49,790 bases of DNA from positions 1 through 49,790 of the forward strand of contig NZ_JAUXNK010000011.1 in assembly GCF_030682845.1 (NCBI RefSeq), given 5' to 3'. This DNA comes from Methanolobus sp. (GTDB taxonomy: Archaea; Halobacteriota; Methanosarcinia; Methanosarcinales; Methanosarcinaceae). Below are positions 1 to 49,790 of the stretch, in pieces. Made by a program: the position numbers and the translations under genes. Position 1 is the stretch's first letter, and each line of letters begins with the position of its first letter. A model generated the notes under the pieces. That model worked only from the letters and a program-made list of their open reading frames with translations. It was not told the origin of the DNA and made no database searches.

Positions 1-1
1 A

Positions 2-343
2 TTTCATCCTAATTTTATGGATCTGTTTGATCTGTGGACGCAAAATGGCGCAAAGATTACAATGATCCTCTCGGAAGAACTCTTCGAGAAACTAAGGACG
101 CATAATCTCAGTGACTTCCAGCATTTACTGGAGAACAGTAACATTGAGTTCCGCCTCTATTGCAAACCTTTTCGCTTTGTGTTCTTTTCATTGAATGACT
201 ATTGTCTTTTAGTGACCATGCTGAAAAAGGATGGATGGTATGATAACAAAGAACTGATCTCTTATAGCAGGAGTGCACTTGAATGGGGAAAGGACCTCTT
301 TGAATACTATAAAATGGATTCGACATTGATAACCACCATTTAG
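2..343 (+). CDS. FilR1-type methanogen regulator, C-terminal part (cut by window edge)
   Basis: The reading frame is open to the first base, so this is the C-terminal end of a longer protein. It aligns with the product at 4061-4621: both share a pattern of F-HP-F, a beta strand ending MILS or IVMS, and a terminal WGKDLFEYY or WSKDLFEYY followed by a hydrophobic tail. That pattern is the ligand-binding domain of methanogen winged-helix regulators (FilR1/DUF1724). The DNA-binding half lies outside the window. Target genes cannot be seen. The call as a regulator is family knowledge; the alignment is seen. Confidence 0.75.
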   Translation, partial: FHPNFMDLFDLWTQNGAKITMILSEELFEKLRTHNLSDFQHLLENSNIEFRLYCKPFRFVFFSLNDYCLLVTMLKKDGWYDNKELISYSRSALEWGKDLFEYYKMDSTLITTI

Positions 344-402
344 GTGATATGTCTGTTCTCAATCAGATACACGAAGATTTGTTCGCAAAATGACGATTGA
401 AT

Positions 403-419
403 TTTCAATTACATTGAAA
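403..419. promoter_or_regulatory. Palindrome TTTCAAT-TAC-ATTGAAA upstream of RNA promoter
   Basis: Perfect 7-bp arms with a 3-bp spacer, about 40 bp upstream of the TATA element at 455. The same core, TTCAAT-N3-ATTGAA, lies upstream of the second RNA locus at 28420-28434. A shared symmetric site before two copies of the same transcription unit suggests a dimeric regulator; the regulator is unknown. Confidence 0.5.
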
Positions 420-447
420 TATATCATTTAGTATCGAATTGCAACGG

Positions 448-467
448 GTTTAGGTTAAATAAAAAAA
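448..467 (+). promoter_or_regulatory. Archaeal promoter of candidate RNA, copy A
   Basis: GGTTTAGGTTAAATAAAAAA contains a TATA-like TTAAATAA near 455-462. The same 20 bases recur at 28499-28518 before the second RNA locus. Archaeal transcription usually begins about 25 bp downstream, which here gives a start near 481-485, at the first hairpin. Confidence 0.6.
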
Positions 468-480
468 GTACTTATTATAT

Positions 481-635
481 GTTGCGGGTTAGGGAATAAC
501 TTGCGGGTCTTTAAGTGACTTATCCGGTCAGCGGGGAATATTCCGGATATACAAGGACAGAGGTGCCTTAAAGCGTGGTGGTTTCCAGGTGCTTCACCTT
601 TCCTTGCGAAAAACCCTTTTGGTTTATTCTTTTTC
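481..635 (+). ncRNA. Candidate structured RNA, copy A
   Basis: Three successive hairpins are visible. H1 pairs GCGGGTTA (484-491) with TAACTTGC (497-504) around a GGGAA loop. H2 pairs TATCCGG (521-527) with CCGGATA (543-549) and encloses GGGGAA. H3 pairs GAGGTGCC (560-567) with GGTGCTTC (588-595) around the 20-nt loop TTAAAGCGTGGTGGTTTCCA. An AAACCC/GGGTTT-like hairpin followed by T-rich sequence near 608-635 may be the terminator. The H3 loop is identical in copy B and has one change in copy C at 28.6-28.8 kb, while the stem bases differ compensatorily. It could be a free small RNA or the 5' leader of RuBisCO, which starts 100 nt downstream. No known family was recognised. Confidence 0.65.
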
Positions 636-734
636 AGCAGACTTCTATCTGTAGCTGCTGTATGTTTGCAGCCATATTTTTCCATTTCCGGCGATTCCAA
701 AAACTCAAATAGATTGCAGGCTGTTATTACTGTT

Positions 735-2174
735 ATGAGCCTGACTGAAGAGCAATTGGTACAATCGCTGAATCCCAAACAACAGGGCTATGTGAATCTT
801 AAGCTGGCCGACCCCCGGAATGGGGAATATCTGCTTGGGGTCTTTCATCTAGTTCCGGAAGGAAGGTTAAATGTGCTACAGACTGCTGCGGAAGTTGCAG
901 CAGAATCATCTACGGGGACAAATTTCAAAGTAAATACCGAGACCCCTTTTTCCAAAGTGATGAATGCCCTTGTTTACCAGCTTGACCTGGAAAGGGACCT
1001 GGTATGGATAGCCTATCCATGGAGGCTCTTTGATAGGGGCGGTAATGTCCAGAATATCCTGACTTATATAGTCGGGAATATCCTGGGAATGAAGGAAGTT
1101 AAGGCCCTGAAATTAATGGATGTATGGTTCCCGCCATCTATGCTTGAGCAGTACGACGGTCCCGGTTACACTGTGGATGATATGCGCAAATATCTTGGCG
1201 TATATAACAGGCCCATTCTTGGAACTATCGTGAAACCAAAGATGGGACTCACTTCTGCGGAATACGCAGAGGTCTGTTATGATTTCTGGGCTGGCGGGGG
1301 GGATTTCGTCAAGAACGACGAGCCTCAGGCAAACCAGGACTTTTGCCCATATGACAAGATGGTGAAGCATGTCAAGGAAGCTATGGACAAGGCAGTGAAG
1401 GAAACCGGGAAAAAGAAAGTCCACTCTTTCAATGTCTCTGCCGCTGATTTTGACACGATGATCGAAAGATGTGAGATGATCGTCAATGCAGGCTTTGAAC
1501 CCGGAAGCTATGCGTTCCTGATAGACGGGATAACTGCCGGCTGGATGGCTGTCCAAACTCTCAGGCGAAGATATCCGGGTGTTTTCATCCATTTCCACAG
1601 GGCAGGTCACGGGGCTTTCACAAGACCTGAGAACCCGCTCGGTTTCTCCGTACTGGTACTGTCCAAATTCGCACGTCTTGCAGGTGCCTCCGGGATTCAT
1701 ACCGGCACGGCGGGAGTAGGTAAGATGAAAGGCACCCCCGAAGAGGATGTTGTTGCCGCGAACGGCATCCTGTATCTGAGATCTAAAGGGCACTTCTTTG
1801 AGCAGTCCTGGTCAAAGATACCGGATCTCGATAAAGATGTCATAACTCTTGTGAACGAGGATACAGCTCACCATGTCATCCTGGAGGATGACAGCTGGAG
1901 AGCTATGAAGAAATGCTGCCCGATCGTTTCCGGCGGGCTTAATCCCATCAGGCTGAAACCCTTTATCGATATCATGGGAAACGTGGATTTCATTACCACC
2001 ATGGGATCAGGCGTGCATGCCCATCCCGGCGGAACGCAAAGGGGAGCAAAAGCCCTGGTACAGGCATGTGAGGCTTATCTTAAGAACATGGATATTGAGC
2101 AATATGCCAAAGATCATGAGGAACTGGCGCAGGCCATCGAATATTTCTCCAAGGCCTCAAAAGATGCGATGTGA
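735..2174 (+). CDS. rbcL: Ribulose-1,5-bisphosphate carboxylase, form II/III large subunit
   Basis: Carboxylates ribulose-1,5-bisphosphate to two 3-phosphoglycerate; in archaea it works in the AMP/nucleoside salvage pathway rather than a Calvin cycle. From this start it has 479 residues. Visible motifs: KPKMGL around Lys167-Lys169, GGGDFVKNDE with the carbamylated Lys193, HFHRAGHGAF with His287/His289, and loop 6 GTAGVGKMKG with Lys330. Length and sequence resemble the Methanococcoides burtonii form II/III enzyme, which is longer than the usual methanogen form III. I chose ATG 735 because the protein then begins MSLTEEQLVQ; the frame is open further upstream, to 666, but that part would overlap the RNA leader region and has no family counterpart. 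Cytoplasmic; no RuBisCO activase or phosphoribulokinase gene is adjacent. Confidence 0.95.
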   Translation: MSLTEEQLVQSLNPKQQGYVNLKLADPRNGEYLLGVFHLVPEGRLNVLQTAAEVAAESSTGTNFKVNTETPFSKVMNALVYQLDLERDLVWIAYPWRLFDRGGNVQNILTYIVGNILGMKEVKALKLMDVWFPPSMLEQYDGPGYTVDDMRKYLGVYNRPILGTIVKPKMGLTSAEYAEVCYDFWAGGGDFVKNDEPQANQDFCPYDKMVKHVKEAMDKAVKETGKKKVHSFNVSAADFDTMIERCEMIVNAGFEPGSYAFLIDGITAGWMAVQTLRRRYPGVFIHFHRAGHGAFTRPENPLGFSVLVLSKFARLAGASGIHTGTAGVGKMKGTPEEDVVAANGILYLRSKGHFFEQSWSKIPDLDKDVITLVNEDTAHHVILEDDSWRAMKKCCPIVSGGLNPIRLKPFIDIMGNVDFITTMGSGVHAHPGGTQRGAKALVQACEAYLKNMDIEQYAKDHEELAQAIEYFSKASKDAM

Positions 2175-2197
2175 TCGCCTGCAATACAGTGTTGATT

Positions 2198-2225
2198 TTG
2201 ACGGACGCAATATTTAGTCCGTCAA
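2198..2225 (+). terminator. Terminator hairpin after RuBisCO
   Basis: TTGACGGAC (2198-2206) pairs perfectly with GTCCGTCAA (2217-2225), followed by GGTTCTTTTG. It lies 24 bp after the rbcL stop codon and before azlC, so it probably separates the two units. Confidence 0.55.
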
Positions 2226-2333
2226 GGTTCTTTTGATAAGACATAAATAAGATTAAATCCTTTTTTGCACTTTGTTTTCCTTCCGGGAAAGTCGTTTCGA
2301 TATCCTCGGAAATCTTGCAGGTGTAACCAGACC

Positions 2334-3071
2334 ATGAACCATGAGAGTGAAAAACTCTTCCTGAGCGCACTCAGGACAACGCTCCCGGTTTTCTTTGGCT
2401 ATATTCCCCTGGGGATAGCTTTTGGATTCCTGCTTGCAGGCGCTGGCTATCACTGGATATATGCGCTTGTGATGAGCATATTCATCTATACCGGAGCTGG
2501 GCAGTTCATCGCTGTGGCGCTGCTGGCAGCGGGTGCGCAGCTTATGGATTTTGTCACGGTCACACTCCTGATAAACCTGAGACACTCTTTTTACGGCCTG
2601 TCTCTGCTGGACAAGTTCTCCGGCGTGGGTAAGGTCAAGCCCTACCTCATATTCGCGCTCACCGACGAAACTTATGCGCTGCTCACTACCACCAGGGTCC
2701 CGGAAGGAGCTTCAAAGGCCAGGTTCTATTTTTACATATCTGCGCTGGACCACCTATACTGGATAGTGGGTTCAGTCCTTGGAGCTGTGCTGGGTTCTAT
2801 GCTCAGGCTTAATCTTGAAGGGCTCACTTTTGTGCTGGCCGCACTCTTTGTGGTACTGACCATTGAGCAGTATTATGCTTCAAGGACACGTTTCCCCTTT
2901 ATGGCGGCAATTGGTGCCGGTGTCATATCCCTTATGCTCTTCAGCCCGGAAAACATGCTGTTGTTTTCAATTGTCATAGGGACCCTCATTCTTATGGTAC
3001 ACGAGAAAATTACAAAACGTGGACATGCAGATCTGCCAGATACTGAAATATATCCGAAGGAGGAGAAATGA
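2334..3071 (+). CDS. azlC: AzlC family branched-chain amino acid exporter subunit
   Basis: Large membrane subunit of the AzlCD transporter, which exports branched-chain amino acids or analogues. The product of 245 residues is strongly hydrophobic with several membrane segments and carries the family pattern GYIPLGIAFGFLL near the N-terminus, then TGAGQF and a LINLRH motif. ATG 2334 gives the N-terminus MNHESEK, typical for the family; the frame is open upstream to 2265 but the extra residues are basic and without family counterpart. Its stop codon overlaps the azlD start, so the two are translationally coupled. Substrate is inferred from the family only. Confidence 0.88.
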   Translation: MNHESEKLFLSALRTTLPVFFGYIPLGIAFGFLLAGAGYHWIYALVMSIFIYTGAGQFIAVALLAAGAQLMDFVTVTLLINLRHSFYGLSLLDKFSGVGKVKPYLIFALTDETYALLTTTRVPEGASKARFYFYISALDHLYWIVGSVLGAVLGSMLRLNLEGLTFVLAALFVVLTIEQYYASRTRFPFMAAIGAGVISLMLFSPENMLLFSIVIGTLILMVHEKITKRGHADLPDTEIYPKEEK

Positions 3072-3415
3072 TGAGCGAAACCTCCTATATGCTGATGGTT
3101 ATAGCAACCGTAGCTTTAGCCACGTTTGCCACAAGAGCCCTGCCCTTTGTATTCTTCAACTCAAGAGAACCGCCGGAACTACTTTCAACCATCGAAAAGA
3201 ATCTACCGCCCATGATTCTTCTGCTGTTGCTTATCTATTGCCTCAAAGACGTGCAGTGGTTCCAGCCTCCTTACGGAGCACCCGAAATCTTCACGATAGT
3301 ATCAGTCACAGCTCTACACGTGTGGAAACGTAACGCAATGCTGAGTATTTTCGCAGGTACGGGGCTGTATATGCTGTTGATCCAGTTTGACGTGTTATCA
3401 TTCCTTTTTGGTTGA
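3068..3415 (+). CDS. azlD: AzlD family small membrane subunit
   Basis: Small partner of AzlC, 115 residues with about four hydrophobic segments. The N-terminal pattern of a hydrophobic helix followed by ATRALPF, then a region LPPMILLLLL, is typical of AzlD (branched-chain amino acid transport). The ATG lies inside the AGGAGAAATGATG overlap with the azlC stop and has a good ribosome binding site (AGGAGG at 3058-3063). ATG 3071 is an equally possible start. Together the pair forms a two-gene operon. Confidence 0.85.
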   Translation: MMSETSYMLMVIATVALATFATRALPFVFFNSREPPELLSTIEKNLPPMILLLLLIYCLKDVQWFQPPYGAPEIFTIVSVTALHVWKRNAMLSIFAGTGLYMLLIQFDVLSFLFG

Positions 3416-3571
3416 GTTTGGTATATTTCATGGCGTGAACATGCCGGAGCAGAGTCAAAATGAAGATGTGATGAAGGTCATTTCCGCATAGAATCATTAG
3501 CAGGATACGAAGATTATAATAATGATCGCAGCATTGGATAACTCAATTCATAATGAGGGGACCTATAAACA

Positions 3572-4042
3572 ATGCCGGACGGAAAAACGCATGAAATAAT
3601 CAATGCTTTAGTACTGATGGCCTCAATAGCAGGCCTGTATTACCTTTCAACAGAATATGGAAATGCTGTCGTTGGCAGTTACCTGAACACTTACACTATA
3701 CTCATCTTTTCTGCCACCTACCTTTTCGCAACATTCTTCCTCAGCCCGGACCTGGACATCGACAGCAGGCCTTACAGAAGATGGAAGATCTTCAGGATAC
3801 TCTGGTGGCCCTACAAGGTTATATTCAAACACAGGGGATTCTCCCACAATCCAATACTCGGGCCGCTGTCCATAGTGGCAAATCTTGCACTGATAGTCAT
3901 TCCTTTACTTCTGCTTGCAGGTGTCGATCTGCAGAATATGCCTCCAAATTTCATTGCAGCCGCCATAGCAGGCATAGTTCTCTCAATAGAGGTCCACATA
4001 ATTTCGGATAGTGTAATCTCAAAAATGAAAAGTGTTCTTTGA
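3572..4042 (+). CDS. DUF2227 putative metal-binding membrane protein
   Basis: A 156-residue protein with conserved polar residues set between membrane helices: H7 in MPDGKTH, the D60/D62/D64 cluster in LSPDLDID, and H87 and H92 in KHRGFSHN. This arrangement is that of the DUF2227 family (related to YdjM-type metal-dependent hydrolases), of unknown substrate. At least four hydrophobic segments place it in the membrane. It stands alone with its stop codon inside a hairpin terminator. Assignment to the family is confident; activity is not known. Confidence 0.8.
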   Translation: MPDGKTHEIINALVLMASIAGLYYLSTEYGNAVVGSYLNTYTILIFSATYLFATFFLSPDLDIDSRPYRRWKIFRILWWPYKVIFKHRGFSHNPILGPLSIVANLALIVIPLLLLAGVDLQNMPPNFIAAAIAGIVLSIEVHIISDSVISKMKSVL

Positions 4043-4050
4043 GAACACTT
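4030..4050. terminator. Bidirectional hairpin between convergent genes
   Basis: AAGTGTTCT (4030-4038), TTG, AGAACACTT (4042-4050) form a perfect 9-bp stem that includes the stop codon of the DUF2227 gene. On the minus strand it is followed by TTCATTTTT, so it probably ends the transcript of the FilR1-type gene at 4061 as well. Confidence 0.55.
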
Positions 4051-4060
4051 AAGGCCGGCT

Positions 4061-4735
4061 TTATAAAGCAGTTACCAGTATCGAATCCTTTAGATAATAC
4101 TCAAAAAGATCTTTACTCCATTGATATGCTTCAGGATTGCAGCAGAATAATTGCCTGTTGCTAAATTCATTATCTTTAGAAAATAATCGTAAAACGAAGC
4201 AATCATCACTTAAAGATAAAGATAGCAATCGAATTTCCTTTTGGCATAAGTAGAATTTAACTTTCCCGGATGAAACGAACCTATAATACTCATCCTGCCA
4301 CCCATCTTTTATTTTTGCAAGCATTTCCCTGGACATTACAATTGAAACATTTATGTTGTTCCGGATAAATTGCTCCATTATCGTAGGAAAAGTAGGGTGC
4401 ATAAAAGTGAATACAAAGAAAAGTGAACTTGATTCCTTAGATATTTCAACAAAGTCTTTGTTTATCTCATATATATTCACCAGACTCGGCTCGATGACTT
4501 CGCAACCCCTGATATCTTTAATTCTTTTTAGTATGTGAGAAGGGATAAAATCAATATCATGAGTTTCCAAATAAGAGATGTGATTATCAATAGTCTCAAT
4601 AGTATCTAAAAAAGGTTTCATTTTATCAACTATCAGCCTTCCAACAACTGTCAGTTCGTAAGTATCTCTCTAATGGTTAACAAGATAATGCTCTTCCAGT
4701 ATCCTTATGAGGCTATTGGTTTTATAATAAATGAA
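4061..4735 (-). pseudogene. FilR1-type winged-helix regulator, truncated with in-frame TAG
   Basis: The intact part from ATG 4621 encodes 186 residues of the FilR1 ligand-binding domain, ending WSKDLFEYYLKDS like the gene at the left edge. Upstream in the same frame the DNA still encodes the end of a winged helix: LIRILEEHYLVNH, then TAG (complement of 4670-4672), then RDTYELTVVGRLIVDKM running straight into the ATG. The recognition-helix half is missing because a TAA stops the frame at 4736-4738. The family normally has about 260 residues, so this is a truncated gene. TAG can be read as pyrrolysine in these methanogens, but with the HTH missing decay is the simpler reading. Confidence 0.7.
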
Positions 4736-4781
4736 TTACTCCACCTTTCAAAAAGAGATGACTTTGCTTAGCAGGTGTGTA

Positions 4782-6251
4782 ATGGTACAGAAAACAAGCA
4801 GCTCGGTTCCATCTGCTGGAAATGCCGGATCAGGTTCTGCATCTTCAGAGATATGTCATACCCCTGATGTTATTCCCAGTTCCGAAAAACGCATTGTGCT
4901 CTTTATTGCTGTACTTGCAGGATTCATAACTCCTTTTGATGGCTCAGCGGTAAATATCGCGCTACCGACATTGGGGGCGGAATTCCATATGGATGCTATT
5001 GCCCTTTCATGGGTTGCGACCGCATATCTGCTTTCTTCAGCGGTTTTCCTTGTTCCGTTTGGGAAGATAGCCGATATCTACGGGAGAAAAAAGATATTTC
5101 TTTACGGCATAGCGGTCTTCAGCCTTGCATCCCTGGCGATGGTCATGGTTTCTTCAACAGAGATGTTGATCGTAATTCGTGTTATCCAGGGTATGGGAAG
5201 TGCAATGATCTTCGGTACGGGGGCTGCTATCGTTACTTCTGCTTTCCCCCCGGGAGAGAGGGGAACGGCTCTGGGCATATATATCACTGCGGTCTATATC
5301 GGACTTTCCAGCGGCCCCTTTATTGGAGGAATAATGACCCAGCACCTTGGATGGAGGAGTATTTTCTTGGTAAATGTACCCATAGGCATCATAACGATCT
5401 TTCTTATCAAATGGAAGCTTAAAGGGGAATGGACCGAGTGCAAAGGAGAAAAGTTCGATGTAACGGGTTCGGTCATCTATGGCTCAGCGGTGGTTGCCGT
5501 TATGTACGGCTTCTCGATCCTCCCTGACATGGAAGGCGCTTTCCTCATAGTAACAGGAATTATCGGGGTAATCATCTTTGTCCTGTACGAGATGAGAATA
5601 CCTTATCCTGTCCTTGACATCAGACTCCTTACTAAAAACCGGGTCTTTGCCCTGTCAAACCTTTCTGCACTGATCAGTTACAGTGCAACATTTGCAGTTA
5701 CTTTCCTACTGAGCCTTGACCTGCAGTACACAAAAGGCTTCACTCCCCAGCAGGCCGGATTTATCCTTATAGCACAGCCTGTTGTCCAGGCTATGATCTC
5801 ACCCATTGCCGGCCGGCTCTCTGATAAAGTTGAGCCTCGATTCATTGCATCCCTTGGAATGGCCATCATTGCGGTCGGGCTCTTCCTGTTGACATTCATT
5901 GCAGAGACGACGCCCATATGGTACATGGTACTCGCTCTCCTCATACTTGGCACAGGTTTCGGGCTCTTTTCATCTCCTAACACGAATGTCATCATGAGCT
6001 CGGTCGATAAAAGATTCTATGGTGTCGCATCCGGCATGAGCGGGACCATGCGGCTTCTTGGCCAGATGCTTTCAATGGGAATTGCAATGATGATCCTTGC
6101 AGTTGTTACCGGTCCTGTAGTTATCACGCCTGAGTATTACCCACAGTTTGTTACAAGCCTACACTATGCGTTTACTCTCTTCACGATATTCTGCGTTGTG
6201 GGGGTGTTTGCTTCTCTTGCCAGAGGGAAAGAGATACCTCCCCATGATTAG
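4782..6251 (+). CDS. MFS drug exporter, DHA2 (EmrB/QacA) type
   Basis: Proton-coupled multidrug efflux carrier with 14 predicted membrane helices, about 489 residues. Seen: MFS motif A as GKIADIYGRKK, the exporter motif C region SSGPFIGGIMTQHLGWR, and the FLVNVPIGI stretch characteristic of EmrB-like proteins. The N-terminal tail is rich in Ser and Ala. ATG 4782 is preferred because AGGTG lies just upstream; in-frame ATGs at 4731 and 4758 are alternatives, but a TATA-like TTTATAATA at 4721-4729 would place the transcript start after 4731. A MarR regulator follows, suggesting a drug-responsive unit. Confidence 0.88.
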   Translation: MVQKTSSSVPSAGNAGSGSASSEICHTPDVIPSSEKRIVLFIAVLAGFITPFDGSAVNIALPTLGAEFHMDAIALSWVATAYLLSSAVFLVPFGKIADIYGRKKIFLYGIAVFSLASLAMVMVSSTEMLIVIRVIQGMGSAMIFGTGAAIVTSAFPPGERGTALGIYITAVYIGLSSGPFIGGIMTQHLGWRSIFLVNVPIGIITIFLIKWKLKGEWTECKGEKFDVTGSVIYGSAVVAVMYGFSILPDMEGAFLIVTGIIGVIIFVLYEMRIPYPVLDIRLLTKNRVFALSNLSALISYSATFAVTFLLSLDLQYTKGFTPQQAGFILIAQPVVQAMISPIAGRLSDKVEPRFIASLGMAIIAVGLFLLTFIAETTPIWYMVLALLILGTGFGLFSSPNTNVIMSSVDKRFYGVASGMSGTMRLLGQMLSMGIAMMILAVVTGPVVITPEYYPQFVTSLHYAFTLFTIFCVVGVFASLARGKEIPPHD

Positions 6252-6316
6252 GATTAATAGTGTCTTTTATATTTACTCCATTTTTGTGGGGCTCACCATG
6301 GCCAACAACTATATAA

Positions 6317-6335
6317 TTAGTTAGCAGCTAACTAA
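6317..6335. promoter_or_regulatory. Operator TTAGTTAG-CAG-CTAACTAA before marR
   Basis: Perfect 8-bp inverted repeat arms with a 3-bp spacer, overlapping and directly following the TATA element TATATAAT (6311-6318) and ending 15 bp before the marR start. The same arms recur before lon at 6785-6807. The position over the promoter fits autorepression by the MarR protein. Confidence 0.65.
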
Positions 6336-6350
6336 CTTTCAGATAGAATC

Positions 6351-6770
6351 ATGATGGAAAAAAAAGAGCATTTGTTTACAGTTTTTGAAGGCCTGTTCAA
6401 AATCAAAAGCGATTGCTCTTGTGCTATCTTCTCCGGATGTGGTCTATCGGATATTACCGTGAAGCAGATAGGATATCTGAAAACCATCGATGAACACGGG
6501 GAAGTAACGTTCAGCAAACTTGCGAAGATCACCCGCAACTCTAAACCCACTATCACTGAGATGGTCAAGAAATTCGTTCAAATGGAGTGCGTGTACAGAG
6601 AACGATCATCTGATGACGGGAGGATATTCTATATCCGTCTGACCGAAAAAGGACAGATAATAGCCCGGTCCGAACAGAATTCTCTGCTAAAACTCATTGA
6701 AAAGTTGGCAGAGTCATTGGATGAAAAGGATATGGATGAACTGATACAGATCCTGCGAAAGGTAAGATGA
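6351..6770 (+). CDS. MarR family transcriptional regulator with N-terminal Cys motif
   Basis: Winged-helix dimer of 139 residues. The DNA-binding part reads VTFSKLAKITRNSKPTITEMV followed by a wing with SSDDGRIFYIRLTEKG, the classic MarR signature with its D-x-R wing. An unusual C-x-C-x5-C cluster (residues about 22-30, DCSCAIFSGCGL) could sense redox state or a metal. The gene sits between an efflux carrier and lon and is flanked by the same 8-bp inverted repeat arms before itself and before lon, so it likely represses both itself and the protease. ATG 6354 is an alternative start. Confidence 0.88.
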   Translation: MMEKKEHLFTVFEGLFKIKSDCSCAIFSGCGLSDITVKQIGYLKTIDEHGEVTFSKLAKITRNSKPTITEMVKKFVQMECVYRERSSDDGRIFYIRLTEKGQIIARSEQNSLLKLIEKLAESLDEKDMDELIQILRKVR

Positions 6771-6784
6771 TTTTTTATTAACCA

Positions 6785-6828
6785 TTAGTTAGGGTAAATC
6801 TAACTAAATAACTAACTTATTAACTAAC
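6785..6828. promoter_or_regulatory. Operator cluster before lon
   Basis: TTAGTTAG (6785-6792) and CTAACTAA (6800-6807) repeat the arms of the marR operator with a 7-bp spacer. Two further TAACTAAC half-sites follow at 6809-6816 and 6821-6828, ending 13 bp before the lon start. This suggests several MarR dimers binding across the lon promoter. Confidence 0.65.
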
Positions 6829-6841
6829 TATCAATATACAA

Positions 6842-9244
6842 ATGAGACAAACAACAATGTATCCGCAACAAATCAACAATATCAGAGAGAATATTGTAAT
6901 TCCGCTCTTTGAAGTCGTAGTTTATCCCAATAGCCAGACAAAGTTCCTGGCTGATAAGAATATAGGAGAAATACTTTTAAACGAAATCAAAAATGAAGGA
7001 TCAGCATATGCAATTGGGTTAACGGCAAAAAGCGGAACGGAAGCTTCAGATCTGTCAGAAGATGATCTGTATAGGACAGGGAATCTGCTCGAGATCAAAT
7101 TTGTACAACCAGCTGATGAAGGATTTCTGGTCTATGCACAGGCTATTCAAAGAGTAGGCTCTGTTTCCCTGAACCAGAAAGATGGAGTGTTCTATGCTAC
7201 ACATACTGACATCCCTGATGTTCATGATCTTGATGAAGATTTCCACAAACAGATAATGGCAGATGTCAGGAAGACGATTCATGAGATAAGCGATCGTTTT
7301 CAGAGTTCAGAACAATTCACCAAGCCCATTGACAAGATGGATTCCATTGATCAGATAATGGGATATGTTATGCCATTCATGCCGATAGAGCTGGAAGAGA
7401 AACAGGATCTCCTGGAAACTGTTTCCGCTCGTGAACGCTATCTGACATTCCTCTATATTCTGACAAACCAGAAAGAGAACATTAACATCCAGATCGAAGT
7501 GGCAAAGAAAGTTGCCGAGAAGGTAAACAAGTCACACAGAGAAGCGATGTTGCGTGAGCAACTGAAGGTCATCCAGGAAGAGCTCAATGAAAATGAGGAC
7601 TTTGTTTCAGGTGAAGGAGGATACGGTGAAAGGATCGAGAGTTCAAAGATGCCAGACGATGTCAAAAAGAAGGCGCTTTCAGAGTTAAAGAAACTCGAGA
7701 CCGGAGGAAATCACAATCCTGAAAGCCATGTTATCAGGAATTATCTGGACCTCCTGCTTGACCTTCCATGGATAGTGGAGGAGAAAAAGAGCATTGACAT
7801 TGCTCAGGCCCGTAATGTGCTTGAGGGCAATCACAACGGACTTGAAAAGGTCAAAGAGAGGATAATCCAGCATCTGGCAGTAATGAAACTAAAGCATGAG
7901 AAACAGGGATCGATCATACTTTTCACAGGACCCCCCGGTACCGGTAAGACAAGTCTTGGAAAGAGCATTGCAGATGCACTTGGTAGGGAATATGTCCGCG
8001 TCAGCCTTGGAGGCGTCAGGGATGAAGCAGAGATCAGAGGTCACAGAAGGACATATGTCGGAGCCATGCCAGGAAGGATCATCCAGAGCATAAGGAAAGC
8101 AGGGACCAAGAATCCTGTATTCATCCTCGATGAAATCGACAAGCTTTCGTCTTCCTATTCAGGAGACCCGGCAAGTGCCCTTCTGGAAGTCCTTGACCCC
8201 GAGCAGAACAGTACATTTTCAGATCACTATCTTGAAGTCTCATACGATCTTTCGGAGGTATTGTTCATAGCCACTGCCAATTCTCTGGCAAGCATTCCGG
8301 GACCGCTTCTTGACAGAATGGAGATAATTGAAATCTCGGGCTACACGAAGAACGAGAAACTTGCAATTGCAAAAGATCACATACTGCCCGGTATATTGGA
8401 AGAGCATGGCCTTGATGAAGGTCAGGTAGAGATCAAAGACGATGTTCTAAAGATAATCATCGATAAATACACCCGCGAAGCAGGAGTAAGAGGCCTCAAG
8501 AAACAGCTTGCGAGAACTGCAAGGTTCATATCCGAGAGGATAGTTTCAGGAAAGGCTGAGCTTCCTTATATAGTGAAGGCGGATATGCTCACACAGATCC
8601 TTGGAAAGGAGTTAATCCGTCAGGAAGAAGCAAGAAAAGAAAACGTTCCTGGCGTGGTTACCGGACTTGCATGGACCCCTGTGGGAGGAGATATTCTCTT
8701 CATAGAAGGCACATTCATGCCTGGTACCGGGAAACTTACGCTTACAGGACAGCTTGGGGATGTGATGAAAGAGTCGGCACATATCTCTTTAAGCCTTGTC
8801 AGGTCCCGGCTTGCAAACACTGCGAGCAGCTTTGACTTCACTGCAAGTGATATCCACATCCATGTGCCTTCAGGTGCAACACCCAAGGACGGTCCTTCGG
8901 CAGGTGTGACTCTCTTCACTGCACTGACGTCTTTGATAACCGGTAAAACAGTCGACCCCAAACTTGCCATGACAGGCGAGATCACGTTAAGCGGAGCCGT
9001 ACTGCCGGTGGGAGGCATCAAAGAGAAAGTGCTTGCAGCACATAGGGCAGGTATAAAGAAGGTGATCCTTCCGAAAGAGAATGAGAGGGATCTGGATGAT
9101 GTACCTGAAGATGCCCGGAACGAACTGAAGTTCGTAACTGTAGAGACTATAGAAGATGTCCTGAGAGAAGCTCTGGGCATTGACATGCCAAGGCCAATGG
9201 TATCTCATAATGGGAATGGTTTAGTATCGATACAAAGCATTTGA
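6842..9244 (+). CDS. lon: ATP-dependent Lon protease, bacterial LonA type
   Basis: Soluble ATP-dependent protease of 800 residues that degrades misfolded and regulatory proteins. Order: N-terminal substrate-binding domain (1-210), coiled region, AAA+ module with Walker A GPPGTGKT at 363-370, and a protease domain with the catalytic dyad Ser686 (KDGPSAG) and Lys729 (GGIKEK), spaced 43 residues as in E. coli Lon. Archaea normally carry membrane-bound LonB, which lacks the large N-domain and has membrane helices; none are seen here, so an origin by transfer from bacteria is likely. The promoter carries MarR-type repeats. A strong hairpin follows at 9283. Confidence 0.95.
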   Translation: MRQTTMYPQQINNIRENIVIPLFEVVVYPNSQTKFLADKNIGEILLNEIKNEGSAYAIGLTAKSGTEASDLSEDDLYRTGNLLEIKFVQPADEGFLVYAQAIQRVGSVSLNQKDGVFYATHTDIPDVHDLDEDFHKQIMADVRKTIHEISDRFQSSEQFTKPIDKMDSIDQIMGYVMPFMPIELEEKQDLLETVSARERYLTFLYILTNQKENINIQIEVAKKVAEKVNKSHREAMLREQLKVIQEELNENEDFVSGEGGYGERIESSKMPDDVKKKALSELKKLETGGNHNPESHVIRNYLDLLLDLPWIVEEKKSIDIAQARNVLEGNHNGLEKVKERIIQHLAVMKLKHEKQGSIILFTGPPGTGKTSLGKSIADALGREYVRVSLGGVRDEAEIRGHRRTYVGAMPGRIIQSIRKAGTKNPVFILDEIDKLSSSYSGDPASALLEVLDPEQNSTFSDHYLEVSYDLSEVLFIATANSLASIPGPLLDRMEIIEISGYTKNEKLAIAKDHILPGILEEHGLDEGQVEIKDDVLKIIIDKYTREAGVRGLKKQLARTARFISERIVSGKAELPYIVKADMLTQILGKELIRQEEARKENVPGVVTGLAWTPVGGDILFIEGTFMPGTGKLTLTGQLGDVMKESAHISLSLVRSRLANTASSFDFTASDIHIHVPSGATPKDGPSAGVTLFTALTSLITGKTVDPKLAMTGEITLSGAVLPVGGIKEKVLAAHRAGIKKVILPKENERDLDDVPEDARNELKFVTVETIEDVLREALGIDMPRPMVSHNGNGLVSIQSI

Positions 9245-9282
9245 TTGCACTGGCTGTTCATCCGGGTGCGTGAATGTGAGAG

Positions 9283-9305
9283 TTTACGGCCGTTCGGCCC
9301 GTAAA
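9283..9305 (+). terminator. Terminator after lon
   Basis: TTTACGG (9283-9289) pairs with CCGTAAA (9299-9305), with further CCG/CGG pairing inside, followed by TTCATTTTTATTC. Confidence 0.65.
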
Positions 9306-9441
9306 TTCATTTTTATTCTCCCTAAACTCAGGTCAATAAAGTAGAATATATAGAATGCCATTACTGTCGCTGACATATTTTTAAAGCATATACAGGATTA
9401 TCTTGGTATATATCGTGTTTATCCACTGGAAGCAATTGATA

Positions 9442-10134
9442 CTACCTTTTGTATTCCCTATCCCCGAATATTGCAGAACCGACGCGAACTATCGTAGCTC
9501 CTTCCTCGATGGCAATCCTGTAATCCCCGGACATTCCCATTGATAGCTCCCTGATGTCGATGTTGTTCTGAATATCCTGCTTGTCTTGCTCTTTCAGTGT
9601 AACCTGAAACCCCTGCTGAATCTTATCAAAAAGCATTTTCATGCTCCTGAAATAAGGGCGGGTCTGCTCAGGAGGCACAAAGGGGGCCATACACATGAAC
9701 CCATTCACCTGGATATTCCGGAGCGAGCGAATGTCGGCTATCACTTGTCCGATCTCTTCCTCAACGAAACCGAACTTCTGTGGCTCTCTGCCGATGTTGA
9801 CCTGGAGGAATACCTGCTGTATCTTGTCATTGTCTGCGGCTTTCCTGTCAATGTCCTGGATCAATTTAAGGGAGTCAACTGACTGGATCACATCAAAGAG
9901 CTGGACGGCTTTTTTAACCTTGTTTGTCTGCAGGTGTCCTATCAGATGCTTTTCACAGGACAGTATCTCATCACATTTATCCTCAAATTCCTGGACTCGG
10001 TTCTCCCCGATGATTGTAGCTCCGGCTCTGATGGCTTCATTTATCCTCGCCGGGTCTACTGTCTTGGTAACGCACACGAGTTTTGTTTCTCCTAGTTCCC
10101 GGAGGAGGGTTCTTACGGTTTTATCGATTGCCAT
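9442..10134 (-). CDS. YggS/PLPBP family pyridoxal phosphate homeostasis protein
   Basis: Cytoplasmic PLP-binding protein of 230 residues that keeps free PLP in balance; no catalytic reaction is known. The PLP lysine is K24 in VCVTKTV. Other family motifs present are GENRVQEF, HLIGHLQTNK, a SMGMSGDY phosphate-binding stretch and the C-terminal GSAIFG. Length matches the family. It is transcribed alone, opposite to lon. Confidence 0.92.
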   Translation of the reverse strand: MAIDKTVRTLLRELGETKLVCVTKTVDPARINEAIRAGATIIGENRVQEFEDKCDEILSCEKHLIGHLQTNKVKKAVQLFDVIQSVDSLKLIQDIDRKAADNDKIQQVFLQVNIGREPQKFGFVEEEIGQVIADIRSLRNIQVNGFMCMAPFVPPEQTRPYFRSMKMLFDKIQQGFQVTLKEQDKQDIQNNIDIRELSMGMSGDYRIAIEEGATIVRVGSAIFGDREYKR

Positions 10135-10221
10135 TGATCTTCATTGATAAGCTAATTAGAGTCATTATAATAGAGTTATTGAGATAAATGAGATTTATTT
10201 GATATAAAATGCTCTTGTGCT

Positions 10222-10821
10222 CTAATTATATCCACCCAAACGTGGGATTATCCTGTGTACGCGTTTCTGATATTCTCTGTATTCATCACCAAATTGTGCC
10301 ACCAGTCTGCTTTCCCAGTGCCGGGAACCCAGATACAGATATATGGTCGTCAAAATGTATATGATAAGCAGATTGGCGGTCATAAAGGGAGTCAGCCACA
10401 TTATGACAAGTCCGGAGAGCAGGAAGGGGTCCCTCACCCAGCGATAAACGCCCCGGATATCAAGACGGCCTGCTTCAGCGGTCCCTGATTTGGATAACTG
10501 TGAGCTTACCCTGAACCTGTGGGGCGCATCCCTGAAAGCCATGGGTGCCATTATCGCAGCGGCCAGCTGTCCGCCGACCATCAGCCAACGCCAGGGAGAA
10601 GGTATTATGTAGAGGAAAGGTCCCGGGTTCTTATAAAGAACATACGCAAGCGGCAATATCGTCAGCACTGCCATGATACTGAAAGCAGGCATATATAGTG
10701 TATCTACTCTGGGTCCCAGGCGTCGCCTCAGGAAGCGCTTGAAGCGCAGGCTCGCCACGATGCTGTGAATTGCTGCAAATGCTAGCAGGCAAAGAATAAG
10801 GATAAGTATTGATGAAACCAA
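10222..10821 (-). CDS. Integral membrane methyltransferase-like protein (ICMT/NnrU-like fold)
   Basis: A 199-residue protein with about five hydrophobic segments. The C-terminal half carries GVYRWVRDPFLLSG, then E-x9-FGDEYREYQKRVHRIIPRLG, the SAM-binding pattern of isoprenylcysteine carboxyl methyltransferase and related membrane methyltransferases. The N-terminal half resembles NnrU. The start is TTG at 10821, supported by CAGGAG about 9 bases upstream on the minus strand. Substrate unknown. Confidence 0.75.
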   Translation of the reverse strand: MVSSILILILCLLAFAAIHSIVASLRFKRFLRRRLGPRVDTLYMPAFSIMAVLTILPLAYVLYKNPGPFLYIIPSPWRWLMVGGQLAAAIMAPMAFRDAPHRFRVSSQLSKSGTAEAGRLDIRGVYRWVRDPFLLSGLVIMWLTPFMTANLLIIYILTTIYLYLGSRHWESRLVAQFGDEYREYQKRVHRIIPRLGGYN

Positions 10822-11122
10822 TTTTGATTATCTCCTGTTTTTTATTTGGAGAAAGTTGTATTTAGTGTTTGTGAGTGACAGTGCTTTGATGGATATTGAA
10901 ATTTCATGCAATATAGAGCAAATCTGATTCTGCATTAAAAGTTTACAACCGGAACAGGAATTATAGAAAGCATATATTCCTGCCAAGGTGATGTTAAAGT
11001 CCTTTGTTCTTCTATAATGTTGCATACTATAAATGCAAGGCTATTACTTGCTTTTGATTTGAGGATATTAACTTAAATAGAATAAAGCAGAAGTCTTTAT
11101 TATTATAAACTTAGAATAATGA

Positions 11123-11869
11123 ATGGGTGATACAATAACTGAAGAAAAAGGAAAACTCAAATACATACTTTTAGTAGTATTTGTATTAATTTTAGCTAGT
11201 GTTTCTTGGGTATATGCAAGTTTTTCATTATTTGGACCTAAAGACCTGGGAGTTAGTTACACTCATGCTGACTATGTAAGTGCTCTGGGAAAAACCGGCA
11301 TCCAGATAGAATACGAAGGTATGACCGGCGAAGAACTGGAAGAATATAAGAAGAATGTAGAAAAGCAATCTATCCATGATTATAACTTTGAGTTCTCGGA
11401 CTATGAACGAAAGGAATTCACTCTTACCAAAGAGGAGGCTACAGCTCTATTGAATGAAATTGCACCTGGATTCTGGTGGTTCGACAACCTGCAGGTAAAA
11501 GTCTTACCTGATGGGACTATGGAAGGTTCGAGCACTGCTGATATTAAGCGACTGAAGACTGATCTGTATTCTGATGTTGCAGGTGATGTTCCGATTCCCC
11601 TGCCTGACAGTTTGAACATCTATAGCAAAGGGCGGGTCAGTGTAACAAATAACCAATTAAGTGGAGACCCGGAAACATTCTACCTTGGAGCCGTTCCACT
11701 TCCAGGCTCATACATGGAGGAAGAAAGTGTAAGCGTAATGGAAGAATATTTCCCCCGGATCTATACGGTTGTACCTGGACTTGAAATAACCAGCCTGACA
11801 TCTAATTCGAATGGTGAATTCGTTTTTGATGGAGTTGTTCCACAGAAAGTATCCGTAACGAAAAAATAA
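11123..11869 (+). CDS. Membrane-anchored protein, first gene of a radical SAM operon
   Basis: Unrecognised protein of 248 residues. A single hydrophobic helix at about residues 13-35 anchors it, leaving an acidic, beta-rich outer domain with a conserved-looking APGFWWFDNLQVK stretch. No cysteine cleavage or lipobox motif is seen. It is followed after 17 bases by a radical SAM gene that overlaps an alpha/beta hydrolase gene, so the three probably act together, perhaps on the envelope. A TATA-like CTTAAATAG lies near 11072-11080. Confidence 0.6.
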   Translation: MGDTITEEKGKLKYILLVVFVLILASVSWVYASFSLFGPKDLGVSYTHADYVSALGKTGIQIEYEGMTGEELEEYKKNVEKQSIHDYNFEFSDYERKEFTLTKEEATALLNEIAPGFWWFDNLQVKVLPDGTMEGSSTADIKRLKTDLYSDVAGDVPIPLPDSLNIYSKGRVSVTNNQLSGDPETFYLGAVPLPGSYMEEESVSVMEEYFPRIYTVVPGLEITSLTSNSNGEFVFDGVVPQKVSVTKK

Positions 11870-11886
11870 GATATGGGGTTTTGTAA

Positions 11887-13167
11887 TTGAAGTATTTAAT
11901 GATCAACGGGAAAAGAGAAAAAATACCTCCTTTCCCACATCATAAGGCTTATGTCTACCAATGCAAGCAATTCTTTTTTGCGAAGGGAATGACCACCCAT
12001 TTTGCCATGAGCAATTTCGTTACTCTCAAAGAGCTATATAAAGGATTCAAAAACAAAAGTTCTATTCCAAGAGATCTTCTGATAGATCCTACCAGTGATT
12101 GTAATCTGAAGTGTAAGGGGTGTTGGTCACAGGATTATGAAAGCGGGCATAACATTTCATATGAAAAGTTTGACGACCTGCTAGATCAGGCTGAAGAATT
12201 AGGGATCATGGAGTGTTTAATGACCGGTGGCGAACCTTTAATCCGGAAAGACGATATCCTGAAATTGTGCAAAAAACATAACAAAATGACGTTCGGTGCA
12301 TTTACTAATGCAACTCTGATCGATGAAGAGCTCGCCGATGCAATGGCTGAATTGGGGAATTTGAATGTCTTTATAAGCATCGAAGGGACAAAAGAAGAAA
12401 CCGATTTCAGAAGGGGGCCGGGTGTTTATGATAAAGCCATCAAGGCCATGGATATTTTGAGTTCCAGGGGCATTGCGTTTGCTTTTTCTGCCTGCTATCA
12501 TTCCAGGAACTACAAGACCATAGCCAGTGATGAATTCCTTGATCATATGCGCGAAAGAGGTGCCTGGTTTGGATGGTTATTCCAGTATATACCGGTGGGA
12601 AGTGATGCTGATACTTCATTAGTGTGCACTGTCGAGCAAAGAGCATACGTACAGGAAAGGATCAGGGATTACTGCATAAAACACGACTATGTTATCATAG
12701 ATTTCTGGAACAATGGTCATCTGTCTTTCGGTTGTATTGGTGCAGGCGTTGGTTTTGCTCATATAAATGCCAAGGGTGATGTGGAGCCCTGTGCCTTCTG
12801 TCACTATTCGGATTCGAACATATACGAAGTATCGCTTGCTGAAGCTCTCAGGTCTAGATTCTTCACTGCTTTTAGAGATGCTCAGCCATTCTCACAAAAT
12901 CCTTTAAGGCCCTGCCCTTTGATAGATAATCCACAGGCTATCATTGACGTGGTCAATGCCGGAGGAGCAAGGTCAACCCATTTAGCTAATCCGGAATCTG
13001 CCGAAGCTCTTGCGGAGAAAAGTTTTGAACGGGCCAAAGAGTGGGAAGTGAAGGCAGAAGAGCTATTTAGAAAGATGCCAGAGCATAACCAGAAAAATTT
13101 TCCTAGGTTCTTGAAGTACTTTGCTTTCAAGAAAGGAATAACCGATGGCAGAAGAAAAAAAGTTTAG
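11887..13167 (+). CDS. Radical SAM protein with C-terminal cysteine cluster
   Basis: Binds a [4Fe-4S] cluster through C72-x3-C76-x2-C79 (CNLKCKGCW) and uses SAM to form a 5'-deoxyadenosyl radical. GGEP at 114-117 binds SAM. A second set of cysteines (C283, C302, C305, C343; VEPCAFCHYSD) resembles a SPASM/twitch extension for an auxiliary cluster. 426 residues. The start is a TTG at 11887 after GGGG; ATG 11899 is the alternative. Its last 23 bases overlap the next gene. Substrate is unknown; pairing with a hydrolase and an anchored protein hints at lipid or peptide modification. Confidence 0.85.
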   Translation: MKYLMINGKREKIPPFPHHKAYVYQCKQFFFAKGMTTHFAMSNFVTLKELYKGFKNKSSIPRDLLIDPTSDCNLKCKGCWSQDYESGHNISYEKFDDLLDQAEELGIMECLMTGGEPLIRKDDILKLCKKHNKMTFGAFTNATLIDEELADAMAELGNLNVFISIEGTKEETDFRRGPGVYDKAIKAMDILSSRGIAFAFSACYHSRNYKTIASDEFLDHMRERGAWFGWLFQYIPVGSDADTSLVCTVEQRAYVQERIRDYCIKHDYVIIDFWNNGHLSFGCIGAGVGFAHINAKGDVEPCAFCHYSDSNIYEVSLAEALRSRFFTAFRDAQPFSQNPLRPCPLIDNPQAIIDVVNAGGARSTHLANPESAEALAEKSFERAKEWEVKAEELFRKMPEHNQKNFPRFLKYFAFKKGITDGRRKKV

Positions 13168-13921
13168 TGCCGAAGTATACTACAAGAGCGGCTCTGTTGA
13201 ATGGATAGTACTTATCCATGGCTTCGGAGGCAGTGCAAGGACCTGGAAAAAACAGGTCGATTTCTTTTCAAAATATTATAACCTGCTTGTGCTGGAAATG
13301 CATAAAGGGGAAGTAAATACGGACCTGGACCTGGATAAAGTATGCGAGCGTATAAAAAATACCCTGAATTACTATCAGATATGCAAAGCCCATCTACTGG
13401 GCTTTTCCTTTAGTTCATTGATATGTTTACGCTTTGCCGTGCTGTATCCCGAAAAAGTGAATTCTTTGATTATGGGCGGAGGTATAGTCAGATTCAATTT
13501 GAAGACAAGGTCTTTGCTTTTACTGGCGATAACATTCAAAAGAGCGATCAATTATATGATACTCTACAGGTTTTTCGCATATATCATAATGCCAAAAAGA
13601 AACCACAAAAGATCAAGAGTTATCTTTGTGAATGAAGCAAAGAAATTGGGTTATGATGAGTTTTGTAGATGGCTGGATATAATTCCGCAGACAACGAACA
13701 GTCTGACATGGCTGGATGAATTGGATGGTACTATCAAGGTCTTATATGTTTCAGGGAACCAGGACTATCTTTTTTTAAAGGACACCTTGAAGTACAGTAA
13801 GAGAATCAGCAATTCCCATGTAGAGGTAATTGATGATTGCGGACATGTCTGTTCAATAGAGCAATACGATGAATTCAACAATATTGTTTTTAAGTATTTG
13901 GACAAATGGTATGGGATCTAA
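13145..13921 (+). CDS. Alpha/beta hydrolase of the radical SAM operon
   Basis: A 258-residue alpha/beta hydrolase. The oxyanion motif is HGFGGS (25-30), the nucleophile elbow GFSFS places Ser88, and D207 (SGNQD) and H234 (CGHVC) complete a plausible triad. The lid region (about 120-160) is hydrophobic and basic, suggesting a membrane or lipid-like substrate. It starts within the end of the radical SAM gene, so the two are coupled. Specificity cannot be read from sequence. Confidence 0.8.
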   Translation: MAEEKKFSAEVYYKSGSVEWIVLIHGFGGSARTWKKQVDFFSKYYNLLVLEMHKGEVNTDLDLDKVCERIKNTLNYYQICKAHLLGFSFSSLICLRFAVLYPEKVNSLIMGGGIVRFNLKTRSLLLLAITFKRAINYMILYRFFAYIIMPKRNHKRSRVIFVNEAKKLGYDEFCRWLDIIPQTTNSLTWLDELDGTIKVLYVSGNQDYLFLKDTLKYSKRISNSHVEVIDDCGHVCSIEQYDEFNNIVFKYLDKWYGI

Positions 13922-13991
13922 TCTTTCTAGATATGTGGAAAATTTCATGAAGCAGACTTGGAAAAATCTCAGTGAACCCTGTGGATGATTA

Positions 13992-14804
13992 TTAAAGTAC
14001 TGGTTTTTCCGATGCTTCCTGAATGATATCTTTCTTGATAGAATGATATGATCCGTCTGTTACCTTTGTAGAACCTGTGAAAGACCGTATCTTCAAATCA
14101 AAGAGGTTGGCGAATTCGTCCACTGTTTTGTGGAATTCTTTTTCATAGCATAAACCTGTGTCCACCTTTCCGACATTCTTATAACCTGAGTAATCAAAGA
14201 CCATTTTCATCATTTCGGTGTCATCAGGATTGGGAGCCAGTTTGGCAAGGACAAGCATCTCCCTCCAGTTGGCCGCCTGCATCGGTGTGAGGAAGTATGT
14301 CCCTTCGCCCCTTTTTTCACCCATCATGGCCTCTGCATAAGCACCTCTGCTCTCAAAGGCGGCACAGATGCAGTCATCCACAATTTCCCCATGTGTGTCC
14401 CTAAGTATTCTTATAGGAATTCCCATGTAGGCAAAATCACTTTCAAGAGAGCCCAGCACATTGCCACAGAGCCCATAAAAGACAAGGATCCCATCAAACA
14501 ATTCTCCTCTTGTTTCAATGGCTCTGTAAACCTTCTCTTTGAGTGTCTGAGGATTAGCATCCAGTGCAAATTCCAGCAGATCCAGAACAACTACAAAGTC
14601 ATCTACTTGATTAATTTTAGGAGGCAGATTCTCAAATGATGTCCTCTCATATTCTACAGATGCTTCACTTAATTTCTTTTCGATCTCGCTGATATTTTGA
14701 TTCTCGATAAGTATCAGGTGAGTATTCTCATCTTCATCTTCTTCAAATATGTGGACAAGTTCATCTTCGAACATCCTGCATGATATCAGATATAACGATG
14801 GCAT
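13992..14804 (-). CDS. DUF1638 domain protein
   Basis: 270-residue cytoplasmic protein of the DUF1638 family, common in methylotrophic methanogens near corrinoid methyltransferase genes. Seen: N-terminal LYLISCRMFEDEL, a central GLCGN, the stretch FLTPMQAANW and a late YKNVGKVDTGLC. It has conserved Cys residues but no recognised cofactor motif. No methyltransferase gene lies next to it here. Function unknown; the family link is by pattern recognition. Confidence 0.7.
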   Translation of the reverse strand: MPSLYLISCRMFEDELVHIFEEDEDENTHLILIENQNISEIEKKLSEASVEYERTSFENLPPKINQVDDFVVVLDLLEFALDANPQTLKEKVYRAIETRGELFDGILVFYGLCGNVLGSLESDFAYMGIPIRILRDTHGEIVDDCICAAFESRGAYAEAMMGEKRGEGTYFLTPMQAANWREMLVLAKLAPNPDDTEMMKMVFDYSGYKNVGKVDTGLCYEKEFHKTVDEFANLFDLKIRSFTGSTKVTDGSYHSIKKDIIQEASEKPVL

Positions 14805-15030
14805 TTCAGGTACTTCCTTGTTAGTTTTTAGGACGTTTTACAGTGAGGTTTACAGCCGGAGGGCTGATATTAGCCAGCAAGGTCTGAACAGGTAGTTTAC
14901 CTTTTCTCATAACTTCTATATTAAACTCCCTCCTTCAAGTGATGCATAATTGGTTTTGGACCATGAGTAAGCTATTTAATGGAGTGGGCATCAGTTATAA
15001 CAAGCATACTTAAAGATGGAAGTGTCAGAA

Positions 15031-15453
15031 ATGTCTGTAGAGGCATACATAAACTTTAACGGGAACTGTCGCGAAGCTGTGGAATACTATGCTCGGGTCT
15101 TTGGAACCGAAAAGCCTCAACTCATGTTATACAAGGATGCGCCGAAAGATGAGGATTTTCCTATAACGGAAGAGACAAAGGATCTGGTAATGCATACTTC
15201 TCTTGATATCGAGGGAAGCACTGTGATGTTTTCCGATATCCCTCCGGGTATGCCATTCACTGTCGGGAATAATATCAGTCTTGTAATTATCAGTAAAGAT
15301 ACGGATAAAATAAGGTCAATGTTCAGAAAACTTGAAGCTGATGGCACCGTAGGTATGGAACTTCAGGAAACGTTCTGGAGTAAATTATATGGATTCGTGA
15401 CTGATAAGTTCGGGGTCGGCTGGCAATTCATTTATGACGAAGAATGGGAATGA
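15031..15453 (+). CDS. VOC family protein (PhnB/glyoxalase-like)
   Basis: 140-residue vicinal-oxygen-chelate fold protein. The N-terminus YINFNGNCREAVEYYARVFG and C-terminal WGxxYGxxxDKFGVGWQF-like ending (here WSKLYGFVTDKFGVGWQ) are typical of the PhnB-like subgroup. Substrate unknown. ATG 15031 is chosen because GGAAGTG lies six bases upstream, although an ATG at 15016 is in frame; the gene at 21148 shows the same arrangement. Confidence 0.85.
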   Translation: MSVEAYINFNGNCREAVEYYARVFGTEKPQLMLYKDAPKDEDFPITEETKDLVMHTSLDIEGSTVMFSDIPPGMPFTVGNNISLVIISKDTDKIRSMFRKLEADGTVGMELQETFWSKLYGFVTDKFGVGWQFIYDEEWE

Positions 15454-15553
15454 TATGTTATTTCTAAGACCTGCATGAAGAACATTTAAGGAAATAGCCT
15501 TCCGCCTTATTTGTTCGACAAGGAACATCAGATTGAGACTGAAATGATATAAA

Positions 15554-16162
15554 TTATAGAGTTTCTTCAGGAAACATCTCGTCCAGATATCTTGCAAGGA
15601 CCTGATCAACATTCGTATCCCTGGCTAATATTTTGCCACATTCCAGGGACTGCATGATATACTTTGGGAAAAGGTAAACCCAGCCCCCTGTAATATCAAT
15701 AATGGCACGGAGCTTACTTCCTCCGGCCGTTAGAGCGAATTTAAGCTGTGACAGGTCGGACATGTCTTCGGGGACCATCAGGACGATTGAGCCAGTGAAG
15801 AAATGGTAGATGAGGTCTTCTTTTATTGCAGGGTCATAAAAGATTGTGGTTTTTGGATCAACAGATGTATTCGTTTTGATACTATAGAGGACCTTATCGT
15901 AAAGGTTGCAGATTCGGATAAATGGAGGAATGAACTGTATGGAGTCAGGGTTTATACATGACAGGGAATCTGGATTTTCGGCTACCGTGGCCTGGATGTC
16001 GGAGTCTGTGATGCCGAATCTTTCTGTATCTTCCAGGATTTTGACCAGGGGAATCGCAAAAGTAAGGGGCTCTTTACTGATCCTGGATGACGGATAGATT
16101 TCAGTGTACATAGAAATCGTTGCTTCGATCAGTGCATGTTTTATGGGTGTAGGTAGTTTCAT
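15554..16162 (-). CDS. Hypothetical protein
   Basis: Not recognised. 202 residues, no signal peptide or membrane helix, mixed alpha/beta composition with a stretch GGSKLRAIIDITGGWVYLFPK. ATG 16162 is chosen over 16183 because AAGGAGG lies seven bases before it. It stands alone with AT-rich flanks. Confidence 0.6.
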   Translation of the reverse strand: MKLPTPIKHALIEATISMYTEIYPSSRISKEPLTFAIPLVKILEDTERFGITDSDIQATVAENPDSLSCINPDSIQFIPPFIRICNLYDKVLYSIKTNTSVDPKTTIFYDPAIKEDLIYHFFTGSIVLMVPEDMSDLSQLKFALTAGGSKLRAIIDITGGWVYLFPKYIMQSLECGKILARDTNVDQVLARYLDEMFPEETL

Positions 16163-16273
16163 TGAGAAGCCTCCTTCAGACAATAAAAATTTCTGCCCGA
16201 ATGACCAAATATGGGTAAAGATAGATGGCCCGATATCTGTGATAAGTATCGGCGCCTGGCAGGAAAATGACTA

Positions 16274-16408
16274 TTATTCTACACTGGCTGCGTGACTATC
16301 CGGTATCGAATGTACTTTGTTTTGAGTCTTCATATATCTCAATCTGAATCCATGTAATACGGGTGGCAGGGGAGAAGTAGTAAATACTAGCTCTTCATTT
16401 TCAGACAT
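16274..16408 (-). CDS. Possible small ORF, 44 residues
   Basis: ATG at 16408 has a good ribosome binding site (AAGGAGA, seven bases upstream on the minus strand). The N-terminus reads ELVFTTSPLPPVLHGFRL, which resembles the lead-in of metallophosphoesterases (LPP..DGFRI), but the rest does not continue into that domain. It may be the stump of a truncated enzyme. Weak call. Confidence 0.3.
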   Translation of the reverse strand: MSENEELVFTTSPLPPVLHGFRLRYMKTQNKVHSIPDSHAASVE

Positions 16409-16668
16409 GGTTGTTTCTCCTTTTCGATCAAATCTTTCTTATATTCTGTATGCTGCTTGCTACTAGACAATCGGCATCTTTGTACTAATCTTTTAATATT
16501 TAAAATTTCTGCTAAAACGGAATTATTCGTTTTACAAACAATCGCATTTGGATATATACAACAATAAGATGTTCATGTTTTTATTCTTCAACTCAAATTT
16601 GGAAAAGCCTTTACAAGAAGGACACCAAATTTCATACTACGACCGGAGATTTAAAGGAAAGGAATTAT

Positions 16669-17098
16669 ATGAGGAAAGATAAAAAAGCCTTAAGCTGGAA
16701 ACACATTCCTGTAATACTTGCTTCTATATTCCTTTTTTTGTTTATAATATTTGAGGCTTCAGGCTTAATAACTCTTGGAAAAATTAATGTTCTTGTCCTG
16801 GAATCAGGTTCTTTTGCAGCAGCCATAATAATATTTTTTCTCATGAAGGAATACTAATTCTATCAAAAATGATTCCAATAGTGTCTGAGACTATGGCATG
16901 TTTTGCCGGGCTTACAGGAATCTCCTGGAGGAAATTCATTATCTTAAGTTTACTCGGAATAATCCCTGTTTCCGTGTATTATGCTTATGTTGGAAGGACC
17001 TCTGAAAATTTTCTGAGTGGCTACTCCCATTGTTTTTTGGGATTGCAATACCCATAGCAATCTGGAGCATACTAAAAAAATCCCGGAAAAATCCTTGA
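16669..17098 (+). pseudogene. DedA/TVP38 (VTT) membrane protein relic
   Basis: Pieces of one membrane protein lie in different frames. 16669-16857 encodes an N-terminal membrane helix after a basic start. 16869 onward encodes IPIVSETMACFAGLTGISWR, the typical end of the SNARE-associated/VTT domain, and a further frameshift near 17020 leads into a last helix LLPLFFGIAIPIAIW ending at the TGA at 17096. The middle of the domain is gone (about 190 residues expected). It is therefore a decayed gene. Confidence 0.6.
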
Positions 17099-17232
17099 AA
17101 TGATGGATAATAAGGACTTGCATATTAGAGACCTTGTAAATTTGTTGTTTAAGATTTCGGGACAGTTCAATGTGATTTTATCGGACCATATTTAGTAAGT
17201 TGGGTTGGTGCTTCAACTGCTAAATGCATAGT

Positions 17233-17886
17233 CTATCCAAATACACCTATAAGTGATTCTATGAACATGACAAATCGTGTGATATATCCCTCTGGCTCAT
17301 CAATATTTTCAAGGTAGTGATCATCAGTGGTTGTATAATTTGATATATTTTTATCATCAGTTGTACTGCCGGCATTATTCTCGGGCACCACAGAAGCAGC
17401 GTTATAATTAAGCTCTACTGTAGTGTTTGTAATGTTATCCTGGCTTATATAACCGTAATCAAAAAACTCATCACGGTTGTCTTTTAAAACAGTATATACT
17501 CTGACCACACCTGTTTCATTTGGGATGAAATGAAAATATGTACTACTTTCCCAGTACTTTGAGAATGAGCCGGGAAAATCCTCATAATAAGGAACTGTCA
17601 TGGTTCCATTTACGATCTCCAGTTCATATGTGATGTTTACCTGTGCTTCGTGTATCAAAAGTGTTTTGCCATCAATCTTATAATTAGTCATATGGGGCTG
17701 AACACTAAAACGCGGCGATGGCGAAAGAATAACTATCCCCCATCCAGGATTGTTCCTTGAGTAATTCACTGCATGGTCCACGCATACCCAGTCTTTCTTA
17801 TCTTCATTAAGTAAGTCCCAGCTGTTCCTGTAAGTATCGTAATCAACACCATTCTCACCAGAACCAGCACTTACAGGTGCTATCAT
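17233..17886 (-). CDS. Secreted protein, unknown; start codon uncertain
   Basis: The 217-residue frame from ATG 17886 begins inside the end of a signal peptide. In-frame DNA upstream (to about 17925) encodes KRGTIKITVLIVLLLMIAPVSA, a convincing secretion signal, but contains no ATG, GTG or TTG before a stop. The mature part has many N-x-S/T sites and a beta-rich character, with a C-terminal hydrophobic patch. An ATG at 17941 exists one frame off. Either a rare start codon is used or a single indel has broken the gene. Function unknown. Confidence 0.55.
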   Translation of the reverse strand: MIAPVSAGSGENGVDYDTYRNSWDLLNEDKKDWVCVDHAVNYSRNNPGWGIVILSPSPRFSVQPHMTNYKIDGKTLLIHEAQVNITYELEIVNGTMTVPYYEDFPGSFSKYWESSTYFHFIPNETGVVRVYTVLKDNRDEFFDYGYISQDNITNTTVELNYNAASVVPENNAGSTTDDKNISNYTTTDDHYLENIDEPEGYITRFVMFIESLIGVFG

Positions 17887-17953
17887 TAAAAGTAGTACTA
17901 TTAGAACCGTTATTTTTATTGTACCACGCTTCCAAATGCATTAATTCCTTTAT

Positions 17954-18565
17954 TTATAGTTTTAACTGAGTGTCTGTAACATGCTTCTCTTTGTAGGGAA
18001 ATTGCTTTTCAAAATCCTCCAGTTCCTCATTTTCTATTTTGAAAACCTTGTCCTCATTAAATTTACCAGAAATGCCCTTCAGGCTACCATCGTAGAGTTC
18101 CAATGCCATAAATGCATCAAGATCATCACCCCATGATGTCTGGATATTATATTCTTTAGCACTGACAAAGCCAAAACGATGATAATAGTCGGGATTTCCA
18201 AAAATGATAATACCCTTATAACCTAACTGCCTTGCTTTTTCGACAGAATGGTTCATTAATAAAGAACCAATCCCCTGCTTTTGATATGACGGCAATACTG
18301 CAAATGGACCCATGCATAGAACTTCAAATTCTTTATTATCCTCATTTATAATCTTAGCTTTTGAATAGATGATATTGCCGACGATTATATCCTTATCGCA
18401 TGCAACAAAATCCAATTCTTTTACAAATGCCGGTACCTTCCTTATTTTATGCACTAGGAGATGTTCATCACATCCTGGTTTGTATAAATCCCAGAATGCT
18501 TCTCTTGTCATGTATTCTACACTTTTGAAGTCCTTTTCTTCTTCTAATCTGATAGAAATGCTCAT
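17954..18565 (-). CDS. GNAT family N-acetyltransferase
   Basis: 203 residues. The acetyl-CoA binding motif is GPFAVLPSYQKQGIGSLLM (Q-x-x-G-I-G), followed by a helix with EKARQLGYKGIIIFGNPDYYHRFGF, typical of the YhbS-like N-acetyltransferase subgroup. The extra C-terminal 50 residues also fit that subgroup. Acceptor substrate unknown. Single gene. Confidence 0.88.
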   Translation of the reverse strand: MSISIRLEEEKDFKSVEYMTREAFWDLYKPGCDEHLLVHKIRKVPAFVKELDFVACDKDIIVGNIIYSKAKIINEDNKEFEVLCMGPFAVLPSYQKQGIGSLLMNHSVEKARQLGYKGIIIFGNPDYYHRFGFVSAKEYNIQTSWGDDLDAFMALELYDGSLKGISGKFNEDKVFKIENEELEDFEKQFPYKEKHVTDTQLKL

Positions 18566-18870
18566 TGTCGTCCTCTCTTCCTATCGGTTGCATGATTTTA
18601 GATCAAAATATTTAAGGCCTGGCAACTTCCAAATAAAAATTTAGAGAAGAGTAGCTAGTTTCCGTATATATCTCTTTTGCTAGTGGGATTATCAAAACCC
18701 CATCTATAAGCACTTAGTACCTTTCCTGTTGAAATGGGTTCAGTGTTAAGTTACAGTATTAAGTATCCTGAGAATCTATTATCTACTACAATGAGAAATT
18801 ATGGCGGGAAACTGCTTCAAAGTCAATTGCAAAACTGAATGAACAGGGTATCATGAGAAAGGTGGCAAAT

Positions 18871-20175
18871 ATGGGTCATATCAGGGATTATACCAGTGAT
18901 TTTTTTGGATTTATGAAAAAAGCAACAACATCCGTTCAGACGGTGGATTCCATAAGAGAACGTCTGGAAGCTGAAGGTTTCATGGAATTGGAAATGAATG
19001 ACCCATGGACCTTGAATGCGTCGGGGAAATACTATCTGGCCCCATATCCTTCCATGCTGGTGGGCTTTACTATCGGAAGCGGTCAATTTCCGGCAAAAGG
19101 GGTGAAGATGATTGCTGCTCATACGGATAATCCAGGATTCAGGATAAAACCCAATCCGGAGGTAAGCAGTGAAGGAATGCTGACGCTGAATGTGGAACGT
19201 TACGGCGGGCCTATCCTGAACACATGGTTCGATCGTCCGTTATCCATTGCAGGAAGAATAGCTGTGAAATCGGATGAGGTTCTAAAGCCCAAAGTGATTC
19301 ATCTGGATTTCCAAAGACCTTTACTTATCATCCCTAATCTGGCCATCCATATGAACCGCGACGTCAATAAAGGTGTGGAGATTAAGGTTCAAAAAGAAAT
19401 GCAACCTCTCCTGACCCAGTTGATAGAAGACGAGATCAGAGATAATTATCTGCTGGATCTGGTTGCGGAGGAGGCCGGGGTCAATAGTGAAGATATTCTG
19501 GACATGGACCTGAGCGTCTATTGTTGTGAAGAAGGTATGCTGGTGGGCTCAAAAAAGGAATTCATCTCCTGTCCGAGGATCGACGACCTGTCCATGGTGT
19601 ATGCTGCTATGGAAGCTCTTGTAGAGTCAAAGCATAAGGACGGAATCAATATGGTGGCATTCATGGATAATGAGGAGATTGGCTCTATGACCAGACAGGG
19701 TGCTGACTCCATGATGCTGAGCAATATTCTGGAGAGGATCCGCATGGGAACGTTGGGAAAGGAACAACAACCCAATCATCAGGCAATGAACTTCTTTGTG
19801 ATCTCGGCTGACTGTGCCCATGGATTGCATCCCAATTACGGTGAAAAGAGCGATATCACCAACAAGCCTGTGATGAACAAGGGGATGGCTATTAAGAGTA
19901 GTTGTAATAGGTCCTATGCATCGGAAGTGGAGACCATTGCAGCTTTTCAGCAGCTGTGTGAGAGAGCCGGTGTGAAATATCAAAAGTTCGTGAACCATTC
20001 AGACCAACCCGGAGGAACGACCCTGGGTCCTTTGCTTAGCAAATATGTGCCTGTTCATGTGGTGGATGCAGGAGTGCCGATGCTGGCAATGCATTCAGCC
20101 AGGGAGCTGATGGGCAAACAGGACTTCCTGGATTCCCTCGATATATTCAGGACCTTTTTCCAATTGGAGGAGTGA
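18871..20175 (+). CDS. M18 family aminopeptidase
   Basis: Zinc aminopeptidase of 434 residues acting on N-terminal acidic or other residues, forming large oligomers in the cytoplasm. Metal ligands are in AAHTDNPGFRIKP (H-x-D), DNEEIGSMTRQG (EE) and DCAHGLHPNY; the C-terminal ligand His is in MLAMHSARE. Length matches the family. ATG 18871 is preferred because AGGTGG lies before it; 18853 is an in-frame alternative. Confidence 0.92.
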   Translation: MGHIRDYTSDFFGFMKKATTSVQTVDSIRERLEAEGFMELEMNDPWTLNASGKYYLAPYPSMLVGFTIGSGQFPAKGVKMIAAHTDNPGFRIKPNPEVSSEGMLTLNVERYGGPILNTWFDRPLSIAGRIAVKSDEVLKPKVIHLDFQRPLLIIPNLAIHMNRDVNKGVEIKVQKEMQPLLTQLIEDEIRDNYLLDLVAEEAGVNSEDILDMDLSVYCCEEGMLVGSKKEFISCPRIDDLSMVYAAMEALVESKHKDGINMVAFMDNEEIGSMTRQGADSMMLSNILERIRMGTLGKEQQPNHQAMNFFVISADCAHGLHPNYGEKSDITNKPVMNKGMAIKSSCNRSYASEVETIAAFQQLCERAGVKYQKFVNHSDQPGGTTLGPLLSKYVPVHVVDAGVPMLAMHSARELMGKQDFLDSLDIFRTFFQLEE

Positions 20176-20569
20176 TACATACTTTCAAAAATACGAAAGC
20201 AGGCTCTAAAGCAGTGTAAGAATTTCTGTATATTGGTAAGAGACACATAATCAATATGTTTGAGCGAAATATTCTTAATTGCAATTCGTTTAGAGAATGC
20301 GCTATAAATGAAGAAATCATTGCTTGATGTGTTGTTTGCATCAGAGAAGAGAAAGGGAATTCTCTTGCTGCTTTAGGATAGAAGCAACAATGTGAATAAG
20401 CAAGAAATTTTACATTTGTTCGTTTTAATTCCTTATCCCTTCCACATAAAATTTTAGCCTTCGTCAGGTATCTGATATCCCAAGCTTGACAGTTTTCACT
20501 CCTTGGTTTTACTATCTTCATTCCATATATGCCATCATCGGGGTTAATGGTTTCAATAGACATGTTCAT
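20147..20569 (-). CDS. Possible hypothetical ORF
   Basis: An open frame of 140 codons with an ATG preceded by GGGAG. It fills a stretch of about 350 bases between the aminopeptidase and the EamA relic and has no other gene on it. The translation has several Cys residues (WDIRYLTKAKILCGRD, SHCCFYPKA) but no recognised domain. It may be a relic or chance frame. Confidence 0.25.
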   Translation of the reverse strand: MNMSIETINPDDGIYGMKIVKPRSENCQAWDIRYLTKAKILCGRDKELKRTNVKFLAYSHCCFYPKAAREFPFSSLMQTTHQAMISSFIAHSLNELQLRIFRSNILIMCLLPIYRNSYTALEPAFVFLKVCITPPIGKRS

Positions 20570-20909
20570 TGTCTCCCGTGATTTAACACTTACTGGCACT
20601 GTATTCCTTTTTCCTTTCCTGGTCCTGAGGGTAGGGGACCTGAGGATGGACATATTCTCTCAGCACGACATGCTGGTGGTCATTGCCACTATGATCTACC
20701 TGGGAGTATTCTGCTCTGCACTGGGATTCCTTTTCTGGAACAGGGCGATACACCTGGCAGGGACCTCTACCATAACCAATGGTATCTATATGATCCCGCT
20801 TGTAACAATCATAGGGGATAGTCTGATCCTTGGAAATGCACCGAATATCTATGTAATGATAGGGGCAGCACTTGTACTGGCGGGTATCTATCTTTCCGAA
20901 CGGGGCTGA
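20529..20909 (+). pseudogene. EamA/DMT transporter, C-terminal relic
   Basis: About 110 residues matching the second EamA repeat: TGTVFLFPFL, then YLGVFCSALGFLFWNRAI, then TNGIYMIPLVTIIGDSLILGN, ending with a last helix and GIYLSERG. Full-length proteins have about 290 residues and ten helices; the first six helices are missing. The sequence before about 20575 does not encode the missing part, so this is a 5'-truncated gene. Confidence 0.7.
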
Positions 20910-21147
20910 AAAGTGATATCTATAAATATTTTATTGATACTTGTGGAGTATATACTCTTTGGAAATTAGGATTAACCTCTCCCATTGTTATTGTCACAGC
21001 TAGGCTATAATTGGGCTGGCTATAACTGGGCTCTTAATTGTCTGCTCCGAGTCTGGCTGTGCAGTACATGAGCAAAAGTAAAAGAACTGATGCACAGATT
21101 AATGGTACTCTATCGATAAGTTATGAATCATGGAAGTGAGCAAAATG

Positions 21148-21405
21148 AGTGAATACGAATTTAGCGACGTTGAAAGAAAAGCTCTGGATAATTGGATAAT
21201 ATCAAATATACTCCCGCAAAAAGCACCTGATAAAAACTACACCAGCTATGCGCTTAAAATTCTGTTCGAACAGTCAAAGGATGGTTTCTTTATCACTAAC
21301 AAGCAGTTCAAAGAAGCGATGGTCAGATGCAACTTCGTACCCGTGAACAAAAATAAGTTGAATTGGGATTTCCGGGTTTCCCTGAAATCTCCCGGGTCGA
21401 AATAA
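21148..21405 (+). CDS. Small hypothetical protein
   Basis: Not recognised. 85 residues, charged, helix-rich, with a possible wing-like C-terminus (KLNWDFRVSLKSPG). ATG 21148 has GGAAGTGA seven bases upstream; ATG 21130 is in frame but lacks a site. A tiny minus-strand ORF ends two bases after its stop codon. Confidence 0.55.
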   Translation, partial: SEYEFSDVERKALDNWIISNILPQKAPDKNYTSYALKILFEQSKDGFFITNKQFKEAMVRCNFVPVNKNKLNWDFRVSLKSPGSK

Positions 21406-21406
21406 T

Positions 21407-21508
21407 CTAAGAAAGGCTAACATCACATTTTGTTCTTGCAGCACTCTGCACCTTTCCGTTCAGTCTTGTGCCTGCGCAAATGAATATCTGATTTTCCGTT
21501 TTTTTCAT
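21407..21508 (-). CDS. Small ORF, 33 residues, strong ribosome binding site
   Basis: ATG at 21508 follows AAGGAGGAAG with a 3-base gap, an unusually complete Shine-Dalgarno sequence. The product contains two Cys (IFICAGTRLNGK and RTKCDVS). The first stretch resembles the start of thioredoxin-like [2Fe-2S] ferredoxins, but the protein ends far too early. It could be a genuine miniprotein or a truncated gene. Confidence 0.4.
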   Translation of the reverse strand: MKKTENQIFICAGTRLNGKVQSAARTKCDVSLS

Positions 21509-21804
21509 GAACTTCCTCCTTAATATGTGTTTTGGGATATGTCTTTAATCTGAAGACAAGCATAAGAAATCCTGTTTTTTAAACAATAATGTTTAAAACT
21601 TTGTATAAATGGTCTTTATCAAAAATGTCAGAACCAAATTTGTTCGGTATCGTGCTTTCGAAGATAAGGAATGCGGGATGAAGATAAGAAAAGTCCGTTA
21701 AAGGCAATTCTGATAAGCCCGTTTATGTGTAAAATCTGCTACAGGACTTATTTATGGTATGATGTCTGGAAACGGTCATATAGTTGTTCATTTGATTATT
21801 TGTC

Positions 21805-22380
21805 ATGCACGGAAAAGGAAGGTTTAGCGATGTACCTTTTTTTGAAACTGTTCAGGAAATACTTTCACACTATTCATGCCCATCTACATGTCCTGCGATC
21901 TGCTGCAAAATAGCAGATATCAATCTGGATGAAAAAGATATGAGAATATTAAGGCAGGCATCAAAAGATGAGGCCGACAGGATCGAATCCTATAATGAGG
22001 ACGAAGAGCCTCTTTACAAAATGCATCCTCCCTGCCCCTTTTTAAGATCTGATAGATGCGGCGTATATGGCATGAGACCAACTATGTGCCGATTGTTCCC
22101 GTTCAACATCAGCACCATGCCGGATGCCTTGCTTCTGTTTCCATGCGATATGGCAGCAAGCATGTTCAAAGATTATGTTGAATATTACAATATGCTAAAG
22201 AACCCCGTTCATGCAAAAACTATCGATGCCTTTAAACAGTCGCATCGTTCTTTTGCCATCAGGCTTAATGAGGGCCTGCCTATTCAGATGTTAGTCATTA
22301 AAATCGATGAGTTGTTACCTTTTAAAGAATATCTCGGATCAAGGCGCGTTCATTCTTGTTCAGACAATATCCCCTTGTAG
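21805..22380 (+). CDS. YkgJ family cysteine cluster protein
   Basis: 191 residues with the YkgJ (UPF0153) cysteine pattern: C25, C29, C33 and C34 in SCPSTCPAICC, then PPCPF, DRCGVYGMRPTMCRLFPF. These Cys likely bind a metal or Fe-S cluster. Length agrees with archaeal members. Function of the family is unknown. ATG 21805 is the first start that keeps the cysteine domain whole. Confidence 0.85.
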   Translation: MHGKGRFSDVPFFETVQEILSHYSCPSTCPAICCKIADINLDEKDMRILRQASKDEADRIESYNEDEEPLYKMHPPCPFLRSDRCGVYGMRPTMCRLFPFNISTMPDALLLFPCDMAASMFKDYVEYYNMLKNPVHAKTIDAFKQSHRSFAIRLNEGLPIQMLVIKIDELLPFKEYLGSRRVHSCSDNIPL

Positions 22381-22543
22381 CCCGGATAAAATTAAGTGTG
22401 CGATTTGCAGGAGAATGAGGATGTTATTGACTGAAATATGGAATTATGAAGACTGAAAGATATTCTCTCAGGTCAAAGCTTTCAGGAGCACAGAGGCAAC
22501 TGAAAGTTTAATTAATGGATGGCTGCTCTTATGTGCCCCGATG

Positions 22544-22801
22544 TCATCGATCCAGAATGGATTCGTTAATCGCTGCAATCAGTCCATCCGGCTCCTCTTC
22601 TGAAATAAAGTGGCCTGCATCTTTAAATCTGATGACTTTTGCATCCGGGAATGCTCCTGTCCATCGATCCAGTTCCTTTTCCCTGAAGGCGATATCCTTC
22701 ATGCCCCAGGCTATCAGTACATTTTTATCCCACCCTGAACTTGGATTCATAGAATCATCTACGCCTGTAAAGATCACTACCAATAAGGCAGGACATGCCA
22801 A
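22544..22801 (-). pseudogene. Alpha/beta hydrolase, C-terminal relic
   Basis: The last 85 residues resemble haloalkane dehalogenase-like hydrolases: NVLIAWGMKDIAF with the acid residue region, then FPDAKVIRFKDAGHFISEEEP with the catalytic His. The nucleophile and N-terminal two thirds are absent, and the IS1 element begins 90 bases further upstream. The gene was probably cut by a rearrangement around that insertion. Confidence 0.65.
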
Positions 22802-22906
22802 GAATTACTACATTCAAAAAAAGAGGCATTGATGCCTTGCCAACCTTAACAGACGGATGCGAACTTCTCTTTGATTATTACTTGAAATATTGGTCGTGTC
22901 CCTAAG

Positions 22907-24024
22907 TTATTGAATCGGAACTCTGAAAGTTAACAATTCTTTTAAACTCCATATGTGGTCAGTTATGTTTTCTGCCATTGCAGGAGTTCGTTGCAACCAT
23001 TTTCTATGTTGTGAATCAACTTTAAGTTTTAGAGAATTGTGAGGCTTAATAAAATTGTACCATGCTTGGAAGAAATCAAGGGCTTTCTGATGCATTATCA
23101 TTGTTTTGCTGAAATTGACACCTTTTCTTATGAACCTGGCAAGGCAGGTTCTAATTGTGAGGTTTATTCTCTCTACATAGGATGTACCAATATAGTCTTC
23201 AGAACAAGCCCCAAGCATCTCAAAGATTTCATCAGCATTGCCGAAAACAATACTAGAAACTGTGCTAACCACATAGCCTTTTACTTTTTTCTTATACACT
23301 TTGATATATTTTAGGTCTTCAGCTGGAATCAGTTTTGGTAATGGTTTTCTTCCAATTCCTTTGTATTCTGGCAGTTCTATCTGACCGTAGACATTAACGA
23401 GTCCTTCTTCAAAAGCATCCCAGTCATCTGAAACGAATACAGGAACAGGAGAAGATGCTTCACGCATCTTCTCTATCTCTGCAAACAATTCAATTGCATC
23501 CTTAGCACTACGTTTTCCCTCATGATGGAAAAGAAACAGTCTTATATCACTTTTAATTGCAGTAAGTGAGTACACGCTACCATACTCTTGAGAATCTTCT
23601 TCTGTCACGTTCTTTTGCTTTTTTTTATATATGACCAGATTTCATCAACTTCTACCTTATCAAGGTTCAGATCTTTGAGGAAGTAAGATGTAACTTCTTT
23701 AGCATGAGCTCCCGCAACCTCAACCCATCTGCGAATTGTGTCTTTATCGTGATTATTAGCTCTTGCAACTCCACGAATACTTCCTTTTTCAGGAATCATG
23801 GCCAATGTCCTTAGAACTTCTTCCTGAGGAGTATCCAGCTCAAAAAAAACTGTACCTCTTGTTTCACTAAAACAATGCTTACATGTTCTGCATTTGAGAA
23901 GTGCGTGATTACTCTTGCCGTATCTTTCTTTAAGTACTATGTTTCCTTGATTTTTTAGTCCATAATCAGGACAATCAATATTTAAGCAGCAAAATTCTAA
24001 TAAATCTATTTCGGAAGTGATTTC
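22907..24024 (-). CDS. IS1-family transposase in two frames (possible programmed -1 frameshift)
   Basis: The N-terminal part (frame to 23605) encodes a zinc finger of the form C-x4-C...C-x2-C, YGKSNHALLKCRTCKHCFSE, then a helix-turn-helix (DKDTIRRWVEVAG) and VEVDEIWSYIKK with the first DDE aspartate. The second part, from about 23608, continues as KNVTEEDSQEYGSVY and carries DDWDAFEEGL and the late Glu region YVERINLTIR. The frames meet at a run of eight A on the coding strand (complement of 23619-23626), as in IS1 InsA-InsB'. No standard start codon exists in frame before TTG 23805, and a G10 tract precedes the coding region. Confidence 0.8.
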
Positions 24025-24025
24025 T

Positions 24026-24035
24026 CCCCCCCCCC
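24026..24035 (-). repeat. Homopolymer tract G10 (coding strand) upstream of IS1 transposase
   Basis: Ten C on the plus strand. A comparable C11 tract lies upstream of the transposase of the second IS at 30028-30038. In both cases the G-run is on the transposase coding strand, just before or at its 5' end. It could vary in length or be an assembly weakness. Confidence 0.6.
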
Positions 24036-24130
24036 TTAAAAATTGGTTTACAGGTATATAAATAGGAAAGAACTCAATTACTCACGGACACGGCCAAAAA
24101 TTCGAAGATAACTATATCCCAAAAACCTTA

Positions 24131-24214
24131 TGCGAGGGGAGGGATTTGAACCCTCGAAATCCTTCGATACTGGATCTTAAGTCCAGCGCCTTTGACCAGC
24201 TGGGCAACCCTCGC
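24131..24214 (-). tRNA. tRNA-Leu (UAA)
   Basis: 84 nt on the minus strand. Acceptor stem GCGAGGG/CCCUCGC-type pairing with discriminator A, a long class II variable arm (AUCGAAGGAU), T arm GAGGGUUCAAAUCCCUC and anticodon loop CUUAAGA with UAA. CCA is not encoded. Confidence 0.93.
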
Positions 24215-24299
24215 GTGATGAAAAGAACAGAGTTACTGGCCTTTGGGAATTGTAAGCCACTAATAAGAGTTAAGTTATTTAACCCTTATTCTAGTAAGT

Positions 24300-25076
24300 A
24301 TGAAGATAACATTTCTTGGAACAGGTGTCGGGATTCCGCAGATGGGGAGAGTGCAGTCAGGGCTAATCATGGAAATTAGCGGCAGGCCGGTGCTTTTCGA
24401 TTGCGGCTGCGGGGTCCTGGGGAGGATCGTGGAGGCGGGGTATGGGCATACGGACATCAATACTGTCGTGCTGACGCACCTGCATCTTGACCATGCGGGG
24501 GATTTGCTGGCACTGCTCAAGGCCAGGTGGCTCTCGGGCGCGGCGGATTCGGTGCATATATACGGGCCTCAGGGGACGCAGGAGTGGTTCGGGAAGGTCA
24601 TGGAATCCTACGACTATCTCCGGGGCAGGTTTGAGGTGGAGATAACCGAGCTCAGCGGCGGGGAGGCATTCTCTCCCGAAGGTGTTGACGGGGAGGCCGG
24701 GGACGACTGCGTGATCACATGCACGCCCACGGTTCACAACGTCCCGTCACTGGCCTACCGGGTGGAGAGCAGCAGCAAGGCGGTAGTCTACACAGGCGAC
24801 ACAGAGCCATCGGAGATGCTCTTCAGGTTTGCAGAGGGTGCTGACGCACTTATTCATGAATGCTCTTTCCCGCTGGGCTTTGAGACAACCAACCATACCA
24901 CGCCGGACATGCTCACCGGCATGATGCAAAAATACCCTCTTGAAGTCAGGCATCTCTACCTTGTGCATCTCTACCCCCACATGCAGGGGCATGAAGCGGA
25001 AGCCGTGGAACACATCATGCGCTACTTCAAAGGTAACATCACCATCGCTTCGGACCTGATGAAGATCGAGGTATAG
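24300..25076 (+). CDS. MBL-fold metallo-hydrolase (RNase Z-like)
   Basis: 258-residue metallo-beta-lactamase fold enzyme with two-zinc motif THLHLDH (H60, H62, D64, H65), a VHNVPSLAYR stretch with further His, and TGDTEPSE supplying the bridging Asp. It resembles ribonuclease Z/arylsulfatase-like MBL proteins but is shorter and lacks the exosite arm, so tRNA processing is not assured even though tRNA-Leu is adjacent. TTATTTAACC lies 25 bp before the ATG, so the mRNA is probably leaderless. GC content is visibly higher than its neighbours. Confidence 0.85.
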   Translation: MKITFLGTGVGIPQMGRVQSGLIMEISGRPVLFDCGCGVLGRIVEAGYGHTDINTVVLTHLHLDHAGDLLALLKARWLSGAADSVHIYGPQGTQEWFGKVMESYDYLRGRFEVEITELSGGEAFSPEGVDGEAGDDCVITCTPTVHNVPSLAYRVESSSKAVVYTGDTEPSEMLFRFAEGADALIHECSFPLGFETTNHTTPDMLTGMMQKYPLEVRHLYLVHLYPHMQGHEAEAVEHIMRYFKGNITIASDLMKIEV

Positions 25077-25214
25077 TCATCAAGCAGCAGTCCTTAAATC
25101 TATACAGTCTTTTACGGGACCTGTGTATCAGCACTGCTGCCCAATGATTTAATGTTTTCAGTTTTAAGGCCTACCGGTAAAAAAAGTATGATGGGGTCTT
25201 GGCACAGGCATTTA

Positions 25215-25757
25215 CTACAGCTTTCCCAGCATTTCAAGGACAGCCTCACCAAATTCTTCCGCAGCCTTTGGTCCGGCAGCTGTCACCACATTATCCGTGA
25301 CGACAACATCCTCATCCTCATAAGAAGCGCCCCCCTTCTCAAGTTCCTTAATGCATGCTGAGTCCTTGAACACTGTAGCCCTCCTGTCCTCAAGCACGCC
25401 TGCCCTTGCAAGCACCACAGGAGAGATGCATATGGCTGCAACGACCTTTTCATGCTCATAGGCATCCTTGACGAGCTTATGCAATTTCTTATTGGACCAG
25501 AGGTATTCCCTTGAACCACCGCCGCCTGCAATTACCACAGCATCGAATTCTGCTACATTGGCATTGTCAATACTTATATCGGGTCTCACTTTCCTGCCAA
25601 GGGTCCCAACGGCCTCATCCGTGCTGTTGCTTGCGACTGTTATGTCCACTCCTGCATCCTCAAAGATCTCTCTGGGTTCAAAGAACTCCTCGTCCCTGAA
25701 ATTATTTTGTGCTATGATCATTAGTATTTTCTTGTCCGCTAGATCTGATCCTTTCAT
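25215..25757 (-). CDS. DJ-1/PfpI family protein
   Basis: 180 residues of class I glutamine amidotransferase-like fold. The nucleophile elbow AAICISPVVL places Cys110, with Glu24 (NNFRDEEFFEP) as partner. Such proteins act as deglycases, proteases or oxidative stress sensors; the exact role cannot be told. Ribosome binding site GTGAT precedes the ATG weakly. Confidence 0.88.
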   Translation of the reverse strand: MKGSDLADKKILMIIAQNNFRDEEFFEPREIFEDAGVDITVASNSTDEAVGTLGRKVRPDISIDNANVAEFDAVVIAGGGGSREYLWSNKKLHKLVKDAYEHEKVVAAICISPVVLARAGVLEDRRATVFKDSACIKELEKGGASYEDEDVVVTDNVVTAAGPKAAEEFGEAVLEMLGKL

Positions 25758-26103
25758 ATTATCACTCTAAATATCATCTTAAACTGATTGTGAAACCGGC
25801 TGTTGTAGAATATAATCACAATTATTTCTTTTTCGCCTCCGCTTTATACAACAGCAGCCATTACTATAGTCATCACGAAATAGATTTTATTTCCAGGTAC
25901 TTATACTTGACTACATCCATCTAATCATAAGCACCCATTCCTCAGGTATTCCAATACGATAAAAGTTTTACGATAGGATTAGAAGCAGTTTTCTTGATAT
26001 ATCCTGCATTTTTTATTTTACAACTAATCGCCCTTATTGAGTCGGAACGATTTCCTTACGCCTGACTCACAATTTGTAATGATCTTTTTTTCAGGAGACT
26101 TAC

Positions 26104-26400
26104 ATTCCACTCCTCAGGAACCCTGCTGGAAGCAATACTGAGGGAAATACTACAAAGACTTCTGCTTCGGTCCAGGAGCAAACAGCCTCAATGAATGAAT
26201 TTTCAAGGTCTGCCCAGGAGCTGGCAGACATAGCATCGGATATGCAGAATGTAGTGTCTAAGTTCAGTTTGGATACAAATAAGAGTAAAGATGGAAACGC
26301 CAGAAAAGAAAGCGTGAATAAGAGCGAAGCAGCAGTTGCTGCAAAACACCAACAAGACAAAGAACAGACTCTAAGAGGATGCAGGTATGAGAAAGAATAA
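26104..26400 (+). pseudogene. Methyl-accepting chemotaxis protein, C-terminal relic
   Basis: The last 70 residues or so match the end of chemoreceptor signalling domains: SASVQEQTASMNEF, then SAQELADIASDMQNVVSKF, then a polar tail. The frame opens near 26104 with a Gly/Ser/Thr-rich linker, but the sensor, membrane helices and hairpin tip are missing. It is a 5'-truncated remnant. Confidence 0.65.
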
Positions 26401-27049
26401 AAGCAGGTGACTGCAGCATAGTTAAAAAGCAGCACCTATTCAGAGATTGCTGCTGCATGTTTTATTTCGTTTAGCATGTTCTATTTCGTTTAAATAAATA
26501 GAACGGAATATAATTTCAATAATTGACAATAACCCCGTACATTCCGTCAGTGCCGGAATGTAGCGTACCCATGCTCATACTACACTATTCCCCTACTGAA
26601 CCACCACAGTCCACCATTTCCCACCGAACCGCTCATACTCCACTTATTGTGTTCCTGCAAAGGGATAAGGCAAAGGTCAACGTTTTTAGGGGGCTGAGGG
26701 GATGAGCCTTTACCCTTATTCCGTTTTGCAGTTGCATTTCGTTTTTCCGTTTTACTTTCCCGGAGATTCCGGTTAAGTTACATATCGTACCTATATGCTA
26801 ATTGGTCATTGCAGGTGTTATGCCTGCAAAACCTACTAATCAATAATAATATATAAATATATCTATACTAGAATATATAATGGCTATCATCATTATGAGA
26901 GTTCATATTTATAGAGTGACTTCCCCCCTCTGATAAAGAAAGAACTGCCGATAAAATAGATTCTTTTTCATGGATGTGCCGCCAGCCTGCAGAAGTTCAT
27001 CCGTCCACAAAACAGATATCAGAACAAGTCCACAATCATAATCATCAGT
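26401..27049. other. Intergenic region with one strong hairpin
   Basis: No credible gene. TACATTCCG (26538-26546) pairs perfectly with CGGAATGTA (26554-26562) around a 7-nt loop, within CCGTAC...GTACCC context. The stretch 26840-26900 is very AT-rich and could contain a promoter for the next gene. Confidence 0.4.
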
Positions 27050-28294
27050 ATGAAACTCGATGACAGGATATACGGCTCACAGATGAGCACTATAGAGAGA
27101 GAGCTCCTCTTCAACCGGGAAAATACCGGTTTTGTCAGATTTGACGGCAATAGCAGACGCACATTCTATCTCGAACCATCTCCTTTTTTAGTATCAGACA
27201 AAAATGAGGTATTCTATCTTATCAGCGGCAAGGCGCCGGGCAAGAACGAACTTGTAAAGGTGGAGGTGGCAGACTCCGAGATAATTCACAAGGGAGGGAA
27301 GGGCAGATTCTCTAAAACGAAAGTCAATTTTGTCAAGAGCTGGGAGTCCATCGATCCTAACTCGATCTCAAAGGCCAGAAGCCTTATGGACTTTGAGGAA
27401 GTCATTGATTACCTGAAAATGCCTTACATTGGAGATAAAGGCGTACTTGACTGTATCGGCATGGGAAGCGCCCTATACATTTCCTCCACTCCTCCACGTA
27501 CCCGGCAGGTCGGAGGTATTAATGCAGCAGTGCTTGGAAAACAGAAAAACTGGAATGCGTACACCGGTTCAATGAACGCTGTGATTCCTTCAGACTTCAG
27601 AAGAGCATCTTCAGATTATTACTACAAGCTCTCAGAGCAGGACCGGGAATTTGAAACAGGAACGAGAAGAGAGGTCAGCCTTTCATATCTGAATCCGGCG
27701 GTGACGCCAATGCAACTGCCTCTAATACTTGATATCGAGGATGTGAAAAGCCGGAGCAAGATCAACGCGTACTGTAAAGAGGATTACTCTGTGCTGAATG
27801 CGCACCTTCTTGATACCCTGTTGATGAATCCGTCCATACCTGCATCTCTGGACCCTTATATCACTGAGAAGACCTATGAACTCAGGAACGACCTGATGGA
27901 TATGGGCGGACTTCCTTATAACCAGGACCTGGGCTCTGCAATTTCCCTTATGGGTCTTGCCTATTCAAGGCTGCAGCATAAAACGGAATGCTCAAAAGAT
28001 GATGTTAAGGAAGTCTTTGATTTCTGGGTGGATATGACCCACAATGTCAGCAGGGAACTGTCAACTCCTGTTACCCTCACTGAACTGTACAGCCTCAGGA
28101 GAACTGAAAAAACCCTTTATACTGACCTGTGCGCAGCCTTTGGCACGGATGTTGCTGTATCCGTTGAAGAGGCAAAAAAAGCGACATCGTTAAAAGAGTC
28201 GCAATTTGAGGCTGCACTAGAAAAACTCAACCTTAAAGGGTATGTGCTCCTTATGGGCAACTACCAGACTATACGTATATTGTGTAAAGTATGA
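27050..28294 (+). CDS. MCM-like protein without a visible Walker motif
   Basis: 414 residues. The part from about 120 to 210 (YLKMPYIGDKG, TPPRTRQVGGINAAVLGK) could be a decayed AAA+ core, with no P-loop. Residues about 300-335 (SAISLMGLAYSRLQ, then CSKDDVKEVFDFW) look like the lid of archaeal MCM helicases, and the C-terminus (SLKESQFEAALEKLNLKGYV) like a winged helix. If this is right it is a DNA-binding, non-ATPase relative of MCM. The similarity is judged by eye; the gene may equally be an unrelated methanogen protein. It is transcribed alone. Confidence 0.5.
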   Translation: MKLDDRIYGSQMSTIERELLFNRENTGFVRFDGNSRRTFYLEPSPFLVSDKNEVFYLISGKAPGKNELVKVEVADSEIIHKGGKGRFSKTKVNFVKSWESIDPNSISKARSLMDFEEVIDYLKMPYIGDKGVLDCIGMGSALYISSTPPRTRQVGGINAAVLGKQKNWNAYTGSMNAVIPSDFRRASSDYYYKLSEQDREFETGTRREVSLSYLNPAVTPMQLPLILDIEDVKSRSKINAYCKEDYSVLNAHLLDTLLMNPSIPASLDPYITEKTYELRNDLMDMGGLPYNQDLGSAISLMGLAYSRLQHKTECSKDDVKEVFDFWVDMTHNVSRELSTPVTLTELYSLRRTEKTLYTDLCAAFGTDVAVSVEEAKKATSLKESQFEAALEKLNLKGYVLLMGNYQTIRILCKV

Positions 28295-28419
28295 AGATTT
28301 ATCAGATCCATTGTATATTATGTTGTATGCAGATATGATAATAAAGCCGGATGTATTCGAAAAAGATTATTCTTCCCTCTCTCATTTTTTATGCGGGAAT
28401 TTCAGTGCATAAATGAAAA

Positions 28420-28434
28420 TTCAATGTCATTGAA
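28420..28434. promoter_or_regulatory. Palindrome TTCAATG-T-CATTGAA upstream of RNA locus B
   Basis: A perfect 15-bp palindrome, sharing the TTCAAT-N3-ATTGAA core with the site at 403-419. It lies about 80 bp before the TATA element of the tandem RNA locus. Confidence 0.5.
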
Positions 28435-28498
28435 ATGAACGGGACGTTTAGAAAATCATCTATTGTGCCATCTTTAGCCGCGACGCAAAATTAATCAA

Positions 28499-28518
28499 GG
28501 TTTAGGTTAAATAAAAAA
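28499..28518 (+). promoter_or_regulatory. Archaeal promoter of candidate RNA, copies B/C
   Basis: GGTTTAGGTTAAATAAAAAA is identical over 20 bases to the promoter of copy A (448-467). The expected start is near 28532, where the first hairpin begins. Confidence 0.6.
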
Positions 28519-28531
28519 GGTGACTTACTAT

Positions 28532-28770
28532 GTGTTGCGGGTCGTGGGGAAATGAACCGCAACACGGGAGTGGATTAGTTGAGAGATGTTGGGGAACATC
28601 TCGGATTCGTTAGGAGAGAGGCGCCTTAAAGCGTGGTGGTTTCCAGGCGCCTCATCCTACTACACAACCGTAAATGAAGACTTAAGGGATGTTGGGGAAT
28701 ATCTCGGATTCGTAAGGAGAGAGAAACCTTAAAGCGAGGTGGTTTCCAGGTGTCTCACCTTATCCTTTAT
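28532..28770 (+). ncRNA. Candidate structured RNA, tandem copies B and C
   Basis: Copy B: H1 pairs GTGTTGCGG (28532-28540) with CCGCAACAC (28557-28565); H2 pairs GAGATGTT (28583-28590) with AACATCTC (28595-28602) around GGGG; H3 pairs GAGGCGCC (28618-28625) with GGCGCCTC (28646-28653) around TTAAAGCGTGGTGGTTTCCA. Copy C lacks H1: H2 pairs GATGTT (28688-28693) with AATATC (28698-28703); H3 pairs GAGAAACC (28721-28728) with GGTGTCTC (28749-28756), one mismatch, loop with a single T-to-A change. Between H2 and H3 both have CTCGGATTCGT(T/A)AGGAGAG. No ORF explains this conservation. The IS beginning at 28831 lies downstream. Confidence 0.65.
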
Positions 28771-28883
28771 TAGTTGTAATAAGTCAAAACTAGTATAAAA
28801 ATCTTCTCTTCAGCCGGAAGGCGCTTTCCTGAGGTTATCTAATTAGCTCCCAAACCCTCCCATTCTAATTAGACAAATCATTT

Positions 28884-29992
28884 TCAATAAAACCTTCCAA
28901 ATGAATTTCTTTTCGTAAACCCACTCTGCAGTTCTGTAAGTACAAGCAACTGATACGATACAAAACTTAGTAGAGAGTAGAGTTTCCCACTCTCTGCTCT
29001 AACTCTTCTTATATCGAACTTGACCACATCCTTAATGTGTCCATGTTTTGGTTCACATTCTCCTCTTTTCTTGTACAGGCTAAGGAACAATCTGTCTCTC
29101 ATATTTTGATTCCGCAAGTACATTCCAACCTGTTCAGACCTTCCATTTTCATAGAGAAACTTTAATTTAACTTCAATACTTGCATGTACATCTTCACCTA
29201 TATCCCACATTTTATTTACCCAGTGATCAATTCGGTCAATTTCACCCTCTTTGCTGATCACAGCATTTTTAGGATAAGCAATAACTGGTCTTGCATTCAG
29301 ATGATACCAGATATCTTCATGATTTGTAAATGCTTTATAACCCGTATCAGCTGAATAAAGATCAATATCCGCATTCATTTTTTTCAATGCTTCAACATGT
29401 TTGATAAGTTCGGGGGAATCCCCTGCTTTGCCATTTGTATGTGTCATGAAAACAGGATAGGTTCCTACCATTGTAATGTGGGCTTTGTCCATCTTGCATT
29501 CGTAATGAGAATTGTAATCAGCATATTTATCGTATCTTGAGGCTTCAAGCGGAGTTGAATCGATCTTAGCTTCTCTTATTTGAGTAAGTTTGAGAATCCT
29601 TTCACCGACTAACATCATTATTTCACTGATTCCATCTTCGCCCAATCGGTATTTACAAAATTATGTAATGTCTTTGGTGAAGGAAGTTTTATGACACCAT
29701 TGTCATCGTAAAAAGCGAGCAGTATTGCTTCTTCCTCAGTTAAAGAGGCCATAGTTTTCTCATAGGATAACTGCCTGAAACACATCACAATGAAGAGTTT
29801 TATCATTGAGGAAATGCTATACTTAAAATGCCAACTGTTGTTGGCATACACAGTACGTTCTAAGTACTGTGAAATATCTTCTATGCAGAGGAAGTGCAGG
29901 AATTGGCAAATTGAGGCGCTTTCTCTGTTCAGATAGTTTTCAATGGACTCCTCAAACTTGACTCCTCCATACATTCTAGATTTTTTAGCCAT
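28884..29992 (-). pseudogene. Transposase (IS1182/IS5-like), frameshifted
   Basis: ATG 29992 begins MAKKSRMYGG and encodes an N-terminal domain of about 120 residues, ending KTLHNFVNTDW. The catalytic domain continues in the -1 frame from about 29640 (GEDGISEIMML), with AKIDSTPLEA and YSADTGYKAF as probable DDE segments and a late KKRGECEPKHGHIKDV region. The two parts join if TGGG became TGGGG at about 29639. There is no slippery heptamer, so an inactivating or sequencing indel is likelier than programmed shifting. Confidence 0.75.
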
Positions 29993-30027
29993 GAGGCGGG
30001 CCAGATTTATGCTATTTATAGCTACCG

Positions 30028-30050
30028 CCCCCCCCCCCAAAAAAAAAAAA
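30028..30050 (-). repeat. Homopolymer pair: C11 then A12
   Basis: On the transposase coding strand this reads T12 then G11 and lies about 36 bases before its ATG. It parallels the G10 tract of the IS1 element. Confidence 0.6.
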
Positions 30051-30287
30051 TAGGTGCTGAGGATAACGAAAAAAAAAGGATAAGCTTTTATGCCGAAGTT
30101 CTAATTAGACGGCCTCTTCCTATACAGAAAATTAACTGCTATTTTTTAGATGATCTTTACCTGAATGTCTTTTCTCATTTTTCTCAGCAGAAATATTCTG
30201 CATTTAAATGGCACTTAATGAATGACATTATTCTTCTCTCGTAGTCGCGAACCTGTTATATCAGGAAAGATATCATTTTACCTCTGT

Positions 30288-30851
30288 ATGATTGACAGGA
30301 TATACATTTCCTATACTGAAAATGACGAACTCCTTGCGCAGGAACTGGCGCAGGCACTATGGGCTGTGAACCTGAAGACTTCCTCTTCCATGTACAGTAA
30401 AGTTCTTTATATTTCCATGGCGCAACGCATCCGTTTTGGTATCAGCCATTCAGATTGCATGATAGTTATTCTAACAAGAGAGAGCGCCCTGTCACCGCGC
30501 GTCAACCAGGAAATAGGTATGGCTGCATCAGAATGTGACAAGCTGGTCATTGTCCTTGCAGAAAAGGGTGTTGAGCTTCCCATACTAGTCCAGCATATAA
30601 AACCAATATTGTTCTCGCAGAATACCTATACGGATGCACTGGGATACCTGATATATACCTTGAGGAACCTTACCAGATTTGAATGGTTCAGGATACAATG
30701 CCCCCATTGCGGGGAGGAAATGACCCAGTACATCACGCCGCAGGACGAAGTGGACAGGTCCCTAATGACAGGAACTCAGCTAAATGCGATGTGTAACTAC
30801 TGTGAAAGTGATCTATTTCTTGATCCAAGGACATTCAAGCCTGTCCTGTGA
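30288..30851 (+). CDS. TIR domain protein with C-terminal zinc ribbon
   Basis: 187 residues from this start. Residues 1-115 look like a TIR-type fold: RIYISYTENDELLAQELAQAL at the start of strand A and helix A, then DCMIVILTRESALSPRVNQEI, where Glu75 sits at the position of the catalytic NADase glutamate. Residues 138-172 hold C-P-H-C and C-N-Y-C pairs, a zinc ribbon. TIR proteins cleave NAD or bind partners in defence and stress. It is transcribed toward a small winged-helix gene. ATG 30222 is in frame but gives a non-family extension. Confidence 0.65.
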   Translation: MIDRIYISYTENDELLAQELAQALWAVNLKTSSSMYSKVLYISMAQRIRFGISHSDCMIVILTRESALSPRVNQEIGMAASECDKLVIVLAEKGVELPILVQHIKPILFSQNTYTDALGYLIYTLRNLTRFEWFRIQCPHCGEEMTQYITPQDEVDRSLMTGTQLNAMCNYCESDLFLDPRTFKPVL

Positions 30852-30944
30852 TACACATAGTAACACCTTACATGGAAGTCTGCATAGCGATAAGTATTAT
30901 TAATTAGAAATGATACGTCGTCTGATATTTGTGGTGGGAATAAT

Positions 30945-31232
30945 ATGGCCGAAGATTCGATAGACGAACTGCTCAGGTGGATAGTAAGTGTTGAACGCCG
31001 TGTAATATTGATTGACTATCTGAAAGAACACTCAATAGCAAAAGCATCGGATATTGCTCACAAGACCAACCGGTCTACGCAGAATATAAGTCGCGCTCTG
31101 AAAGAATATGAGGACAGGGGAATCATCGAATGCCTGACTCCCGGAAAAACAACATGGAAAAGATATGTTCTTACAGCTTATGGCAAGACACTTATTCAAA
31201 AATGGAAGGAAAATAATTCTGGTCCATTTTAA
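30945..31232 (+). CDS. Small winged-helix regulator
   Basis: 95 residues forming a single winged helix: ILIDYLKEHSIAKASDIAH, then recognition helix NRSTQNISRALKEYEDRGI, then a wing and C-terminal helix. A close paralogue lies at 48508-48798 (the recognition helix region RSTQNISRALKE is identical). Ribosome binding site GGTGG precedes the ATG. Targets unknown; it may control the adjacent TIR gene or the convergent carbonic anhydrase. Confidence 0.75.
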   Translation: MAEDSIDELLRWIVSVERRVILIDYLKEHSIAKASDIAHKTNRSTQNISRALKEYEDRGIIECLTPGKTTWKRYVLTAYGKTLIQKWKENNSGPF

Positions 31233-31236
31233 AGCC

Positions 31237-31782
31237 CTATGCTTGCGTAGCAAGATTCTTGTAGCCATTCACAAGGTTGAGATTTGCCTTCACAACTGAA
31301 TCCTTGAACTTCACAAGCTCAGAACTTACATCCTCAAGACACTCCACCGCATCCTGGCTGGTTATGCTCATGCCATCAGGCACTACCTTGCCGGCAGGAA
31401 TCCGGACCTTGCGTACAGTCGCATTGTGAAGGACGAGCGTATCATTACCTACGACGCAGTCAAACACCACAGAGCCAAAACCCACAAAGCAACCCTCGCC
31501 CATTATGCAGGGGCCATGCACTATGCATCCGTGTGCGAGGGATGTGTTACTGTTGACCACCACATCGGAGTTGGAAAGAGAGTGAATGATAACACTATCC
31601 TGGATGTTGCAGTTGTCACCGATCATAACGGATGAGCCAGGCTCGTCCGCCCTGATGATCGCATTGTGAGCCACAAACACATTATCCCCAATAGTGACAT
31701 TTCCGACGATAATGGCGGTTTCGGAAACCCACGCTTTTTCACTTATCTGCGGCATCTGGTTCTGGGGGTTTGGGTACAGCAT
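31237..31782 (-). CDS. Gamma-class carbonic anhydrase (CamH-like)
   Basis: Hexapeptide left-handed beta-helix protein of 181 residues that interconverts CO2 and bicarbonate. Metal ligands H67, H84 and H89 (IIHSL, AHGCIVHG) and catalytic-site partners R44, D46 and Q61 match the Cam family. It lacks the N-terminal signal and acidic loop of secreted Cam, so it is the cytoplasmic CamH type. C-terminal helix from about 145. Single gene, stop 4 bp from the convergent winged-helix gene. Confidence 0.88.
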   Translation of the reverse strand: MLYPNPQNQMPQISEKAWVSETAIIVGNVTIGDNVFVAHNAIIRADEPGSSVMIGDNCNIQDSVIIHSLSNSDVVVNSNTSLAHGCIVHGPCIMGEGCFVGFGSVVFDCVVGNDTLVLHNATVRKVRIPAGKVVPDGMSITSQDAVECLEDVSSELVKFKDSVVKANLNLVNGYKNLATQA

Positions 31783-32081
31783 TTAGTTCACCTTCTTTCA
31801 ATTTACGTTATCATCAAGGCACGAGGAATCTCAGAGTACGATTCTCCTGAAGAGATGTTTTATCGTACTTTTCAACTCAACGTGATGTTAATATGAGAAT
31901 TTATGACAATTTATTTAAACCTGTTGATTAGAATATATTGTTTACCTGATGAACTACAAAGCAAGTCATGAATAAGCTGCACAGTCAAGTCTCAGGGGTT
32001 TGGATAGGAAGCTACAGAAATGTTTATTGCAGGTAAATCCAAAACTTTAAACCAAATCACATTGGATGTAAGTGTTATAAT

Positions 32082-32893
<812 letters not shown>

Positions 32894-33125
32894 TGGGAGA
32901 AAGGGGGAATAAGAATAGCACATTACAAACTATTCGAGATACTTATGAAATTGCTTGGAGCAGCTGATAAGGGATTATGAGATCAAACGTCAGATGGCCC
33001 TGATCAGGCGGGCTGACTCCCAGTATTAACATACCTGTACTACTCAAGATCCTGGTTACTTACCTGATTCCATCAACATGGAATCGTTCTACAGGTATCT
33101 CTACCAAAAATGGGAAGGATCATCT

Positions 33126-33761
33126 TTATTCAGCAAAGATGACCTTCACTTCAGTAACATCCCAGAGAGATTGAATCTTTTCTATTATATCTTCCCTTAT
33201 GGCTGCGGCAAACTGGTGGTTGGAAGGCAGATCAAGCAGTATCCTGACAGATCCTTCCTTTACGTCTATCTTTGTCACCAGTTCCGTCCTGACGATGTCC
33301 AGCCCTGCCATGGGATTCATGACATGCTTGAGCCGGTTCCTGACCACGACCTCGGTGGTAGGCTCCTTTGCGCTCACAAGTCCATGCTTCTCCTCATAGT
33401 CACGTATCGCAGACCTGAGGCCTTCAACGGCAAGCACCGAGCAGTGGGCTTTTACCGGCGGGAGACCTCCAAGCTCTTCGGTGGCCTGTTTCCAGCTTAT
33501 CTCTTTTGCTTCATCGATGGTTTTGCCTTTGGCCAGCTCAGTGATTATTGAAGCTGTGGCAATATTGGATGCACATCCGTATGATTCGAACTTCACGTCA
33601 TCTATGACCTTTGTTTCCGGGTTGACCTGCAGGTAAACTGCAACCATGTCACCACAGGCGGGGCTGCCTTCCAGCCCTTTACCATCCGGGTTCTCCATCT
33701 TTCCCACATTCCGGGGGTTTTTGAAATGCTCTAGAACTTTCTCACTGTATGGGAACTTCAT
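33126..33761 (-). CDS. iscU: IscU-type Fe-S scaffold fused to a DUF59 (MIP18-like) domain
   Basis: Scaffold for Fe-S cluster assembly. Residues 1-125 are IscU with the three cluster Cys (C36 in SPACGD, C63 in GCASN, C107 in AHCSV) and Asp38. Residues about 135-211 form a DUF59/MIP18-like domain (NRLKHVMNPMAGLDIV, then IREDIIEKIQSLWDVTEVKV) used in Fe-S targeting; its usual Cys in GCP is replaced by SNH. It is the last gene of a minus-strand operon after tusA, dsrE and iscS, which supply sulfur and partner function. Confidence 0.88.
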   Translation of the reverse strand: MKFPYSEKVLEHFKNPRNVGKMENPDGKGLEGSPACGDMVAVYLQVNPETKVIDDVKFESYGCASNIATASIITELAKGKTIDEAKEISWKQATEELGGLPPVKAHCSVLAVEGLRSAIRDYEEKHGLVSAKEPTTEVVVRNRLKHVMNPMAGLDIVRTELVTKIDVKEGSVRILLDLPSNHQFAAAIREDIIEKIQSLWDVTEVKVIFAE

Positions 33762-33800
33762 TATATTACCTCGATATGTAACTTAATATTGAATTCCAAT

Positions 33801-34973
33801 TCATTTATTTTTCTCGTAAAGCGGACTGATAGCCCTAAGCTGTGCCACTATTTCTTTCACGGCATCGATTATGCCGTCCACATCATCCATAGTGTTATAG
33901 CGTCCAAAGCTAAAGCGCAGGGATCCGTGCGCTCTTTCATGATTCCCGCCTATGCCCATGATCACATGGCTTGCCTCAAGTGACCGGCTGAAGCAGGCGG
34001 AGCCGGTGCTCACTGCAAATCCTCTCATGTCCAGATGCAGTGTCATTGATTCGCCTTCAACATAGTGGAAAGTTACGTTCGCGTTCTGCGGTACACGCTG
34101 ATGCCTGCTGCCATTCAGCGTCACATGGGGGACCTCCTCCTCAGCTCTCTTTATGGTATGGTCCCTCAGAGATGCAAGAAATTTATTTTCCTCAGGTGTC
34201 ACAAGCTCCACGGCCTTTGCAAACCCGACAGCTCCCGGGATGTTCTCAAGTCCTGCACGGCGATTGGATTCCTGGAATCCTCCATCCATCCACTTGTGGA
34301 TGGGTGTGCCCTCCCGGATATACAATGCCCCGACACCCCTTGGACCGTGGATGGTATGTGCGGACATCGTTACAAGGTCAACTGGTATCTTGCTGACGTC
34401 GATAGGCACCCTGGTGAAACTATGTGTCGCATCTGTGTGCAGCAGCACATCCTTCTCTTTACAGATCTCTGCAATGGCCTTTAGGTCCTGGAGAGTCCCT
34501 ATCTCCTGGTTCGCATGCTGTATGGAAACAAGGGTAGTGTTCTCGTTAATGGCACTTTCAAGTTCTTCCAGGTCAAGCACACCTTCGGGACTCACACTGA
34601 TATAATCTGCCTTATAACCCTGTTTTTCCAGGGCCCTAGCGGTATTGAGCACGGGGAAATCCTCGATCTTTGAGACAATTATGTGATTGCCTTTCTTTTT
34701 GGTGAGAGCCGAGGCGACACCTTTGATTGCCATGTTGCTTGATTCCGTTTCACCGGAAGTGAGCACGATCTCATCCGCAGTTGCCCCCAGGAATGAAGAT
34801 ATCGTTGCACGTGCACTCTCAAGCCCTTCCTTGGCATCGATACCCATGGAGTAACCGAACTCTGAAGTGGCTACTGCGTAAGTATCGAAGTAGTATGGTT
34901 TCATAGCATCCAGCACCCTTTCATCAAGGCGGGTACTGGCAGCGTTATCAAGATAAACTGTCTTATCCAACAT
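33801..34973 (-). CDS. iscS: IscS/NifS-like protein lacking the PLP lysine
   Basis: 390 residues of fold-type I aminotransferase fold, closely IscS-like: YLDNAASTRLD at the start, ETESSN, the pyridine-binding D181 (HTDATHS) and the mobile-loop Cys327 (TGSACFS). However, the Schiff-base lysine of the S-x-HK motif is Thr207 (SAHTIHGPRG) and the catalytic His of the TEH motif is Asp105. Archaeoglobus IscS also lacks this lysine and still forms an IscU-IscS cluster complex. This protein is therefore unlikely to be a PLP cysteine desulfurase; it may hold persulfide from TusA/DsrE or serve as a fourth cluster ligand for IscU. Confidence 0.85.
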   Translation of the reverse strand: MLDKTVYLDNAASTRLDERVLDAMKPYYFDTYAVATSEFGYSMGIDAKEGLESARATISSFLGATADEIVLTSGETESSNMAIKGVASALTKKKGNHIIVSKIEDFPVLNTARALEKQGYKADYISVSPEGVLDLEELESAINENTTLVSIQHANQEIGTLQDLKAIAEICKEKDVLLHTDATHSFTRVPIDVSKIPVDLVTMSAHTIHGPRGVGALYIREGTPIHKWMDGGFQESNRRAGLENIPGAVGFAKAVELVTPEENKFLASLRDHTIKRAEEEVPHVTLNGSRHQRVPQNANVTFHYVEGESMTLHLDMRGFAVSTGSACFSRSLEASHVIMGIGGNHERAHGSLRFSFGRYNTMDDVDGIIDAVKEIVAQLRAISPLYEKNK

Positions 34974-35007
34974 TTAACCTCCAACAACTAAACTTTAACA
35001 TATCGAT

Positions 35008-35427
35008 CTAAATGAAAAGTGTGATACTGGCATCCTTTGCTTCATGGATGTAAGTGCCAACTGCTCCGTAATCATCTATCCATTCCCTGCGGAGCTCCTC
35101 AGGCTTTATCCCCATTATTTCCATTGTCATCTCACAGGCTATTATCCTGCCGCCGAGTTCTTTGTAATCCTCCATGAGCTTCTCAAGCGGCGCGACATTG
35201 GCTTTCTTCATTCTCTTGCCGACCATCCACTTTCCAAGTCCCAGCATGTGCATCTTTGATAAGGGCCCTTTCTCCAGGCCCCCTTTCTTAAGCCGCTGCA
35301 GTCCCCAGAATGTGAAATACAGGGATGCCTCCATTCCCATGGAAAGAGCGCCATTGCCTATTATGAGGGCACTGTATATCTTGTCCAGGTCCCCGCTGTG
35401 AACCACGATAACTGTCTTTCCGGACAT
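35008..35427 (-). CDS. DsrE/F-like sulfur relay protein
   Basis: 139 residues of the DsrE/DsrF/YrkE-like family. N-terminal strand KTVIVVHSGDLDKIYSALIIG, then ALSMGMEASLYFTFWG, and the conserved Cys98 in GGRIIACEMTMEIMG that can carry persulfide. Located between tusA and iscS in one operon with 12-34 base gaps, so it probably receives or stores sulfane sulfur. Confidence 0.85.
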   Translation of the reverse strand: MSGKTVIVVHSGDLDKIYSALIIGNGALSMGMEASLYFTFWGLQRLKKGGLEKGPLSKMHMLGLGKWMVGKRMKKANVAPLEKLMEDYKELGGRIIACEMTMEIMGIKPEELRREWIDDYGAVGTYIHEAKDASITLFI

Positions 35428-35439
35428 TTTAACCGCCGC

Positions 35440-35661
35440 CTATCTTTTTATCCTTATCTTCCAGTCGTTGTCTTTACCTTCGATATCAACAACTTCAAGC
35501 CCCATAGCCTCACAAGCCATAGGTATCTCTTTTTTTGAAGCAGGGTGTGTTCCCATGACCACTACCTCATCTCCAGGCGATGCTTTTCTCAGTGCTTTAC
35601 GGCATTCCACGAGAGGGACAGGACATGTCTGACCCCTTACATCAATTTCCACCTTTGCCAT
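35440..35661 (-). CDS. tusA: TusA/SirA-like sulfur carrier
   Basis: 73-residue carrier with the C-P-x-P motif: DVRGQTCPVPLVECRKAL, persulfide on Cys13. First gene of the operon tusA-dsrE-iscS-iscU on the minus strand; 12 bases separate it from dsrE. The set forms a complete-looking sulfur transfer chain into Fe-S scaffolding. Confidence 0.9.
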   Translation of the reverse strand: MAKVEIDVRGQTCPVPLVECRKALRKASPGDEVVVMGTHPASKKEIPMACEAMGLEVVDIEGKDNDWKIRIKR

Positions 35662-35951
35662 AATAATCCCCGTTGGACCGGATGCAACAGCTGGTTAACG
35701 CTGTTAACTCCTCTGTACTATCTACAATAATATAGTTCTAACCCTTGACAGATATCTATACTGATATTAATCAACACTTTATATCTATCACTATATTCTT
35801 TGCAGTATTTAACAGTGCAGCACTCTACATTATTTGTCCAGGTCTTATTGTAACTTCTATTTGTAGTCTATAGTTGTAACCATAGCTTGGGGACTGTATG
35901 TATAATTGAGTGAATACATCACTTTTAACATCACTAAGAAAGACTTAGGAT

Positions 35952-37400
35952 TTATTCTTTCAGTATCTTCCTTATCAGAACAAACCCGATGATATTGATA
36001 ATGACTATCAGGACACTGCCAATAAGATAGCGCGGGTTCCTGAGGAATACCTCGCTTGTAGAAGCTGCCGCAGGCAGGCTGAAATCAATATGTTCGCTTC
36101 CGGCAATAAATATCTCCTTTTTCATAACCGATACGGAGCTATCATCGGATGTAAAGTGGATATTGTAATTGTAACCGGTTTCCACTCCCCGGAGCAGGCT
36201 GCTGTCGGAGAGAGTCGTCGAAAAAATAGTGTCTCCTTCTCTCATGATCTCCAGGGTGCCTTTTTGAGGCACTGATACTTTCAGGACTGTATTGTCCCTG
36301 AGTGGTATCGCATTCCCATCGGACAATCTGAGTTCGTTTGGCAGATATAATATATCAAGTATTGTAGGAGCAATATCTTCCTGCCCGTAACTGCCTTCTA
36401 TGACGCTACTTGCAATACCGGATGCCGATACAACGAAAGGCACCATTTGTGCCTCATTGGTCTTGGAATATTTGGCTGCCTGGTGGCCGCCACGGGAATC
36501 CGGGCTTGGGAAAGCCATGCCGTGATCTGCCGTGAAGATAAAAGCAAGGTTATTCTCCTTGCATTTTACATAAAGGTCCATGCATGCAGCATCAATGCCA
36601 TCGATAGATGCAATATAGCCAGTATCTTTTTTGTAGTGACCTGCAGAATCGACAGCACCTACATTAATTGTAAGCAGGTAGTGCTCTTGCGGATAATTGG
36701 CGTGCATGTGATCGATTACATCTATTGCAGTACTAATAGCCCAGTTATTATATATGTCGTATCTCTGCTGGGACCCTTCCGGGAATTGCCTGAGCCGGTC
36801 ATCCAGTACCGGTATGCTATCCTGCATGAGGGCAGCCACTTCCATTGGTATCTGTTTTTGCCCTGCGGAGTTAACATTTGTCATGACGAGCATCTCAGGC
36901 CGGTTGACGGAATTGGTGACATCACGTATGATAACATCCTGCTTGGAGCACAGGCTCGCGAAATCGCCTTTGTGCATTACTGCGAAACTGTAATAATCGT
37001 ATTCATGAGCTACATCGTAGATGGTAGTGCCCGACCCTTCTATTACATCGGACAGGGCCTTTGAGTAACCCGTAACAAGGACAGAGTGCCCTGCTTCCGT
37101 GTATGTCTGGGGAGCCCGCACATCAAGCACCATGTAACTCTTGCTTAAAATGAGTGAAAGATTACCCCCCTGCGATTTAGGAAGCATCTGCCCATCAAGT
37201 GCGTAAGGTGTTAACTCGGGATAGATATACGGGGAGCCCAGGCCATCGATGATCAGGATCACTGCTCCTTGTGGGATATCGACTGGGTTTACTTCCAGAA
37301 TCTCTGTTGCGCTGGCTGTCTGGAATGCAAAGGCCAGCAAAAAAAGAATCAACAGTACTCTTGAGTGTGTAAACAGTGATGTTTTTTGTATTCTTTGCAT
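35952..37400 (-). CDS. Membrane-anchored alkaline phosphatase/iPGM superfamily protein
   Basis: 482 residues. A signal peptide (about 15-31, ending TASA) and a C-terminal membrane helix (about 457-477) followed by KILKE place the domain outside the cell. Metal and nucleophile motifs of the alkaline phosphatase superfamily are seen: LIIDGLGS, TEAGHSVLVTG, VDSAGHYKK, FTADHGMAFPS and GGHQAAK. This resembles 2,3-bisphosphoglycerate-independent mutase/sulfatase-like hydrolases. A beta-rich C-terminal domain follows. Substrate unknown. Confidence 0.75.
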   Translation of the reverse strand: MQRIQKTSLFTHSRVLLILFLLAFAFQTASATEILEVNPVDIPQGAVILIIDGLGSPYIYPELTPYALDGQMLPKSQGGNLSLILSKSYMVLDVRAPQTYTEAGHSVLVTGYSKALSDVIEGSGTTIYDVAHEYDYYSFAVMHKGDFASLCSKQDVIIRDVTNSVNRPEMLVMTNVNSAGQKQIPMEVAALMQDSIPVLDDRLRQFPEGSQQRYDIYNNWAISTAIDVIDHMHANYPQEHYLLTINVGAVDSAGHYKKDTGYIASIDGIDAACMDLYVKCKENNLAFIFTADHGMAFPSPDSRGGHQAAKYSKTNEAQMVPFVVSASGIASSVIEGSYGQEDIAPTILDILYLPNELRLSDGNAIPLRDNTVLKVSVPQKGTLEIMREGDTIFSTTLSDSSLLRGVETGYNYNIHFTSDDSSVSVMKKEIFIAGSEHIDFSLPAAASTSEVFLRNPRYLIGSVLIVIINIIGFVLIRKILKE

Positions 37401-37505
37401 GTCTTCTGTGAGGAGGAATCGCTATAATAAAGTTTCTATTTGAAACGCATTTTTATAAAAAGACCCGGAATGAACTCTCGTGAAGTAAGGGATAAATAAT
37501 TAGTT

Positions 37506-38639
37506 CTAACTCTCACTTTTTAATTTATCCTTAATAAGAAGAGAAAACAGGAGTATAATGGCGCAGGCTGCAAAGATAGCTTCAAATCCAAGAATGCCAA
37601 GGAAAACACTGGCAAACACTGGCATCAGTCCAATGCCTGCATAGATGCAGGTGTTAAAGATGCCCATTGCAAGCCCTCTTTGGATTCTCATATTGGTGAC
37701 TGCCAGCGGTAAACCTACCATGCCGGTGCCGGAGCCTGCACCAATCAGTGCAAATCCGGACAAGGGGTGCAGGATGGTTAACAAAGTGCCAGTTGCAGCG
37801 ATTGCTATTCCTGCCCGTATCATTTGACTGTAGTGCAAATTCAATCTGCCTGCAGCTATATTTGCTATCATCGCACTGACATACATTGCTGCAATGGATA
37901 TCCCAAGAGCAGTTTTGCTAAGGGTCTCCTGGCTGTAGTCCGGATAAAAAGCTATCACTACTCCGGTTATCCCAAAGAGCAGGAATGTGATTATCCATAT
38001 GCGGGAGTATTTTGCATTTGTAAAGTGATCGGTAATTGTGCGTACACCGGGTATGTCCGGTTCCTTTGCTCTCACTTTCGGACTCGTTTCATGGCTCCTG
38101 TTATCCTGCCTCAGGATCATTGCGCCAGCTACTAAAAGCAGTATTGCCATTGCGGTGAAAATAAAGATCCCGCCTTTGATATACCATTGCGCTAGGTAGC
38201 CTGCCAGCGCGACTCCCAGTGCCAGACCTGCATTCAGGAGGAAGTTGAACTCGCCAATGTACCGGCTCTTCTCTTCGTATTCTGACAGCCTTGCATAGGC
38301 CACCGGGAAGAAAGCCCCGCAGGCAACCCCTTCTGCCAGTCTTGCAAGCACAAGCACGAACAGGTTCTCGCTGACAAGAAGCACTATACCGGAAACCAGC
38401 GTCAGCAGGATTGAAAATACAATCAGCCGAAGACCGTCGTACCTGTCCGAAAGCAGGCCAAAAGGCAGCATCATCACCAATGCCCCTATGAAGTATCCCG
38501 AGAACAGCAGGCCCGATGCAAGGACTCCTGTACTCTCCTCCCCCGAAGCCGCTATTTCCGGCAGTACAGGTATAACTGCATTGGACAACCCCATTATCAG
38601 GAATACAGTAAAGTAAAGCAATAGCCTGTTTTTGTCCAT
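37506..38639 (-). CDS. MFS transporter, 12 helices
   Basis: 377 residues with two six-helix bundles and a short charged central loop (HETSPKVRAKEPDIPG). Motif A between helices 2 and 3 is GLLSDRYDG, and helix 4 carries RLAEGVACGAFFP. Probably an exporter; substrate unknown. Alone on the minus strand. Confidence 0.85.
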   Translation of the reverse strand: MDKNRLLLYFTVFLIMGLSNAVIPVLPEIAASGEESTGVLASGLLFSGYFIGALVMMLPFGLLSDRYDGLRLIVFSILLTLVSGIVLLVSENLFVLVLARLAEGVACGAFFPVAYARLSEYEEKSRYIGEFNFLLNAGLALGVALAGYLAQWYIKGGIFIFTAMAILLLVAGAMILRQDNRSHETSPKVRAKEPDIPGVRTITDHFTNAKYSRIWIITFLLFGITGVVIAFYPDYSQETLSKTALGISIAAMYVSAMIANIAAGRLNLHYSQMIRAGIAIAATGTLLTILHPLSGFALIGAGSGTGMVGLPLAVTNMRIQRGLAMGIFNTCIYAGIGLMPVFASVFLGILGFEAIFAACAIILLFSLLIKDKLKSES

Positions 38640-39208
38640 ACCTCTTTGTCACCACTCCACAGTGATTGGCTCGGAGCTTAATAGCCTTTATCGTGAAAGC
38701 TGGCCATGGCCAACTCTCACTTCCCCAGGATCAGAACAAGTGTACTTAGTGAGAATCTCTTAGGGTACATGCAACCCGTAACATGCAGGATTTATGGGTT
38801 GACTCCTCAAAAATCAGCCAAATTTGAATTGAAATGTAAAAGAAATTTACAATAAAAATTTACGTTCTTAAAATATCAATTTTCGTTTGTTAAAAGTGTT
38901 TTTCTTTTATTGGATACTATTGTGTATACAATAATTTATAGTCACCCATAAGTTAACTTCCTAAATAAATTTAATATTAAATAAACAAAAAAATAAAGTT
39001 AAATTAAAAAATAAGAAATGCAAACTTTTATTATATAGCTATTTTTATAATATGCCTTTTTATCAGTAGACCCTAAATACTTGACAAAAGAGCAATAATA
39101 ATATAAAATTGTGTCTATATTAATCTAGTTTCGTCTTTTTTTTATGAAATTTTTAAATAAATTCATAACTACCGATTTGACTGACTCAAAAAGTGAGAGT
39201 TCCATGGA

Positions 39209-39358
39209 ATGAAAATATTGACTTCATCTTTTGGATCACAAGATATGCATACTTTAGCTGAAAGGGTCTACAACGAGCAAAAAGAGATTATGAATTGGTA
39301 CCTCGAAATCCTATCAAAAATCCAAGTTTTAAAAAGTGGCGTATATTTGCGTTTTTAG
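39209..39358 (+). CDS. Possible small ORF, 49 residues
   Basis: Encodes a charged helix (AERVYNEQKEIMNWYLEILS) then stops. In the next frame just downstream there is FKKWRIFAFLGLIVP, and the ORF at 39390 continues with membrane helices, so all three might be pieces of one broken membrane protein. Weak. Confidence 0.25.
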   Translation: MKILTSSFGSQDMHTLAERVYNEQKEIMNWYLEILSKIQVLKSGVYLRF

Positions 39359-39389
39359 GGCTTATTGTGCCGTAAGACTATGTAATGCT

Positions 39390-39698
39390 ATGCAAAGCTT
39401 TTTTTATCATAATACGAGTATAACTAAAAGTGAAGTTAAAAGAATAAGACTGATCGAGCTTCTTTTAATTTTAACAGGATTCATTTTCTCTGGGTTTATA
39501 AGTCTATATTTCAATGCTTATAATTCTCATGTCAATGTTTTTTTTGGACTTGTAATTTTAACGTTCTTCATTTCAGCTATCGACATATATTCTAATCACA
39601 TTTTATCGAAGAAACAAGAAGAGAGTAACTTTAGTTATCTTGTTGCATGTTTTCACCTAGCTTACCAAACACTAAAACCGGAGTTTTCTTGTTTGTAG
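39390..39698 (+). CDS. Possible small membrane protein
   Basis: 102 residues with two hydrophobic helices (LIELLLILTGFIFSGFISL and VFFGLVILTFFISAI) and a polar tail. No family recognised. AT-rich codon use matches the surrounding region and differs from the rest of the window. May be a fragment of a frame-broken gene. Confidence 0.35.
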   Translation: MQSFFYHNTSITKSEVKRIRLIELLLILTGFIFSGFISLYFNAYNSHVNVFFGLVILTFFISAIDIYSNHILSKKQEESNFSYLVACFHLAYQTLKPEFSCL

Positions 39699-41320
39699 GT
39701 CGTGGCGGAAAATATGCTCTCGTGAAAAGGTATTCCGCAGGAGCTAAACTGAGGGAACCACAGCCCAAATATAATAATAACGCACGTTATATGAGGATAT
39801 CTTTATTGGACGCAAGGGAATAAACCAATGAAAGCAAAATCACTTACAAACACGGGGTTCTTTAGCAATTCCAAAACCGCCATTAATTAATGATCATCAG
39901 AGAACTTACCGACAAGTCTGAGTACTAGTATTAGCAAAGATTCGGCTGAATGGCTCACAGTTTGGAACGTTATAAAAATTGCAAATTAATCTTAATAAGT
40001 ACGAATGTAACCCGCTACAGTTACAAACAAACAAATTTTAAAGTATATGCTCGAGTATATATTAAAACTAATGTTCGTATTAACACAAACAACATCTTTA
40101 ATATATTTTTTCTAAAGAATTGTTTATATTACGTATCAACTTTTAAATTTTAATACAAAATAAAATAATAAAGTCTAATTAATTAATGCTATATTTATAT
40201 AATTGTTTTTAACTTGTTTAGTGTATACTCCGTAAACAAAAAAAGTAAATATAAACATAGTAGCATAAAAATTCATTTTAACAATTTTTATAACTTGATA
40301 GGATTGATAAGAATAAAGGGAGGTGTGAGAAACTGAGGGATTGTGTAATAAAAAATAGTATATTTATGCAATTAAGTAATGATATATTTTCTTAGTTCAG
40401 AACGTAATACGTTTTTAATAAATGCGTGTATTATTATAACTATAAATAATATTATGTGTGTTTCTTCTTTACACTGCAAGTGCAAAAAAATGCAGCTTTG
40501 TGTATTCATATATACTATATGCATGAGTTTGCCTGGAGTTTTCAACCCTATATTTCTCTTAACTCGCTCATTCTATGGACTATAAGAATGGGGGGTTTTC
40601 CACCTTCAACCCTACGATGATCTACAAGAAAAGATTCAAAATACGTACATCATATTTTGTCAGAACTGTATTCTTATAGTTATTGTAATGATAGCAAGCG
40701 GCCGCTTCTCTATAAAGTCATGTTTAAGGGGAACACAATTTTGAAATGAATGGATAACATGTGCCATGAAGTGAAATGTGAAGGGCTATTGTAGGCTGGC
40801 TCGAAAAAAGACTTTCGTTTGAACAAAAAATTAACTCGAATAATACTTTTAATTACAATGACATTACCATTTTGCCCTATACGTACTGACTAGAATTATG
40901 ACTGCGTAGTGTAGACTAAACGTGCCAAATGTACATATATAAAAATAGCCTTATAATAGTGAGATATACTCCAGCTTAAATGTGCAATATTACTCAATTG
41001 CATAATGTTAATTTTAATTATTATGTAACCTCTCACTTTTTCAGGGGGAATATTGGAGGGGTTTTGTTTGCAATATGGCGAACGAAGTAAATAAAATATG
41101 AATAAATATATTAAATTTAATATATAATATTTATTTAATAAATATATTTTTATTTAAATGTGTATATCTTTTGTAACTATTTTTAGTTACATAGAAATAA
41201 CTAGTTTAATAGATATATCTTACAATCAGTATCAACTAATTCTATGTACTCCATAAAATTTAGATGTTATTAGTTTACGGATGTATCATAAAATTGTAGA
41301 AACGCGTTTCTTAATACTGT

Positions 41321-41818
41321 TTAAATCTGTAAATAAATACCAAAGAGTTCTCCGAACTCCGGATATTTCTTGCGTGCCCTGTAGAGATATTGACGTACGT
41401 ATTTTTTATTGTTTGCTTTTGCGAACAGAGTTTCGATCTCAGCCCGGGTGAATATGGTTTCCAGCTTCTTCAGTGGGATCGCCTGTAAAGCTAATAATTC
41501 TTCAGTAGGTTCAGTGTTCACCTCATTTACTGCATCCGCATCTTCCAATACCGGCTGCTGTAGGGAAGTGACTTCCTGGAGAGGATGTTCTCCAAGCCAT
41601 ACCCAATATTCATCATACAGGATAGCATACATTCGCCCACATGCAGAGCACCTGGAAGCGACCACATTCTTGTCACCTTGCAGATGATAACTTATACTGA
41701 CAACATCAGCATTACATTTACTGCAAATACCAATAAGGTTCTGTTCAAGATTATCAAGGGGAAGCTCTATCTCGCTGGTTTTGAGGATATTCTTCTGCAG
41801 GTCATAAGTATAAGGCAT
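41321..41818 (-). CDS. Zinc-ribbon protein, hypothetical
   Basis: 165 residues from ATG 41818, which has GGTGA five bases upstream. A zinc ribbon (GICSKCNADV and SRCSACGRMY) occupies about residues 31-65; an acidic Glu-rich linker follows, and the C-terminus is a basic helix (NNKKYVRQYLYRARKKYPEF). DNA or RNA binding is plausible. Not assigned to a named family. Confidence 0.65.
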   Translation of the reverse strand: MPYTYDLQKNILKTSEIELPLDNLEQNLIGICSKCNADVVSISYHLQGDKNVVASRCSACGRMYAILYDEYWVWLGEHPLQEVTSLQQPVLEDADAVNEVNTEPTEELLALQAIPLKKLETIFTRAEIETLFAKANNKKYVRQYLYRARKKYPEFGELFGIYLQI

Positions 41819-41969
41819 AGCTTCACCAAAAACTGAGAGATTATTGAGAATGCAACTTTTGTACAACTATAATACAAGCTTTTTTAGTCCTTCATGATAT
41901 CAAACTTTAAAAACCTATTTATAGATAGAAGTAGATATAAAAAAAGGCTATATCAATATAGTAAGAGGT

Positions 41970-42302
41970 GTGACTATAGAATCAATTCGATCAAAAATAA
42001 TACGAAGACTCCAACGCTTTATCGAACTTGATGTCAATGGTCTTCGCAGTTGTATACTATCAAAATTCCTGAACGTCAAGGAAACCACTGTCGACAAATT
42101 GCATGCAGCCATCACTGAAAAGTATGCGGTCTCACGCAGTGCTGTGGCATCAATGGTCGGGTATATATACTCTAAAATAGGAATACTCAGATCCTATAAG
42201 GAATCCTACAAAACTCCCATAATCTATTCCCTGAAAGAAGAGTATGCTGATCTTATCAGAAATGCGCTTGAATCAAGCAACACCGCACAACCAGCAGTGT
42301 GA
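41970..42302 (+). CDS. DUF2551 protein
   Basis: 110-residue methanogen-specific small protein with [18 protein letters not shown], a helix-turn-helix-like [24 protein letters not shown] and [17 protein letters not shown], typical of DUF2551. The start is GTG 41970. A TATA-like stretch lies upstream (TATATAAAAAAAGG). Probably a transcription factor; its frame runs four bases into the next frame. Confidence 0.7.
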
Positions 42303-42316
42303 TTTACCAGGATGGC

Positions 42317-42718
42317 ATGTCCATAGTCAAGAATGCTCCACGGACATCTACCACTATCGTTATACGTTCCGATGCTAATGCACGCATAACTCATTCCAGG
42401 GACCCCTACTATAACCTGATGAGACGCCTCTTCCAGGAAGAAGCCACTGCCGTGCGCGGTCAGAAGTTCCTTGTCATGGTAGAAGAGCGACAGAAGAGCG
42501 GCAACCCTATCAAAACAAGCGAATGGGAAAAAATGCTTGAGGAGCTTGACATCGGACGCGCTTCCTTTTATGCCATGCGTAATAAGCTATTGGGAGCCGG
42601 CCTGATATCTAATCGCAATGGAGAGTATCGTTTATCCGGCCAGTTCAGCAAGGATCTCATCGACCTGGCCCGATGGTGGTGGACAGCTGTCCTTAATGAG
42701 AATCCTGAAAGCCTTTAA
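42317..42718 (+). CDS. Hypothetical winged-helix-like protein
   Basis: 133 residues. Middle part LRRLFQEE-like helix then [23 protein letters not shown] resembles a helix-turn-helix with recognition helix, followed by [18 protein letters not shown] as a wing. It directly follows the DUF2551 gene and may be cotranscribed; GTG 42299 is an in-frame overlapping alternative start. Function unknown. Confidence 0.6.
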
Positions 42719-42784
42719 AAACTCAGGAGGCTTCGACCGATATCTTAATATCTTACTATTGCAATTTAGGAATACTTTCGTAGA

Positions 42785-42857
42785 AGCCCGGTAGTGTAGT
42801 GGTCAATCATGCAGGACTCTGGATCCCGCAACCTCGGTTCGAATCCGTGCCGGGCTA
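42785..42857 (+). tRNA. tRNA-Gln (CUG), two stem mismatches
   Basis: 73 nt. Acceptor AGCCCGG/CCGGGCU with discriminator A; anticodon loop CUCUGGA gives CUG. The anticodon stem CAGGA/UCCCG has an A-C mismatch at 28-42, and the T stem CUCGG/CCGUG has a U-U mismatch. CCA is not encoded. It may be functional but looks weakened. Confidence 0.85.
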
Positions 42858-42997
42858 CTAATATACATTATATAGTCTTATTCATACGCTGTTTTCTATA
42901 ATATGCATTATAAACTTTCGAGATAATATCATAGGAACATGTTTCAAGCAAAATAAAACCTAATAGATATATTCTATGTCTTGTATCTATGAGAATT

Positions 42998-43108
42998 CTA
43001 AAGGATCTCTTCTGCCTTCGATAGAATGATCTCGGCCTGTTTTTTGTTCTTCTTAGCGAACTTCTTGAGTGTGTGTTCAAGATCGGGCTTGATCTTAAGG
43101 TTGTGCAT
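42998..43108 (-). pseudogene. RelE/ParE-type toxin, N-terminal fragment
   Basis: 36 residues beginning MHNLKIKPDLEHTLKKFAKK and continuing KQAEIILSKAEEIL before a stop, matching the first helices of RelE-like ribosome-targeting toxins (normally about 85-90 residues). On the same strand just upstream, a frame ending VDDLKNRSGI stops at the toxin ATG and could be the end of the antitoxin. The pair appears truncated. Confidence 0.5.
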
Positions 43109-43205
43109 CTCATATGCCTGATCTATTCTTCAGGTCATCAACCGGACCAACCTCCAAAGCACCTTGAGTTGCAATCTTCTTTGCCTTTCTTAAAATTATA
43201 AGTCG

Positions 43206-43229
43206 TATAGTGCCTATAGTGCCTATAAT
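43206..43229 (+). promoter_or_regulatory. Tandem repeat at antitoxin-like promoter
   Basis: TATAGTGCC occurs twice in tandem (43206-43214, 43215-43223), followed by TATAAT, just before the start at 43237. This fits an operator for an autoregulated antitoxin. Confidence 0.4.
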
Positions 43230-43236
43230 ATCCTAT

Positions 43237-43431
43237 ATGAACGACACAATAACCATCCAGGTAAAAAAGACCACCAGAAACGCTCTGCTTGCGCTAGGTC
43301 GCATGTACGAGGATTATAATAGTGTGATCGAGGGCCTTATCAGAGAACATAACAGCAAAGTGCTTGTGGAGCACAGCTGCAATTTCGTTGCTGAGCGTAA
43401 GGACGAGTTCGTGAGCATCGATGAACTTTGA
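43237..43431 (+). CDS. VapB/RHH-like antitoxin-type protein
   Basis: 64 residues: strand ITIQVKKTTRNALLALGR, then helices YNSVIEGLIREHN, like ribbon-helix-helix proteins of archaeal toxin-antitoxin loci (VapB-like, DUF7557). ATG 43237 is chosen since the family begins MNDTITI; ATG 43210 would lie within the operator. No matching intact PIN toxin follows; the downstream DNA encodes a broken gene on the other strand. Confidence 0.55.
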   Translation: MNDTITIQVKKTTRNALLALGRMYEDYNSVIEGLIREHNSKVLVEHSCNFVAERKDEFVSIDEL

Positions 43432-43434
43432 AGT

Positions 43435-43829
43435 GCTGGTGCTTCCTGAAAAAAAGGATTGACACCATATTCTTCGATATAAGCCAGCCTTGCATTCTCA
43501 GAAACATCCAGCATTTCCTGCTCGCTCATAATAAGGTCGTAGTCCTTGCCCTTAACCATGTTTTCTGGCGGCACTCCATTTTCAGTAACGATGATTCTTT
43601 TTCCACTCTCAAGGATGTCTCATTCAGATAAGCAGGAAGTTCCTCCCGTGCAAATTTTACGTCGTTCTCAGTTATCCCGTACTTCTGGTACAGAGAATGA
43701 AGTTCTTCATCAGTTAGTGTAATTCTTTTTTGACCCTACATCGGCAATAATCGCAGCAGAGAATGCTATAGTTATGACGAATACTATAACAACAATAGAA
43801 ATTATTCCAGATCTTGTGTTATCTCTCAT
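43435..43829 (-). pseudogene. Membrane-anchored protein with two homopolymer frameshifts
   Basis: ATG 43829 begins MRDNTRSGIISIVVIVFVIT, a membrane anchor. At an A6 run near 43732 the frame breaks and continues as LTDEELHSLYQKYGITENDV; at an A5 run near 43600 it breaks again and continues as IIVTENGVPPENMVKGKDYD to about 43435. Two one-base changes in A-runs would restore one protein of about 130 residues. Function unknown. Confidence 0.5.
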
Positions 43830-43839
43830 CCATTATTCC

Positions 43840-43950
43840 TCATTGTTGTTCGATCTCAGTTGCATTGCCGGGAGTTACACTACTCCCAGGATTCTCAACT
43901 TTATCCACAGCATCCTCTGGTTTGTATCGTTGCCTATGCATCTGATGCAT
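43840..43950 (-). CDS. Possible small ORF / C-terminal fragment, 36 residues
   Basis: MHRQRYKPEDAVDKVENPGS and then a Thr/Asn-rich tail ending EIEQQ. The stop lies 11 bases before the start of the membrane-anchored gene, so the two look like one operon. It may be the end of a lost gene. Confidence 0.3.
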   Translation of the reverse strand: MHQMHRQRYKPEDAVDKVENPGSSVTPGNATEIEQQ

Positions 43951-44082
43951 AGAAAAACAAAATAATACAATGCAAATAATTTTTCTATGGCTCATAATTT
44001 ATGATTGATGTAGCCAGCTATTAAATTTGTTGAAGTACTCATTCCGGCTGGGGAGCTTCTCTTGGTTCCCAACACGCTGGGC

Positions 44083-44592
44083 TCAAATCTTTGGCTTCTC
44101 AATCATTCCTTCAAAAAAGAAATCCGACTTATGATTTTTAACATACTCAAGTACGCCAGCTTCAGTCTCAGCCTGCAGTTTGTATAGTTTATCATCCAAA
44201 TCTCCAAAATCCGGTTCGAGTTCATCGAGTTGTTTCTGCCGTTCGTATCTGTCCTTAATAGGATATCCGCCCATTCTTCTGGCTGATTCTTTGATGAGCT
44301 CATAATTCTCTTTCATTCCCATTAACTCGAAGGCTTTCATGGCATCTTCCCAGACGACCCCCGTGGAGTTGAAGTAGAACTGGTCATGCCCACCGTTGCC
44401 GACTTCTGCCAGATACCACTCAATTGCAAATACATACTTCTGGGGAACGGTAAACTTCTCCAGATCCTTCAGATACTGCTCTTCGCCGTCGTAGATGCTG
44501 ACGGTCCACCACAACGGGTCAATGATTTCACAGAGCCATCCTTTATTTATTGTGTCCTCGTCAACTACTACTTTTACAAGTTCCCTATCCAT
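44083..44592 (-). CDS. DMP19/DUF4375 family protein
   Basis: 169 residues; core matches DUF4375: VFAIEWYLAEVGNGGHDQFY, NSTGVVWEDAMKAFELMG, then a charged C-terminus. Such proteins are widespread, DNA-mimic in some bacteria (DMP19); function in archaea unknown. Confidence 0.75.
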   Translation of the reverse strand: MDRELVKVVVDEDTINKGWLCEIIDPLWWTVSIYDGEEQYLKDLEKFTVPQKYVFAIEWYLAEVGNGGHDQFYFNSTGVVWEDAMKAFELMGMKENYELIKESARRMGGYPIKDRYERQKQLDELEPDFGDLDDKLYKLQAETEAGVLEYVKNHKSDFFFEGMIEKPKI

Positions 44593-44622
44593 TTTACAGT
44601 CCTCTTGGTGCGGCTTCGTATC

Positions 44623-44757
44623 TCAATATTCAGGATCCTCAACTTTTCCCATGAAGAGTATTCATTTCGTCCGTTTATTCTCAATGAAGAACATAAAAGG
44701 ATGATCAGCTTTGAATTCCAGCACCTTTTCGGGCACTTCCTCAATCTGTAAGGCTAC
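44623..44757 (-). pseudogene. Serpin, C-terminal relic
   Basis: The minus strand encodes VPEKVLEFKADHPFMFFIEN, then KRT, then in another frame ILFMGKVEDPEY before the stop at 44623. This is the serpin signature (FxADHPFxFFI...ILFMGxV). One base shift separates the two parts and everything upstream, including the reactive loop, is missing. Confidence 0.6.
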
Positions 44758-44807
44758 AATTAAGTGTAAAAAAAGAGAGGAAAAAGTCTTTTTTAGGTCC
44801 TGTCGAT

Positions 44808-45073
44808 TCAATCTAAGACCGCTTCGGCCTCATACTCAATGCCACCGATCTTATTTGCAATAAGGTTGTACGGGATGGCCATTATTATGCTTCCAATTAC
44901 TCCCATAATACCGTAGATTATCGGGAACCCAACGAAGATAAAAATACCCTCAGAAACAGGGCCACTCAGAATTGCTATTATTCCCATCGGAATTGCAATC
45001 AATAATCTATGATCAAATACAATATACCCAACATCTTTGCGCAGGAAATCACGCCAAGCCTAGTCATAACCAT
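44808..45073 (-). pseudogene. DUF3566-like membrane protein, frameshifted
   Basis: ATG 45073 starts MVMTRLGVISCAKMLGILYL and then stops; one base away the frame continues IAIPMGIIAILSGPV, then YGIMGVIGSIIMAIPYNLIA and KIGGIEYEAE, as in methanogen DUF3566-type proteins. The break lies near 45003. One indel inactivates the gene. Confidence 0.55.
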
Positions 45074-45336
45074 TTTTTGTGTCATATGTACCTTCTTCAA
45101 TAGTTTTCTAAGTATGGTGTAATATTTTTGACATATATATAATTTTTGTTTCGCATGTGCTTGTAATTCCTATATGTATTGCACAATGCATCAAAAATCC
45201 ATACTTTCCCTATACGTATTACATGTTCAAATCGAAGCAAATTACAAAGTAAGAGCATTTTCTTAAAGTTAAAAAAATAAAAATACTATAAGTTTCAAAT
45301 GACAGGAATTGTAGAACACTACTTTAAGGTAATCAG

Positions 45337-45474
45337 ATGAGTACAGCAATGACAGAAGAAGCGATTTTAGAGCTCACGACTAAAATCCTAAAGGAGAAAC
45401 TGGTGCCCTCAATCTGCGTATTCTATTGGGACATGGCTCATAAAAAAAATAGTATTAACGAGAGGTTCAAATGA
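45337..45474 (+). CDS. Possible small ORF, 45 residues
   Basis: MSTAMTEEAILELTTKILKE and a short basic tail. No family recognised. It might belong to the same degraded gene as the next frame. Confidence 0.25.
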   Translation: MSTAMTEEAILELTTKILKEKLVPSICVFYWDMAHKKNSINERFK

Positions 45475-45593
45475 TGATGAAACTATAGAAGACTACGACC
45501 CAGTGAAGGGAATTGAAAATATAGGTCAAATATCAGAAATTTCGGTTTTGACACACAAACAATCAGGAAATTACAGAACAATGGATCACTTCG

Positions 45594-45842
45594 ATGCCAA
45601 CTTACAGTTTTGATGGTTCTAACCTCACATTAAAAGACCATATTGTTGAAGAGACATTGCCTTCAACACATGGATTGATCTACACGTTTACCAGCAGTCA
45701 TGAAGGCTATGGTAATCGCTCGGATGAAGTGTTAACTGAAACAGCCACAAACCATACAATCAGAGTTGGTCTTAGCCAGCGGAAGATCATATCGGCTGTA
45801 ATTGATGGATCATGGGATGAGATCAGACAGGTGCCAGTGTAA
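45594..45842 (+). CDS. Small hypothetical protein
   Basis: 82 residues, beta-rich and polar (LTLKDHIVEETLPSTHGLIY, then TIRVGLSQRKIISAVI). No family recognised and no clear ribosome binding site. A terminator-like hairpin follows its stop. Confidence 0.4.
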   Translation: MPTYSFDGSNLTLKDHIVEETLPSTHGLIYTFTSSHEGYGNRSDEVLTETATNHTIRVGLSQRKIISAVIDGSWDEIRQVPV

Positions 45843-45848
45843 GAAAGT

Positions 45849-45873
45849 AAGCTCACACAGATCGTGTGAGCTT
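45849..45873. terminator. Bidirectional terminator hairpin
   Basis: AAGCTCACAC (45849-45858) pairs perfectly with GTGTGAGCTT (45864-45873), between convergent frames ending at 45842 and 45907. Confidence 0.6.
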
Positions 45874-45906
45874 GAGTATATTGAGATAAGTATAAGTCAG
45901 TGGAAC

Positions 45907-47337
45907 TTACTCAGCCTGGAAATGTGACAGGTACTCCTCCAGTGTGATCAGCAGAACACTTTCCTGTCTGGCGATCTCATGCATCTTTTTTGTGAAACCG
46001 GACTTACTTATAAGGGCAAAGTGCTCTTTTCTTTCCGGCAGCCATTTTACATGTTTTGCCTTCTCCTTCAGTTCAAAATAGACATCTGCGTCTGTTCTCT
46101 GGTTCTGCCATTTACATTCGCAGAAAAGGATATCCTTTGAATCCTGATTAAGAGCCACTATGTCTATCTCATAATCATTCTTTCCTGCCGGCATGTTTAA
46201 GATCTTTCCCCATTGCCTGCCGATGGATCTGATCTGGAACGGGAGTTCATCCTGTGAACTGAGGTACATGAGTATTTCTTTGCCCACCTGCTCGAATGTT
46301 TCCCCAAGGTGTCGGTCGTAGCTCTTATCAAGGTCCTTGATAGGATGCGAGACATCGCCGGTTTCAATAGAACTCCTGTGAATCAGTACATAACGGAACC
46401 AGAAGCGAAGGAATGGATCATCGATGGAGTAAATGGTCTTGCGCGTTGATGACTTCTCAGCTACAGGGTGTTCTTTTCTCACAAAGCCAAGCTTCATGAG
46501 GGTATCCATGTAATAGGATAGGTCTTTGGCCTCAAGGAAGGCATTGGTGGCGATCTCTCCTGCTCTGGTCGCTCCCTGGGATATGGAATACAGTATATTC
46601 ATGTAAGTGGCAGGCTCCCGCAGTTCCTCCAGAAGAAGGAACTCGCCTTCGGCATAAAGCACGCTTTCTTTGGAAAATACGGAGCGTTCAAGGTTGGTAT
46701 AAAGATCCTTTTTCGGATCAAGGAAGCCCATGTAAAAGGGAATACCTCCGGTCACACCATAGATCCGCATCAGTTCCTGTGCTGTTAAACCCTGAAAGAA
46801 TTCAGCGGTGTGACGCAGAAGCAGTGGTTCTATCTTCATCTGTCCCGTCCTTCTGCCATAAAGCGGGCTGGAGCGGGCAAGGGTTGTTTTTTTCATCATG
46901 GAGACAGAGGAACCACAGAGGATCAGGTGAAATGCTCCTCCCCTGAGGACCTCATCAACAATGAGCTGGAACACAGAAGGTATGGATTCATCCTGCTGTG
47001 CCAGGTAGGAAAATTTATCGATGGCAATAATGAGTTTTTGGTCACTTTTCCATTGTTTTCTTATGTACTCGAATATCTCATCGAAACTTTCGGCGGCCGG
47101 CTCAATACCATTGAACAGGTCTGAAGCCCTTTTCCTGAACCTTAGAACATTGGACTGTGTACCTCTCATGTCTGCCAGAAAATAGATATGAGGTTTGTCC
47201 TGCATAAACTGCTGGATAAGCTCTGTCTTGCCAACACGCCGGCGCCCGTAGATAACTGTGAACGAGAAAGCGCCGGAACCATATTCCCTGTTTAGATATT
47301 CCAGCTCATGAACACGATTAACGAAATTACGGAACAT
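45907..47337 (-). CDS. Archaeal ATPase (AAA, DUF234-type)
   Basis: 476 residues from ATG 47337. Walker A is GRRRVGKTE at 31-39; the Walker B-like segment reads LIIAIDKFSYL, with Lys where Glu is usual (DEF/DEI). A winged-helix region (GATRAGEIATNAFLEAKDLS) and a C-terminal nuclease-like part with DYEIDIVALN and ILFCECKW (PD-(D/E)xK pattern) follow. Such ATPases are common in archaea as accessory genes, role unknown. ATG 47337 lies within an inverted repeat. Confidence 0.85.
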   Translation of the reverse strand: MFRNFVNRVHELEYLNREYGSGAFSFTVIYGRRRVGKTELIQQFMQDKPHIYFLADMRGTQSNVLRFRKRASDLFNGIEPAAESFDEIFEYIRKQWKSDQKLIIAIDKFSYLAQQDESIPSVFQLIVDEVLRGGAFHLILCGSSVSMMKKTTLARSSPLYGRRTGQMKIEPLLLRHTAEFFQGLTAQELMRIYGVTGGIPFYMGFLDPKKDLYTNLERSVFSKESVLYAEGEFLLLEELREPATYMNILYSISQGATRAGEIATNAFLEAKDLSYYMDTLMKLGFVRKEHPVAEKSSTRKTIYSIDDPFLRFWFRYVLIHRSSIETGDVSHPIKDLDKSYDRHLGETFEQVGKEILMYLSSQDELPFQIRSIGRQWGKILNMPAGKNDYEIDIVALNQDSKDILFCECKWQNQRTDADVYFELKEKAKHVKWLPERKEHFALISKSGFTKKMHEIARQESVLLITLEEYLSHFQAE

Positions 47338-47359
47338 AATTATTATGATTGTGTTCCGT
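47329..47359. promoter_or_regulatory. Inverted repeat at ATPase start
   Basis: ACGGAACA (47329-47336) and TGTTCCGT (47352-47359) are perfect 8-bp arms with a 15-bp spacer. The left arm covers the ATG of the ATPase gene, and a TATA-like TATATTTATAAG follows at 47359-47370. It fits an operator or a translation-controlling hairpin. Confidence 0.45.
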
Positions 47360-47446
47360 ATATTTATAAGTGATGCCATTGATACAGCAATCCATTGTTT
47401 CAGATACGTTATCGCTGTGAGTCATATCCTTGATGACCATGATATG

Positions 47447-48112
47447 TCAGAGAATGGCTGTGTTCGCATATCTAAACATATACGGACAGCTGAAGTTAGT
47501 ATAACAAGCAGCTATAATTATACTTGCTATCTCGTCATCTTCGACTGAAACAAATATGCTTTCTTTTGTTGGAAGTGGAGAGTTTGCTGCTAACTGTGCC
47601 TTGTAGTATGCCACCTCAAAGGAGCCGTCAACTCCCATGACCTCACCTGTGCTCTTCATTTCCGGTCCTAGAAGGATGTCTGAACCTTTGAGCTTTATAA
47701 ATGGGAACACAGACTCTTTTACAGCCACATGGCCTATTTCTTTTTCAGTGAGAACAAAGTCTTCGAGATTTGCTCCTGCCATACCTTGGTAGCTATCTTT
47801 GCGGTGGCCATACCTGTTACTTTTCTCACAAAAGGAACTGTGCGGCTGGCTCTTGGATTGGCTTCAAGTATGTACACATCCCCGTTGCACACAACATATT
47901 GTATATTTATAAGTCCCTTTACTTTTAATTCAAGTGAAAGATCCCGAGTATATCGCTTGATCTTCTCGATCACTCCATTAACAGGGATTATGGGGGAATG
48001 ACACAGGCTGAATCCCCCGAATGGATACCTGCTTCTTCAATATGTTCCATGATCCCGGCAATATACACATCTTTTCCATCACAGATAGCATCTACATCTA
48101 TCTCAATGGCTT
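47447..48112 (-). pseudogene. carB: carB (carbamoyl-phosphate synthase large chain) relic
   Basis: Segments of the second ATP-grasp region are readable in three frames: [31 protein letters not shown] then TAA, RYTRDLSLELKVKGLINIQY with [16 protein letters not shown], and [20 protein letters not shown] with [14 protein letters not shown]. At least one stop and two frameshifts interrupt it, and the N-terminal two thirds and the C-terminus are absent. It abuts a purE relic in the opposite direction near 48112. Confidence 0.75.
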
Positions 48113-48459
48113 TTTGAGATTATCGAAGATGCTCATAAGAACGATGTCAAAGTCTTCATAGCTGTGGTGGGACTAGCAGCGCATCTTCCCGGTGTGGTGG
48201 TAGCACACACAACGAAACCGGTTATTGGAGTTCCTGTGAATGCCGAGCTTGACGGAAATGATTCCCTGCTCTCGATGGTTCAGAAATGCCTCCGGGTATT
48301 CCGGTTGCATGTGTGGGAATTGGCAGGGGGGACAATGCAGGCATTCTCGCTGCTCAGATAATGGCAGTCACTGATAAGGAACTGGAAGCAAAAATGGCAG
48401 AATATAGAAAAGAACTTGCAGATAAAGTAGAGATGGACGCACTAAGCCTGTTCGAATAG
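48113..48459 (+). pseudogene. purE: purE (AIR carboxylase catalytic subunit) C-terminal relic
   Basis: Frame one encodes [20 protein letters not shown], then [20 protein letters not shown]. After a two-base insertion at about 48285, [20 protein letters not shown] and [16 protein letters not shown] continue to the TAG at 48457. The N-terminal third with the SDLP-type substrate motif is missing. PurE is needed for purine synthesis, so an intact copy must exist elsewhere if the pathway works. Confidence 0.75.
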
Positions 48460-48507
48460 GTTCCGTAAAGCCTAGTATCTCAAATTATGTTCAGGAAAAG
48501 ATGAATA

Positions 48508-48798
48508 TCAATCATAATATTCATCTTCCATCTTCTTCAATATTTCTTTTCCCGTGCTCGTTAAAATATATTTTTTCCAGGTTGCTTTTTCGGGAGTCAG
48601 ACATTTTATCAGATCCTTATCCTCAAGCTCCTTCAAGGCACGACTGATATTCTGTGTCGATCTGTTTGTCTCATGGGCAATGTCGGAAGCCTTGATAATA
48701 GTATGATCTTTCATAGCCTCCATTAGTACCAGACGCCGATCGACACTTATGACCCATATAAGCAGTTCATCTAACGAATTCTCATTCCGATTATCCAT
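48508..48798 (-). CDS. Small winged-helix regulator, paralogue
   Basis: 96 residues, paralogue of the protein at 30945-31232, with SDIAHETNRSTQNISRALKE. GAGGAGATCCTT directly precedes the ATG. It lies between the purE relic and purC; whether it regulates purine genes is not known. Confidence 0.75.
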   Translation of the reverse strand: MDNRNENSLDELLIWVISVDRRLVLMEAMKDHTIIKASDIAHETNRSTQNISRALKELEDKDLIKCLTPEKATWKKYILTSTGKEILKKMEDEYYD

Positions 48799-48836
48799 AA
48801 GGATCTCCTCAAATAAAGTTGTCTGGTATTGTTGTT

Positions 48837-49604
48837 TCAGATATTGGTTCCCTGTAGCTTATTGAACAGTTCCCTGTAAGCAACACTCAGATTTCCGATG
48901 CTTTTTCTGAACACATCTTTGTCAAGACTCGTTATAACTCCTTTATCAAAATCATCCTTTTTCCAGAAACGACATCCATCCGGAGTGCCCACTTCATCAG
49001 CAAGGATTATTTGACCATCAGGGGTTCTTCCATATTCTACCTTGAAGTCTGCCAGTATTATACCACTGGAAACAAGTTCCTGACTTATTATATCATTTAT
49101 TGTTTTTGTAAGATCCGTTATATATTCTATTTCCTCTTTATTTAACCAGCCATTTGCTATTATTTCGTCTGTGTCTACAGGCCGGTCCACGGCTTCGAAC
49201 TTAGTGGTGAACTCGATCATTCCACCAGGTATTGGCGAACCTTCTTCTGTTCCTACACCTTCGGGAAGTGTGATCTCGCCTGCTCTATATCGACGCAAAA
49301 AGGAACCTGCCACGTAATTTCTCCAGATGACCTCAACAGGTACTATGTCCAGACGTTTGACAATCATGCTGGTTGAGGTCGGGCATTCAATGTAGTGCGT
49401 AGGAATACCGTTTTTTTCCATGATCTTAAACCAGTGTTCCGCTATTTTGCACGTAATTTCTCCTTTTTCATCGTATTCTGATTTCTTCTTGCCATCAAAA
49501 GCAGTTACCCTGTTGGTGAATTCAAAAACGAGGTTCCCGCTTGAGCTTTCATAGATGTCCTTAGCCTTTCCTGAAGAGACATACTTGAGATTCTCTTTCT
49601 CCAT
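48837..49604 (-). CDS. purC: SAICAR synthase
   Basis: Joins aspartate to CAIR with ATP in purine biosynthesis. 255 residues. Motifs: SSGKAKDIYES at the N-terminus, RVTAFDGKKKSE, VEVIWRNYVAGSFLRRY, IILADFKVEYGRT and ILADEVGTPDGCRFW. ATG 49604 is chosen over 49643 because it starts the conserved domain and lies about 25 bp after a TATA-like TTATTTAAAC, suggesting a leaderless mRNA. Confidence 0.93.
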   Translation of the reverse strand: MEKENLKYVSSGKAKDIYESSSGNLVFEFTNRVTAFDGKKKSEYDEKGEITCKIAEHWFKIMEKNGIPTHYIECPTSTSMIVKRLDIVPVEVIWRNYVAGSFLRRYRAGEITLPEGVGTEEGSPIPGGMIEFTTKFEAVDRPVDTDEIIANGWLNKEEIEYITDLTKTINDIISQELVSSGIILADFKVEYGRTPDGQIILADEVGTPDGCRFWKKDDFDKGVITSLDKDVFRKSIGNLSVAYRELFNKLQGTNI

Positions 49605-49691
49605 ATGCAATAAATTACGCCCCTTGTTTAAATAACTTGTCATATGTTTTAATATATCTGAATCGAGGATTTTAGGATAAAGAAAGGGCTA

Positions 49692-49716
49692 ATCCCCGCC
49701 TTTTCAAAGGTGGGAT
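49692..49716. terminator. Hairpin in the region between divergent genes
   Basis: ATCCCCGCCTTT and AAAGGTGGGAT pair with one bulge. It lies between purC and the gene starting at the right edge, both reading outward, so it is not obviously a terminator and may be an operator or leftover. Confidence 0.3.
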
Positions 49717-49769
49717 ACAGCTCGTCAACTTTTCAGAGACAAGTATAAATACGTATGATAACCATATGT

Positions 49770-49790
49770 ATGATGAACAATGACAAAAAA
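49770..49790 (+). CDS. Start of a gene running off the window
   Basis: ATG 49770 opens MMNNDKK. AGTATAAATACG at about 49742-49753 is a strong TATA element about 25 bp upstream, which fits a leaderless start. Too short to identify. Confidence 0.4.

Follow-up and report, generated by a model that had tools for sequence, protein, structure and literature searches.

A lysine-less IscS homologue in a conserved TusA-DsrE-IscS-IscU operon of Methanolobus and its probable role in an iron-sulfur module that does not itself draw sulfur from cysteine

The closest described relatives of the system reported here come from Methanosarcina acetivorans and Archaeoglobus fulgidus. M. acetivorans encodes three IscS-IscU pairs, one of which joins an IscS without the catalytic lysine (IscS1, MA0808) to a 24 kDa partner, IscU1 (MA0807) (PMC7585200). 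The A. fulgidus IscS, as described in the same paper, provides a cysteine ligand to the IscU-bound cluster and has no desulfurase activity, and an equivalent role for M. acetivorans IscS1 has already been proposed by its authors. Their recombinant IscS1 was insoluble and formed inclusion bodies, and Table 1 of the paper lists MA0808 among the proteins found in the proteome (PMC7585200). TusA and DsrE are unmentioned in that account, which refers to the genes near MA0808 as being of unknown function, and the words IscS, TusA, DsrE and lysine are absent from a J Bacteriol survey of 326 methanogen-type genomes (PMC8351635). In E. coli IscS, the H104Q, Q183E and K206A substitutions each abolish desulfurase activity, with PLP binding partly preserved in the K206A variant (PMC9978102). 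E. coli TusA acts in tRNA thiolation, and structures of the IscS-TusA complex (3LVJ/3LVK) place the two cysteines about 4 Å apart (PMC2854127). Both the missing lysine and the parallel with Archaeoglobus are thus published for M. acetivorans IscS1 (PMC7585200), and we claim no novelty for the substitution as such.

We examined an IscS1-type locus in Methanolobus sp. The window, by which we mean the whole stretch of DNA analysed, comprises 49,790 nucleotides (contig NZ_JAUXNK010000011.1, positions 1 to 49,790). The relevant features are as follows.

35440..35661, minus strand: tusA, encoding a 73-aa TusA-family sulfur carrier with Cys13 in a CPxP motif (Pfam TusA, 3e-22)
35008..35427, minus strand: dsrE, encoding a 139-aa DsrE-family (DsrE2-like) sulfurtransferase with a single cysteine, Cys98 (Pfam DrsE_2, 2.8e-35)
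33801..34973, minus strand: iscS1, encoding a 390-aa lysine-less IscS homologue (Pfam Aminotran_5)
34353..34355, minus strand: Thr207 codon (ACC), at the PLP lysine position (E. coli K206)
33993..33995, minus strand: Cys327 codon, the mobile-loop cysteine (E. coli C328)
33126..33761, minus strand: iscU1, encoding a 211-aa NifU_N scaffold with a C-terminal DUF59/FeS_assembly_P domain (Pfam, 8.4e-43 and 4e-14)

The four genes follow one another on the minus strand in the order tusA-dsrE-iscS1-iscU1, separated by gaps of 12, 34 and 39 nt, and iscS1 is open from its ATG at 34973 to its TGA at 33801. The sequence-only reading of this DNA had described an intact operon with a complete IscU, and this description holds: all four genes are present, and IscU1 has the ligand residues Cys36, Asp38, Cys63, His106 and Cys107. 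The operon TusA is the sole TusA-domain match in the window genome. Elsewhere in the window, a gene for an MsrA-type methionine sulfoxide reductase (32082-32687, plus strand; Pfam PMSR, 2.7e-55) reads GAGSFWR at its catalytic site, where we take GCFWG to be the expected cysteine motif; the serine is shared with Methanolobus sp. Soudan_28 (L208). In the interval 28884-30040 on the minus strand, an ORF encoding a DDE transposase domain (28884-29645) overlaps a second ORF (29618-30040), and the two resemble a single transposase split by a frameshift. A RuBisCO large subunit gene is found, in a methanogen, at 666-2174 on the plus strand (Pfam RuBisCO_large, 2.7e-93).

The IscS1 active site is altered at several positions. 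The motif SAHTIHGPRG (residues 204-213) aligns Thr207 with the PLP lysine of E. coli IscS (K206), and KIEDFPVL places Asp105 at the catalytic histidine (H104). Both replacements had been called beforehand and are confirmed, as is the retention of Asp181 (E. coli D180) and of the mobile Cys327 (E. coli C328), which belongs to an STGSACFS loop at residues 322-329. Further pocket changes had escaped the earlier reading, namely Gln183 to His184, Asn155 to Gln156 and Thr243 to Leu. At the catalytic His104 and Gln183 positions of IscS/NifS desulfurases (EC 2.8.1.7), IscS1 carries Asp105 and His184. The protein falls below all NCBIfam cysteine-desulfurase equivalog cut-offs (431 bits for NifS against a cut-off of 530.75), and the IscS paralogue on contig C90 of the same genome exceeds the NifS cut-off. 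An AlphaFold2 model of IscS1 has a pLDDT of 74, with low values in the cysteine loop (316-349), and Foldseek searches with it recover NFS1, A. fulgidus IscS and E. coli IscS at a TM-score of about 0.8.

These replacements are fixed throughout the family. We aligned 158 rows of the IscS1 type without dereplication. K206T, Q183H and N155Q each occur in 158/158 and H104D in 157/157, so that the loss of the lysine maps to every member sampled, and the Cys328 position is cysteine in 157/157. Thr243 is replaced across the rows, mostly by Leu, Val or Ile. The partner proteins are equally constant at their functional cysteines, with TusA Cys13 in 71/71 and DsrE Cys98 in 69/69 counterparts, and IscU Cys36, Cys63 and Cys107 in 79/79. 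Values of dN/dS for iscS1 against four close relatives are 0.026-0.038; in related genomes, the Lys-bearing IscS3 gives 0.07-0.24. Because fixation is family-wide and dN/dS is low, the pocket appears to have been remodelled under selection and not to be decaying. Three sites essential in E. coli IscS are replaced, fixed and under strong purifying selection, which supports the suggestion that the protein is kept without desulfurase chemistry, and we infer from its sequence that IscS1 has no desulfurase activity.

The family extends well beyond Methanosarcinaceae. Genome searches found copies with 67-100% identity in many Methanosarcinaceae genera, including Methanosarcina orthologues that are 71-76% identical and likewise lie in this operon. 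The window IscS1 forms one clade with the copies from these Methanosarcina genomes (100/99 for the Methanosarcinaceae part). Named GTDB contigs were scanned with patterns at residues 22-39, clear of the lysine site, giving 155 relatives of which 80 were taken. Among these 80 of 155, the archaeal carriers are Methanolobus, Methanococcoides, Methanomethylovorans, Methanohalophilus, Methanosarcina, Methanofastidiosa, Theionarchaea, Altiarchaeales, Heimdallarchaeota and Thermoplasmatota, and the bacterial carriers are Chloroflexota, Atribacterota, Myxococcota, Nitrospirota and Actinomycetota. Many of the Chloroflexota are Dehalococcoidia, and two of their records are titled chromosomes (CP070842.1 and CP070645.1). 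The scan, by reaching Bacteria, overturned the notion of an oddity restricted to Methanosarcinaceae. The 80 taken from the 155 all carry this remodelled pocket, apart from isolated deviations at His205, and in most of them tusA, dsrE and an IscU of about 211 aa adjoin iscS1. Members outside Methanosarcinaceae are mostly metagenome-assembled genomes, and independent assemblies agree. On the tree, the IscS1 family is a single clade (100/99), within which the Methanosarcinaceae sequences (100/99) separate from a group of mixed bacterial and archaeal origin (97/90). One genome from another family of the same class (G195:C100; L070, L118) carries the whole operon; its IscS1 clusters with those of Dehalococcoidia (93/88), suggesting either transfer or a misbinned contig.

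A second group of lysine-less proteins includes the A. fulgidus IscS, whose structure (PDB 4eb5) has SSND at the lysine site and for which 4r5f is a D199K mutant. In this clade K206D, H205N and Q183A each occur in 19/19 sequences, H104 is kept and Asn155 mostly so. Further Halobacteriota-type genomes besides A. fulgidus contribute to it, and we read these as ANME-like and Archaeoglobi-like. Its members also lie in tusA-dsrE-iscS-iscU operons, with TusA and DsrE proteins of other subfamilies. The parallel with Archaeoglobus IscS drawn in the sequence-only reading therefore extends from the missing lysine to the gene layout, and the pocket replacements differ. In some of these loci (L105:173-1498, L106, L107, L086) the A. 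fulgidus-type IscU is a fusion of 441-446 aa with a pyridine-nucleotide-disulfide oxidoreductase. In a further IscS homologue (L168:1402-2628) Gln takes the place of the lysine (SSNQ); there is a TusA match nearby and a 213-aa IscU whose C-terminal part has no recognised domain, and the position of this IscS on the tree is unsure owing to its long branch. Thr-type and Asp-type proteins form two separate monophyletic groups in 200/200 bootstraps with the active-site columns masked. Two clearly independent losses of the lysine, favoured by the best trees, were nevertheless not retained as a conclusion. AU tests are compatible with one joint lysine-less clade, both with the active-site columns masked (p 0.30 and 0.18) and unmasked (p 0.58 and 0.79, the joint tree even scoring higher).

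Loss of the lysine is closely associated with TusA and DsrE. One or both are encoded within about 1.5 kb of 32 of the 34 dereplicated lysine-less IscS genes (15/17 for the Thr type and 16/16 for the Asp type), as against 1 of the 57 Lys-bearing genes, and that single gene shares its locus with a lysine-less one. The TusA and DsrE queries were taken from the window and other loci, with E. coli TusA as one further TusA query. The association gives a Fisher p of 4.8e-21, a value that is uncorrected for kinship and not phylogenetically independent, since the tree offers only one or two lineages and hence 1-2 independent contrasts. Both exceptions are Methanococcoides-like genomes (group g3) in which the tusA-dsrE pair is intact and located elsewhere. 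In these loci (L037, L055) iscSU1 is separated from tusA-dsrE, and upstream of iscS1 in L037 is a gene that by eye looks similar to thiazole synthases of the Thi4 family. A DsrE orthologue is present in 19/19 genomes with IscS1 and in 0/28 relatives without it; the 28 include three genomes, each from a different genus (G018, G032 and G141), that lack IscS1 though congeners have it, where assembly gaps are possible. The idea that TusA and DsrE may serve as an alternative sulfur source is thus strongly supported by linkage and co-occurrence.

We propose that IscS1 is probably a non-desulfurase IscS within a four-protein iron-sulfur module that takes no sulfur from cysteine itself. Because the same gene set recurs across anaerobic archaea and bacteria, the module looks like a means of Fe-S assembly without cysteine. 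Sulfane sulfur would come from a sulfide-derived persulfide or polysulfide, or from another desulfurase, and would be carried as a persulfide on TusA Cys13 and DsrE Cys98. It might then pass to IscU1 through Cys327 of IscS1, with the known IscS-TusA contact reversed, or it might go straight to IscU1, with Cys327 adding one more ligand to the cluster, in the manner of the A. fulgidus IscS-IscU structure. Either way IscS1 would act as a docking platform that also contributes a cysteine to IscU1. Which way the sulfur moves, where it originates and the binding of a cluster are conjectural elements of this scheme. Points that we count against it are the retention of the PLP-site residues Asp181, Thr76 and His206 and the changes at two TusA-contact positions described below.

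The strongest competing explanation, which we nonetheless consider unlikely, makes IscS1 a structural partner only. It would dock IscU1 and offer Cys327 as a ligand or as part of a chaperone function, IscU1 would use free sulfide, and TusA and DsrE would work elsewhere. The A. fulgidus precedent, an inactive IscS that ligates the IscU cluster (as described in PMC7585200), agrees with this explanation, and the E. coli role of TusA (PMC2854127) shows what TusA and DsrE could be doing if merely co-transcribed, for example serving tRNA thiolation. The E. coli IscS residues that contact TusA are partly kept in IscS1: R55 and E49 are retained and W45 and R237 are not. Owing to these two changes we dropped the contact residues as proof of TusA docking. 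The absence of the DsrE orthologue from all 28 IscS1-less relatives tested, and its retention with TusA in the genomes where the pair has moved, stand against a structural partner that is indifferent to the sulfur carriers. Such linkage speaks against a separate TusA/DsrE pathway because an unrelated pathway would not require it.

Cysteine-derived sulfur could still reach the proposed module if an active desulfurase worked in trans, with IscS3 or a SufS/Csd-type enzyme loading TusA and DsrE or IscU1; we judge this improbable as well. The window genome does contain candidates. Its second IscS-IscU pair, on contig C90 (L004), has an active-looking IscS3 with the normal lysine and histidine (SSHKLHGPKG), and the genome further encodes three class V proteins of SufS/Csd-like type. 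The IscU3 of this pair (L004:2674-3039) has lost two cluster ligands, with Asp at Cys37 and Arg at His105; in its counterparts (L072-L080, L087-L089) Cys37 is likewise replaced by Asp and His105 by Arg, Asp or Lys. Since NifU_N turned up in just two genes of the window genome and IscU3 is altered, the sole IscU with full ligands there is the partner of the lysine-less IscS. A related ligand change affects one IscU copy in Methanosarcina-type genomes. Against a requirement for IscS3, in twelve genomes from two genera no IscS other than IscS1 matches at 1e-60, and no NifU_N protein other than IscU1 was found. IscS1-IscU1 is the sole pair in these genomes and therefore needs no Lys-bearing IscS, though SufS/Csd-like enzymes are present. 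The bacterial hosts also argue against supply in trans, as they mostly possess an intact second IscS-IscU pair. We considered reciprocal decay, in which an active IscS3 with a damaged IscU complements an inactive IscS1 with a complete one, as a general rule and rejected it; Methanolobus and a number of its sister genera follow the pattern, but the second IscU is mostly intact in bacterial hosts.

Less probable again is that IscS1 performs some other lysine-free PLP or PMP chemistry, or that its remodelled pocket holds a different ligand or a metal. Several PLP-site residues are kept in the IscS1 rows, namely Asp181 (E. coli Asp180) in 158/158, Thr76 in 155/157 and His206 (E. coli His205) in 156/158, and the strict fixation of Asp105, Gln156 and His184 gives the pocket the look of a selected site. 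With Asp181, Thr76 and His206 retained, residual PLP or PMP binding or a new ligand site is possible, and E. coli K206A provides a precedent for the former (PMC9978102). Thr243, on the other hand, is gone from IscS1, and the A. fulgidus type combines a different pocket with the same operon, for which reason the pocket may not matter. To our knowledge, no IscS or NifS functions without the lysine. One specific form of this thought, which we offer as a long shot, is a cysteine-independent TusA-DsrE-IscS1-IscU1 system in which the former PLP pocket (Asp105, Gln156, Asp181, His184, His206 and Thr207) would bind a sulfur intermediate or else a metal, for example Fe(II). That IscS1 is a paralogue in decay, or that codon 207 was misread in sequencing, is scarcely credible: the insolubility of recombinant M. 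acetivorans IscS1 and the existence of other class V copies in the genome might hint at it, but Thr207 is invariant (158/158) across many independent assemblies, dN/dS is about 0.03, the operon is intact, the pair is the sole Isc pair in twelve genomes and MA0808 is listed as detected in the M. acetivorans proteome (PMC7585200), and we ruled out both error and pseudogene.

SufBC is dispensable on sulfide in M. acetivorans, where both SufBC systems were deleted with no lasting defect (PMC10500019), and IscS2U2 is likewise dispensable on sulfide and matters only on cysteine (PMC7585200). As these losses are tolerated on sulfide, the module fits the resulting gap, and it represents a concrete, deletable candidate for a sulfide-based Fe-S route in Methanosarcina. 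It also offers an explanation for how sulfur might be supplied to the inactive A. fulgidus IscS. Automatic annotation as 'cysteine desulfurase' is unsafe in many anaerobes, Dehalococcoidia included. The cross-domain family, its fixed pocket and the link between lysine loss and TusA/DsrE were not found in the literature that we searched and are new here.

Among known systems, the M. acetivorans IscS1-IscU1 pair is the nearest, being alike in the missing lysine, the STGSACFS loop and the adjacent IscU of about 24 kDa with all ligands; to that account we add the TusA and DsrE neighbours, the fixed His184/Gln156/Asp105 pocket and the bacterial spread. A. fulgidus IscS (4eb5, 4hvk; D199) shares the IscS fold without a PLP lysine, the mobile cysteine and a complete IscU partner. 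It differs in its pocket (K206D, H205N and Q183A with H104 kept, against K206T, H104D, N155Q and Q183H in IscS1) and in its IscU, which lacks the DUF59 fusion of IscU1. Canonical IscS, NifS and NFS1 proteins resemble IscS1 in fold (TM-score about 0.8 to 5wlw and 1p3w), dimer-type sequence, SGSAC loop and IscU neighbour, whereas five PLP contacts, the lysine among them, are missing from IscS1. In the E. coli IscS-TusA system sulfur flows from IscS to TusA; the contacts are partly kept in IscS1, for which we propose the opposite direction. The DsrE and TusA carriers of the Metallosphaera cuprina type similarly hold sulfur from an inorganic source on conserved cysteines (PMC4175335), but those of sulfur oxidizers serve dissimilatory oxidation alongside Hdr-like genes, whereas the IscS1 operon pairs its carriers with an Fe-S scaffold. 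The archaeal MIS (IscSU) and SMS (SufBC) systems are, like the present module, minimal anaerobic routes of scaffold-based Fe-S assembly; SMS, too, is devoid of a cysteine desulfurase and is able to use sulfide (PMC12192291). The definition of MIS includes an active cysteine desulfurase, and the SMS scaffold is unrelated, whereas the IscS1 module would be ISC-type, desulfurase-free and equipped with sulfur carriers of its own.
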